IMG/VR virus record: IMGVR_UViG_3300027793_000138
Span: 1 to 40,631 of that record
Length of the DNA: 40,631 nucleotides
Source of the DNA: a virus
Direction: 5' to 3' (one strand)
Positions 1-40,631 of the stretch are shown piece after piece (the stretch's first letter is position 1; every line of letters begins with the position of its first letter). Both the position numbers and the translations under genes were made by a program. The notes under the pieces are model-generated. The model had not been told where the DNA came from, made no database searches, and saw nothing but the letters and a program-made list of their open reading frames with translations.

Positions 1-1200
1 TCAACTTGGATGCTAGAAGATGAAAATAATTTGCCATCAACAAAAATAGTTATTGATGGAGTTGGTCAAGGAAGAACCTATACTGTATTTAAAAACAACA
101 AAATTGTTCGGTATGGAAGAATAGAAAACGGATCTATTGGTCTTACTATGGGTGAAATTGGACCGATGCTTGGAGTTAATTCTAATAATATTCATGATAA
201 CGCTGGAAAAATTATGGGGCTGCAGTCTTATGGAAAAGTAGATAATGATTTTTTAAACAAAACAAAAGAATATTCAATTGATGAAGTAAATCAGATTTTT
301 AATTTTGAAAGATGGATTGAACATAAAGGCGATCTGCTACTTGCTGCACACAATAAACTTGATTGGATTAGAACGGTTCATGAAGCAGTTGGAGATTTAA
401 TAGTTAATTTATTTTTAGAATACGCAGATACCGATGATGTTGTTTCATATTCTGGTGGTGTGGCTCAAAACGTTGTATGGAACACAAAAATTTTAAATAA
501 GTTTAAGAACCTTATTGTTGCTCCACATTCAAGTGATGAAGGAACAAGCCTAGGAGCAATTGAACTTTTAAGACAGTTAAATAATTTACCAAAGTTTAAA
601 CTAGAAAACTTTCCTTACTGCCAAAATGATATTGCACCAAAAGACAAACCAACTGATGAAACAATTAAAATGGTTGCACAGTTACTATCTGAAGGTAAAA
701 TAGTTGGTTGGTATCAAGAACATGGAGAAGTTGGGCCAAGAGCATTGGGGAACCGCTCTATACTAATGGATCCCAGAATAAAAGATGGGAAAAAAATAAT
801 AAACACCGTAAAAAACAGAGAGTTTTATAGACCATTTGGTGCTTCAGTTTTGTCTGAAAATATAAAAGATTATTTTGAGTTTGAAAATAAAGATCCTTAT
901 ATGTTATTTACAAATAATTTTATTGTAAAAGATTTTCCTGCAATTACACATGTTGATAATACTTGCAGAGTACAAACAGTTGAAAAAGATGATGGCTATT
1001 TTAGAAAACTAATAGAAGAGTTCTACAATATTACGGGATGTGCAATAATTTTAAATACTAGTTTAAATGTTAATAAAAAACCAATTGCTGGATATCCTGA
1101 AAATGCAATTGATTTATTTTATAGTTCTCCAATAGATTACATGATAATTGGTAATACAATTTTTAAAAAATATGAGGAGGAAAACAGTGGAAGTAATTGA
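1..1200 (+). CDS. Carbamoyltransferase (NodU/CmcH/TobZ family), 5' end outside window
   Basis: Transfers a carbamoyl group from carbamoyl phosphate, via carbamoyl-adenylate, to a hydroxyl of a small molecule, sugar or modified base. The frame is open to the window edge, so the first in-frame ATG (position 10) is probably internal; 399 codons are visible against roughly 550-600 in complete family members. The visible part begins in the Kae1-like ATPase-fold domain (HDNAGKIMGLQSYGK, then YSGGVAQNVVWN) and continues into the C-terminal Carbam_trans_C domain (GEVGPRALGNRSIL, FYRPFGASVL, NTSLNVNKKPIAGYPENA), all characteristic of the family. A 25-codon ORF overlaps its 3' end. Family assignment is firm; the substrate is unknown. 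Some phage members act on hydroxymethylated pyrimidines in DNA, but no hydroxymethylase gene is seen in this window. Confidence 0.93.
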   Translation, partial: STWMLEDENNLPSTKIVIDGVGQGRTYTVFKNNKIVRYGRIENGSIGLTMGEIGPMLGVNSNNIHDNAGKIMGLQSYGKVDNDFLNKTKEYSIDEVNQIFNFERWIEHKGDLLLAAHNKLDWIRTVHEAVGDLIVNLFLEYADTDDVVSYSGGVAQNVVWNTKILNKFKNLIVAPHSSDEGTSLGAIELLRQLNNLPKFKLENFPYCQNDIAPKDKPTDETIKMVAQLLSEGKIVGWYQEHGEVGPRALGNRSILMDPRIKDGKKIINTVKNREFYRPFGASVLSENIKDYFEFENKDPYMLFTNNFIVKDFPAITHVDNTCRVQTVEKDDGYFRKLIEEFYNITGCAIILNTSLNVNKKPIAGYPENAIDLFYSSPIDYMIIGNTIFKKYEEENSGSN

Positions 1201-1264
1201 CCTTGTAATAGGTTTTATTTGTGGAATAATTGTTGGTTATGTTCATGGAAAGCATGATAGATAA
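1187..1264 (+). CDS. 25-residue single-pass membrane peptide
   Basis: A small ORF starting with GTG, seven bases after a very good Shine-Dalgarno sequence (GAGGAGG, 1173-1179). The product is almost entirely one hydrophobic helix (VIDLVIGFICGIIVGYVHG) with a short charged end (KHDR). It overlaps the 3' end of the carbamoyltransferase by 14 nt in another frame, and its TAA overlaps the next ATG (TAATG), so it fits the local pattern of translational coupling. No family is recognised. The strong ribosome binding site and the overlaps on both sides are the support; there is no homology evidence. Confidence 0.6.
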   Translation: MEVIDLVIGFICGIIVGYVHGKHDR

Positions 1265-1527
1265 TGGCTGATCCAAATCAAACACCTGACCGTGGAGATT
1301 GGGCCTGTCCATGTAGTGGCTGTCAAAAAGCAGTTAAATGGGAAAGAAAACAATTAGTTACCATAATAAAACAAATACAAAAAGAATATCTTGAATACAG
1401 GGGCAGTTCGTTTAATGAAGATGGTACTTTATTTTGGGCTAAAGATGATGCAATGACTTACTCTGAAGGTCTTGATAGAATAATTGAACTTATTGAAAGC
1501 AGAAACCCTAAGCCAAAGAGTAAATAA
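1264..1527 (+). CDS. Conserved small phage protein with Cys cluster, unknown function
   Basis: An 87-residue hydrophilic protein. The N-terminal part has a compact cysteine motif (WACPCSGC) that could bind a metal, followed by a helical charged region (KQLVTIIKQIQKEYLEYRG) and a second helix near the C terminus (EGLDRIIELIE). The start is set by a TAATG overlap with the upstream 25-codon ORF, and its own stop overlaps the next ATG in the same way. The family is not recognised. A role as a small regulator or adaptor is possible, but nothing in the sequence specifies it. Confidence 0.75.
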   Translation: MADPNQTPDRGDWACPCSGCQKAVKWERKQLVTIIKQIQKEYLEYRGSSFNEDGTLFWAKDDAMTYSEGLDRIIELIESRNPKPKSK

Positions 1528-1700
1528 TGGATTACAAAGAAATAATATCTAAATCATTGCAACATCATGCACCAATTGCAATAAACATGCACAAGATAGA
1601 AAATCATTTTATTATGGAAATAGATTATGAAGTTATTGTTAATGCAATAGTTGACAACCTAGATAATGCAGGATATAATATAATTAACAAGCAACAGTAG
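1527..1700 (+). CDS. 57-residue hypothetical protein overlapping tRNA
   Basis: A 57-codon ORF that begins in the TAATG overlap with the preceding gene and ends with TAG at 1698-1700. The product is acidic to neutral and probably helical (KEIISKSLQHHAPIA, then IDYEVIVNAIVDNLDNAGY). No family is recognised. Its last three codons and stop lie inside the first ten bases of the tRNA that starts at 1691, so the same transcript carries the small-ORF operon and the tRNA array, and processing of the tRNA 5' end would cut within the stop region. Confidence 0.6.
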   Translation: MDYKEIISKSLQHHAPIAINMHKIENHFIMEIDYEVIVNAIVDNLDNAGYNIINKQQ

Positions 1701-1764
1701 CCAAGTTGGTCAAGGCCCCGAACTCATAATTCGGTTATCGTAGGTTCAAGTCCTACCTGTTGTA
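1691..1764 (+). tRNA. tRNA with CAU anticodon (elongator Met or lysidine-type Ile2)
   Basis: A full 74-nt cloverleaf: acceptor GCAACAG/CUGUUGU (first pair G-U), D stem GCC/GGC, anticodon stem CCGAA/UUCGG with loop CUCAUAA, T stem GUAGG/CCUAC with loop UUCAAGU, discriminator A, no encoded CCA. The G1-U72 pair argues against an initiator tRNA, which has a C1xA72 mismatch. CAU could be elongator Met, or Ile2 reading AUA after lysidine modification; AUA is common in this AT-rich genome. The sequence alone does not decide. Confidence 0.95.
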
Positions 1765-1768
1765 CTAT

Positions 1769-1841
1769 TGGTCTGTAACTCAGTTGGTAGAGTGCCGAAC
1801 TGTTAATTCGGAAGTCGCAGGATCGTAGCCTGCCAGACCAG
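1769..1841 (+). tRNA. tRNA-Asn (GTT anticodon)
   Basis: Cloverleaf with acceptor UGGUCUG/CAGACCA, anticodon stem CCGAA/UUCGG, loop CUGUUAA (anticodon GUU) and T stem GCAGG/CCUGC. Discriminator G is followed by an encoded CCA (1842-1844). The T loop reads AUCGUAG instead of the usual UUCRANN form: positions 54 and 58 are A and U where U and A are nearly universal. It is listed as functional because all stems pair perfectly. Confidence 0.93.
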
Positions 1842-1845
1842 CCAA

Positions 1846-1917
1846 GTCTCCATCGTCTAGTGGTTAGGACAACACCCTTTCACGGTGTAAACGAGAGTTC
1901 AATTCTCTCTGGAGATG
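1846..1917 (+). tRNA. tRNA-Glu (TTC anticodon)
   Basis: Cloverleaf of 72 nt with acceptor GUCUCCA/UGGAGAU, anticodon stem ACACC/GGUGU, loop CUUUCAC (anticodon UUC), T stem GAGAG/CUCUC with canonical loop UUCAAUU and discriminator G. No CCA is encoded. It follows tRNA-Asn after one base beyond that gene's CCA. Confidence 0.96.
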
Positions 1918-1918
1918 C

Positions 1919-1990
1919 GCCTTCTTAACTCAGTGGTAGAGTACTCGCCTTGTAAGCGAGATGTCGTCAGTTCAATCCTGACAGAAGGCT
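1919..1990 (+). tRNA. tRNA-Thr (TGT anticodon)
   Basis: Cloverleaf with acceptor GCCUUCU/AGAAGGC, anticodon stem CUCGC/GCGAG, loop CUUGUAA (anticodon UGU), T stem GUCAG/CUGAC with loop UUCAAUC and discriminator U, followed by encoded CCA (1991-1993). Separated from tRNA-Glu by a single base. Confidence 0.96.
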
Positions 1991-1994
1991 CCAA

Positions 1995-2066
1995 ACCTCT
2001 GTAACTCAGTGGAAGAGTGACACCCTTCTAAGGTGTAGGTCGCAGGTTCAAATCCTGCCAGGGGTA
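1995..2066 (+). tRNA. tRNA-Arg (TCT anticodon)
   Basis: Cloverleaf with acceptor ACCUCUG/CAGGGGU, anticodon stem ACACC/GGUGU, loop CUUCUAA (anticodon UCU, reading AGA), T stem GCAGG/CCUGC with loop UUCAAAU and discriminator A. No CCA is encoded. Last gene of the + strand array; the stop codon of the convergent - strand gene lies only four bases further on, and no terminator hairpin is visible between them. Confidence 0.96.
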
Positions 2067-2069
2067 CTT

Positions 2070-2636
2070 TTATTTATATGTTCCGCCACGGCGCTTGTAT
2101 TCTTGCACTACCCAGCCGTTAGCGTATGCTGATGGGTAAACCTTAAACTTTTTCTTCGCTGCTGCAATTACTCTTGCATACAGTTCTTTGTCTGCTGGTT
2201 CACCCTTTCTGTTTCCAATTACACCACCGTAATTTTCTTTTTTAGATAAATCAAAAACTTCTGTTAATCTTTCTGCTCCAGGAATAAACTTACCAAAATT
2301 AATAAATAGATCAGATGCTTCTTTATTTCTGTTTACAATTGCTCTTGACCATGAGAAACCAGCATCTCCGCCCCATGCGTCCCACATGATACGGCCATTG
2401 GATGGATTAGATGTATTATAAAAATCTTTACCTTTTTTGTCTACTTCGTGACGGGAGAAAAAAGAATACATTCTTTTAACTGTATCAAGAGACATTGATC
2501 TACCTGCAACAATATCACTTGCTCTTCCCCAGCCTACAGGGGTTCCAGCACCAGTTGCTTTGCCATCTTCTTTCCACTTCAAAGCACGTCTAGCAGCAGC
2601 CTTCATGCCAGCATTTGGAGTATATGTATCAGCCAT
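2070..2636 (-). CDS. Conserved actinophage protein with DUF5872-like C-terminus
   Basis: A 188-residue basic protein. The N-terminal half (TPVGWGRASDIVAGRSMS, SFFSRHEVDKKG, NGRIMWDAWGGDAG) is a block that recurs in actinophage structural or protease-fusion proteins. The C-terminal end (KFKVYPSAYANGW, then EYKRRGG) looks like the DUF5872 motif. No catalytic residues are evident. It converges on the tRNA array and is the last gene of the long - strand run. A TATAAT box ends seven bases before the ATG, which suggests a leaderless mRNA. The function is unknown; assignment to the DUF5872 group is from motif memory. Confidence 0.8.
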   Translation of the reverse strand: MADTYTPNAGMKAAARRALKWKEDGKATGAGTPVGWGRASDIVAGRSMSLDTVKRMYSFFSRHEVDKKGKDFYNTSNPSNGRIMWDAWGGDAGFSWSRAIVNRNKEASDLFINFGKFIPGAERLTEVFDLSKKENYGGVIGNRKGEPADKELYARVIAAAKKKFKVYPSAYANGWVVQEYKRRGGTYK

Positions 2637-2642
2637 CCTACC

Positions 2643-2648
2643 ATTATA
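2643..2648 (-). promoter_or_regulatory. -10 box placed for a leaderless transcript
   Basis: TATAAT on the - strand, followed by six bases (GGTAGG) and then the ATG of the DUF5872-like gene. Transcription normally starts about seven bases after the -10 box, which would place +1 on the A of the ATG. No good -35 hexamer is seen at 16-19 bp. The box lies in the 22-nt gap between the methyltransferase stop and this gene. Confidence 0.55.
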
Positions 2649-2664
2649 CCCTATTTAATCAGAC

Positions 2665-3312
2665 TTAGACTGTAGTTTTAAATATTACAAAGCAATAACT
2701 GGCAGTATTGTCAAAGGTTACCAAGATAAAGTTATACCCCTTTTCCTTTAGGTATTTCTTTATTGGTTCATGTGTATAGTATGTATCCTCAATAATATAT
2801 ATGCCATTATGCTTTAGCCTGTCCCACGAATTTTCAAGCAGTGTTATATTGGCATGAGCCTCATGAAGGCCGTCATCAAGAATAACATCAAAATCTGATT
2901 CACCTATCTGCTCCCACATATTATTAATAGATTCTGGATCTGTTTGATCAACTTGATAGGTTTTAATTCTATCTTCTTCAAAAAGAATACGGTCATCTAT
3001 ATCTGCACCATATATCTGAGCATTCCAGAAATAATCTCTCCAGCCTCTTAGTGAAGCCCCTGGGACACCATTAGCAGTCATATTAGACTGTATATCTTCA
3101 TTGTTTGTGCCAATTCCACATTCAAATATCTTCTTAGCATCATCACGAATTGTTGCAAACAATATATGGTATATGTCTGTGTATCTATTCGCTATCCAAC
3201 CAGAAGGTGTTATATCTACCTCATGAGGAGAACCCTTGTCGCTTCCATAATTCTTCATTAATGATGACAGGAAGTTTGCCCCTTTGTCATATTCAATACT
3301 TATCTTATTCAT
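2665..3312 (-). CDS. SAM-dependent methyltransferase, macrocin/MycE-like class I
   Basis: Probably methylates a sugar hydroxyl or similar acceptor. The 215-residue protein has a class I Rossmann layout: a GSDKG-containing N-terminal segment, motif I at ECGIGTNNED, an acidic motif at IYGADIDDR, and motif IV at DVILDDGLHEAH, where acids and histidine could hold a divalent metal as in macrocin-type O-methyltransferases. It ends with the usual SYCFVIFK beta strand. The start has a good ribosome binding site (GGGGATAAT before ATG). It follows three glycosyltransferase genes with only one intergenic base to the nearest, so a role in decorating the same glycan is a reasonable inference; the substrate is unknown. 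Confidence 0.82.
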   Translation of the reverse strand: MNKISIEYDKGANFLSSLMKNYGSDKGSPHEVDITPSGWIANRYTDIYHILFATIRDDAKKIFECGIGTNNEDIQSNMTANGVPGASLRGWRDYFWNAQIYGADIDDRILFEEDRIKTYQVDQTDPESINNMWEQIGESDFDVILDDGLHEAHANITLLENSWDRLKHNGIYIIEDTYYTHEPIKKYLKEKGYNFILVTFDNTASYCFVIFKTTV

Positions 3313-3313
3313 A

Positions 3314-4027
3314 TTATCCCCACTTCTTCATTACGAATTTATCATAAAAATATTCCATTGCAGACTTTGGTGGAAAATAGTTTTTGTCTATTCCTCCACG
3401 AGTTGTCATTGAGTGATAAACAGAAATACTTTTTGAAGTTTTCTCTAATAATTTAATTTCTTTTGTATGTTTTGGATTCCATAATTTTTCCCATTGAGAC
3501 CAGTGAACTCCACAAAAAACTTCCATTGGCTGAACATGTTCCATTAATTCAAAAGATCTAAATGCTTTGTCTACAAGGGCTGGACCAACATCAGTCCACT
3601 TAATCTTTGTTTTATCAAATTGAGTTGACTTCTTAATTAAATAATTTAATGCTGGAGAATCTTGCGGTAAAGCAAGAACACCACCAACCACTGTATCATT
3701 TTCCAGGCAAGCATAGGTATATCCAAGCCCGTCCCAGTCAGGTGATAAACAAATAGTATCAGCATCTACCCATGTCAAACCAGTCTTTTTAATCATCCTA
3801 TATCTAAATAAATCAGAGAATGCTGCATATGTATTCTGTACTAGGAACATCTCAGACTCATCCATAATATCCCCCGCAAAAGCCTTCTGAACGCCCTCTG
3901 GGACCTTCATATCCATGTCGTATACATAAAGGGTAAGGTTGTGGCCATGATATATGAAAGAAGATAAAGATACTTCTTGTATTTTTGTCATTGGGTTTCC
4001 TACCCATAAAGATCCAAATTTAGCCAT
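3314..4027 (-). CDS. Glycosyltransferase, DXD sugar-binding (GT32-like) family
   Basis: Likely transfers a sugar from a nucleotide sugar to a glycan. The 237-residue protein contains FSDLFRYRMIKKTG followed by WVDADTICL. This is the standard spacing of the GT32/alpha-1,4-GalT group, in which the DXD motif (here DAD) binds the metal-nucleotide-sugar. Downstream blocks DVGPALVDKAF and VYHSMTTRGG fit the acceptor-side half. The N terminus (SLWVGNPMTKIQEVSLSSF) matches the family's opening. There is no membrane segment. It overlaps the GT25-like gene by 8 nt and the methyltransferase starts one base after its stop, so the three are probably co-translated. Confidence 0.83.
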   Translation of the reverse strand: MAKFGSLWVGNPMTKIQEVSLSSFIYHGHNLTLYVYDMDMKVPEGVQKAFAGDIMDESEMFLVQNTYAAFSDLFRYRMIKKTGLTWVDADTICLSPDWDGLGYTYACLENDTVVGGVLALPQDSPALNYLIKKSTQFDKTKIKWTDVGPALVDKAFRSFELMEHVQPMEVFCGVHWSQWEKLWNPKHTKEIKLLEKTSKSISVYHSMTTRGGIDKNYFPPKSAMEYFYDKFVMKKWG

Positions 4028-4619
4028 TCATTCCTCTTAATATAATATTAGTTGATGCTGTATTACTGTGCTGATAAAAAACTGGTTTCTTTAAAGCATA
4101 AACATTAAAATATTTTTGAACAAGTGCAAAACCTTGGTCAATATGCTGATTATTATCTCCAGACCATTTAGCAATTTTCTTTGATAACTCTATGTATTCT
4201 GGCGATATGTATAATATAGCATGAGTAGCAAGCATTCCATTTATTTTATAAATACCTGAAAAATCTGTATGTTTTTGATAAGAAAAATTGTTTAGTTTAG
4301 ATTCGCTATTAAGAAAACCCCATCCAGACAAACCAAGATATAAAGCATCAGTATCGTCTGGTATTTCAAAAACATATGAATCATTTTTAATAACACAATC
4401 ATCTTCAAGTATTATTGTTGGACTGCTCATGTTTTCTAAAATTCCGTAATGAGACTTTGCACATCCCGCCATTGGTTGTTTTGGCATAGCAATACCTGAA
4501 AACCTTGAGTATTGATTAAACCCAACATCTTTGCCAAGTTTTATCATGTCAGTGTTTCTATCTTGATGTTTATCCATGTTAATGTAAAAAGTTGGGAATT
4601 TTCTTAGATCAATTTTCAT
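4020..4619 (-). CDS. Glycosyltransferase family 25-like protein
   Basis: A 199-residue protein with the layout of LPS/collagen-type GT25 enzymes: FYINMDKHQDRN at the N terminus, GCAKSHYGILE near the middle of the first half, and IILEDDCVI, which carries the DXD-like acidic motif. The middle part (GIYKINGMLATHAILYISP) matches the region that selects the acceptor in GT25. The enzyme is short for the family but has no visible break. It overlaps the preceding GT2 gene by 4 nt (ATGA) and the next gene by 8 nt. Function: sugar transfer in the phage-encoded glycan-modification set; donor and acceptor unknown. Confidence 0.82.
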   Translation of the reverse strand: MKIDLRKFPTFYINMDKHQDRNTDMIKLGKDVGFNQYSRFSGIAMPKQPMAGCAKSHYGILENMSSPTIILEDDCVIKNDSYVFEIPDDTDALYLGLSGWGFLNSESKLNNFSYQKHTDFSGIYKINGMLATHAILYISPEYIELSKKIAKWSGDNNQHIDQGFALVQKYFNVYALKKPVFYQHSNTASTNIILRGMNG

Positions 4620-5326
4620 TTATTTAACTCTTTTTTCAGTATGTATTTATCTGTAAAATATTGTTTTTCTTTTATTAGTCCTTTTGCTGTTGCATGATTA
4701 TCGTGTATAAACCTAATATCTGTCTTAAGTAATTTAATGTTATATCCTGCAATTTCTTTAGAAAAATATGAAATCCACAAATCATCAAGTACATAATATT
4801 TTTTTGGACAATTAAAAAAGTCTTTATGCAAAAAAAGTTTTGCATTACACATCAGTCCACCGCCACCAGCGTAGTTTCCTAACTCTCCTGGCTTCAACAT
4901 AACCTTTTCCCAATAGTTATCAATTATTTTATGTGCGTAAAAAGACTTAACTGTATTATCTTCATACTGATCATAACAATCCTGAATAAAGTTTGCTGGA
5001 ATTCTTTCATCATCATCAATGATAATAATTTTTTCATATCCACTTTTTGCAAGTTCTTTTGCTAGTATAAATCTACTAAAAATACTATATTTATTATGAT
5101 GTTCTTTAATAAAAAGATTATACTGAAAAGATTCTAAAAATTTATTAGTTGTATTTAATATGTGTGGGTCACCATTTGAGTTATCAGATATATAAAAATC
5201 AAAGTCTAAATTAGTTTGACTATTAAGGTCGCTATATGTTTTGGGCAAGTTCTTGTATCTAAGATAGGTGCACATTATTAATGCAGTCTTAGATTTAGGT
5301 TTAATTTGATTTTGAAATATATACAT
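4616..5326 (-). CDS. Glycosyltransferase family 2
   Basis: A GT-A fold enzyme of about 236 residues. Visible motifs are ALIMCTYLRYKNL (nucleotide-binding start), FDFYISDNSNGDP, IIIIDDDERIP (DXD metal motif) and YYVLDDLWISYF (likely the ED catalytic-base region). This is the first gene after a terminator. The start is uncertain: the ATG at 5326 is chosen here, but a TTG at 5338 would add four residues; neither has a strong Shine-Dalgarno sequence. Its own promoter was not found, so expression may come from read-through past the terminator or from a promoter I cannot read. Confidence 0.85.
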   Translation of the reverse strand: MYIFQNQIKPKSKTALIMCTYLRYKNLPKTYSDLNSQTNLDFDFYISDNSNGDPHILNTTNKFLESFQYNLFIKEHHNKYSIFSRFILAKELAKSGYEKIIIIDDDERIPANFIQDCYDQYEDNTVKSFYAHKIIDNYWEKVMLKPGELGNYAGGGGLMCNAKLFLHKDFFNCPKKYYVLDDLWISYFSKEIAGYNIKLLKTDIRFIHDNHATAKGLIKEKQYFTDKYILKKELNK

Positions 5327-5336
5327 AATGGTATCC

Positions 5337-5373
5337 AAAAAAGAGAGGGATAGGCTAGATATGCATATCCCTC
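5337..5373 (-). terminator. Rho-independent terminator after the halogenase/holin-like operon
   Basis: On the - strand, GAGGGATA (5366-5373) and TATCCCTC (5345-5352) form an 8-bp stem with a 13-base loop, followed by a U-rich run (UCUUUUUU). It lies 10 bases after the stop of the holin-like gene and just before the GT2 gene. Confidence 0.85.
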
Positions 5374-5382
5374 CCTAAAGAA

Positions 5383-5661
5383 TTACTTCTTCTTTGGTGC
5401 AGCCTTCTTGACAGCCTTCTTGACAGGAGCCTTCTTAACGGTTGCCTTCTTAACTGCAGCATCAACTTCTGCTACATCTGGAAGACGACCAAACGCCTTA
5501 TCATTAGGGTTGAGTGCTCTCAATGCAACTGGCGCAAGCGCAGCCAATAGTGAGTAAGCAAGAGTCTTAGGGTCTGTTACCCCAGACATGTATAGTGCAA
5601 GGCCTGCACCAAGGACTGATCGTCCATATGATGCTAGTAGTGCCTTAATTTGTTCATTCAT
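5383..5661 (-). CDS. Holin-like membrane protein with Lys/Ala-rich tail
   Basis: A 92-residue protein: amphipathic start (MNEQIKALLASYGRS), two adjacent hydrophobic segments (VLGAGLALYMSGV, and LAYSLLAALAPVALRAL), then an AFGRLPDVAEVD linker and a tail of repeated KKA/KKAP units. The short size, paired membrane segments and highly basic C-terminal tail fit a phage holin, but the tail would also bind nucleic acid or the acidic cell envelope. The start is chosen at an ATG with an AGGAGG ribosome binding site; the longer frame upstream overlaps the XapX gene and has no support. It is the last gene before a strong terminator. Holin is an inference from topology. Confidence 0.75.
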   Translation of the reverse strand: MNEQIKALLASYGRSVLGAGLALYMSGVTDPKTLAYSLLAALAPVALRALNPNDKAFGRLPDVAEVDAAVKKATVKKAPVKKAVKKAAPKKK

Positions 5662-5672
5662 ATATTTTCCTC

Positions 5673-5831
5673 CTAGGATATTATATTCGTTATAACTGTA
5701 AAGCCAATCCATAAACCAATAATTCCTGCGACTCCCGCAAAAACTGGTGGTGCTGGTACTGGCAATTTGAATGCAGCAAATACTACGCCACATCCAAAAC
5801 CTGTTAATGTTGATAGAAATATTTCTTTCAT
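5673..5831 (-). CDS. XapX domain (DUF1427-like) membrane protein
   Basis: A 52-residue, almost wholly hydrophobic protein with two membrane segments flanking the motif LPVPAPPVFAGVAGIIG, which is the signature of XapX proteins. The start is the ATG one base after the stop of the upstream gene (TAATATG) with GAAAGAG upstream; a longer frame would run into that gene. The function of XapX proteins is not established. Position next to the holin-like gene suggests a membrane accessory role. Confidence 0.75.
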   Translation of the reverse strand: MKEIFLSTLTGFGCGVVFAAFKLPVPAPPVFAGVAGIIGLWIGFTVITNIIS

Positions 5832-5832
5832 A

Positions 5833-6564
5833 TTAATCAAACTCTTTCTTTTTCCAATGTTCTTTTTTGTACCCATTCATAATATGTCTTTTGACCATAT
5901 GTTTTTCTCTTCTTCTTTTCTTTTGATCAAACTCTAATGCTTCAGATTTCCAGTTTTCTCTTTTAATGAAGGTAAACTGTATAATCGGTGTACCTGCTGG
6001 AATAACCCCTTCAAAACCTTCTTTTAATAAGAATGGAATTGGACCATCACCATTCCAGGTATCAGTATCTATTACTCCAGTAAAAGTGTGGAACGGCAAA
6101 TCAAACCTATTATTGGGATGATGATATACAGTGCTATACCCTAGTGGCGTTTTTGTATCCCACATGGTATACCATTGAAATTCTGTATCATAGTATCCGT
6201 CAAACTTTGGAAGAGCAAAAGGTGCATCAGTTTCTTCTTGTCTTGTTGTTATAGGTCTTTCCGTAAGGTTATTACCACCACCAGCCCAAGTATAACTAAT
6301 GTCATCTCTGTTTGTTTTAGGATCTTTTCCGTGATATTGAATAACAACATCTGTTGCCAATTCCATTGTATAGCCACTTGTAAAAGAATCTAAAAATGGC
6401 ATACAACTTTTAGGTCCAGGAACTAAGAAACCATTTTTTTCTTTATAAGATCCACTCATTTTTTTATACCATTCAGGAATATATTTTTTGGATGGTTGTG
6501 GATACCTATTTATATCAGAAACAATCTGACTTCTAGGAACAAAAAATACTTTTTTATTTTTCAT
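5833..6564 (-). CDS. Phage auxiliary protein, DUF6065-like beta-rich family
   Basis: A 243-residue soluble protein with many aromatic residues and a basic, Lys/Arg-rich C terminus. Landmarks: PEWYKKM near residue 30, CMPFLDSFTSGYTMEL, SYTWAGGGNNLTERP, FDLPFHTFTGVIDTD, and GVIPAGTPIIQFTFIKRENW. The late IPAGTPI-type turn followed by an aromatic strand suggests a cupin-like beta sandwich. Similar proteins occur in cyanophages and other aquatic phages without known function. It overlaps the upstream TM/coiled-coil gene by 11 nt and is followed by XapX. The protein at 16398-17147 has a comparable layout and may be a distant relative. The DUF number is from memory. Confidence 0.7.
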   Translation of the reverse strand: MKNKKVFFVPRSQIVSDINRYPQPSKKYIPEWYKKMSGSYKEKNGFLVPGPKSCMPFLDSFTSGYTMELATDVVIQYHGKDPKTNRDDISYTWAGGGNNLTERPITTRQEETDAPFALPKFDGYYDTEFQWYTMWDTKTPLGYSTVYHHPNNRFDLPFHTFTGVIDTDTWNGDGPIPFLLKEGFEGVIPAGTPIIQFTFIKRENWKSEALEFDQKKRRREKHMVKRHIMNGYKKEHWKKKEFD

Positions 6565-6982
6565 AATTTGTGTTTTCTTCTTTTGGCAATAAAGTTTTTA
6601 ACTTTTCATACTCTTCTGTTATTTTTTTCATAGAGTAATAATTTGGAGCACTTTCACCAAGAACACCACCAAATTCTTTAAAATATTTAATCTCTGGTTC
6701 AATGGTAACAATAAAATTACTTAGCCCAGACTGTACATCCTCAATATATTTATAGGCCCAATCTCTTGAATCAGATAAAAATTTAATAAAATTTTCCTTA
6801 TGAACACTTTCATCGCTTTGAATCTTTAACTCTTCAGATTCGTTTACTATTTTTTCAAGAACCATCATCTCAATAAAAAGTTTTTGATGTCTAGAACGAA
6901 GTTTATTAAAATTATATACTGATGTAAGATAAGCAACAGACATTGAAAAAAGACAAACTGACAGAATAACCGTTAAACTCAT
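6554..6982 (-). CDS. Membrane-anchored coiled-coil protein, unknown function
   Basis: A 142-residue protein: one N-terminal membrane helix (LTVILSVCLFSMSVAYL) followed by a charged, mostly helical region (residues about 25-140) rich in Glu and Lys. The start is the ATG at 6982, which overlaps the stop of the upstream zinc-finger ORF as ATGA and has GGAAAGG upstream; a longer frame reading through the zinc-finger gene is rejected. The topology resembles spanin or anti-holin-like inner-membrane proteins, but no lipobox or second spanin partner is seen, so no function is claimed. Confidence 0.7.
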   Translation of the reverse strand: MSLTVILSVCLFSMSVAYLTSVYNFNKLRSRHQKLFIEMMVLEKIVNESEELKIQSDESVHKENFIKFLSDSRDWAYKYIEDVQSGLSNFIVTIEPEIKYFKEFGGVLGESAPNYYSMKKITEEYEKLKTLLPKEENTNYEK

Positions 6983-7134
6983 ATAGTTATTACCTTTCCA
7001 CACACCATGCATCCACGATATGATTTTCCTGTAAATGGGCATGAAACTTTTTCATTAAGATTGTGACCGTTTTTTTTACATCTTATTGATCCAATAGCCA
7101 TTTTTATCATTGACATTGCATTTACATTATTCAC
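6979..7134 (-). CDS. Small zinc-finger protein, DUF1660-like
   Basis: A 51-residue ORF in the gap between the halogenase and the coiled-coil gene. The pattern RCKKNGHN ... SCPFTG ... CMVCGKV (CxxxGH followed by CxxC) is that of small phage zinc-finger proteins of the DUF1660 type. GTG start at 7134 overlaps the halogenase stop and has AGAGG upstream; in-frame ATGs at 7116, 7110 and 7101 are alternatives. Its stop overlaps the next start (ATGA), which supports translation. The function of the family is unknown. Confidence 0.72.
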   Translation of the reverse strand: MNNVNAMSMIKMAIGSIRCKKNGHNLNEKVSCPFTGKSYRGCMVCGKVITI

Positions 7135-8695
7135 TATGATATTTCCTCTTTATATATTGATACGAAGTTTCTGATTCAAGTGCTAAATTTTCCCATATTT
7201 TTTTGTTATTATCTAAATTTTCAAACACTATTTTTATTTTTTCCTTATCCAGATTACCATACAGTATATCAGAAAAAGCCAAAGCAACGCTATCAAGAAT
7301 AAAATAGTTCATCCCAGTTGCAATCCAACCATTTCCACCTCTTAATGGCATTGAACTTATTGAGTTCATTTTAATTGTTGCCATGTCATTTAAGTGACTA
7401 AAAACACTTGAACTGTTTTCATCATTAAAAAATGTTCTATTAAAATTATTTTTCCAATATTCAGAATCATCTCTTAAACTAAGAGCATAGTGTAGTCTAA
7501 TAAACTCTACAAAGTTGTCATATATCTTTTTTGTAGCCTTATTGTATACGTCTCTATCCCATTGAGAAATTTTATCATGCTGTAATGTTTTGATTAAACA
7601 GAACAAAAATTCATGAACAGTAAAAAGCCCATTGCTTTCTAGTGGCTCAATAAAACCTGCAGCAAGACCAATTGCAACTACATTTTTGACCCAAGTACGT
7701 TTATGAATACCAACTCTCATCTGTATATTTCTAAAATCTAGGCTTTCAACTTCTTCTTTTGTTCTTGGTATTTTTAACTCTGTCATTAAGTATTTTTTAA
7801 ATTCTTCAAGTGCATCTTCATGTGTTGTATACTTATCAGAATATACATAGCCAGAACCTAATCTAGAAAAAAGAGGTATATTCCAACACCAGCCATTTTT
7901 TAGGGCTGTGCATCTTGTAACATTTTCAATTTCAATTTCTGGGTCCTTATACTGTATTTGTGTTGCCCATGCGTTTGTATTAGGAAGTAGATCAGTATAA
8001 GAAATAAATTCTTCATTAAGAGTTTTGTCTAGTAATAAACTCTTAAACCCAGTGCAATCAACAAATAGGTCTGCAGAAACAGTTGTTCCATCCGACAAGA
8101 ATAACTTATCTACACCATTGTCGTTTGTGGTAATTTTTTCTATAGTTCCTACAATTTGCTTAACATTTTGTGGCAAACAATAATTATTCTTTAGCCAATC
8201 TGCAAACTTTATTGCGTCAAAATGTAATGCAGTATTAAGAGTTTGTGTAAAATTACCATAATGGTTTTTATCAGTTAGCCTATTATGTTTAACTAGATGT
8301 GCTGCTGGAAAATATGACTCTGCAAAATCTGTAACTGGTATAGTTTTATCTAAATTTTTTCTTACCATCCAATCATCTAAAGATGATCCTTCTTTAGTAA
8401 AGGTAGGCGCTCCAAAAGGATAAATGAAATCTGGTTCACCAGATTCTTTATAAAAATTTCTAAATTGAATTGCAAGTTTTACCGTGGCATTTGTATATTC
8501 AAAAAATGATTCTCTGTCAATTCCTAAATACTCAAGATAATGGTTTATGCCTTCGTATGTACTTTCTCCAACCCCAACTCGTGGAATATCATTGCTTTCA
8601 AGTACATAAATATTTTTTTCAGGAAAAGATTTTATTAGTATTGCTGCTGTCATCCATCCTGCAGAGCCACCACCAACTACAACAATATCTTTCAT
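7127..8695 (-). CDS. FAD-dependent tryptophan halogenase-like enzyme
   Basis: Predicted to make hypohalous acid from reduced FAD, oxygen and halide and to halogenate an aromatic ring. The 522-residue length is normal for the family. N-terminal FAD motif GGGSAGWMTAA at residues 7-17, PRVGVGESTYEG for the second flavin contact, ATVKLAI around residue 70 with the probable catalytic lysine, and the diagnostic halogenase motif WxWxIP (GWCWNIP). The C-terminal part has GLAAGFIEPLESNGLF, also typical. No flavin reductase is encoded nearby, so reduced flavin must come from the host. It overlaps the 76-residue gene upstream by 4 nt (ATGA). Substrate unknown: free tryptophan, a peptide or another aromatic. 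Confidence 0.92.
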   Translation of the reverse strand: MKDIVVVGGGSAGWMTAAILIKSFPEKNIYVLESNDIPRVGVGESTYEGINHYLEYLGIDRESFFEYTNATVKLAIQFRNFYKESGEPDFIYPFGAPTFTKEGSSLDDWMVRKNLDKTIPVTDFAESYFPAAHLVKHNRLTDKNHYGNFTQTLNTALHFDAIKFADWLKNNYCLPQNVKQIVGTIEKITTNDNGVDKLFLSDGTTVSADLFVDCTGFKSLLLDKTLNEEFISYTDLLPNTNAWATQIQYKDPEIEIENVTRCTALKNGWCWNIPLFSRLGSGYVYSDKYTTHEDALEEFKKYLMTELKIPRTKEEVESLDFRNIQMRVGIHKRTWVKNVVAIGLAAGFIEPLESNGLFTVHEFLFCLIKTLQHDKISQWDRDVYNKATKKIYDNFVEFIRLHYALSLRDDSEYWKNNFNRTFFNDENSSSVFSHLNDMATIKMNSISSMPLRGGNGWIATGMNYFILDSVALAFSDILYGNLDKEKIKIVFENLDNNKKIWENLALESETSYQYIKRKYHSE

Positions 8696-8922
8696 TTAAC
8701 TGCCTCTCTTGTAACCAAAACAATTGCACCATTTTGCTCTAATGCTTTTTTTACTCTTGCAACATACTCAACAGCCTCTATTTTTTCGTCATGAGCCATA
8801 GGCAAAAAATCCATTTCATTAAGTTTAATAGTTAAAAAACTATCATTGTCAATAATTTGAACACCAAAATTTTTTGGAGGAATGATTGAGTGTACAGCCT
8901 TACGCATATCATATGTATACAT
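8692..8922 (-). CDS. 76-residue protein coupled to the halogenase, unknown
   Basis: Unrecognised small protein, MYTYDMRKAVHSIIPPKNF at its start, followed by a beta-like stretch (GVQIIDNDSFLTIKL) and an amphipathic helix (KIEAVEYVARVKKALEQNG). Its ATG overlaps the upstream stop by one base, with GGAAGA as ribosome binding site, and its TGA overlaps the halogenase ATG. This three-gene chain implies fixed stoichiometry with the halogenase; a partner or substrate-binding role is a guess. Confidence 0.72.
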   Translation of the reverse strand: MYTYDMRKAVHSIIPPKNFGVQIIDNDSFLTIKLNEMDFLPMAHDEKIEAVEYVARVKKALEQNGAIVLVTREAVK

Positions 8923-9221
8923 TATTGTTCTTCCATTTTAGAATAATTAAACAAATCTTCTAAAGATTCAAAACCAGTATCATTTTCAATTTCAAGAGAG
9001 TTAAGAAGAATGTTCCAAGTTTCTTCAATATATCTTTTTGCTAGTTCGGTTGGTATGACTAATTCTGAATCAATTAAAAAAGCAAGGGGCAACCCTAAAT
9101 CATTATAAGATATAAAATCTTGAAATGTTTTTTCATGCTTATGATTAATCCATAAATCGGCAAGTATTTCACAAATACTTTCAAACGGTGTTAATTCATT
9201 TCCGTTGTCAGAGATTTCCAC
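8922..9221 (-). CDS. 99-residue acidic helical protein, unknown
   Basis: An acidic, mostly helical protein (TPFESICEILADLW, then ELAKRYIEETWNILLNSL) with no recognised domain or membrane segment. GTG start with GGGGTGAGGT just upstream. It overlaps the end of the WhiB gene by 31 nt in another frame, and its stop overlaps the next ATG by one base, so it is transcribed and translated together with WhiB and the halogenase. Confidence 0.68.
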   Translation of the reverse strand: MEISDNGNELTPFESICEILADLWINHKHEKTFQDFISYNDLGLPLAFLIDSELVIPTELAKRYIEETWNILLNSLEIENDTGFESLEDLFNYSKMEEQ

Positions 9222-9478
9222 ACCTCACCCCATTTTTCTTTTGTCTTGTGTTTGTTGAACTCCCTAGAGATTTCTCCACCTTCTAAGTATACACCACCCC
9301 AAACACCCCACTCTTTGCCAGATACACCATTAGCAAAACATATTTTTGCAACTGGACAGGACTCACAAAAATTATCTATGTTAAATCTTAAATCAATATC
9401 ATCTTCATATTTATCAAAATATAAATTAGTCTCTAAACCAAGACACTTGGCTTCATCTTTCCATAAATGCTGCTTCAC
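9191..9478 (-). CDS. WhiB-family iron-sulphur transcriptional regulator
   Basis: WhiB-like proteins hold a [4Fe-4S] cluster through four cysteines and bind the primary sigma factor; they are restricted to actinobacteria and their phages. All four cysteines are present at residues 12, 38, 41 and 47 (C-x25-C-x2-C-x5-C), followed by the signature turn GKEWGVWGG at 54-62 and a basic C-terminal segment (EFNKHKTKEKW) for DNA contact. The 95-residue length is typical. GTG start with AAGGAG six bases upstream. It begins the tightly overlapping set that includes the halogenase, so it may regulate host or phage promoters at the stage when that set is expressed. This is the best host marker in the window. 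Confidence 0.93.
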   Translation of the reverse strand: MKQHLWKDEAKCLGLETNLYFDKYEDDIDLRFNIDNFCESCPVAKICFANGVSGKEWGVWGGVYLEGGEISREFNKHKTKEKWGEVWKSLTTEMN

Positions 9479-9481
9479 TAG

Positions 9482-9691
9482 TTACTCCTTGTATTTATTC
9501 GGAATATCCCAGCCATTACTATTTAATACATAAACTTTGTTTAGGTACCATTCACCATTAATTCTAATTCCTTGAGGAGATGTTCTGGCAATGTCTGTTT
9601 TCTTAAGATCCATTACGTTCCATCCATCCCAGCGAAGATTACGATTCTTCTTGACAATTGCTTCCATTGTTTCTAATTTATTTATAATCAT
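9482..9691 (-). CDS. 69-residue conserved hypothetical protein
   Basis: Small basic protein, two parts: a helical start (NKLETMEAIVKKNRNLR) and a Trp/Tyr-rich beta part (WDGWNVMDLKK, GIRINGEWYLNKVYVLNSNGW). No domain is recognised. ATG with AAGGATATAAA upstream. Its 3' end supplies the AAGGAG that serves as the ribosome binding site for WhiB, three bases before its own stop ends, so the two are coupled. Confidence 0.7.
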   Translation of the reverse strand: MIINKLETMEAIVKKNRNLRWDGWNVMDLKKTDIARTSPQGIRINGEWYLNKVYVLNSNGWDIPNKYKE

Positions 9692-9700
9692 TTTATATCC

Positions 9701-10051
9701 TTAGTATCTGTAAATTCCGACTTCAATATTTTTGAGTTCGGCTAATGCGACTAACTTTGAAAGTGGTTCTTTTGGCTTGCTTAAAAATGCTAGATGATTT
9801 ACATAATCAATGTTTTCTTCAACATAAGAAGGAGGAACCTTAAAAAATTTAATCTTTTTTCCTCTTGACTTCATTCCTCTTTCAGAAAGATTAGAAAATT
9901 CTGAAACCATTGAGTTAATTTTTGCAGGACCAACAGAATATATTAAAAATTCTTTGTCTTCTTCTTGCATAGCAGACATAGCGACTCCCATTGCACGAAG
10001 AAAAACCTGGTAATCGTTAAATTCTTTTGTTCCCTGCACTACTACTATCAT
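9701..10051 (-). CDS. Rossmann-like SLOG/DUF2493-type protein, tentative
   Basis: A 116-residue protein beginning with a hydrophobic beta strand and a DUF2493-like opening (IVVVQGTKEFNDYQVFLRAMG), then LIYSVGPAKINSMV and a basic segment (SRGKKIKFFKVPPSYV). This order (strand, xGTKEFxD, later GPA turn) resembles SLOG-family nucleotide-binding proteins, but the match is weak. Several ATGs are clustered; the one at 10051 with GGAAATGATG upstream is used, and 10063 would add four residues. It overlaps the preceding gene by 35 nt in another frame. Confidence 0.65.
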   Translation of the reverse strand: MIVVVQGTKEFNDYQVFLRAMGVAMSAMQEEDKEFLIYSVGPAKINSMVSEFSNLSERGMKSRGKKIKFFKVPPSYVEENIDYVNHLAFLSKPKEPLSKLVALAELKNIEVGIYRY

Positions 10052-10436
10052 CATCATTTCCATTCTTTAAGTTGTCCAATATAAACAACATCTTATCAAT
10101 ATCTCTTTTTGACATATTGTTTGTATCAACTGGTTCTGTTGTATCTATATTTACATTTCCACCAATTGCTTCTGCACAATAAAATATATTATTGCTTACC
10201 CAATATGCTTTCCCCTCTATGAAAATTACCTTTACACTGTTTTTCTCTGCATGTTTTAATGCTTGAGACTTTTGCATAGGCCTTTCGTATAAATTTTTTG
10301 GAAGAAAGTTTTTTATCATGATATGTATACTGCTTTGGCTATATACTATACCTGGAAAAATTTTTACTTTTCTTCCTCTATAAATTATATAGGAACTAAG
10401 GCACAATGTCAATAGTACAAGCAAAAAATATTGCAC
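10017..10436 (-). CDS. Membrane-anchored conserved phage protein
   Basis: A 139-residue protein with an N-terminal membrane anchor (YFLLVLLTLCLSSYIIY), then a soluble domain. The soluble part has a helix (SQALKHAEKNS), a strand (VKVIFIEGKAYWVSNNIFY) and a late segment (MSKRDIDKMLFILDNLKNG), and ends in an Asp/Ser-rich tail. GTG start with AAAGG seven bases upstream. I know no function for this family. Confidence 0.68.
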   Translation of the reverse strand: MQYFLLVLLTLCLSSYIIYRGRKVKIFPGIVYSQSSIHIMIKNFLPKNLYERPMQKSQALKHAEKNSVKVIFIEGKAYWVSNNIFYCAEAIGGNVNIDTTEPVDTNNMSKRDIDKMLFILDNLKNGNDDDSSSAGNKRI

Positions 10437-10447
10437 ATCATGACCTT

Positions 10448-10606
10448 TTATTCAGACTTTTTGTTTTTTGGTTCTGGTTGAACTTTAGTTGTAACTGCCC
10501 TATTAATCATTAGTTGTGTTTTCAAAAGTTCAAACTCAAGATCCGAACTTTTTTGCTTATAAAAAACAACCAATTGCTTAAGTTCTTCAATTGTTAAATC
10601 ATTCAT
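10448..10606 (-). CDS. 52-residue helical protein
   Basis: Small ORF in the gap before the membrane-anchored gene. The product is a single predicted helix or short coiled coil (LTIEELKQLVVFYKQKSSDL, then ELLKTQLMINRAV) with a basic tail (PEPKNKKSE). ATG with a good AAGGGG ribosome binding site (10614-10619). No homology recognised; the strong ribosome binding site and operon position support it. Confidence 0.62.
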   Translation of the reverse strand: MNDLTIEELKQLVVFYKQKSSDLEFELLKTQLMINRAVTTKVQPEPKNKKSE

Positions 10607-10620
10607 ACTCTACCCCTTTT

Positions 10621-11181
10621 TTATTTTGTAAACTGACTCAAATCAAAAATTGTTCCGCCCCATACGGTTTTGTAAACATTTTTTCCAATTGACGCATCAT
10701 ATGCATCCATTAAGTCTGGTTGTGCATTCATGTTAGGCATATCTTCAATTGACATCTCTGGCTCCATTGGGAGTGGATCAATTGGAATATACAAACTCAT
10801 CATGCATGCTGTATATAGTCTTGTTGCTTCCCAAAATCCTTCTTCTTCTTGCTCAAATAATTGAATCATTACAGCAGGATTTTCTGGTGTCGCTTCAAGA
10901 GTATATTCTCCACCAGGAACTCCAAGCATTCCTTCACGCATGACATGAACTACTTGCCCAACGTGAAACTCTTCATCTCCACCATGTGCAGTCATGGCAA
11001 AATCGCCTTCTTTAAGATTAGGCATTGCCTTGCCAATATTACCCTCACTACGGTTTATTGCATAAATTTGACCAGCAGCCTCTGCTCTAGTCTTGTGGCA
11101 TCCCATGACTTCCCCAGTATCTTTGACTGCAGGGTAGCCAGAACAGCCGTATGAACCCTTTGCTCCTACTTTATATGGCAT
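10621..11181 (-). CDS. Actinophage conserved protein, possibly virion-associated
   Basis: A 186-residue protein. The N terminus (GSYGCSGYPAVKDTGEVMGCHKTRAEAAG) carries two Cys in a GC-x-G repeat-like pattern that recurs in actinophage prohead or portal-linked proteins. The centre (VGQVVHVMREGMLGVPGGEY, then ENPAVMIQLFEQEEEGFWE) looks like a small beta domain. The acidic, Met/Pro-rich region (PIDPLPMEPEMSIEDMPNM) is probably disordered. It has its own promoter with an exact extended -10 and a GGAGG ribosome binding site, so it is expressed independently. No enzymatic motif. Confidence 0.75.
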   Translation of the reverse strand: MPYKVGAKGSYGCSGYPAVKDTGEVMGCHKTRAEAAGQIYAINRSEGNIGKAMPNLKEGDFAMTAHGGDEEFHVGQVVHVMREGMLGVPGGEYTLEATPENPAVMIQLFEQEEEGFWEATRLYTACMMSLYIPIDPLPMEPEMSIEDMPNMNAQPDLMDAYDASIGKNVYKTVWGGTIFDLSQFTK

Positions 11182-11204
11182 GATGCCTCCTATTGTCTAC
11201 TCTG

Positions 11205-11213
11205 ATTATAGCA
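11205..11213 (-). promoter_or_regulatory. Extended -10 promoter for the 186-residue protein gene
   Basis: The - strand reads TGCTATAAT, an exact TGnTATAAT extended -10. It ends 24 bases before the ATG, giving a leader of about 17 bases that contains GGAGG. There is no convincing -35 hexamer, as is common for extended -10 promoters. It sits just after the stop of the upstream gene. Confidence 0.7.
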
Positions 11214-11215
11214 GA

Positions 11216-11542
11216 TTACTTAACCAAAAGTCTTTTAATTTCAGAGAGGCTTAACTGAAGTTCTTTTGGTATTTTTACGATCTCATCATTAATAAAAGCC
11301 TTATCTGTAAGGGTAACCAATGGGTTATCAGTGAGCATTTCTATGTTCAAAAAACCCTTTTCCCATAATGCCATAATATCTCTGTTTACCTCTGTCATGT
11401 GTTGCTCATATAATTTTGGCATTACCTCTTTAATTTTAGGACTAAAAGAATATAAAGGCTCTCCAGTTATAGAGTCAATTGCAGCAATCTCTACTGCACC
11501 ACTTAAGATTAATTCATCAATAGTTTGATCAATTGGATCCAT
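11216..11542 (-). CDS. Small conserved phage protein, paralogue of the 25019-25255 product
   Basis: A 108-residue acidic protein. The first 60 residues (ELILSGAVEIAAIDSITGEPLYSF ends of strands, then KIKEVMPKLYEQHMTEV) align by eye with the 78-residue product at 25019-25255: both have LIL-x-GAVE, a D-x-x-TGE turn, a Y-S strand, then K-hydrophobic-K-EV-x-P-x-(L/M)Y and a helix. The C-terminal 45 residues are extra. No known domain. ATG at 11542, overlapping the broken thioredoxin gene by 14 nt. Confidence 0.74.
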   Translation of the reverse strand: MDPIDQTIDELILSGAVEIAAIDSITGEPLYSFSPKIKEVMPKLYEQHMTEVNRDIMALWEKGFLNIEMLTDNPLVTLTDKAFINDEIVKIPKELQLSLSEIKRLLVK

Positions 11543-11798
11543 TTTTGCCCTCTATAAAGTTAATAAAATCTTCTCTTGTTGGAGGTGCGCCAGTAACTCT
11601 TCTTACTTCTTTTCCGTCTTCAATAACGATAAAGGTTGGCACTCCACGAACTTCAAAACTCTTACAAAGTTCTGGATTATCATCAGCATCAATTATTTGA
11701 AATTAACAAAACCTTCTCTTTCTAAGTTCTTCCGCTATTGGCTTAATTCTTTTGCATGGATTACACCATTCAGCAGTAAAATACATTACATGTTTCAT
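11529..11798 (-). pseudogene. Thioredoxin/glutaredoxin-like gene with an in-frame stop
   Basis: One frame of 89 codons encodes a thioredoxin fold: TAEWCNPCKRIKPIAEEL with the redox motif WCNPC at the start, then after codon 32 FQIIDADDNPELC, and VRGVPTFIVIEDGKEV with the cis-proline loop. Codon 32 (11703-11705) is TAA. Around it the +1 frame reads EREGFVN, which is what a thioredoxin would have there, so two compensating single-base indels explain the break better than a point nonsense mutation. The start overlaps the nuclease stop (TAATG). Either a sequencing or assembly error pair, or a real disruption. The intact protein would be a small disulphide reductase. Confidence 0.8.
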
Positions 11799-12205
11799 TA
11801 TTTTCCAGACTTCTTTCTGGCTTTAGCAAGTGCATCAAAGTCTTTAACTTTCGTGTCACCCATATATCCCCAAGCATATCCATCATTAATCATCTTATCA
11901 TTAACAGACTCTGTGTCTCCATTAACATAAAGCCAACCAAGAATACGCCCATATTTTTCTGATGAGTCCATCTTCTCAGTTTTAATAATAACAGACTTTG
12001 CATCCTTTAAATGCTTCTTAAGATATTCTTTTGATTCAAGACCAAGTGCTTTCTCAGCAATATCCTTTGTGCGAGACTCAGGGGTATCAATACCAGCCAG
12101 TCTTACACGAGATGCAAATAGGATATCAAAACCCAGATCAATAAGAACGTCAATGGTATCCCCATCTACGACATTCTCTACTTTACGAACATAATATTCA
12201 TACAT
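11798..12205 (-). CDS. Thermonuclease (staphylococcal nuclease family)
   Basis: Calcium-dependent nuclease cutting DNA or RNA. The 135-residue protein is a single SNase domain: VVDGDTIDVLIDLG (metal-binding Asp), RVRLAGIDTPES (catalytic Arg and the second metal Asp), then KYGRILGWLYV with the second catalytic Arg. There is no signal peptide, so it should act inside the host, for example on host DNA for nucleotide salvage. Start: ATG at 12205, just after the stop of the small upstream gene. A TTG at 12217 would add four residues but has no spacing for a ribosome binding site. The broken thioredoxin follows with a one-base overlap. Confidence 0.92.
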   Translation of the reverse strand: MYEYYVRKVENVVDGDTIDVLIDLGFDILFASRVRLAGIDTPESRTKDIAEKALGLESKEYLKKHLKDAKSVIIKTEKMDSSEKYGRILGWLYVNGDTESVNDKMINDGYAWGYMGDTKVKDFDALAKARKKSGK

Positions 12206-12209
12206 ACGA

Positions 12210-12353
12210 TTAGCCAACTCTCTTTGGTTTTACCTTATTATGATTAGCATAATATGGACCTAGGTCAGCCTTAATGCGACCATCTTTTCTTAACTTAACA
12301 ATTCTGCCATCTTTAATTTGCGTAGCATTAAATGGATGCTTATTATTGCCCAT
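12210..12353 (-). CDS. 47-residue basic protein, unknown
   Basis: A small basic ORF (GNNKHPFNATQIKDGRIVKL, then RIKADLGPYYANHNKVKPKR). Its start lies inside the last codons of the upstream zinc-ribbon gene and its stop is four bases before the nuclease ATG, an arrangement that suggests coupled translation. No domain recognised; similar short basic proteins are frequent in actinophages. Confidence 0.65.
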   Translation of the reverse strand: MGNNKHPFNATQIKDGRIVKLRKDGRIKADLGPYYANHNKVKPKRVG

Positions 12354-12573
12354 TTTCTAGTCTCTTTCTTTCATCAATTATTTCAACCATAAACTTCATG
12401 ATTTTGTCATATCCCACAGCATTATCTACTACCTTGTTGTAATGATGACTACAAAATAGCAGTTCGCCAGAGTTTCCAATTACCTTTACGTATGCTTGAG
12501 CAGAACATCTATCACAACGATCTGTTGCGTCTAAAAGCCATACTTGCTCTTCTTGTTCAATCATTGTATTCAT
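12343..12573 (-). CDS. DUF7455-like zinc-ribbon protein
   Basis: A 76-residue protein with DRCDRCSAQAYVKV followed by ELLFCSHHYNK, i.e. CxxC ... CxxH, the layout of the actinobacterial DUF7455 family. The helical C terminus (KIMKFMVEIIDERKRLENG) is charged. It probably binds zinc; function unknown. It starts a few bases after the FmdB-like gene and overlaps the following 47-residue gene. The family supports an actinobacterial host. Confidence 0.8.
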   Translation of the reverse strand: MNTMIEQEEQVWLLDATDRCDRCSAQAYVKVIGNSGELLFCSHHYNKVVDNAVGYDKIMKFMVEIIDERKRLENGQ

Positions 12574-12579
12574 ATTGTA

Positions 12580-12756
12580 CTACTTCTTTCTGTTGTCTGT
12601 GGAATAAAATCCCGAACCATTAAAAAGTACCCCTGGCGATTGCCATTGGCGTTGCATTGTTTGATTACAACACACAGGCTCAGTGCTGTCACTAAAATCT
12701 CTTTTGTATTCAACAGTACTAGAGCACTGTGTGCATTTGTAATCATATATAGGCAT
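12580..12756 (-). CDS. FmdB-type zinc-ribbon protein
   Basis: A 58-residue ORF beginning MPIYDYKCTQC and ending NGSGFYSTDNR, both diagnostic of FmdB-like zinc ribbons (MPIYEYxC ... GFYxTDxR). Cysteines CTQC and a later CC provide the zinc site. The ATG overlaps the stop of the upstream 2OG-oxygenase-like gene (TAATG). FmdB proteins are called regulatory, but their target is not established in phages. Confidence 0.85.
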   Translation of the reverse strand: MPIYDYKCTQCSSTVEYKRDFSDSTEPVCCNQTMQRQWQSPGVLFNGSGFYSTDNRKK

Positions 12757-13331
12757 TATTGTTCCAAAACTTGCTTAGATATTTCGTCAATTGGTCTATC
12801 GTGAATAAAGTTAACAATTGAATATTTAGTTCCATTTGTTACTTTATTTTCTTTATATGAATATAAAAAATTTGCTGGAAATAGTAAAAGTGTTCCCGCT
12901 TTTGGATTAATTTTTAAATTAAGGTTAACAAATTCAATCTCTCCACCATCATAATCATCATTTAAATAAAGAATTGCACACATTGATCTGCCAGTTTGTG
13001 TGCCTCCACCATAACTAAGTTGACGTTCTTCACCATCTTCAAACTTTAAAACAAAAGAATCTTCGTTTATATAAAATCCTTCATTAACTCCAAAATGAAA
13101 ATTATACCCAAAAACAGTTATTTCAAGTATTTTTGTATATCTTTTTAGTATTTGGTTTATTGAATCACTATCTTTAGACATTTCATTTAAAGACGCAAAA
13201 GAATCCAGATTGTAATAATTTTCTAATTGAAAAATAGTTTCTTCTGAATCAGCCCAAATTCCTTGATAAGAAGATATGCCAGGTCCTTCTAAATCTTTTG
13301 GCAATAAAAATTCATTTTTTGAGTTAACCAT
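12756..13331 (-). CDS. 2OG-Fe(II) oxygenase-like protein with degenerate iron site
   Basis: A 191-residue protein with the double-stranded beta-helix layout of phage prolyl-4-hydroxylase-type oxygenases: SMCAILYLNDDYDGGEIEF, NPKAGTLLLFPANFLYS and NGTKYSIVNFIHD are near-standard blocks. The residues that should hold iron are changed. The HxD site falls on FED (KFEDGEE), and the distal His that follows the FPxNFLY block is Tyr (LYSYKENKVT). The Arg/Lys for 2-oxoglutarate (TKYS) is kept. It may therefore be a non-catalytic relative, or bind substrate only. It starts after the endolysin, with AAAGG upstream, and its stop overlaps the FmdB start. Confidence 0.8.
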   Translation of the reverse strand: MVNSKNEFLLPKDLEGPGISSYQGIWADSEETIFQLENYYNLDSFASLNEMSKDSDSINQILKRYTKILEITVFGYNFHFGVNEGFYINEDSFVLKFEDGEERQLSYGGGTQTGRSMCAILYLNDDYDGGEIEFVNLNLKINPKAGTLLLFPANFLYSYKENKVTNGTKYSIVNFIHDRPIDEISKQVLEQ

Positions 13332-13333
13332 AC

Positions 13334-14116
13334 TTACTTAGCCTTTAATGCCTTAAAAGTAATAACATCTACAATGCCATCAACCTTTAACTTATTAGAT
13401 GCTTGAAATGCTTTGACAGCCTTTTCGGTACCTGGACCAAAATCACCATCTGCCTTAAGACCAAGAAGTGTTTGAACATTCTTAACTGCTTGCCCCTTTG
13501 ATCCCACCTTTAATGTTTTAAATGCTGCAGGTGCTGCCTTTTTTGCGGGAGAAGTTGTTGCTGCTGCAGGTGCTGCATCACGCTTTGAAAGCAATGGTGC
13601 ATTTTCTTCACCAGCATAAACTGGACGACCCCAACCAACAACTGCATTCATCAACTTCTTCTTATTATCCTTTACATAACCACGAGTCTTTTCAACACAC
13701 ATTCCTCCATTGCGTTGGTCTCCCTTAGCAGTTCCTGAAGTGTTTCCCTCAATAACTTGGATAGTTCCATCGCCATTGTTCTTAATGCAAAGACCTACGT
13801 GTGAAATACGATTTACGCCATCTTCTGGAAAATCAAAATAAATCCAGTCTCCTGGAGTTGGATCGTCATTACGAGCATCTGCCCAACGACCTTCTTTCTT
13901 AAACTGATCTGATGCTGCAACTGTTGATGCTGACTTAGGGAACTTTGCAACCCCTGCTGTCATTGCACACCAAGAAACAAATGACTGACACCAAGGTTGG
14001 AAGTTTACTTTCATCCATGCGCCATACTTTGTTTCGTTATCTTTTGGACCTTCAATAGTTCCAATTTCTTTCTTTGCAACCTCAATGATTGCCTCTACCG
14101 AACCTTTTACTGCCAT
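13334..14116 (-). CDS. Endolysin: CHAP-type amidase/endopeptidase with peptidoglycan-binding domain
   Basis: Cuts host peptidoglycan at lysis. The 260-residue protein has a CHAP/NlpC-like catalytic domain (about residues 1-170) with Cys in PWCQSFVSWC, the His in RISHVGLCI, and the polar residue in VIEGNTSG. A Pro/Ala/Lys linker (AAPAAATTSPAKKAAP) follows, then a PG_binding_1 domain (about 195-260: LKVGSKGQAVKNVQTLLG, DGDFGPGTEKAVKAFQ). The start is the ATG at 14116 with GGAGG directly upstream; an in-frame extension in the leader is rejected. It has its own promoter (TTGCTA-N17-TATAAT) and a 73-nt leader with a perfect inverted repeat. No signal peptide, so it needs a holin to reach the wall. 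Confidence 0.93.
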   Translation of the reverse strand: MAVKGSVEAIIEVAKKEIGTIEGPKDNETKYGAWMKVNFQPWCQSFVSWCAMTAGVAKFPKSASTVAASDQFKKEGRWADARNDDPTPGDWIYFDFPEDGVNRISHVGLCIKNNGDGTIQVIEGNTSGTAKGDQRNGGMCVEKTRGYVKDNKKKLMNAVVGWGRPVYAGEENAPLLSKRDAAPAAATTSPAKKAAPAAFKTLKVGSKGQAVKNVQTLLGLKADGDFGPGTEKAVKAFQASNKLKVDGIVDVITFKALKAK

Positions 14117-14165
14117 TATTCCTCCATCAAGTAAATGGGCAGTTTTATCAGCGTACCCAGGCTGT

Positions 14166-14184
14166 ATCAATAAAATTTATTGAT
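14166..14184 (-). repeat. Perfect inverted repeat in endolysin leader
   Basis: ATCAATAAA-A-TTTATTGAT: 9-bp arms around a single base. It lies between the -10 box and the endolysin ribosome binding site, about 5 bp after the predicted transcription start. Position and near-perfect symmetry suit an operator for a dimeric DNA-binding protein; a hairpin with a one-base loop would be strained. Confidence 0.6.
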
Positions 14185-14195
14185 TCTGTATTACT

Positions 14196-14224
14196 ATTAT
14201 ATCCTAAAGATTACTTTTTAGCAA
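14196..14224 (-). promoter_or_regulatory. Endolysin promoter
   Basis: TTGCTA (14219-14224), 17-bp spacer, TATAAT (14196-14201) on the - strand. The -35 box overlaps the end of the small heat-shock gene. Predicted start about 73 nt before the endolysin ATG. Confidence 0.75.
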
Positions 14225-14639
14225 CTTTGATATCAATAGTTTTTGGCTTCTTTTCTTCAGGAACAATACGATCTACATTAATATGTAGCATACCATCCTT
14301 CATTTCTGCCCCAGTTACTTCCATATATTCACCAAGAGCAAAAGATCGTGTGAACTTACGACCAGCAATTCCCTTGTGAACAATCTCAGCATCTGTTACT
14401 TCAACAATTTCACCCTTAATAATAAGTGTTCCATTGTCCACTGACACATCAATATTATCTTTGCCAAACCCTGCTACCGCAATAGATAGCCTGTATGTAT
14501 CTTCATCTAGTTTTAGAAGATCATATGGAGGGTATGACTGTGAATTGATCTTATGTGCATTGTTAAGACGGCCTAACTCTCTGTTAAAGCCAATAAAAAA
14601 AGGATCATTAAATAGATCCATTGCGAATTGTGTTACCAT
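14211..14639 (-). CDS. Small heat-shock protein (Hsp20/alpha-crystallin, IbpA-like)
   Basis: An ATP-independent holdase chaperone that keeps unfolded proteins soluble. The 142-residue protein has the class A organisation: N-terminal arm with FNDPFFIGF, an alpha-crystallin domain at about residues 33-125 (YPPYDLLKLDEDTYRLSIAV, then GIAGRKFTRSFALGEYMEV with the arginine of the dimer interface), and a C-terminal tail ending in KKPKTIDIKV, which contains the IxI-like motif. The start is the ATG at 14639 with AAAGGGG upstream; a longer frame upstream is rejected. It has its own TATAAT and a 9-11-9 inverted repeat over the start of transcription. Confidence 0.94.
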   Translation of the reverse strand: MVTQFAMDLFNDPFFIGFNRELGRLNNAHKINSQSYPPYDLLKLDEDTYRLSIAVAGFGKDNIDVSVDNGTLIIKGEIVEVTDAEIVHKGIAGRKFTRSFALGEYMEVTGAEMKDGMLHINVDRIVPEEKKPKTIDIKVAKK

Positions 14640-14666
14640 TTTTATTCCCCTTTCAAGCGAATAAGT

Positions 14667-14695
14667 TAGTGCACCCCCATTTGGCAGGTGCACTA
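14667..14695 (-). promoter_or_regulatory. Inverted repeat at the sHSP transcription start (operator or hairpin)
   Basis: TAGTGCACC (14667-14675) and GGTGCACTA (14687-14695): 9-bp perfect arms, 11-base spacer. It starts four bases after the sHSP -10 box, so it covers +1 and the early leader. It is also just after the protease stop codon and could serve as a weak terminator, but it lacks a U run. It differs in sequence from CIRCE and HAIR heat-shock operators. Confidence 0.6.
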
Positions 14696-14698
14696 CCT

Positions 14699-14704
14699 AT
14701 TATA
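14699..14704 (-). promoter_or_regulatory. -10 box for the small heat-shock protein gene
   Basis: TATAAT directly after the protease stop codon, with a partial -35 match (TTACCA) 18 bp upstream inside the protease gene. It gives a leader of about 52 nt that begins in the inverted repeat. Confidence 0.55.
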
Positions 14705-14706
14705 CA

Positions 14707-15576
14707 CTACTTTGAAATGTACTGGTAATTCGCTGACTTTGGCAAACTAGAAATAAACACATTCCAATTTGTTGAATCATTTTTTGCAACAGCAAGGGAT
14801 GCTGCAATTGGAGTAGCAATTGATGTTCCTGTGACTGTAATATCCCATCCACCATATGCCTTTACATCTGCATCTCCTCTAGCAACCAAGTCTAGTCCAG
14901 GACCAACATTTGTATAGTTTGCCAATGCTGTATAGGATGACTCAGGGTAAGGTCTAGTTGATACAGTTGGACGAAGTGCTCCAACACCTACAACTCCATC
15001 AACACATGCAGGAAAACCTACTTGATTCTTTCTTGAATCATTTCCTGTAGCAACAAATGTTGCAACGTTTTGAGCATTAAGATTCTTTACTGCTGACTCA
15101 AAAACTAAATCTTTTGGACAAGTTCCAGCAGTGAAGTTAACTCTTGACTGGCTAATTGAAACTGCCTTAATGTTAAACTTTGCAGCATTATTTGATACCC
15201 ACTCAATTGCACGTGACAAAGATCTTCCATCATTGTGCATAGCACTAAATGTAGGATAAACGTTAATGTCAGAAATACGGATAAATACAATCTTTACAGA
15301 AGGATTTGCCAATACTGCTGCCTGTGAAACATTGAAGCCGTGATCAATGCCCTTTACCTTCCAGTCATTAACCATAGCAGAACCTTTTCCTTCTTGAAAA
15401 GAAGTTCCATTTGGACATGTCTTTAGTGTAAAGCAAACTTCATAAACTACATTTGCATTTTTTGAAGAATCAATCGCTGTATCAATAATTGCAATTGTAT
15501 CTGTTGGTGCTGCCTGAACTGGTTGAATTACAACAAAGCCAAGCATTACTGCTAATAGTCCCACTACCTTTTTCAT
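14707..15576 (-). CDS. Secreted subtilisin-like serine protease (S8)
   Basis: An extracytoplasmic protease of 289 residues. A signal peptide (KKVVGLLAVMLGFVV..VQAAP, cleavage near residue 22) is followed directly by the catalytic domain with no propeptide of normal length. The triad is visible: Asp32 in IIDTAID, His79 in DHGFNVSQ, the oxyanion Asn in VATGND, and Ser in TGTSIATP. Two Cys pairs could form disulphides outside the cell. ATG with AAAAGGAATAAA. A phage-encoded secreted subtilase is unusual; it may process surface or virion proteins or act at lysis. A hairpin follows the stop. Confidence 0.9.
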   Translation of the reverse strand: MKKVVGLLAVMLGFVVIQPVQAAPTDTIAIIDTAIDSSKNANVVYEVCFTLKTCPNGTSFQEGKGSAMVNDWKVKGIDHGFNVSQAAVLANPSVKIVFIRISDINVYPTFSAMHNDGRSLSRAIEWVSNNAAKFNIKAVSISQSRVNFTAGTCPKDLVFESAVKNLNAQNVATFVATGNDSRKNQVGFPACVDGVVGVGALRPTVSTRPYPESSYTALANYTNVGPGLDLVARGDADVKAYGGWDITVTGTSIATPIAASLAVAKNDSTNWNVFISSLPKSANYQYISK

Positions 15577-15594
15577 TTTATTCCTTTTCTGTTT

Positions 15595-15801
15595 TTACGA
15601 TATCATCAATCTGACGACATGTTGGCATGGGTCGCCACCTGCTTCCCATTCCTCTTGCTCTTCTTCCCCCATGTATTCGTATCCACCATCATGAGTATTG
15701 CAGTATGGCGGTGTTACCCAACCTCTTTCAATACCGTTTTCAAGCCAGATACCAAACTCTTGTTCTTCTGGAGATAAATCTTCTTCGTGTGAATGATTCA
15801 T
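15595..15801 (-). CDS. 68-residue acidic actinophage protein, Cys/His-containing
   Basis: A small acidic protein: EFGIWLENGIERGWVTPPYC, NTHDGGYEY, then EWEAGGDPCQHVVRL. The two Cys and nearby His suggest a metal site. This sequence type is common in actinophages; function unknown. It has its own strong promoter (TTGACG-N17-TATACT), whose -10 ends seven bases before the ATG, so it is probably expressed from a leaderless mRNA. The AGGGG upstream lies before the predicted start site. Confidence 0.75.
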   Translation of the reverse strand: MNHSHEEDLSPEEQEFGIWLENGIERGWVTPPYCNTHDGGYEYMGEEEQEEWEAGGDPCQHVVRLMIS

Positions 15802-15807
15802 ATTATA

Positions 15808-15836
15808 AGTATACCCCTAAACACTCACAACGTCAA
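15808..15836 (-). promoter_or_regulatory. Strong promoter giving a leaderless mRNA
   Basis: TTGACG (15831-15836), 17-bp spacer, TATACT (15808-15813) on the - strand, inside the 3' end of the Ntn-hydrolase gene. The -10 ends seven bases before the ATG at 15801, so +1 should be the A of the start codon. Confidence 0.72.
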
Positions 15837-16347
15837 CTGGACCCATGCATGATGGGCTAAATTTAATTGCTGAATTTACAGCGCCCACTACTCGTTTTCT
15901 TGCATCTTTTGTTTTTTCTGTAGCATTTAAATATCCATAGGCATATTCTGCACCTGAACCCATAGCCAAATACGGCAAGGTATATTTAGATAAAGACATA
16001 TCTGCAGAACTATGCTCATATATATTTCCACGAACTGCAATAATTAAACCAAGGTCTCCATCTTTAGATGTATCTACCCAAAAATCATTATAAAAATTTT
16101 TAAGTTGTTTTATAAATTTAGTTTGCATAAATTTGTCAGTGTCTTTAATGTCTGGAACATAAGGATTAAAATTATAACGAATACGCTCACCATCCATAGC
16201 GCCTGCATAACCAATTAAATAAGGTCCTAGTTTCCAAACTTTTGGACTAGACAATGCTAAAATTGTTCCATCGTCAGATGCACCACGATCACCAGCCATG
16301 TAAACCTTATTATTTATTTCATCACGAACAACTGCAATACAAGTCAT
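15817..16347 (-). CDS. Proteasome/HslV-like Ntn hydrolase
   Basis: A 176-residue protein of the proteasome beta/HslV superfamily. After removal of Met1 the N-terminal residue would be Thr (MTCIAVVRD), the nucleophile position. The next strand ends in MAGDRGASDDG, where GDR and the acidic residue match the family. Then LGPYLIGYAGAMDGERIR corresponds to the GxxG-containing strand. The late GSGAEYAYGYL helix matches the HslV-type end. It is single-domain without an ATPase partner in the window, so it might work with host Mpa/ARC or ClpX-like factors or act as a peptidase or amidase. It has its own promoter and ribosome binding site (AGAGGGG). Confidence 0.85.
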   Translation of the reverse strand: MTCIAVVRDEINNKVYMAGDRGASDDGTILALSSPKVWKLGPYLIGYAGAMDGERIRYNFNPYVPDIKDTDKFMQTKFIKQLKNFYNDFWVDTSKDGDLGLIIAVRGNIYEHSSADMSLSKYTLPYLAMGSGAEYAYGYLNATEKTKDARKRVVGAVNSAIKFSPSCMGPVDVVSV

Positions 16348-16368
16348 TGCTCCACCCCTCTTACATCA

Positions 16369-16397
16369 ATTATACATCATTGAACTGACAAATTCAA
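16369..16397 (-). promoter_or_regulatory. Promoter of the Ntn-hydrolase gene
   Basis: TTGAAT (16392-16397), 17-bp spacer, TATAAT (16369-16374) on the - strand, exactly filling the gap between the upstream stop codon and this gene. Leader about 15 nt with AGAGGGGTGG. Confidence 0.75.
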
Positions 16398-17147
16398 CTA
16401 TATCAAATTATTTTTTATTTCAGATAATATTAACTTATCCATCTTTAATTTTTTAAAAACCTCATAGCGATCCGACAAAGGAAGATTTTTTCCTTGCCAT
16501 TCTGGTGCGGAAACACAGTCTGCCATATATTTAAATAATCTATCATTTAATTTAAATCCAATTAAATCAATACTTTTGTTTGTTTCTGTTGTAAGATAAA
16601 ACAGTGGTTCATTTTTTTCAATAACTAAGTTTCCTTTTGGCTTCCACATTTGTACCTCAAGGGTATAAGGCCTAAACCATTTTGAAACATCAAAGGATCC
16701 TGAAATAACAGTTCCAAATTTTGTGTATTTGGGTTCTGTTAAAAATGGAGGAGTAAAAGTTAAATCTATTGTTTCTTCAGAAAAAAATATAAACCCCATT
16801 TTAAGAAAAAGAACTGGCTTATTCTTTAGTGTTGGAGGTCTCATTAACTGAAGTTGTGGCTGTTTGTCTAAAACTGAATTAATAATTGGATTTTTTTCAT
16901 CAGTAAAATCATAAAAATAATTTATGCTAACTGGACTTTTAAACACATGGGTATTTTTAAAATAATTACTTGAAGCAGGGCAGGTAAAAAAATGACCATT
17001 TTGACCCATATCTTTACTTTTATCTTTTGCTAATTCATACATTAAGGTTTCTGGCTTTAAGTAAAAGGACTTAATGTCTTCTTCATTTATTAGTTCAGGC
17101 TCAAAGACTGGTGCCCAGTAAACAGTAATTGTGTTTTTTTTACTCAT
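16398..17147 (-). CDS. Phage auxiliary protein, beta-rich, possibly DUF6065-like
   Basis: A 249-residue soluble protein. The N terminus is TITVYWAPVFEP; then FFTCPASSNYF, PVSINYFYDFTDE, FTPPFLTEPKYTKFGTVI, KWFRPYTLEVQMWKP and a C-terminal helix-rich part (SDRYEVFKKLKMDKLIL). The series of beta strands with Pro and aromatic residues resembles that of the protein at 5833-6564 (a Cys-Pro/Met-Pro turn near residue 60, then a GVI/GSFD strand and a W-x-P-x-G turn). A distant relationship is suggested but not shown. It is controlled by a strong promoter inside a long inverted repeat. Function unknown. Confidence 0.7.
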   Translation of the reverse strand: MSKKNTITVYWAPVFEPELINEEDIKSFYLKPETLMYELAKDKSKDMGQNGHFFTCPASSNYFKNTHVFKSPVSINYFYDFTDEKNPIINSVLDKQPQLQLMRPPTLKNKPVLFLKMGFIFFSEETIDLTFTPPFLTEPKYTKFGTVISGSFDVSKWFRPYTLEVQMWKPKGNLVIEKNEPLFYLTTETNKSIDLIGFKLNDRLFKYMADCVSAPEWQGKNLPLSDRYEVFKKLKMDKLILSEIKNNLI

Positions 17148-17148
17148 A

Positions 17149-17199
17149 AACCCCTCTTAAAACTTTTATATTTAAAGTATATCAGTTTTAAAAGGGGTT
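17149..17199 (-). repeat. 16-bp inverted repeat around the -10 box, overlapping the ribosome binding site
   Basis: Arms at 17149-17164 and 17184-17199 with a 19-base loop. In - strand RNA all 16 pairs form (one U-G): AACCCC pairs with GGGGUU, and the AAGAGGGG of the ribosome binding site is inside the 3' arm. The -10 box TATACT is in the loop. RNA started at this promoter lacks the 5' arm and cannot fold this way; read-through RNA can. Confidence 0.8.
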
Positions 17200-17204
17200 G
17201 TCAA
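17176..17204 (-). promoter_or_regulatory. Consensus promoter of the 16398-17147 gene
   Basis: TTGACA (17199-17204), 17-bp spacer, TATACT (17176-17181) on the - strand; the best sigma70/SigA match in the window. Leader about 22 nt, ending in GAGGGG before the ATG. Confidence 0.85.
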
Positions 17205-17214
17205 AGAGTTTATA

Positions 17215-17526
17215 TTATGACTGCTTATCTACTTTAGAAAATGCAGCATTGATTTCTGCAGCACTTAATTTTCCATCATCTAGGAATGATCTTGCTAGTC
17301 TTTCAACGACAGTTGCTACTCCTAGCAATCCCGCCATTGTTACTGCTGTAACTGTAGAAATACCAACCACTGCACCTGCACCAATGACTGATAGTCCTGA
17401 TGCTGCAAATACTGCAACAATTCTCAGAAAAATATTCCAAAGATTTGTTACTGCTGATGAACCAAGAACTTCTTCTCCTGTGGTAGGATCAACAACTGTT
17501 AGGTCTACTTCTTTTTTTCTTGCCAT
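17215..17526 (-). CDS. Holin-like membrane protein (103 aa)
   Basis: A 103-residue protein: charged N terminus (KKEVDLTVVDPTTGEEV), then two long hydrophobic segments (IFLRIVAVFAASGLSVIGAG and STVTAVTMAGLLGVATVV) joined by a Gly-rich turn, and a polar tail (DDGKLSAAEINAAFSKVDK). The size, hairpin topology and position beside a second small membrane protein suit a holin. ATG with AAGGAGGAAGA upstream; overlaps the preceding 60-residue gene by one base. Holin is inferred, not shown. Confidence 0.75.
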   Translation of the reverse strand: MARKKEVDLTVVDPTTGEEVLGSSAVTNLWNIFLRIVAVFAASGLSVIGAGAVVGISTVTAVTMAGLLGVATVVERLARSFLDDGKLSAAEINAAFSKVDKQS

Positions 17527-17708
17527 TATTCTTCCTCCTTATTTCTAATTGGACTAGTTAAAATCCAAAGTGCGGTAGTTGCTACGATTCCATATCCAAC
17601 TACCGTTTTTGCACTACCATCTAATACAACCCAGGCAATAAACATTCCAAGAAGAGTCCATGCCTGATCAATTAGATCTTTTATTATATTTTTTATTACT
17701 CTTACCAT
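17526..17708 (-). CDS. Small two-helix membrane protein, holin-associated
   Basis: A 60-residue protein: amphipathic start (IKNIIKDLIDQAW), two hydrophobic stretches (LLGMFIAWVVLDG, and VVGYGIVATTALWIL) and an acidic end (RNKEEE). Its ATG overlaps the end of the 900-residue gene (ATGGTAA) and uses that gene's GGAGGAAGAAA as its ribosome binding site, so the three are co-expressed. Likely holin/antiholin partner of the 103-residue protein. Confidence 0.75.
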   Translation of the reverse strand: MVRVIKNIIKDLIDQAWTLLGMFIAWVVLDGSAKTVVGYGIVATTALWILTSPIRNKEEE

Positions 17709-20404
17709 TTTCTTCCTCCTCTTGAACCTGGTGAATTAGCACCTGAAGCACCACCTCCACCAGAACTTCCTCCACCCGTGCTTCCCCCAGTTGCTCCACC
17801 TGCTGCAACTGCTGCTGCATTAATTGCTGCTCCTGCTGCTACAACTGTTGCAACAACCATTTCTGTTGCTTCTTCTCTTTCTTCTTCAGTCATATCTGCA
17901 CCAATACTTCCAAGTGCTGCTAGTGCTGCCCCTGGATCTGTAAATGCTGCTTCCAGCAATGCCCCTGGGTCTTGAACTAATTCAATGTTTGCTGCAACTG
18001 CAGCGGTAATTACAAGAGCATTACCATTTTCATCAGTGCGAAGTTCAACTGGTGTTTCTGGTGGAAGGTCTGCATATGAGACTCCAGATGCTTTAATTTC
18101 TGCTGCTGAAATTGATTCTCCAGGCTTAAGGTCTTCTAATAATGCTTCAACGACAACTTCTTTTTGTTCTTCTGTTAATTCTTTTCCATCTTTTGCATCT
18201 TCAAGTATTTCTTTTAACTCTTCTTCTTTTTCTTGTGCTGCCTCTTCTTCAGCCTTTGCCTCTTCTAATTCTTTTTCTTTGGCTTCTGCTTCTTCTTTGG
18301 CTTTTTCTTCTGCTTCTTTAGCAGCCTCTGCTTCCGCTTCTAATCTTTCCGCTTCTGCTTTAGCCTCTTCTTCAGCCTGTCTAGCAGCCTCTGCTTCAGC
18401 CTCTAATCTTTCAGCCTCTGCTTTAGCCTCTGCCTCTGCCTTGGCTTCTGCTTCGGCTTGTGCTTGTGCTGCTGCTTCTTCTGCAGCAATTCTATCTGCT
18501 TCAGCCTTTTGTGCTTCCGCTTCTGCTTGTGCTGCAGCCTGTTCTGCTGCTATACGATCTGCTTCAGCCTTAGCCGCTGCAGCCTCTGCTGCAATTCTTG
18601 CTTGCTCTGCTGCTACCCTTGCTTGTTCTGCAGCATATGCTTGTTCTGCAGCAATTCTGGCTGCTTCTGCAGCCTCTGCTGCCTGTCTAGCAATCTCTGC
18701 TAATCTTGCCTCTTCAGCGATTCGTGCTCTCTCTGCTTCTTCTGCAGCAAGAGTTTCTACTACTAAAGTTTGTGCTGCTGTTACATTTGTGTTCATTGAA
18801 GATACCGCATTTGTTACTGCAATTATTGCTGAGTTTAATTCATCTTGAGCATCTTCTAAATTTTCTTCTGCTTCAATAAGATCTTCTTCTGCTGTCTCAA
18901 GATCTGATTCTAAAATATCTAGTGTGGCTTGTGCAACCTGAAGGTTTGTTTGTGCTGTATTAAGAGCCTGAATTTGTTGTGGTGTTGCTGTAGATGTTGA
19001 AAACTCAGAACCAGGTATAACTGCCCATCCCAGATTATCAGTATATCTAAGAAGGCTTACCCCTGCTCCACCACCATTTTCATAAAACCAAAAATCTAAA
19101 GTCTTAGAAACTCCAGCAACGGTCTGCACATCAGCGGTAGAACCTCCCCCACCTTTATCAAACCAGTCATTAATAACTAGTTCTCCATCAAGATATAGTC
19201 TAGTACCATCATCTGCTGATGCTGTGATGTACTGTGTTCCAGTATACTGAGGTGTCCACAGACCTTGCCATCTTACTTGAAAATCTTCTGTAACAGTTGT
19301 TTGTGTGGTAGTTGTGCTTGTAGCAGAAACATTATCAATTGCAAAATAATCATAGTCTGTTGGAACTGTAATTGTTGATATGGTTTTTCCTGCAGGGGCT
19401 GTAAATGTTTCTGTATGTACATAGTTTGTATATTCTGAACTAACATTGTGTTGAAGTTGATAAGTTTCTGTAGTTCCATCACTATATGTTATTAAACCAG
19501 TAGTTGTACCATTCTTGGCAAATACTTGAAAACTTGCTGAAGTTGAATTTACTGGTAAAGTAATTAAAGTCTGTGCTGTTGGTGTATATAAACTTAAAGA
19601 TGGGTCTTGTCCAGGGCCAGGGAATCCAATTGATCCAATATACACTCCATTTCTATTTGTAGTAGAAACTGGTATACCATTTACTGTAATTCCAATATTT
19701 GTATTTAACTGATTTCCAGCAAATGTTTCTGTTGTGGTTGTGGTAATAGTTGGACCATTTACTGTTGGACCACTACTATTCCATTGCTCGTTAATTCCAT
19801 TTGTATCTGTTCCAGTGTAAACCAAGTTACCACCTTGTGCAGGAGATGCATTAGTGCCTGGGTTATGATAGACAGTCATTGTTAATCCAGGGCTAGTGTT
19901 TGCATTTACTACTGCAGTAGCAGAGTCTACTAAACTTATATTTGTTCCAACTACTGCTGTTTGTGAGTCCACTGCAATCTGAGCAATTTCAACATTTTCT
20001 TCAGCCTCAGCAACTAAAACGGTAGCGGAATCAACTTGAGCCACAGCCACAGTAGCACTATCTACTACTATTTGAGCCTGTACTATAGAGGTCTGAGCCT
20101 GTGTGATAGTGGCTGTAATGGTCTCTGTAGGGCCTGTAATGGCTGTTGCTTGGGTTTGTATGACTGCCGTTGCAGTTTCAGCCTGATTTATAGCAGTCTG
20201 GGCTGCATCAATAGTGGCTGTTGCACTTTCAATTGTTACTGTAGAACCAGCACTGATCACTACTGTAGATGTGTCTGAGTTAGATACCTGTACTGTTAAC
20301 TCATCAGCATGAGCAATTTCCGCAGAACTAAAAATTAGCCAAATACCCACTAAAAATGCCACCAACCCACTTTTTAGTAGGAGATTTTTGATAGGAGGCC
20401 ACAT
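17702..20404 (-). CDS. Large secreted PA14/coiled-coil protein (900 aa)
   Basis: Signal peptide at 1-33 (LVAFLVGIWLIFSSAEIAHA), Thr/Ala-rich coiled coil about 55-165, first part of a PA14 domain about 172-222 (TMTVYHNPG, INEQW), an inserted beta domain about 223-372, the remaining PA14 about 373-470 (FQVRWQGLWTPQYTGT, ASADDGTRLYLDG), coil 475-540, a very long Ala/Glu/Arg/Lys helix 553-735, a helical C-terminal domain 750-865, and a Gly/Ser-rich tail ending GGRKW. PA14 domains bind carbohydrate, so adhesion to cell surface glycan is the likely role, either as a virion fibre or as a cell-surface display. The helix region is encoded by highly repetitive DNA (18211-18760). The ATG has AGAAAAGG abutting it; spacing is poor. 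Confidence 0.85.
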   Translation of the reverse strand: MWPPIKNLLLKSGLVAFLVGIWLIFSSAEIAHADELTVQVSNSDTSTVVISAGSTVTIESATATIDAAQTAINQAETATAVIQTQATAITGPTETITATITQAQTSIVQAQIVVDSATVAVAQVDSATVLVAEAEENVEIAQIAVDSQTAVVGTNISLVDSATAVVNANTSPGLTMTVYHNPGTNASPAQGGNLVYTGTDTNGINEQWNSSGPTVNGPTITTTTTETFAGNQLNTNIGITVNGIPVSTTNRNGVYIGSIGFPGPGQDPSLSLYTPTAQTLITLPVNSTSASFQVFAKNGTTTGLITYSDGTTETYQLQHNVSSEYTNYVHTETFTAPAGKTISTITVPTDYDYFAIDNVSATSTTTTQTTVTEDFQVRWQGLWTPQYTGTQYITASADDGTRLYLDGELVINDWFDKGGGGSTADVQTVAGVSKTLDFWFYENGGGAGVSLLRYTDNLGWAVIPGSEFSTSTATPQQIQALNTAQTNLQVAQATLDILESDLETAEEDLIEAEENLEDAQDELNSAIIAVTNAVSSMNTNVTAAQTLVVETLAAEEAERARIAEEARLAEIARQAAEAAEAARIAAEQAYAAEQARVAAEQARIAAEAAAAKAEADRIAAEQAAAQAEAEAQKAEADRIAAEEAAAQAQAEAEAKAEAEAKAEAERLEAEAEAARQAEEEAKAEAERLEAEAEAAKEAEEKAKEEAEAKEKELEEAKAEEEAAQEKEEELKEILEDAKDGKELTEEQKEVVVEALLEDLKPGESISAAEIKASGVSYADLPPETPVELRTDENGNALVITAAVAANIELVQDPGALLEAAFTDPGAALAALGSIGADMTEEEREEATEMVVATVVAAGAAINAAAVAAGGATGGSTGGGSSGGGGASGANSPGSRGGRKW

Positions 20405-20448
20405 CCTTTTCTATGTATAATAGTCTTATTATATCATTTTGTTGCAAT

Positions 20449-20480
20449 AAAAAAGAGGGTTAGCGCTTGGCTAACCCCCT
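20449..20480 (-). terminator. Strong rho-independent terminator after the Ig-like surface protein gene
   Basis: On the - strand GGGTTAGC/GCTAACCC form an 8-bp stem with a 5-base loop (arms 20457-20464 and 20470-20477), followed by U-rich UCUUUUUU. It lies 14 bases after the stop of the 565-residue gene and separates the two large secreted-protein genes. Confidence 0.93.
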
Positions 20481-20493
20481 AATTTATAAAGTT

Positions 20494-22191
20494 TTACTTC
20501 TTTAGAAGTGCAACCTTAGACTTTGGATTCTTCTTATTCCACTTAGTTGCAAGAGCATTATACTGCTTTACAAAAGCAGCACGATCAGCAATTGCCTTAG
20601 CATCTGCTGCTGCCTTGTCAGCCTTAAGTGTTGTAACTTCTGCCTTAAGGCTATCAAAGATTCCCTGCATTGCTGTAATCTGTGCAACTAGTGCTGCAAG
20701 AGTAGCATTTGTGCTAGAAGAAGAATTTGATACCTTTGCTGTTGCAGATACTGCTACCTGTCCAGCCAAAGGAAGTGAAGTTCCACCAGTTGCTGAGATT
20801 GTTACAGTGTTTTCTGTCAATGGCATAAATACCTTGTATGACTTAACTGTATCTGTATCAGTTGTAACTGATGTTGCTGTAAGAACATCTGAACCTGAAC
20901 CAAATGCGTAGGTTGAAGTAATTCCACCTGTAGCAAATAGAGCAGAATGTGTCTTTCCAGATACTGGAAGACCTGCAGCATCAAGAACTGTTACCTTGAT
21001 TGTTGCTGCTTCTCCTGGCAAATATGTGTCCTTGTCAAAAGCCAACTTAACAGTTGCTGCTGCTGACTCTACACGAATAGAAACTGGAGCGGATGAAATT
21101 GTTCCAGACTTAACTGTAATTGCTACTCCACCAGCCTTAACACCAGTAATAGTAAATACTGCCTCACCATTAACAATTGTTGCTGCTGTACCTGAATCAG
21201 ATACTGTTGCAACATTGCTTGAGAAAGCATTAAGTGTTCCTGCTCCTACTGTTACACCAGAAGCATCCTTTGCAACTGCCTTAATTGTAGTTGTGTTTGC
21301 ACCAACTGCAATAACAGACTTAACTGGAGTTGCTTCAATTGTAGCAATATCTCCATAGAATGTTACCTTCTCTGTTGCAAGAACTGTTCCTGTAAGGGTT
21401 GTAATTGTAATTGTTCCAACTCCTGCTGTACCGTCAGCAAATACACCAATGTAATTTCCTGAAGGGATAACAACTGAACGACCAAGAAGTGACATTGTTG
21501 TAGCATTTGTGCCATAACCAATTGCTCCTGATCCAGTTACTGTGGCAAGAAGCGACTCTGAAGTTGCTCTGCCTGCTGCATTCTTTTGTGCAACAACAAT
21601 AACTGCTGCTGCATCTGTTGCTGCAACCTTTGGTGCAAACACTGAATCATCTGATGTAGCAGTAATTACTTCTCCTCTATTAAGAATTGAAGTTGTTGTT
21701 GATGCTGAAGGAACTGTGTCTCCTGCACCAACTGTTACTGTCCAAGATACTGAAGGACCATTAGATGGACGTGTTGTAAGAATTGTTGCAACATAAGTAC
21801 CAGCAACTGTTGGGGCAGCCAAAGTAACTGTAAACTTTGCTGTTACATATCCTGCTGTATTAACTGTTGAGTTAACATTTGCAGTCAAACTATCTCCTGC
21901 AATTGCTACAGTTGCTGTATTTGTTTCAAGCAATGTAAGTGTTGCAGACTTATTAGCCGTTGATGGCTGTGAGAACATTGCAGAAAGGACTGTTGCTGTA
22001 TCTGCTGATGTTTCTGAAATATATGACAATGAAACTACTGCTGTTGCAGTTTCACCTACGATAATTGAGTCTGTAGCAGAGTCAATTGTCAAGGTTGGTG
22101 CAATTACAGCAGCACTTGTCGGAAGTGCTGACATAACGCCAAAGGACATTGCTGCAGCGAGTCCTAGGGCAATTTTCTTAAATGAATTCAT
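20494..22191 (-). CDS. Secreted Ig-like repeat surface protein (565 aa)
   Basis: Signal peptide at about 1-28 (IALGLAAAMSFGVMSALPTSAA), then three or more beta-sandwich segments rich in Thr, Val and Ala (e.g. AGTYVATILTTRPSNG, ATEKVTFYGDIATIEATPV, KDASGVTVGAG, FDKDTYLPGEAATIKVTV), typical of bacterial Ig-like folds. The C terminus has a helix (LKAEVTTLKADKAAADAKA) and a basic tail (NKKNPKSKVALLKK). It looks like an actinobacterial cell-surface or S-layer-like protein acquired by the phage. ATG with AAGGAG; placed between TerL and a strong terminator. Possible roles: masking the infected cell, or blocking superinfection. No enzymatic domain is seen. Confidence 0.82.
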   Translation of the reverse strand: MNSFKKIALGLAAAMSFGVMSALPTSAAVIAPTLTIDSATDSIIVGETATAVVSLSYISETSADTATVLSAMFSQPSTANKSATLTLLETNTATVAIAGDSLTANVNSTVNTAGYVTAKFTVTLAAPTVAGTYVATILTTRPSNGPSVSWTVTVGAGDTVPSASTTTSILNRGEVITATSDDSVFAPKVAATDAAAVIVVAQKNAAGRATSESLLATVTGSGAIGYGTNATTMSLLGRSVVIPSGNYIGVFADGTAGVGTITITTLTGTVLATEKVTFYGDIATIEATPVKSVIAVGANTTTIKAVAKDASGVTVGAGTLNAFSSNVATVSDSGTAATIVNGEAVFTITGVKAGGVAITVKSGTISSAPVSIRVESAAATVKLAFDKDTYLPGEAATIKVTVLDAAGLPVSGKTHSALFATGGITSTYAFGSGSDVLTATSVTTDTDTVKSYKVFMPLTENTVTISATGGTSLPLAGQVAVSATAKVSNSSSSTNATLAALVAQITAMQGIFDSLKAEVTTLKADKAAADAKAIADRAAFVKQYNALATKWNKKNPKSKVALLKK

Positions 22192-22209
22192 TTTTCTCCT
22201 TGTTAGTTT

Positions 22210-23997
22210 TTATAATAAATTGAAATTACCAAGATAGTCCCGAATTTCTTCAGGCATTTTCTTGTTATCCAATTCTACCATACGTTGCTCATGCTCCGCA
22301 AGTCTTTGAGCAGATCTAGACCAAGTATGAACATCAATCTCTATATTAGTATTCTTTGGGGTATGAGATAAAGCCCCAAATACTGCGCCTGTAACGGCAT
22401 CTGATAAGTCTTTAGATTTTTTACGTGGGTGATCTACTTTCTTATCGTTAATAATTTTAAGTTCAGACATTTCATCAAGCAATAATGGAATATGTGGCAT
22501 AGCGACACGCTCTTCATATATCATCATTGCAAGATCTTCATAGTGTTTTTTGCCAACAGAAACAGTATCAGTTCTTATTCCTACCGCCTGCAGTTCTTGT
22601 TGAATGTCAAATGATTGCCAACGGTCAAACGTAACCATTCCAAGATTAAATCCTTGTCTACGAAGGTTTTGAATCCATTGCTTGACATCCGAAAGATTTA
22701 CTGGACCTTCAACCTTTGGCTCCCACCAAACCACAGCATCAACGATAATTATTGGAGCAACCTGTTCATAATCTTTTACAACTTGAAGATTTACCCACTT
22801 GTCAACATGTGCAATTGCTACTGCACACTTATCGTGTTTTTGTGCAAGGTCAGCATGTACATAATAAATTTTATCTGGGTCTGGCACAAAAGACTCATCA
22901 AATCTTTTATTGCTATCAATTGGATTTCTAAGTGTCATACATTTTTCAAGTTTATCTTTTTGTTTAAAGAATGCATCAGAAGCAAATGTTGGCACACAAG
23001 CAAAACGCTGCATGGCATCTCCCATGTCTGTAAAAAATGCAAGTTTAAAGTCATCAATCTTACGGGTTGGGTTTACTACCCAAGTTGGCCTTTTTAATGC
23101 AAAAACTCCTGGATATTTATAGGCAATGATTTGATCTTCGTCCCAGCCAATGTCTAAGTAATTGCCTTCAAGTTCATCTGGAAAATCTGGGTTCATAATA
23201 AAACGATGAGTTTTTGTAATTGTTTCTTTTTCCATTATTGAATCTTCATATTTTTGTGAAATAAAGTCACCTGGAAAACGAGGAAATGAAAGCAATGCTA
23301 CCTTGCCAAGATCAGGAAAACGAGAGTCTACCGAAGCACGGAAGGCTTTATATATGTTATCTGCAGTCTTTCCTTGATCATTTCCAGTTCCTACCTCAGT
23401 TGCAAAACCAGAAATTTCATCAAGAACTGCAAGAATCAAGTTCAAACCTTCGTGTGATTCTCTTTCTGAGTGACCAGAATAAACTGTTATGGCTTTGTCA
23501 AACTCAATAGATTCTGCCTTAGCATTATACTTTCCTGCAAACCATTCAGACTTTTCAATCTTAGTCTTAAACCCTTTAAAGAAAACGTTCTTGGCTTGTT
23601 GAGCGTTAATAGCAACGTTAATAATATCAATGGCATCTCCAGCAGGCTTACCAAAATATCTAGCAGGGTCTTTTAAGCATAACAATTTGTAGACTATGTA
23701 TGCACATGCCACAGTAGATGTAAAGTCTTTTCCAGATCCCTTGCCGAGTTGAAGAATAACTTCATTCTTTGTATACTTTTTGTAGTAACGATGGCCTTCT
23801 TCTGCCCCCAAAATATCTACAAGATCTTCTTCTCTATAAATTTGACTCATTGCTTCAACAATGTCATATTGAACATCGGATAGTGGTGGTTGATTTAAAT
23901 ATGCTTCACCTTCAACAAATGTCTTTGCATCTACAGGCATTTCTTCAAAGTTATTATTTTTAAGTGCCTCAAAAAAATCATTGAACATTGTGGACAA
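22210..23997 (-). CDS. terL: Terminase large subunit (TerL)
   Basis: ATP-driven DNA packaging motor and headful/cos nuclease. The 595-residue protein has the ATPase Walker A at about residue 85 (QLGKGSGKDFTST), Walker B followed by the catalytic Glu (LILAVLDEIS), and a C-terminal RNase H-like nuclease with its acidic residues in YVHADLAQKHDKCAV, IIVDAVVWWEP and KSKDLSDAVTG. The DRWQSFDIQQEL block is also typical. TTG at 23997 is preferred on ribosome binding site spacing (GGAGAAG); an ATG at 23988 would remove three residues. It overlaps TerS by 20 nt. No portal gene follows. Confidence 0.95.
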   Translation of the reverse strand: MSTMFNDFFEALKNNNFEEMPVDAKTFVEGEAYLNQPPLSDVQYDIVEAMSQIYREEDLVDILGAEEGHRYYKKYTKNEVILQLGKGSGKDFTSTVACAYIVYKLLCLKDPARYFGKPAGDAIDIINVAINAQQAKNVFFKGFKTKIEKSEWFAGKYNAKAESIEFDKAITVYSGHSERESHEGLNLILAVLDEISGFATEVGTGNDQGKTADNIYKAFRASVDSRFPDLGKVALLSFPRFPGDFISQKYEDSIMEKETITKTHRFIMNPDFPDELEGNYLDIGWDEDQIIAYKYPGVFALKRPTWVVNPTRKIDDFKLAFFTDMGDAMQRFACVPTFASDAFFKQKDKLEKCMTLRNPIDSNKRFDESFVPDPDKIYYVHADLAQKHDKCAVAIAHVDKWVNLQVVKDYEQVAPIIIVDAVVWWEPKVEGPVNLSDVKQWIQNLRRQGFNLGMVTFDRWQSFDIQQELQAVGIRTDTVSVGKKHYEDLAMMIYEERVAMPHIPLLLDEMSELKIINDKKVDHPRKKSKDLSDAVTGAVFGALSHTPKNTNIEIDVHTWSRSAQRLAEHEQRMVELDNKKMPEEIRDYLGNFNLL

Positions 23998-24514
23998 TTG
24001 TAATCACTTCTCCATCTTTTGCAACAGACGAAAGCCTGTGCATAATTAAGTCACGAATTTCTGGATGTTCTGAAGCAATATCCCTAAGAATTGCCACTAA
24101 GGTTTCTTGACGTTTTTCAATCTCAACCATCTCTTCTGCAAGTTCTTTATTCTCAAGAAGGCCTGCTTTTTGAAGCATATCAATTCTTGCTTTTTCAATG
24201 TCAACAACAAGTTTAATTGCTTGAGTCTTTGCGCTAAGATTATTTGTCATTGATGCTTCATCAATAACCTCATATGATTTTGTGATTAATTTTCCATAGT
24301 GTGCGTCCATTGCTGCTAGTGCTTCTTTTGCACGAGCACGAATAGCATCATTGGCAGATGCCATAACTTTCCACTCATTGATAAGTTCAACAACACGAGT
24401 TCTTGGAATAGTTAATTCTTTAGAAATTTTAGTTGGGTCTGAACCTTTGAGGTACTCTGCAACGACTTGATTTACCTGATCAAGATGTTTAACTAAATCT
24501 TCTTCAGTTGACAA
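23978..24514 (-). CDS. terS: Terminase small subunit (TerS)
   Basis: DNA-recognition part of the packaging machine. The 178-residue protein has an N-terminal helix-turn-helix (DPTKISKELTIPRTRVVELINEW) and a long helical middle (IRARAKEALAAMDAHYGKL, then IKLVVDIEKARIDMLQKAG) for oligomerisation, ending with a short beta strand (EVITIVHNV) as in TerS C termini. TTG start with GAGGG upstream. The gene overlaps the following TerL by 20 nt and DUF3310 by 11 nt. Confidence 0.82.
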   Translation of the reverse strand: MSTEEDLVKHLDQVNQVVAEYLKGSDPTKISKELTIPRTRVVELINEWKVMASANDAIRARAKEALAAMDAHYGKLITKSYEVIDEASMTNNLSAKTQAIKLVVDIEKARIDMLQKAGLLENKELAEEMVEIEKRQETLVAILRDIASEHPEIRDLIMHRLSSVAKDGEVITIVHNVQ

Positions 24515-24749
24515 TGTATTTTCCCTCTAGTCTATTGATTTCATCTTTAATATAAAAAATTGCCTTCTCTAAATCTTGAATAGTTTTTTCCTCATCTTTA
24601 AGTCCCGCTCTCCAAAGATACTTAAATGCATTTCCAATATTAAAATTTCTATGGCGAGTAATCTGAATACACTCAACTCCAGAAGGATCTGTTGTATAGT
24701 GAAGTGGATGGTTAACTTGGTCAACCGTAATGTTTAATCCTTTACTCAT
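24504..24749 (-). CDS. DUF3310 protein
   Basis: An 81-residue protein with the DUF3310 signature: VNHPLHYT, GVECIQITRHRNFNIGNAFKYLWR, then DLEKAIFYI. These proteins are common in phages and often called nucleotide-kinase-like, but their function is not settled. The ATG at 24749 is used, with GGGAGA upstream inside the preceding 41-residue gene; a TTG at 24770 is less likely. Confidence 0.88.
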   Translation of the reverse strand: MSKGLNITVDQVNHPLHYTTDPSGVECIQITRHRNFNIGNAFKYLWRAGLKDEEKTIQDLEKAIFYIKDEINRLEGKYIVN

Positions 24750-24867
24750 CTTCATCATTCTCCCAATCAAAAGCCTCTGGTAAACCTCTTAATGCTGTAA
24801 GTACATAAGTTATACCAACGGCACCTGCAACGCCTAAACCAATTAAAACTTTTTGTGCTTTATTCAT
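24742..24867 (-). CDS. 41-residue single-pass membrane protein
   Basis: A small ORF: KAQKVLIGLGVAGAVGITYVL forms one membrane helix and the end is acidic (LPEAFDWENDEDE). Its start overlaps the HTH gene's stop as ATGA and its stop overlaps the DUF3310 start by 8 nt. Similar tiny proteins with an FDW-acid end are seen near terminase genes in actinophages. Function unknown. Confidence 0.7.
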   Translation of the reverse strand: MNKAQKVLIGLGVAGAVGITYVLTALRGLPEAFDWENDEDE

Positions 24868-25019
24868 CGTCGTGACTTCCTTAATCCAAATTTAGCAAGA
24901 TAAACATAAATTGTTTCTACACTTGCTCCACACTCAGAAGCAATTTCTTGAGGTGTTTTCTTATCAAGAACAAACCTTTTCTTGAGCCAAACCTCATTTG
25001 TATAAAGTTTATTTGACAT
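24864..25019 (-). CDS. 51-residue helix-turn-helix DNA-binding protein
   Basis: A small basic ORF. The segment KKTPQEIASECGASVETIYVYLAKFGLRK is a clear helix-turn-helix (helix, CGAS turn, recognition helix SVETIYVYLAK). Its start overlaps the upstream stop (TAATG) and its stop overlaps the next start (ATGA). Could be a local transcriptional regulator or a DNA-binding module remaining from a homing endonuclease. Confidence 0.75.
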   Translation of the reverse strand: MSNKLYTNEVWLKKRFVLDKKTPQEIASECGASVETIYVYLAKFGLRKSRR

Positions 25020-25255
25020 TATATTACCAACTTCCATTGCATGACCGTAGGACCTTGGTCAATCATCTCAAACATTCGTTCTCTAAAGTCTTGCTCCATG
25101 TAATGATACATTTCAGGGTTAACCTCTTTAAGTTTATCTGTTATAGAGTATATCATTTCTCCAGTATTTTTGTCAATCCCGCTGACTTCTACTGCCCCTT
25201 GCAAAATCAAGTGCTCAAGCATAACTTCTGACTTCAAATTAAAAGAATGACTCAC
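25019..25255 (-). CDS. Paralogue of the 11216-11542 protein
   Basis: A 78-residue protein. HLILQGAVEVSGIDKNTGEM followed by LKEVNPEMYHYMEQDFRERM matches the N-terminal part of the 11216-11542 product in order and spacing. No known domain. It overlaps the RuvC-like gene by 4 nt and the following HTH gene by one base. Confidence 0.75.
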   Translation of the reverse strand: MSHSFNLKSEVMLEHLILQGAVEVSGIDKNTGEMIYSITDKLKEVNPEMYHYMEQDFRERMFEMIDQGPTVMQWKLVI

Positions 25256-25833
25256 GATATAGCCTTATCCCAGTTGCTAATTGCCCAATGACCAATACCG
25301 CAGGCATCTGCAACGTCATTATCTGTAATAGTTTTATCATATATAGTATTTATAAACTTAACAGTTCTTTCTTTTCGCAAATTTCTTTCATACGATTTAT
25401 ACCAAGAAACAGATTTTCCAGGATGTTGTGCACGAATATAAAGTTGTTCATCTTTAGAAATTTTCTTATTTCCAATATAGTTTTGCCAAGTAATAGGAGA
25501 AACCTTTCCAACTGTGTCTATTCCAGCAAGACCAGCAGCGCCAAGTAATGCGCCCTGAACTAAAGCAAGATCAGCAGCAGTCTTAGGGCTGTTCATAAAC
25601 ACCGTATGCTCAATTACAATAGCATCAATCATGTTAAATTGATCAAACAAACCTTTAGTTTTCTTACAAGCATCTATTACTTTTTGATAAATATCATTTC
25701 CCTGAAAATTAATTTTTCCAACAGTGCCAAGATTTTTAAAAGAATAAAAGGCAAAAGCAAGGCTATTTGTGCTTGCATCAATTGCACAAATATTGTTTGG
25801 TTGCACTGAGCCACCCCACTTAGTCTTGTTCAT
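25252..25833 (-). CDS. RuvC-like Holliday junction resolvase
   Basis: Cuts four-way DNA junctions before packaging. The 193-residue protein has an RNase H fold with NICAIDASTNSLAFAF (first catalytic Asp in DxSTxS), DAIVIEHTVF (catalytic Glu), PITWQNYIGNKK (DNA-contacting loop) and DNDVADACGIG (last Asp). It lies a few genes before the terminase, as expected for a packaging-linked resolvase. It overlaps the upstream zinc-finger gene by 14 nt and the next gene by 4 nt. Confidence 0.88.
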   Translation of the reverse strand: MNKTKWGGSVQPNNICAIDASTNSLAFAFYSFKNLGTVGKINFQGNDIYQKVIDACKKTKGLFDQFNMIDAIVIEHTVFMNSPKTAADLALVQGALLGAAGLAGIDTVGKVSPITWQNYIGNKKISKDEQLYIRAQHPGKSVSWYKSYERNLRKERTVKFINTIYDKTITDNDVADACGIGHWAISNWDKAIS

Positions 25834-26110
25834 AGTCTATAAACCCCTTTAACTCTTTTAACATTTTATCTACTGCTTTTTTACTTACATTGCAATTTGA
25901 ACAAAATCCAGAATCGTTATAGATTGATAGGTCAACTCCACAACCACCTAAACATTTTCTAACTTTACCTATTCTTTTTTGTCTACGAGTTATTTGATAA
26001 CGCTCTGCAATTTTTTCTTTTGTAGCCTCATCTCTGCAACTTTCGCTGCAATAAATTTGATAAGATACTTTTGGTGTAAAATTATTATCACACCGACTAC
26101 AAAGTTTCAC
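25820..26110 (-). CDS. Zinc-ribbon protein, unknown function
   Basis: A 96-residue basic protein with two putative zinc ribbons: KLCSRCDNNF ... IYCSESCRDE and RKCLGGCGVD ... GFCSNCNV, separated by an Arg/Lys-rich helix (RYQITRRQKRIGKVRK). It overlaps the Cas4-like nuclease gene by 14 nt and the RuvC-like gene by 14 nt, so it belongs to the recombination set and probably binds nucleic acid. Confidence 0.75.
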   Translation of the reverse strand: MKLCSRCDNNFTPKVSYQIYCSESCRDEATKEKIAERYQITRRQKRIGKVRKCLGGCGVDLSIYNDSGFCSNCNVSKKAVDKMLKELKGFIDYEQD

Positions 26111-26930
26111 TCAATTCCTCCAGAGAAGCAATCTTAATACTTCCATCTCCAGCATCAGCACATGCTGCTTTTACTGGACATGTTTTACAGATCTTAGAGT
26201 TTCCACGATAATTTTTTGTTGGTATTGTTTGATCTACCCAAGCCTTACGAACTTCACGCATCCAATTAAATGCATAATCAATCCATTGACGATAACCATC
26301 ATTAACCTCTACTGGGATAATTAGTAAATCGTGATTATTTTTATTTTCATATATAAGTGCACCCTTTTGCTTTCCCAAAATTTTCATGTAAATAAGCAAT
26401 TGAATTAGGTGTGCACCCTTTGGCTTGTTTGTTTTCTTTCTATACTCAAAGGCTTCACTCATCATTGTTTTAATTTCGCCAACAATTTCTTCGCCTTCCC
26501 AATTAAGCATTACGTCTCCATAACCAAAAATTGGTGGATCATTAGCAATAACCTTAAACTCTGTTGTTTTTTCTCCCTTATCATTTATATAAGGAACAGC
26601 AATTCCAGAATCTAACATTGCGCTTTGTATTCTATCGTGACTCATTGTTCCAGAACTCATATTGGCAACACCGTATGAATCTGTGTAGTCATCAAATATA
26701 TTTCCATTAAATGCTAAATACCAATACCGTGGACATTGACCATGCTGGTAAGCAATTGTAGATGGAGCAAATGTTTTCTTTACCGTCATCTTTGGACCAC
26801 GATTAACCGTGTACCCAGACTTAATTTTTTCAACCATATCTTCTGCATTAAATATAATATTTTGCTTAGTCATGGCATTTTTCTTTTCTGACTCTTTTAA
26901 CATAACCTGCTGTAGTAAACTTTTTGTCAT
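26097..26930 (-). CDS. PD-(D/E)XK exonuclease, Cas4/RecB-like with Fe-S cysteines
   Basis: A 277-residue nuclease. Ordered motifs: GQCPRYWY with the first cluster Cys, MSHDRIQ (motif I His), FGYGDVML (motif II Asp), EIVGEIKTM (ExK), HLIQLLIYM (QxxxY), and a C-terminal KICKTCPVKAACAD giving three more Cys. This is the Cas4/AddB-like organisation: a RecB nuclease with a [4Fe-4S] cluster that resects 5' or 3' ends. It likely provides single-stranded ends for the RecA protein encoded upstream. It has its own extended -10 promoter and an AAAGGG ribosome binding site. No CRISPR array or Cas1/2 is present. Confidence 0.88.
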   Translation of the reverse strand: MTKSLLQQVMLKESEKKNAMTKQNIIFNAEDMVEKIKSGYTVNRGPKMTVKKTFAPSTIAYQHGQCPRYWYLAFNGNIFDDYTDSYGVANMSSGTMSHDRIQSAMLDSGIAVPYINDKGEKTTEFKVIANDPPIFGYGDVMLNWEGEEIVGEIKTMMSEAFEYRKKTNKPKGAHLIQLLIYMKILGKQKGALIYENKNNHDLLIIPVEVNDGYRQWIDYAFNWMREVRKAWVDQTIPTKNYRGNSKICKTCPVKAACADAGDGSIKIASLEELSETL

Positions 26931-26952
26931 TTTTATTCCCTTTGTTTATATA

Positions 26953-26961
26953 AGTATAGCA
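26953..26961 (-). promoter_or_regulatory. Extended -10 promoter of the Cas4-like nuclease gene
   Basis: TGCTATACT on the - strand (TGnTATAAT with one mismatch), in the 33-nt gap after the upstream stop; leader about 16 nt with AAAGGG. No good -35. Confidence 0.6.
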
Positions 26962-26963
26962 GG

Positions 26964-27281
26964 TTAGCGCATTATATACTTGAGTGCTGATACCAAGTTA
27001 TTTATAGATTCCGCTGCTGTGTAGTAAATATTTTTCTTTGCACGATCATTCTTGTCTACATTGGCCATCCAAGTAGCCTTAAAAGCCATTTTTGCTGCAA
27101 TAGCCTGTAGCCTTACTATTTCAATACTGGCAACTTGAGTAGGAATATCAGGTTTAATAATTACCTTTGCAATAAAAGTCAGTGCGGTAGTAAGTTCTTC
27201 ATCTTGCATGTAATCTGCAATTTCTGTTAAGCCATTTACCATCTCCAATGTTGTTTTTGCTGGTTCTATTTGTTCAGACAT
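26964..27281 (-). CDS. 105-residue helical conserved protein
   Basis: A wholly helical small protein (LTEIADYMQDEELTTALTFI, then ASIEIVRLQAIAAKMAFKA, and ESINNLVSALKYI). No recognised domain. ATG with AGGGGAACAAA; overlaps the epimerase gene by 8 nt. It resembles small helical proteins encoded in actinophage replication regions, of unknown function. Confidence 0.72.
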   Translation of the reverse strand: MSEQIEPAKTTLEMVNGLTEIADYMQDEELTTALTFIAKVIIKPDIPTQVASIEIVRLQAIAAKMAFKATWMANVDKNDRAKKNIYYTAAESINNLVSALKYIMR

Positions 27282-28173
27282 TTTGTTCCCCTAACCATTT
27301 TTCTATATTTATTGTAGCACTCCAACCAAGAATTTTTTTTGCTTTTTCGGTGTTTGCTAATGTTTCACGCATCTCCCCAGTTCTTTGTGGCACATTTACA
27401 AATGGATGATTATACATTTTAGCAATTTCATTTACAGAGTAACTAACTCCAGAACCTATATTAAAAACTGTTCCCATGTATTCTTTGTCTATGTTTGCAG
27501 TTGATGCCAATATATTAGCATTAACTATATCTAACACATTGACAAAATCCCTACGCTGTTCACCATCCCCAACAATTGTTAGTAAGTCTCCTTCAGATTT
27601 TTGCCTTCCAAAAATTCCCATAACTGGAGCATATTGACCACGCACTGGTTGATTATTTCCATAAACATTAAAATATCTAAAAATAATAGTTTGTAATCCA
27701 AAAAGGTCTGTATACATTTTACAAAGTTTTTCTCCATTAACCTTTGATACAGAGTATGGATTTAAACAGTCGTCATTTTGTGACTCTATGTTTGGAATAT
27801 TATTTCTGCCGTAGGCTGCGGATGTTGAAGAATACATAACTCTTTTTACTCCTGCCTCACGAGAACATTGAAGTACAACATTTGTTCCAAGTGTATTAGT
27901 CATTGTCGCTTTTACTGGATTGTTTATTGTTGGTTGTATTCTTGCTTCTGCTGCCAAATGAAACACATAATCAACACCATCGTATAGTTCTCTTGTGCTT
28001 AAATAATCACAAATATCTTTTTTATAATTTTTTGCTTTTATGTTCCAGTAGGGTCTTTCATGTGCATCTGATGATTCATTATCAATCACGACAACATCAT
28101 GACCAAGTTCAATTAATTTGTTTACAATGTTTGATCCAATAAAACCTGCACCACCAGTTACTAATGATTTCAT
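27274..28173 (-). CDS. NAD-dependent epimerase/dehydratase (extended SDR, GalE-like)
   Basis: Likely converts a nucleotide sugar (for example UDP-glucose to UDP-galactose, or a related epimerisation or dehydration). The 299-residue protein has the NAD motif TGGAGFIGSN at residues 7-16, DNESS at the end of beta-2, VFHLAAEARI, YSSTSAAYG with the catalytic Ser/Thr, NPYSVSK with the Tyr-x3-Lys pair, FRYFNVYG, and RDFVNVLDIV, all of the extended SDR class. It is placed in the recombination module, away from the glycosyltransferases, but may supply their donor sugar. ATG with GGAGGAAAA. Confidence 0.92.
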   Translation of the reverse strand: MKSLVTGGAGFIGSNIVNKLIELGHDVVVIDNESSDAHERPYWNIKAKNYKKDICDYLSTRELYDGVDYVFHLAAEARIQPTINNPVKATMTNTLGTNVVLQCSREAGVKRVMYSSTSAAYGRNNIPNIESQNDDCLNPYSVSKVNGEKLCKMYTDLFGLQTIIFRYFNVYGNNQPVRGQYAPVMGIFGRQKSEGDLLTIVGDGEQRRDFVNVLDIVNANILASTANIDKEYMGTVFNIGSGVSYSVNEIAKMYNHPFVNVPQRTGEMRETLANTEKAKKILGWSATINIEKWLGEQNV

Positions 28174-28454
28174 TTTTCCTCCAACAACTGTTCTAATATT
28201 TCTAACTCTATTACAGCAAGACGAACCTTTGAGTCTGCCTCACCTAGCACAATAAAAATTGCTGGATCGTTATGATTTTTTATTGCATCTGTTACAGCCT
28301 TTGCCCAAATGTCTTTGTTTATAGTTATACCTTTTGGATATTCTTTAAAATCAACAGTAAAATTTTTCCAAGTAGCATCACCCTTTTTCATATTACGTCC
28401 AGAATTTTTATGCTGTTTGGCATTAATTCTTTTTGACTCTGATCTCTCACTCAC
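28170..28454 (-). CDS. Candidate small PD-(D/E)XK-type nuclease
   Basis: A 94-residue basic protein conserved beside recA in actinophages. AKQHKNSGRNMKKGDATWKN and NFTVDFKEYPK give the spacing G-D ... (D)-x-K, as in PD-(D/E)XK nucleases such as small resolvases. FIVLGEADSKVRLAVI would be the next strand. GTG start, no clear ribosome binding site, overlapping the upstream zinc-ribbon gene by 8 nt. The nuclease call is an inference from the motif and from the neighbours RecA and RuvC-like. Confidence 0.68.
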   Translation of the reverse strand: MSERSESKRINAKQHKNSGRNMKKGDATWKNFTVDFKEYPKGITINKDIWAKAVTDAIKNHNDPAIFIVLGEADSKVRLAVIELEILEQLLEEK

Positions 28455-28629
28455 TTTTAAAGTCTTTCTTTTTCTTTTTTGTAGGTATTAAATTTACTTT
28501 AGATAAGTGTTTTTTAGAACACATCCAAGTAGCGTCTCCAGACTCAGGCCATAGCCTTAAGGTTAGTACAACCTCAGAGCAGGTTTTGCAAGGCCATTTG
28601 CCTGAATAAACAGAAAAATCTTTAGACAT
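28447..28629 (-). CDS. 60-residue zinc-ribbon protein
   Basis: Small basic protein: KWPCKTCSEVV ... TWMCSKKHLSKV, a CxxC ... C-x3-H zinc ribbon, followed by TKKKKKDFKSE. It overlaps the end of the recA-like gene by 8 nt. The sequence type is widespread in actinophages next to recombination genes; function unknown, but the zinc ribbon with a polylysine tail suggests nucleic-acid binding. Confidence 0.76.
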   Translation of the reverse strand: MSKDFSVYSGKWPCKTCSEVVLTLRLWPESGDATWMCSKKHLSKVNLIPTKKKKKDFKSE

Positions 28630-29635
28630 TAATCAACTTACTTCTAAGAGATTCTTGCAAATCAAGGTCTTCCTTGACACGATTAATGAAGCCTTCTCTT
28701 CCTTGTACCTTTGTGCCATCTTCAAGTTTATACCAAGCGCCTGTGCGTTCTACGATTCCAGCAAGTTCAGCAGTATCAACAAGATCACCAATACCATCAA
28801 TACCAATGTTGTCACCCCTGAAATAAAAATCGTATTCACCGCTTTGGAAACCAGCAGATGTTTTAGAAAATTGTAGTTCCCATTTAATTTTGCGACCAAT
28901 TTTCTCTTCAATTAGTTTATCTCCTACCTGAATCTTTCCTTTAATTGCTTGATTGTCTGACTCTGAAGAAAATAGTTTAATAACTGTAGAGGAATAAAAC
29001 TTAGTAGCCTGACCACCAGAAGGCTGCTGGCTAGTATACATAGCACTAATGTTATTGCGAGACTGAGAAATAAGAACAAGCAAAGTAGGCTTGACTTTAT
29101 TGTTAGCGTAATTAAGCATTTTCCAAGCATTACTAAAGTCTCTTGATTCCGCACCAATTTGTTTTGTGTTTTCAAGTTGCTTGAGTTCATCTGTATCCTT
29201 CTCAAAATAAATAGCAGGTAGCAGGGATGTAATGCTGTCTACTACAATTATATCAACTCCAGCATTCATAAGGCTTGTACCTACATCCACCATTTCATTA
29301 ATAGTTCTTGCTTGTGAATAAATAAGTTTTGTTGAATCTACTCCAAGTTTTTCAGCCCATTCTGAATCATATGACATTTCTGCATCAATCCATGCACAAA
29401 TCTTTCCTTCTTTTTGTGCTTCACCAATCATTTGAAGACACAAAGAGGACTTGGCTGATGATTTTGAACCCCAAATAAGTACTTGACGACCATATGGAAG
29501 TCCACCCTTTAATGCCCTATTAAGACCAAAACTAGGCGTTGATGCACATTCAACCTTTTGATTTGTTGCATCACCAAGACGTTTACGAATTCTTGGATCT
29601 AACTGTGCTAATACCTCTTCCATTGTTACTGACAT
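28622..29635 (-). CDS. recA: RecA-like recombinase
   Basis: ATP-dependent strand-exchange protein of 337 residues. Core motifs: GGLPYGRQVLIWGSKSSAKSS (Walker A), ICAWIDAEMSYDSEW with catalytic Glu, VDIIVVDSITSLLP (Walker B), and LISQSRNN ... SGGQATKFYSS, the L2 DNA-binding loop region. The Walker A has Ala (SSAKSS) where GxxxxGK normally has Gly. The C-terminal end is short. It overlaps MazG by one base (TAATG) and the small zinc-ribbon gene by 8 nt. Likely used for replication restart and recombination together with the Cas4-like and RuvC-like enzymes. Confidence 0.92.
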   Translation of the reverse strand: MSVTMEEVLAQLDPRIRKRLGDATNQKVECASTPSFGLNRALKGGLPYGRQVLIWGSKSSAKSSLCLQMIGEAQKEGKICAWIDAEMSYDSEWAEKLGVDSTKLIYSQARTINEMVDVGTSLMNAGVDIIVVDSITSLLPAIYFEKDTDELKQLENTKQIGAESRDFSNAWKMLNYANNKVKPTLLVLISQSRNNISAMYTSQQPSGGQATKFYSSTVIKLFSSESDNQAIKGKIQVGDKLIEEKIGRKIKWELQFSKTSAGFQSGEYDFYFRGDNIGIDGIGDLVDTAELAGIVERTGAWYKLEDGTKVQGREGFINRVKEDLDLQESLRSKLINV

Positions 29636-29967
29636 TAAAATCGTACCCCATGTTTCTCTGGTCTAGTCTTATTAAATTCTGTTTTTTGTTTTAGAATATA
29701 ATCAAGTGATTCTCTAGTATACCCTGCCTCAACCATTCCTGCATAAAGGTCTAGTGTGCGAATAATAATATCTGCAAACTCTTTAGCAATCTCTTCTCCA
29801 CCTTTATCTTTACGAACAGCCTCCATAACCTCAGTTACTTCTGAGACAATCATCATGCACTGCTTTGCAATAAAGATATCATTAACTGCATCATTATCTT
29901 CTGGGCTTCCCCAAAATCCTTTTTCTACTGCAATCTTGTGCAGGTCAATTGCTAACTGATCAAACAT
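29635..29967 (-). CDS. MazG-like nucleotide pyrophosphohydrolase
   Basis: Hydrolyses NTPs or dNTPs, or lowers (p)ppGpp effects, during infection. The 110-residue protein has the all-helical MazG fold with SEVTEVMEAVRK and EIAKEFADIIIRTLDL, i.e. the ExxE and ExxD metal ligands on two helices. The end (KTEFNKTRPEKHG) matches the family. Single-domain form, as usual in phages. It overlaps the polymerase gene by 8 nt and recA by one base. Confidence 0.9.
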   Translation of the reverse strand: MFDQLAIDLHKIAVEKGFWGSPEDNDAVNDIFIAKQCMMIVSEVTEVMEAVRKDKGGEEIAKEFADIIIRTLDLYAGMVEAGYTRESLDYILKQKTEFNKTRPEKHGVRF

Positions 29968-32900
29968 TTACTACATCCTCCAATATAACTGTTCCGTCTT
30001 TAGTTTTACCTAAAGAAACTTTATAAACATTTCCTTCTTCAATTGTCATGTATGCTTTAGAAAATGCTGTAGGAAACACAAGAACTGAATGAAGTTCTCT
30101 TCCAGCATCTGCTACTACAAGGTTTGCCATTTTCTTTCCAGCCTTGGTAACTCTAGGCTTAAAAGACACCACAAACTGCTCTTCACCTTTGTATGGCAAT
30201 TGTTTGTAATTTAAAAATTTAACCAAAGGATCTTTAGATTCTTTAATCTGATCTGCTGGAACTGAGTTAACAATTCTGTTATCACTAACAAGAATTAAAT
30301 AAGTTTTACCAGTTTCAATGGTTGTATTTTCATCATCAAATATTCCAACACTACCAGTTTTGTCAAGAAATTCAACTCTTGACCAACCCTTACCACGTTT
30401 AATTGATTTAATCATTCCAAGCATAACAAATGATCCAGTTTCTTCATAATCTTCTGCTTCTTGGATATAAGCATAATAGTGCTGAGGTACTGGCATATTA
30501 AACTCAGGAAGATTTAAATACTCGTATAGATTTTCTTTAATCTCTTGATCATTACGTGGGCTGTCTTCAAATGTTGCTGCACCAATAATTCGTAATGCTT
30601 GAAGAGCACGGCTGTTAACTCCGTTTCCTTTAGTAAAAGTAAACTCCTCAAGTTGAGCGTATGACTTAAAAGGTCTAGCATCAATGTATCTTTGAGCAAT
30701 TTTATCGGAAATAAACTTAATACTTGACAAACCAAAGCGTATACCTTTACCTTCAATCTTAAAGTCAATATCTGACTCGTTAATGTGAGGTAACTTAATG
30801 CTGATTCCCATTCTTTTTGCTTCAATAAGGTACTCAGTACGTGCATCTTTATCCTTTTCATTCTTTAATAGTGAATACATAAACTCTAATGGATAATGGT
30901 ATTTTAACCATGCTGTCCAGTATGACAGTGTTGAATATGCTACTGCGTGAGACTTGTTAAATGAGTACCCTGCGTGAGCCTCAAAGTCATGCCATAAATC
31001 TAGGGCTTGGTTTGGCGAAACATATTGCGAAGCACCTTTAATAAATTGATCTTTGAAAACATCAAATTCCTTAGCATCTTTTTTCTTTCCAATGATCTTT
31101 CTAACTTTATCTGCTTCCGACATGGACATACCGCCAAGGTGTACGCATGCTTGCATAACTTGTTCCTGGTAAAGAATACAACCATAAGTTTCCTCCGTAA
31201 ATGTTTTAAGAATCTGATGCTTATAATCTGGATTTTGACGACCATGCTTAATTGCAATATAATCTTTTCCAATTGTATTCATAGCACCAGGACGAACAAG
31301 AGCATTAGATGCAGCAAGTTCTTCAAGATTTTTTACACGCATCTTAACAAGAAGATTTGTGTATGGTGCTGCTTCACATTGAAACACACCCTTTGTATAG
31401 CCATCTGAAAGCATATTATATACATTGGCATCATCCATGTTTATCTTTAATAGGTCAATCTTTGTTCCTTCACGCTCTTTAATGATATCAATGCAGTCCT
31501 TAAGTACCGTTAAAGTTTTAAGGCCCAAAGCATCAATCTTGATAAGTCCAATATTTTCTGCTTCTCCCATATCAACGGCAACAACAGGAATGCGATCATC
31601 TTGTCCAGCAACAGAACGTGTTTCCATTGGTGCGTATCTAAAAATTGGATCTTTAGACGTTACAACTCCTGCAGCATGAATTCCTGTTCCCTTGATGCGA
31701 CCACGAAGTTGTTCTCCGTATATTTCTACTTCTGGATATTTTTCACGAAACCACTGTGCGCTTTTTGACGTGCAGTATTCATCCCAAGTATCAATTTGCT
31801 TATTAACCTTGTTTGCATCTGCAAGAGGAATATTTAATACACGAGAAACATCCTTTACAATATTTTTATCTTTAAACTGCATAAATGTTGCAATTGAAGC
31901 AACATGGCGATACTGTCTAACTAAATAATCTTTTACTTCGTCACGACGGTTATCTTGGATATCGGAGTCAATATCTGGAAAGTCATTTCTTTCTGGATTA
32001 ATAAATCGGAAGAACAAAAGCCCATGCTTAATGGGATCAATGTCTGTAATGCCAAGAGCATAACAAAGTAGTGAACCTGCTGCAGACCCACGACCAGGCC
32101 CTACCATAATTCCTTCCTTCTTTGCCCAGTTAAGCATGTTACGAACAACAAGGAAGTAAGGTCCAAAATTCTTTTCACCAATAATGGTTAGTTCTTCTTC
32201 AAGACGGTCAAGATATTCTTGGTTATTTTCTAGTCCACGCTCAGTTAAACCTTCAATCGCAAGGTTTTTTAACTCTTCCATTGGCTTCTTGTATTGAACT
32301 GGAAGTAGGTCAAGCCCAGACTTAATGTCATAGTCTTCAACTTTGTCTGCAATTTCAATAGAACTGATAAACATTTCTTCATCTGTATGACCCTGTTCTG
32401 CCATTGCAGACTTCATTTCTTCATATGAAAGAAGGTGAATGTCAAAAGTACGGAAAGACATTTGGCGATCTGCACCATAAAGATAATCTAATCTTTCCAT
32501 CATGTTATCAACCTTTTTTGATTTTTCAAAGGTTGAATCTTTTAATACTTTACCGTGTGTATTTAATAGGAGCATCATCTCCTGAATTTCTTTTTGACTT
32601 GTATCAGAATGGTGACAGTCTGGCGTTACGACTACCTTTACATTAAATGCTTTTGCTAATGCCACAAGTTCATCATTAATGTTTTTTGGATTGTGTGGCA
32701 TTAACTCAATATAAAAATCATCTTTAAAACGATTCTTAAACCATTGAACTTTTTCTTTTGCAAAAGCATATTCTTCATTCTCAATAGCCTTTGCAATTAA
32801 TCCACCTTGACAAGCAGATAAAACAATTAATCCATCGCCATACTTATCAAGCACTTCAAAATCAATACGTGGTTTACGATAAAAACCATCTGTCCATGAA

Positions 32901-33235
32901 ATTTCATTTAACTTATTAAGGTTTTCTAAACCTTGTTGGTTCTTGGCAAGAAGAACTATATGGAAGTAGTTAACATCAAGTGGACCTACCCTTTCGGACT
33001 TATCCCTTTTATCATGTCTATCTAGTGCCAAATAGCCTTCTATGCCAAGAATAGGTTTGATTCCATTTGCTTTTGCAATACGGTGCAGTTCCCTATGCCC
33101 AGATAAAGTACCGTGGTCAGTAATGGCAATTGCTGTCATTCCTAACTCAACTGCACGGTTCACGTATTCTTCTGGAGTAGCAACACCATCCATCAAGGAG
33201 TAGTGTGTATGGACATGCAAACCTACGTAATTCAC
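29960..33235 (-). CDS. dnaE: DNA polymerase III alpha subunit (DnaE) with PHP domain
   Basis: Main replicative polymerase, 1091 residues. PHP domain at 1-270: HVHTHYSLMDG, AITDHGTLSGH, a Glu in LGIEGYL, the His in LMPHNP and CHHSD keep the metal ligands that are lost in E. coli DnaE. The C-family polymerase core has GPGRGSAAGSLL, the two catalytic Asp in FPDIDSDI, and the third Asp in LIKIDALGLKTL; FNKSHAVAYSTLSYWTAW is the thumb/fingers motif. Near the end SFVMLGMIKSIKRG is an OB fold for ssDNA. GTG start after a weak ribosome binding site, seven bases after SSB. No separate epsilon exonuclease is encoded here. Confidence 0.96.
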   Translation of the reverse strand: MNYVGLHVHTHYSLMDGVATPEEYVNRAVELGMTAIAITDHGTLSGHRELHRIAKANGIKPILGIEGYLALDRHDKRDKSERVGPLDVNYFHIVLLAKNQQGLENLNKLNEISWTDGFYRKPRIDFEVLDKYGDGLIVLSACQGGLIAKAIENEEYAFAKEKVQWFKNRFKDDFYIELMPHNPKNINDELVALAKAFNVKVVVTPDCHHSDTSQKEIQEMMLLLNTHGKVLKDSTFEKSKKVDNMMERLDYLYGADRQMSFRTFDIHLLSYEEMKSAMAEQGHTDEEMFISSIEIADKVEDYDIKSGLDLLPVQYKKPMEELKNLAIEGLTERGLENNQEYLDRLEEELTIIGEKNFGPYFLVVRNMLNWAKKEGIMVGPGRGSAAGSLLCYALGITDIDPIKHGLLFFRFINPERNDFPDIDSDIQDNRRDEVKDYLVRQYRHVASIATFMQFKDKNIVKDVSRVLNIPLADANKVNKQIDTWDEYCTSKSAQWFREKYPEVEIYGEQLRGRIKGTGIHAAGVVTSKDPIFRYAPMETRSVAGQDDRIPVVAVDMGEAENIGLIKIDALGLKTLTVLKDCIDIIKEREGTKIDLLKINMDDANVYNMLSDGYTKGVFQCEAAPYTNLLVKMRVKNLEELAASNALVRPGAMNTIGKDYIAIKHGRQNPDYKHQILKTFTEETYGCILYQEQVMQACVHLGGMSMSEADKVRKIIGKKKDAKEFDVFKDQFIKGASQYVSPNQALDLWHDFEAHAGYSFNKSHAVAYSTLSYWTAWLKYHYPLEFMYSLLKNEKDKDARTEYLIEAKRMGISIKLPHINESDIDFKIEGKGIRFGLSSIKFISDKIAQRYIDARPFKSYAQLEEFTFTKGNGVNSRALQALRIIGAATFEDSPRNDQEIKENLYEYLNLPEFNMPVPQHYYAYIQEAEDYEETGSFVMLGMIKSIKRGKGWSRVEFLDKTGSVGIFDDENTTIETGKTYLILVSDNRIVNSVPADQIKESKDPLVKFLNYKQLPYKGEEQFVVSFKPRVTKAGKKMANLVVADAGRELHSVLVFPTAFSKAYMTIEEGNVYKVSLGKTKDGTVILEDVVNV

Positions 33236-33242
33236 CTACTAA

Positions 33243-33896
33243 TTACCAATCAATGCTTGCTGAATTGGCATTAGGTGTATCAAAGCCTAGATAAAATGCC
33301 TCTTGCTCAGCATAAGGAATTTTATTTAGTGCTCTTTCCAAAGGAAACGGTTCAACTGTGCTCCAGTCAAATGGTTCCTTATCTGGCGTACCTGGAATAA
33401 GTGTGTACGATGTTTCAGTTCCCTGACCATTACGCTTTACCTTCCAAGTAAGATTTGAAATACTGCCTGTCTCAAGTGCGTATTCACGAATAGTATTAAA
33501 TGCAGACTGCTTGCTAACACCCATTGACCAAATAGCAACATATGGTGCTTCAATGCCATCATCTACAAGTACATTGCAATAGAAACGAAGACGTGCTCTC
33601 CAGCCAGCCTTTGGATCCTTGCGGTGCATTTCTTCTGCCCAGTCACGACCTTCTGTGTCCATTGTGTCTACAGCCTTACGCTTATAGTCCTTTGGATTTG
33701 TGTGTTCTGAAACAACAAGTGCGAGACCACGGGTCTCATTATAATTTGCTGAGTCTTCGTCAAGTTCTTCAATAAAACGAATCTTGACTGATTGTCCATC
33801 TGCTAACTTTAGCCAACGAACCTTTGTTCCATTACTTTCGTACTTGGGCTTATCTACCAATGCATTGATATTTTTTAGTCCCTTTACAATAGCCAT
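33243..33896 (-). CDS. Single-stranded DNA-binding protein (gp32/gp2.5-like OB fold)
   Basis: A 217-residue protein: WLKLADGQSVKIRFIEEL for the first OB strands, then RLRFYCNVLVDDG and PYVAIWSMGVSKQSAFNTI, which contain the aromatic and basic residues expected for ssDNA contact, and TWKVKRNGQGTETSYTLIPG. This architecture and the acidic C-terminal end are those of phage SSBs of the gp32/gp2.5 group; the call also rests on position between the primase and polymerase. It has its own strong promoter and an AGGAGAAAA ribosome binding site, which fits high demand. Confidence 0.8.
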   Translation of the reverse strand: MAIVKGLKNINALVDKPKYESNGTKVRWLKLADGQSVKIRFIEELDEDSANYNETRGLALVVSEHTNPKDYKRKAVDTMDTEGRDWAEEMHRKDPKAGWRARLRFYCNVLVDDGIEAPYVAIWSMGVSKQSAFNTIREYALETGSISNLTWKVKRNGQGTETSYTLIPGTPDKEPFDWSTVEPFPLERALNKIPYAEQEAFYLGFDTPNANSASIDW

Positions 33897-33927
33897 TATA
33901 TTTTCTCCTATATGTTTTGTTTATGTT

Positions 33928-34854
33928 TTATTTTAGCATAGCAATGATTGAATTGTCAAATTGAAACTCCAACTTTTTAATTTCTTCATTACTCATATCG
34001 CCTATATCTTTATATTTTTTATCTAGTTGTATTACTGTGACAAGGCTTCCTAGTTTTTCAACTAGTTTATCTTTCATTATAGATCCAGCCTCATCGTTGT
34101 CCGCAACAAGCACAACATTATTGAAGTACTTTTCTAACAGTTTGATCTGTGAAACAGATACGTTAGCACCCAGTGTTGCAACTGCTGGGAAACCTACTTG
34201 ATCAAGTCTAATAGCATCAAATGAAGATTCAACCACATAGACTGTTGTTGATGTTTTAACTTTGTGCAAGTTAAACAAAATCTTGCTTTTAGGTAATCCT
34301 GGAGTATTCTTAAAGTCTTTTCCTTCAATTGTTCTAGCAACAAAACCTATGCACATTCCATCTGGAGTAGCAACTGGTATTGTCACAGAGTCTTGTTTTT
34401 CTGAATACCCAAGATTAAATTTTACCACAGAATCTTTTGTTATGCTGCGACCCTCAAAATACCTCATTGCCCTTGGTGATTCTAATGCTTGATTATTTAA
34501 TCTTTTTATAAGTAATTCATCATACTGAACAAAATCTGCTGGAGTATAAAGAGTTTTATTTATAACTGATGTTATGTCAGACTCTTGTTCTTTACTTTTA
34601 ATGTAACGAACTGCCTCAAAATATGTTCTATTAGAAGTAAACATTATTAACTCAGTTAAATTTTTTGTAGTTTGACAGCCAAAACAAAAGAACAATCCGT
34701 GGTCTTTAGAAACTTCTCCAGCAGGTGTTCTATTGTTATTGTGGTATGGGCAAAAAATAATAAAATCAGATCCAAACTCTGCTTCAATATCAATACCAGC
34801 ACCGTTAAGTACACGACGAATTTGTTCTTCTGTATAAAGTTCTTTATTTGCCAT
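33928..34854 (-). CDS. DNA primase, DnaG type
   Basis: Makes RNA primers for lagging-strand synthesis. The 308-residue protein has an N-terminal CHC2 zinc ribbon (FCPYHNNNRTP and FFCFGCQTT: CxxH...CxxC), then a DnaG catalytic region, and a TOPRIM domain with YVVESSFDAI (catalytic Glu) and VLVADNDEAG (DxD). No C-terminal helicase-binding domain like E. coli DnaG is present. The start is the ATG at 34854 with AAGGATTTTGAAG; a longer frame that overlaps the helicase gene is rejected. It overlaps the DnaB-like helicase gene by 11 nt. Confidence 0.92.
   Translation of the reverse strand: MANKELYTEEQIRRVLNGAGIDIEAEFGSDFIIFCPYHNNNRTPAGEVSKDHGLFFCFGCQTTKNLTELIMFTSNRTYFEAVRYIKSKEQESDITSVINKTLYTPADFVQYDELLIKRLNNQALESPRAMRYFEGRSITKDSVVKFNLGYSEKQDSVTIPVATPDGMCIGFVARTIEGKDFKNTPGLPKSKILFNLHKVKTSTTVYVVESSFDAIRLDQVGFPAVATLGANVSVSQIKLLEKYFNNVVLVADNDEAGSIMKDKLVEKLGSLVTVIQLDKKYKDIGDMSNEEIKKLEFQFDNSIIAMLK
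33930..33959 (-). promoter_or_regulatory. Strong promoter for SSB-DnaE-MazG-RecA transcription
   Basis: TTGACA (33954-33959), 18-bp spacer, TAAAAT (33930-33935) with a TGC extension, on the - strand. It lies over the 3' end of the primase gene. Leader about 27 nt with AGGAG. Confidence 0.85.
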
Positions 34855-36067
34855 CTTCAAAATCCTTATATCGGTAATATCCTTTATCAAAATCACACTG
34901 CACTAAAAAATCTCCCATAAAACCATTACGATTTTTTCTAAATGCACATTCAATAATGTCGCTATTGGTTGCACGACCCAATGCTAAAACCCAATCAGCA
35001 TCATAAGCAATTTGTCTTGACCATGCTGTTTGTGCAAGTGTTGGAACTGTAGATAAATCTTTTACATCGTCTGGTGTAGCAGATGAGATAGCAATAATAG
35101 GAACTTCTTCACTAATAGCCATTAGTTTAAGTTCACGAGAAAGATTCTTCATCTTTACCGTTTCATTATCAGCCTTTTGGTTTGGACTCATCAATTGCAA
35201 ATAATCAACTACAACAAAGTCTGGCTTATACTGATCAATCTTTCCACGAATAACTGATGGATTTACTTCACCGCCAGAATCATTAGAAATAATATGAAAC
35301 TGTGGACGACCATCAATTCTATCGGTATGCCACTTCTTCATCATATCAAGTTCAACTTCACCATTTGATAGTTTACGGTGTGACCAAAGACCTTCACCCA
35401 TAATTGTAAATACACGATTACGAACTTCTGTCTCACTCATCTCAAGAGAAATAATTAGAGGTGTCTTACCTTGTTTCCAAGCCTGTACAGCAAAGTATAA
35501 AGCCATCCATGACTTTCCAATACCTGGATATGCAAGGAAGACTCCAAGTTGTCCTGGCATAATTCCAGAAGGAAGATAATTGTCAAAACCTGGCAAGCCT
35601 GTTTTAATTCCTCTATTGCCTAATGCTTGCTGCTCTTTTACTTGCTCAAAGTATGCAATAGCAGAATCAATATCTGTTGCATCAATATCACGAATTGCAG
35701 AAGTATTCTTTTTTAGTTGTGATGTTTTTGTAATTAGTTCTTCTAGTGCTGTTGTACCTTGACCATTTTGAACTTCACCTGCTGCTGATCTAAGTATATC
35801 TTTTAGGCTGTCATTAAGATACTCTGTCTGTAGTTCTTCAAGATGATGCTTTGTTGCACCAATTCCTTGTACTGGCTGAAAGTCTCTAAACTTTTCTACA
35901 ACCAATGATGTTGGAGGAACTGTCCCATTGTTTTCTGCATAAAGTCTAATAAAATTCCACACATCATTATGTGTACGAAGTAATGTTTCTACATTTGCCT
36001 GAAGCAAAACATGAAGTTGTTTGTCTGCTAGGACTGCGGAGATTACTTTTGCTTCTGTATTATTCAC
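34844..36067 (-). CDS. Replicative DNA helicase, DnaB-like
   Basis: Hexameric 5'-3' helicase of 407 residues. A DnaB_N-like helical domain at about 1-110 (EAKVISAVLADKQLH, VPPTSLVVEKF), a linker, then a RecA-like ATPase: AYPGIGKSWMALYFA (Walker A), LIISLEMSETEVRNR, and PDFVVVDYLQLM (Walker B). The late segment LGRATNSDIIECAFRKNRNG contains the arginine finger region. The size is slightly below E. coli DnaB. It overlaps the 102-residue gene by 8 nt and the primase by 11 nt, forming the primosome cluster. Confidence 0.94.
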   Translation of the reverse strand: MNNTEAKVISAVLADKQLHVLLQANVETLLRTHNDVWNFIRLYAENNGTVPPTSLVVEKFRDFQPVQGIGATKHHLEELQTEYLNDSLKDILRSAAGEVQNGQGTTALEELITKTSQLKKNTSAIRDIDATDIDSAIAYFEQVKEQQALGNRGIKTGLPGFDNYLPSGIMPGQLGVFLAYPGIGKSWMALYFAVQAWKQGKTPLIISLEMSETEVRNRVFTIMGEGLWSHRKLSNGEVELDMMKKWHTDRIDGRPQFHIISNDSGGEVNPSVIRGKIDQYKPDFVVVDYLQLMSPNQKADNETVKMKNLSRELKLMAISEEVPIIAISSATPDDVKDLSTVPTLAQTAWSRQIAYDADWVLALGRATNSDIIECAFRKNRNGFMGDFLVQCDFDKGYYRYKDFEDGK

Positions 36068-36368
36068 TCAGCCACTCCTTTGCTTTCCTTCTTAGTTCTG
36101 CTCTTTGTTTAATATCTTCTTCTACTTCTAGTTTACCATTAAGAATTTTTTCTGCATTGTAAGCAAAATAATTCCACGAAGGTTCTTGGGCAATAGAAAA
36201 ATAATATTCTAAAAGATCATAGCATTGAGAAATTCCATAAGACTCAACCAATGCATCTGCAGCCCATTGTTCAACGTTTAGGTTAATGTTAGACTTACGC
36301 TCATACCGTTGCGTATAAAACTTATTGTAGCGACTGAGCAAAGCCATTCTGTCTTTGCGCTCAGCCAT
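36060..36368 (-). CDS. 102-residue protein preceding DnaB, possible helicase loader or accessory
   Basis: A highly charged helical protein: NKFYTQRYERKSN, WAADALVESYGISQCYDLLEY and ELRRKAKEWL. There is no ATPase motif, so it is not a DnaC-type loader. Position directly before DnaB with an 8-nt overlap gives a weak reason to think of a helicase accessory; G39P-like loaders are similarly small and helical. Unproven. Confidence 0.65.
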   Translation of the reverse strand: MAERKDRMALLSRYNKFYTQRYERKSNINLNVEQWAADALVESYGISQCYDLLEYYFSIAQEPSWNYFAYNAEKILNGKLEVEEDIKQRAELRRKAKEWLSE

Positions 36369-36574
36369 TACTCTTCTAGTTCTACCTTAGCCTCATTAAT
36401 TTTTTCGGTTAGTTTATCTTCAACAAACTTGTAGACTCTTTCAAAAGCCTCATTTGTTGTTTCACCATCACGCTTACTATCAACTACGCCAAGATCAAGT
36501 CTAAGCGATTGAAAGTTACCTAGATTAAGTGTATAGCCTAGTGTTACGTTTACTTTTGTTGAATCGTTTTCCAT
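36368..36574 (-). CDS. 68-residue conserved actinophage protein
   Basis: A small acidic protein with beta strands at the start (VNVTLGYTLNLGNFQSLRLDLG) and a helix at the end (NEAFERVYKFVEDKLTEKIN). This strand-then-helix layout occurs in actinophage replication modules. Function unknown. One-base overlap with the next gene. Confidence 0.72.
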   Translation of the reverse strand: MENDSTKVNVTLGYTLNLGNFQSLRLDLGVVDSKRDGETTNEAFERVYKFVEDKLTEKINEAKVELEE

Positions 36575-36593
36575 TACCCACCTATTTTCATTG

Positions 36594-37136
36594 TTAAATA
36601 CTTTCCGACCATACTGGAATAAATCTGCCGTCTTCTGTCTTTGTATATGTAAGTATACCGTCTCCCATGCGTCTTGTCAACTCTTGTGTTGTAGGAGTCA
36701 TATTATTTGTTATCAATCCATCTTTTCTTGGTTGTCCAATATGTATACTTGCAAGTATAGCACGGATCTCTTTTACTTGAGATTCAGAGTAATATGCTCT
36801 TACTTGCCAACCAGTTTTACCGCCAACTCTTGATCCAGTTGGAGGAGGTATTGTTCCTGATTTAATTAATCTTGGTAAATATTTTCTATGCCTATTGACA
36901 AGAATAGCAGTTTCTGATATAGTATACGCTCTTTCTCTATTTCTTCTAAAGTCAGTACGCAAACAAGTTTCAATTCTATCTTTTGTAATATTGTAAAAAG
37001 AAACCATTCCAGTTGATCTAGAACTATGATGAATTCTAACTAAGTCATTATTCAAAAACCAAATTTTTTGGTTTCCCTTGATTACAGTGGACTTATTGTA
37101 CTCTTCGCTCTGTATTTTTCGTTTAGCAGTAGCCAT
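36594..37136 (-). CDS. MerR/excisionase-like DNA-binding protein
   Basis: A 180-residue basic protein. The centre has a winged-helix of the MerR kind: AYTISETAILVNRHRKYLPR (helix-turn-helix), LIKSGTIPPPTGSR (wing) and a helix (ESQVKEIRAILASIHIG). The N-terminal part (KIWFLNNDLVRIHHSSRS) is of unknown fold. Excellent ribosome binding site (AAGGAGGGCAG). It overlaps the upstream zinc-ribbon gene by 55 nt, so both are read from the same DNA in different frames. Probably regulates the replication module, at whose start it lies. Confidence 0.8.
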   Translation of the reverse strand: MATAKRKIQSEEYNKSTVIKGNQKIWFLNNDLVRIHHSSRSTGMVSFYNITKDRIETCLRTDFRRNRERAYTISETAILVNRHRKYLPRLIKSGTIPPPTGSRVGGKTGWQVRAYYSESQVKEIRAILASIHIGQPRKDGLITNNMTPTTQELTRRMGDGILTYTKTEDGRFIPVWSESI

Positions 37137-37273
37137 CTGCCCTCCTTGCTGTCCTGTGGGGGATGATAAAACTTTCTTTCACCACAGCGAACACAATAAG
37201 TTTCAACATGCATTTGAGAAGTATACTGTCTATCAATAAAAGTTCTTCCATTGCATTTTTTGCAAAAAATCAT
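37082..37273 (-). CDS. 63-residue zinc-ribbon protein
   Basis: IFCKKCNGRTFIDRQY ... ETYCVRCGERKFY: two CxxC pairs 19 residues apart, a zinc ribbon, then a basic tail. First gene after the tail module, with AAGGG upstream of the ATG. Its last 55 nt also encode the start of the MerR-like protein. Function unknown; such zinc ribbons often bind DNA or RNA polymerase. Confidence 0.76.
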   Translation of the reverse strand: MIFCKKCNGRTFIDRQYTSQMHVETYCVRCGERKFYHPPQDSKEGRWLLLNEKYRAKSTISPL

Positions 37274-37291
37274 CTCTACCCTTTGTTTTTC

Positions 37292-37732
37292 TTAGTTTGG
37301 TATACCAATAATAATTAGGTGAACTGCCAAAGATAAATCTCCAGAAGCACCAAATCTAACAACACCCTCAACCTTGCTTGTTGTAATTGTTTTTAAAATT
37401 ACGGAAACATTTTGACCAGCAGGTGTATTTCCAATGTTGTATGGTGTTGCTGACACAATTGGAGAATATTTAAAATCATCAAAAGTATAAGAAAAAGAAA
37501 CTTCAGATGCCGCTGTTACTGTAGCATTATTTGCAACCTGAACATATCCACCAATCATTTTTGTTTCTGAAGTTTTAATGCTTTGTGCTCCAGAAACTCC
37601 ATTGTTTATTGTTGTATAGTTATAGGTTGCTGAAGAAACTTGCGTTGCAAGTTCATTTACTGTTTCAGCAAGTTGATAGATGTATGTTACATCTAGTGGT
37701 TGCCCTCTTTCGGGTAGCGGTACTTTAGCCAT
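37292..37732 (-). CDS. Virion structural protein, tail-fibre-like
   Basis: A 146-residue protein. The start (PLPERGQPLDVTYIYQLAETVNELATQVS) is a helix typical of phage fibre-associated proteins. The rest is beta-rich with many Ser, Thr and Val (AASEVSFSYTFDDFKYSPIV, VSVILKTITTSKVEGVVRFG), ending GIPN. ATG with GGAGAG and a TATAAT just upstream. Last gene of the tail module; probably a small fibre or base component. Confidence 0.74.
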   Translation of the reverse strand: MAKVPLPERGQPLDVTYIYQLAETVNELATQVSSATYNYTTINNGVSGAQSIKTSETKMIGGYVQVANNATVTAASEVSFSYTFDDFKYSPIVSATPYNIGNTPAGQNVSVILKTITTSKVEGVVRFGASGDLSLAVHLIIIGIPN

Positions 37733-37750
37733 TATCTCTCCATTATATCA

Positions 37751-38251
37751 CTAAATCGTGTGTGGTCCATCTTCATAAACCAGCAATGTATCAAAATCTC
37801 TTGTTATTTTATTTCCTTTTAAGTATACTTCTAGTGACACCTTATTAGGTTGGCTTGGTTGTTCAATTCCGTTAATTGAATAGGTTGATGGAATTGGAAA
37901 AGATATGCCTGTTCCATCTATTCTTTGCTTATATATCCAGTCCCCTCCATCACCTCTGTCCCATTTTACCCAAACATCATATTCATGGGCTTGTCTTATA
38001 TATTTAGAATTTTTATTAATTGTCACAACGTCCCATGAAAATACTGCAATTGATCCATTCTTATTAAAACTAATTAACCCTGGCTCATAAGTAAACCCAG
38101 AATCTACAACGAAAGATGGTGACCAATGAGATGCTCTGTTTTTATCTTCAGAAACAACCCTATATCTTACCTCATATCCATTAGTTTCTGGATTAATTGC
38201 TGGCAATTCATTGTTTAAAATAATTGCTTTTTTAATACCAGAGTCTGCCAT
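37751..38251 (-). CDS. Virion structural protein with Fn3-like beta domain
   Basis: A 166-residue protein whose strands resemble one fibronectin-III/Ig fold: EVRYRVVSEDKNRASHWSPSF, FSWDVVTINKNSKY, YDVWVKWDRGDGGDWIYKQR, then a strand with SLEVYLKGN. It overlaps the preceding fibre gene by one base and lies inside the tail-fibre module; no catalytic residues. Confidence 0.72.
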   Translation of the reverse strand: MADSGIKKAIILNNELPAINPETNGYEVRYRVVSEDKNRASHWSPSFVVDSGFTYEPGLISFNKNGSIAVFSWDVVTINKNSKYIRQAHEYDVWVKWDRGDGGDWIYKQRIDGTGISFPIPSTYSINGIEQPSQPNKVSLEVYLKGNKITRDFDTLLVYEDGPHTI

Positions 38252-39591
38252 TATGAAACACCTATTGAAAATCTAAACTCAACAAAACTTGTTGTGTTTG
38301 GTGACTTTATAATGGTTGTTGAGTCTGTATTTTTTATCACTGAATACCCTGTTAGTCCATATAAAGGATTAGTTGTAGCAACATTTTCTAATCTCATGGC
38401 ATCAAGTGCAATATAAAAATCATCTGAAATAGTATTGCTAACAAAAGTAGAAGCATAAACCTTAATTACAGAAACAGAGTTCCAAGTAAAGTTGGGGCTT
38501 GTGTATAATTCTTGTAATTGTTTTGTAACTAAACAATAACGATTATTATTTAAGTCATACTGCCCTTCTCCAGTTCCCTTTACTATGTCTGCTTCAAACC
38601 TAGCATACTCACCATCTACCTGGTCTGAAGATGCAAACTCAACAAGAACTCTTGCATTATCTGGAGATGCACTAGAAGTACCATCTTTATTGATAATAGA
38701 AAATACTAACTTTAATTCATCAATTGGAGAGTTTTTATCAAAATCAAGTAATGTGCCAGCGAGGTGAATATGGTTTGATCCATTTTCAATATAAAAATGT
38801 TTAACTGTGGTTGATCCACCAGAAACATAACTTCCTATTTGGTCGCTTAAAAGAGTAAAAGTTGTTGGTGACGGAACAGTTGAAACAGAACCAGATATAT
38901 TATAGTTTACTGGATTTACTCCAGTTACTGTTACAGTATCCCCAACTGAAAGATTGTGATCTTTTGATGTTGTATAAGTAATTAATGTTCCATTGCCAGA
39001 AACATTTGTTAGTGAAACGCTTTTTGTTAGGTTTGCATCTGAGCCATTAATGAGAATAATATTATTTAAAAATCTACATCTTTCATATCTTTCAGCACGA
39101 GTGGTTTTATAAAAAATACTATTGTCTGCATTGGTTTGAAAAACAATATTTTCTGTTGCAATAATGTTGTCATCATTTGGTGAGTCTAATGCTTCAGTTA
39201 TCGTATCTATAGCGGTTGTTGCTAAATTTGTATGATGTTGCCAATTCTCTGTCTGTGTAAAGGCAAGGACTGTCTTGCTATCATATGCGCCTGCTGCCGA
39301 ATTTGATCCCGCAGAAAAAATACCAATCTCCGAAATCTCATATCTTTCTTCGCTTGGAAGTTCTGCTGTTAAAACTAACTTTGAAACCCCATCCTCATTA
39401 ACAAACCCTCTAGAAGAAATTGGCACTCTTAACATCTCAAAATCCAGGCTTGTTTTGTTTGAGTAGTCTCCATATGGGTTACCAGTTAAAAGTGGCTTAG
39501 AACCGCATCCAAGGGCTATATAGGACGCAAAAGCGGGTGCCTGTCCAAGCAAATATTTTCCTATAATATTTTTACCAGTATTAGTTATCAT
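38251..39591 (-). CDS. Tail fibre/minor tail protein
   Basis: A 446-residue protein. The N-terminal region (YIALGCGSKPL, VPISSRGFVN, LTAELPSEERYEISEIGIFSAGS) is the attachment domain pattern shared by phage tail fibres and collar-type proteins: an inspection of time-like value, an ELPxxxRYEI strand, and an EIGIF strand. The middle (VTVTGVNPVNYNI) looks like a small beta domain; the C-terminal part (KVYASTFVSNTI, DFYIALDAMRLEN) is a carbohydrate-binding-like beta sandwich. It probably contacts the host surface. One-base overlaps with both neighbours. Confidence 0.78.
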   Translation of the reverse strand: MITNTGKNIIGKYLLGQAPAFASYIALGCGSKPLLTGNPYGDYSNKTSLDFEMLRVPISSRGFVNEDGVSKLVLTAELPSEERYEISEIGIFSAGSNSAAGAYDSKTVLAFTQTENWQHHTNLATTAIDTITEALDSPNDDNIIATENIVFQTNADNSIFYKTTRAERYERCRFLNNIILINGSDANLTKSVSLTNVSGNGTLITYTTSKDHNLSVGDTVTVTGVNPVNYNISGSVSTVPSPTTFTLLSDQIGSYVSGGSTTVKHFYIENGSNHIHLAGTLLDFDKNSPIDELKLVFSIINKDGTSSASPDNARVLVEFASSDQVDGEYARFEADIVKGTGEGQYDLNNNRYCLVTKQLQELYTSPNFTWNSVSVIKVYASTFVSNTISDDFYIALDAMRLENVATTNPLYGLTGYSVIKNTDSTTIIKSPNTTSFVEFRFSIGVS

Positions 39592-40373
39592 TATATCTCC
39601 GTCTCATATATTGTACCACTTAACGCTATTTCAATTTCAATTTGTTCATCACTGTTTAAATTAACACTTTCAATGACTAAATTTCCTTCAGGGCTAATAT
39701 ACACGGGATTGTTGTCGGAAGAAGTGCTTTCTGTTGGAGTTCTATTTTCAAGTTTAATTGCAAAGCCAGAAAAAAATTTATCGGATGTCTTTTGTAGCCC
39801 AACAATGTTATTTGGGTTATATTCTTGATTAATTGACACCAAGTTTTTAATTGGCTGGTATGATATTTTTTGTCCATTAATTGTATCTGTTCTTGCAATG
39901 CTAATTAATTCTTGTCCGCCAATATTTTCAAATATTAAATCTGCCATAATTTCTATTGGTATTGAGGAATCATCAAATAAAACAATATCTGGAGTTGCAG
40001 TTTTTATTGGGTTTGTTATTGTTTTTATAACAGAAGATGTAGCAGTTATCGTTGGGGTTGGAGGAGTTGCAGCAACTGGAGCAGGTGCTGGTTGATTTTG
40101 TGGAACAATATTTTGCACTGGTGCAGGAGACTCATAATAAGTGGGAGACTCAGAATAACTTTGTGGAATAACGGCTGAACTTGATCCCTGTGCTTGTTTA
40201 ATTATTTCTAGTGCTTGCTCTACCCCAGTATCTGCTTGAACTGCAGCAAGAGCATTTCTAACATCTTGTTCTTCTTTAGATATTAAACCAGCCCTTCTAA
40301 GCATTCTTGTATCAGATTCATCATATCCCCCGCCATCATGCATGGGTCCATAATATCTCACATTACACCTCAC
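39591..40373 (-). CDS. Virion structural protein with Pro-rich linker
   Basis: A 260-residue protein with an N-terminal helical part (DESDTRMLRRAGLISKEEQD, ALAAVQADTGVEQALEI), a long low-complexity linker rich in Pro, Ala, Gln and Thr (about residues 65-125), and a C-terminal beta domain (IVLFDDSSIPIEIMADLIF, then EQIEIEIALSGTIY). It overlaps the partial tail gene by 11 nt. Typical of a tail-tip or fibre connector; no enzymatic motif. Confidence 0.7.
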   Translation of the reverse strand: MRCNVRYYGPMHDGGGYDESDTRMLRRAGLISKEEQDVRNALAAVQADTGVEQALEIIKQAQGSSSAVIPQSYSESPTYYESPAPVQNIVPQNQPAPAPVAATPPTPTITATSSVIKTITNPIKTATPDIVLFDDSSIPIEIMADLIFENIGGQELISIARTDTINGQKISYQPIKNLVSINQEYNPNNIVGLQKTSDKFFSGFAIKLENRTPTESTSSDNNPVYISPEGNLVIESVNLNSDEQIEIEIALSGTIYETEI

Positions 40374-40631
40374 TCAAATACAAAGCCATAGAAGGACCTT
40401 CTGAACTTCTTGAATACTCAATATTATATATTATAAACCTTGAAGATGTTGAAGAAATCATATTTACATTATTATTATCTTTATAATCAACTGTAACAAT
40501 ATCTCCAAGTTGTAAAGTTGGATTTGCAAAAACATTTAATCCAATATTTTTTTTAGGAGTCATCAATTTTTCAGTGATCCAACCCATTAATGCGTTAGCA
40601 TCATCTTCTGTTTGTATATACGGGGTATCAA
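40363..40631 (-). CDS. Minor tail protein, C-terminal fragment (5' end beyond window)
   Basis: The reading frame is open through the right edge, so the gene begins outside; the ATG at 40587 is internal. The visible 88 residues end a phage tail-tip or base-plate type protein: ALMGWITEKLMTPKKNIGLN, LGDIVTVDYKDN, SRFIIYNIEYSRS and MALYLSEV, a pattern seen at the C termini of actinophage minor tail proteins. First visible gene of the - strand transcription order. Confidence 0.75.
   Translation of the reverse strand, partial: DTPYIQTEDDANALMGWITEKLMTPKKNIGLNVFANPTLQLGDIVTVDYKDNNNVNMISSTSSRFIIYNIEYSRSSEGPSMALYLSEV

Follow-up and report, generated by a model that had tools for sequence, protein, structure and literature searches.

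In the fold-back inhibition of IS10, read-through transposase mRNA folds and hides its ribosome binding site (RBS), whereas RNA started at the promoter does not, the fold being made by the terminal repeat of the transposon, unlike in the family described here. The closest described systems are the leaders of bacteriophage T4 genes e and soc, in which a long read-through RNA hides the RBS in a hairpin and a promoter in the 5′ part of the structure yields a translated RNA lacking the 5′ strand (PMC3014915). This nested promoter-in-hairpin logic has been proved for e and I-TevI, and in the case of gene e the structure lowers synthesis about 100-fold (PMC3014915, PMC2988022). Leaders of this kind also guard genes inserted into foreign operons, namely I-TevI, I-TevII, I-TevIII and segB of T4 and mobE of Aeh1 (PMC2988022). 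The nested promoter of e and soc is a T4 late promoter (TATAAATA, gp55), and the hidden RNA is early. The locus described here follows the same principle as the T4 leaders; what is new is the promoter class, the phages and a positional rule.

The window, by which we mean the whole stretch of DNA analyzed, is a 40.6-kb IMG/VR virus record. A WhiB-family regulator gene points to an actinobacterial phage, and so does a terminase that shares 53% identity with those of large Streptomyces phages. The sequence-only reading had placed a TTGACA-N17-TATACT promoter before a 249-aa gene, a 16-nt repeat with a 19-base loop around the −10 box, and the RBS in the 3′ arm of that repeat, and all three held at base resolution (Table 1). 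The promoter spans 17204-17176 on the minus strand, the first A of the 5′ arm also closes the −35 box, and the ATG follows at 17147. The match to consensus is 11 of 12 bases, the best among 34 promoter-like sites between 12 and 24 kb. The single imperfect pair of the dyad is T·G on the sense strand, and because this pair splits the arms the dyad was overlooked by a repeat search with 9-base seeds. No second copy of the arm sequence with fewer than 3 mismatches was found within the window, and the hairpin matched no family in an Rfam search.

Table 1 Features of the window around the promoter-hairpin and other genes mentioned in the text.
Feature	Position	Strand	Remark
−35 box TTGACA	17204-17199	minus	overlaps first base of 5′ arm
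−10 box TATACT	17181-17176	minus	inside hairpin loop
5′ arm AACCCCTTTTAAAACT (anti-RBS)	17199-17184	minus	occupies −35/−10 spacer
3′ arm AGTTTTAAGAGGGGTT	17164-17149	minus	RBS within
RBS AAGAGGGG	17158-17151	minus	inside 3′ arm
Expected transcription start	17168-17170	minus	from promoter geometry, 6-8 nt past −10 box
249-aa gene	16398-17147	minus	PHROG 17480; predicted to be under hairpin control
Holin-like gene, 103 aa	17215-17526	minus	membrane-type sequence, holin role putative; upstream of hairpin
HslV-like peptidase gene	15817-16347	minus	PHROG 1040
Plain HslV-like gene promoter TTGAAT-N17-TATAAT	16369-16397	minus	promoter-like match
Terminator AGGGGGTTAGCCAAGCGCTAACCCTCT-TTTTTATTGC	20480-20454	minus	strong
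WhiB-family regulator gene	9191-9478	minus	Pfam match
Tryptophan-halogenase-like gene	7127-8695	minus	assigned by eye
Five tRNA genes (Met, Asn, Glu, Thr, Arg)	1691-2067	plus	most genes on opposite strand

Folding of RNA from 17204 to 17147 gave −22.4 kcal/mol compared to −7.8 ± 2.5 kcal/mol for shuffled sequences (z −5.9, reached by 0 of 200 shuffles). Read-through RNA folded at z −4.8 to −5.9 relative to shuffles, whereas RNA from 17169 onward folded no better than shuffles, as the sequence-only reading had anticipated for the two transcripts. A chance dyad was ruled out by the shuffles and by the relatives.

In order to follow the arrangement in relatives, we assembled about 280 loci (2.1 Mb) from relatives of the holin-like protein, relatives of the HslV-like protein and a DNA pattern scan; since the scan enriches for hairpins, a separate tally was kept of the loci obtained through protein searches alone. 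The same layout was present in about 100 distinct IMG/VR relatives, with arms that diverge yet remain complementary. A scan of 3047 distinct promoter-like sites returned 106 sense duplexes of −20 kcal/mol or stronger compared to 33 antisense, about 20 of the 106 being coding repeats without a start codon. Nearly all real nested hairpins share one genomic position: 101 of 108 selected cases lie directly 3′ of the holin-like gene, two of the others have too little upstream DNA, and five lie elsewhere, two of which look like chance occurrences. At L024:6434 and L076:1157, nested promoter hairpins occur at a place other than behind the holin-like gene, and their stems do not include the RBS. When the complete genome of DSL-LC01, a distant relative, was scanned in three pieces, none of its genes was preceded by a convincing nested hairpin.

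At least seven unrelated families are represented among the genes behind the hairpin; the HslV-like peptidase is the commonest, and the others include an M78/IrrE-like metallopeptidase, a tetrapyrrole-methylase-like protein and unknown genes of 249 aa, of about 230 aa (two kinds) and of 59-68 aa; in a variant represented by L020 and L021, an endolysin lies downstream. The inserted genes guarded in T4 and Aeh1 are homing endonuclease genes, whereas here they are peptidases, the methylase-like gene and unknowns. In contrast to e and soc, the arrangement here is tied to one genomic position and to several gene families.

A dyad around a promoter is usually an operator, and as one arm fills the −35/−10 spacer, the repeat could also have been read as a DNA site whose two arms, on either side of the −10 box, are bound by a dimeric repressor or activator. 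The arms, however, vary widely among relatives while their complementarity is retained (for example CCCCTTTTAAAACT, CCCCTTCAGATAA, GCCTACCTCTGA and AAAGCCCCCTAGTG). Pairs were counted in an anchored arms-only alignment with a constant artificial linker, which replaced a first MAFFT alignment that had mis-registered some 3′ arms and which leaves out members without the CCCC/GGGG core. In this alignment, 96.2% of cells were paired compared to 86.9% after shuffling, pairing peaked clearly at slide 0 with every slid register far worse, and none of 500 shuffles equaled the family on any of the five covariation measures. Compensatory double changes were found at 7 of 11 stem pairs, one of which occurs as UA, CG, AU, UG and GC, so the compensating changes looked for in relatives exist in quantity.

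The deviations from Watson-Crick pairing carry a strand signature. Across 36 distinct stems, chosen by a score that treats all non-Watson-Crick pairs alike, there were 47 G·U, 5 A·C and 7 other deviations (p 1e-9, a nominal value as the stems are related by descent, with the G-rich arm also constrained by its RBS role). If the 5′ arm drifted freely, however, changes that break the pairing should also be common, and they are not seen. The single U·G pair taken as a hint of RNA in the window therefore stands for a family-wide bias. The sense duplex exceeded its reverse complement in stability in all 57 cases, whereas a DNA palindrome or operator site has no strand preference, and neither symmetric two-strand constraint nor conserved arm sequence was found. 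The asymmetry and the G·U bias together reject the operator and support an RNA stem; as the main function, an operator is refuted by the strand asymmetry and is the least probable reading of the dyad, and a cruciform is excluded on the same ground. Comparison across the family shows a predicted sense-strand RNA stem, covering the RBS, to be conserved. The count of G·U against A·C offers a simple test of whether a dyad at a promoter is an RNA hairpin or a DNA operator.

The predicted cost of opening the RBS had a median of 18.2 kcal/mol in read-through RNA compared to 3.4 kcal/mol in promoter-born RNA, and the two differed by more than 5 kcal/mol in 95 of 95 modeled cases. The RBS was covered by the 3′ arm in every protein-coding member modeled, across unrelated genes. 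These modeled costs favor the proposal that the site would be hidden in read-through RNA and open in RNA born at the nested promoter. An RBS-hiding hairpin alone would look alike if it were a riboswitch, a thermometer or a protein-bound leader of a transcript started farther upstream, with TTGACA and TATACT not acting as a promoter. This is very improbable, as TTGACA-N17/18-TATACT is kept in nearly all members despite the changing arms and the loop consists of the −10 box rather than a ligand pocket, with no Rfam match. In 44 aligned relatives, hand-picked for TATACT or a near box, TATACT was invariant, and TTGAC was invariant across the same 44.

The hairpin tracks position rather than gene. 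When the HslV-like gene directly follows the holin-like gene, the hairpin is present in 77 of 77 distinct cases, compared to 0 of 12 when the two are separated and 1 of 21 when no holin-like gene was recognized. Loci fetched by protein alone gave the same pattern (adjacent, 42/42; separated, 0/3; no holin-like gene found, 0/9). On the HslV tree, the separated hairpin-free state needs seven changes, at least six of them forced by supported branches. Most relatives have the HslV-like gene adjoining the holin-like gene and bearing the hairpin; in the window it sits one gene farther away, and its plain promoter shows no hairpin pairing with its RBS (−7.4 kcal/mol). Where the two genes are separated, it is mostly the inserted gene that bears the hairpin (the window, L118, L140/L180, L171, L205 and L078/L083). 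The exceptions are L110, whose inserted gene has a weak, decayed stem and no standard start codon, and L079, whose inserted gene has no hairpin. A hairpin tied to the HslV-like or the 249-aa gene itself is thus ruled out, and comparison shows the predicted hairpin to belong to the post-holin place and to move to whichever gene occupies that spot. A scan of genome contigs with the HslV-like protein found no relative.

The sole hairpin without a recognized holin-like gene (L200) occupies the same place behind an unrelated membrane protein, and L109, downstream of the same kind of protein, lacks a hairpin. This protein (118-135 aa, ..LDARLKFxLGxTLG..) replaces the holin-like gene in L200, L117, L151, L161 and L109; in L117, L151 and L161 the endolysin comes immediately behind it, ahead of an HslV-like gene that lacks the hairpin.

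Other devices were also found at this junction. Searching with the holin-like protein yielded 61 distinct post-holin junctions. A nested hairpin was present at 17 of these, an ordinary terminator at 26 and a small nested hairpin followed by a tRNA at 10, while 8 had none of the three. Three of the 17 (L017, L018 and L041) have the −10 box in the loop of a terminator-like stem with the RBS outside, which is the nested logic with predicted termination in place of RBS hiding. The loop in question is that of GGGGATAGGTTATAATTGACCTATCCCC (L017:5310, L018:1235, L041:5314, L020:5314 and L021:385), and a T-run lies behind the stem in L017, L018 and L041. Immediately behind the holin-like gene in L023-L040 (e.g., L035:4366-4420) are tRNA promoters, TAGACA-N17-TATAGT, with a −10 box that forms part of a 9-10 bp RNA hairpin, variable in its stem and flush with the tRNA 5′ end; RNase P cleavage would leave this hairpin at the 3′ end of the upstream mRNA. 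The tRNA hairpins hide no RBS, and their deviations are 8 G·U compared to 0 A·C. Given these tRNA cases, the stem at the junction may serve something besides RBS hiding.

The end of the holin operon thus usually carries a hairpin device, which supports a theme of insulation and leaves room for a role at the mRNA 3′ end. The main job of the hairpin could in this sense be to form the 3′ end of the mRNA from the holin operon, by weak termination or by blocking 3′ exonucleases, with the shortness of the junction as the only reason for the RBS to lie in the stem. The ordinary terminators, the flush tRNA hairpins and the three stems with T-runs would fit such a role, as would the moderate T-richness that many members show after GGGG (mean nT 2.85, within the 2.0-3.5 of terminators there), and a short U-rich tail might terminate RNA in some of them. 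From the true stem end, however, the tail is weaker (mean nT 1.98), the window stem is followed by TATGAGTA with no U-run, the loop is long (19 nt in the window), and the RBS is covered in every modeled protein-coding member whatever the gene. We regard a main role as mRNA 3′ end as unlikely, but the stem may terminate part of the transcripts or protect mRNA 3′ ends.

The reading that we favor, and consider likely on the basis of the sequence comparisons and modeled opening costs, is a promoter nested in an RBS-hiding hairpin that silences read-through RNA and spares promoter-born RNA. A host sigma-type promoter would lie nested in the hairpin at the end of the operon closed by the holin-like gene. 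Read-through RNA from that operon would contain both arms, and the 5′ arm, copied from the −35/−10 spacer, would block translation of the next gene by pairing with its RBS. RNA from the nested promoter would start downstream of the 5′ arm, as the start expected from promoter geometry suggests, and its RBS would be free, so that the next gene would be made only when its own promoter fires. Both the start site and the translation block are inferred, whereas the RNA interpretation of the hairpin is supported by the covariation within the aligned stems.

As in e, soc and I-TevI, the 3′ arm contains the RBS and, by sequence geometry, the predicted promoter RNA lacks the 5′ arm. The gene e logic that had been suggested for the window is backed by the compensating changes in relatives, here with a host sigma-type promoter. 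In place of the T4-type late promoter the family has TTGACA-N17-TATACT, and the phages are unrelated to T4, the terminase of the window being nearest to those of Streptomyces phages; the family would thus act in the manner of the T4 leaders without being one of the T4 late type. With a host-type promoter, in contrast to T4, the time switch may run in either direction. The rationale may be one of timing, with the own promoter early or constitutive and read-through later or stronger; expression of the next gene could then be early or continuous, and sealed off from the operon running into it.

More tentatively, and with rather less confidence than in the nested hairpin, we propose an insulating module at the post-holin junction, retained or re-formed there regardless of the gene behind it. 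The module would come in three forms that can replace one another, with the promoter in an RBS-hiding stem, in a terminator loop or in a stem flush to a tRNA. It would both end the late message from upstream and leave expression of the next gene to that gene's own promoter. If this is true, accessory genes could be added behind the holin-like gene without expression from the late message. The positional rule suggests such a purpose for leaders of this type, namely insulating a gene from the incoming operon. These results carry a regulatory trick best known from T4 over to uncultured freshwater phages, a large group with actinobacteria as their apparent hosts, and the roughly 100 natural variants provide a series for measuring the stem stability needed to silence read-through.

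Finally, the window shows some features of the surrounding gene order. A strong terminator separates the gene of an Ig-like secreted protein from that of a PA14 protein and forms the upstream boundary of the short operon whose last gene is the holin-like one. Beyond the junction, most genes have their own promoter-like site close upstream (17204-14196, minus strand), including those for the 249-aa protein, the HslV-like peptidase, a small acidic protein, Hsp20 and a CHAP endolysin, and this stretch is a run of accessory genes with putative single promoters. Farther along are a tryptophan-halogenase-like gene and five tRNA genes, the latter on the strand opposite to most genes.
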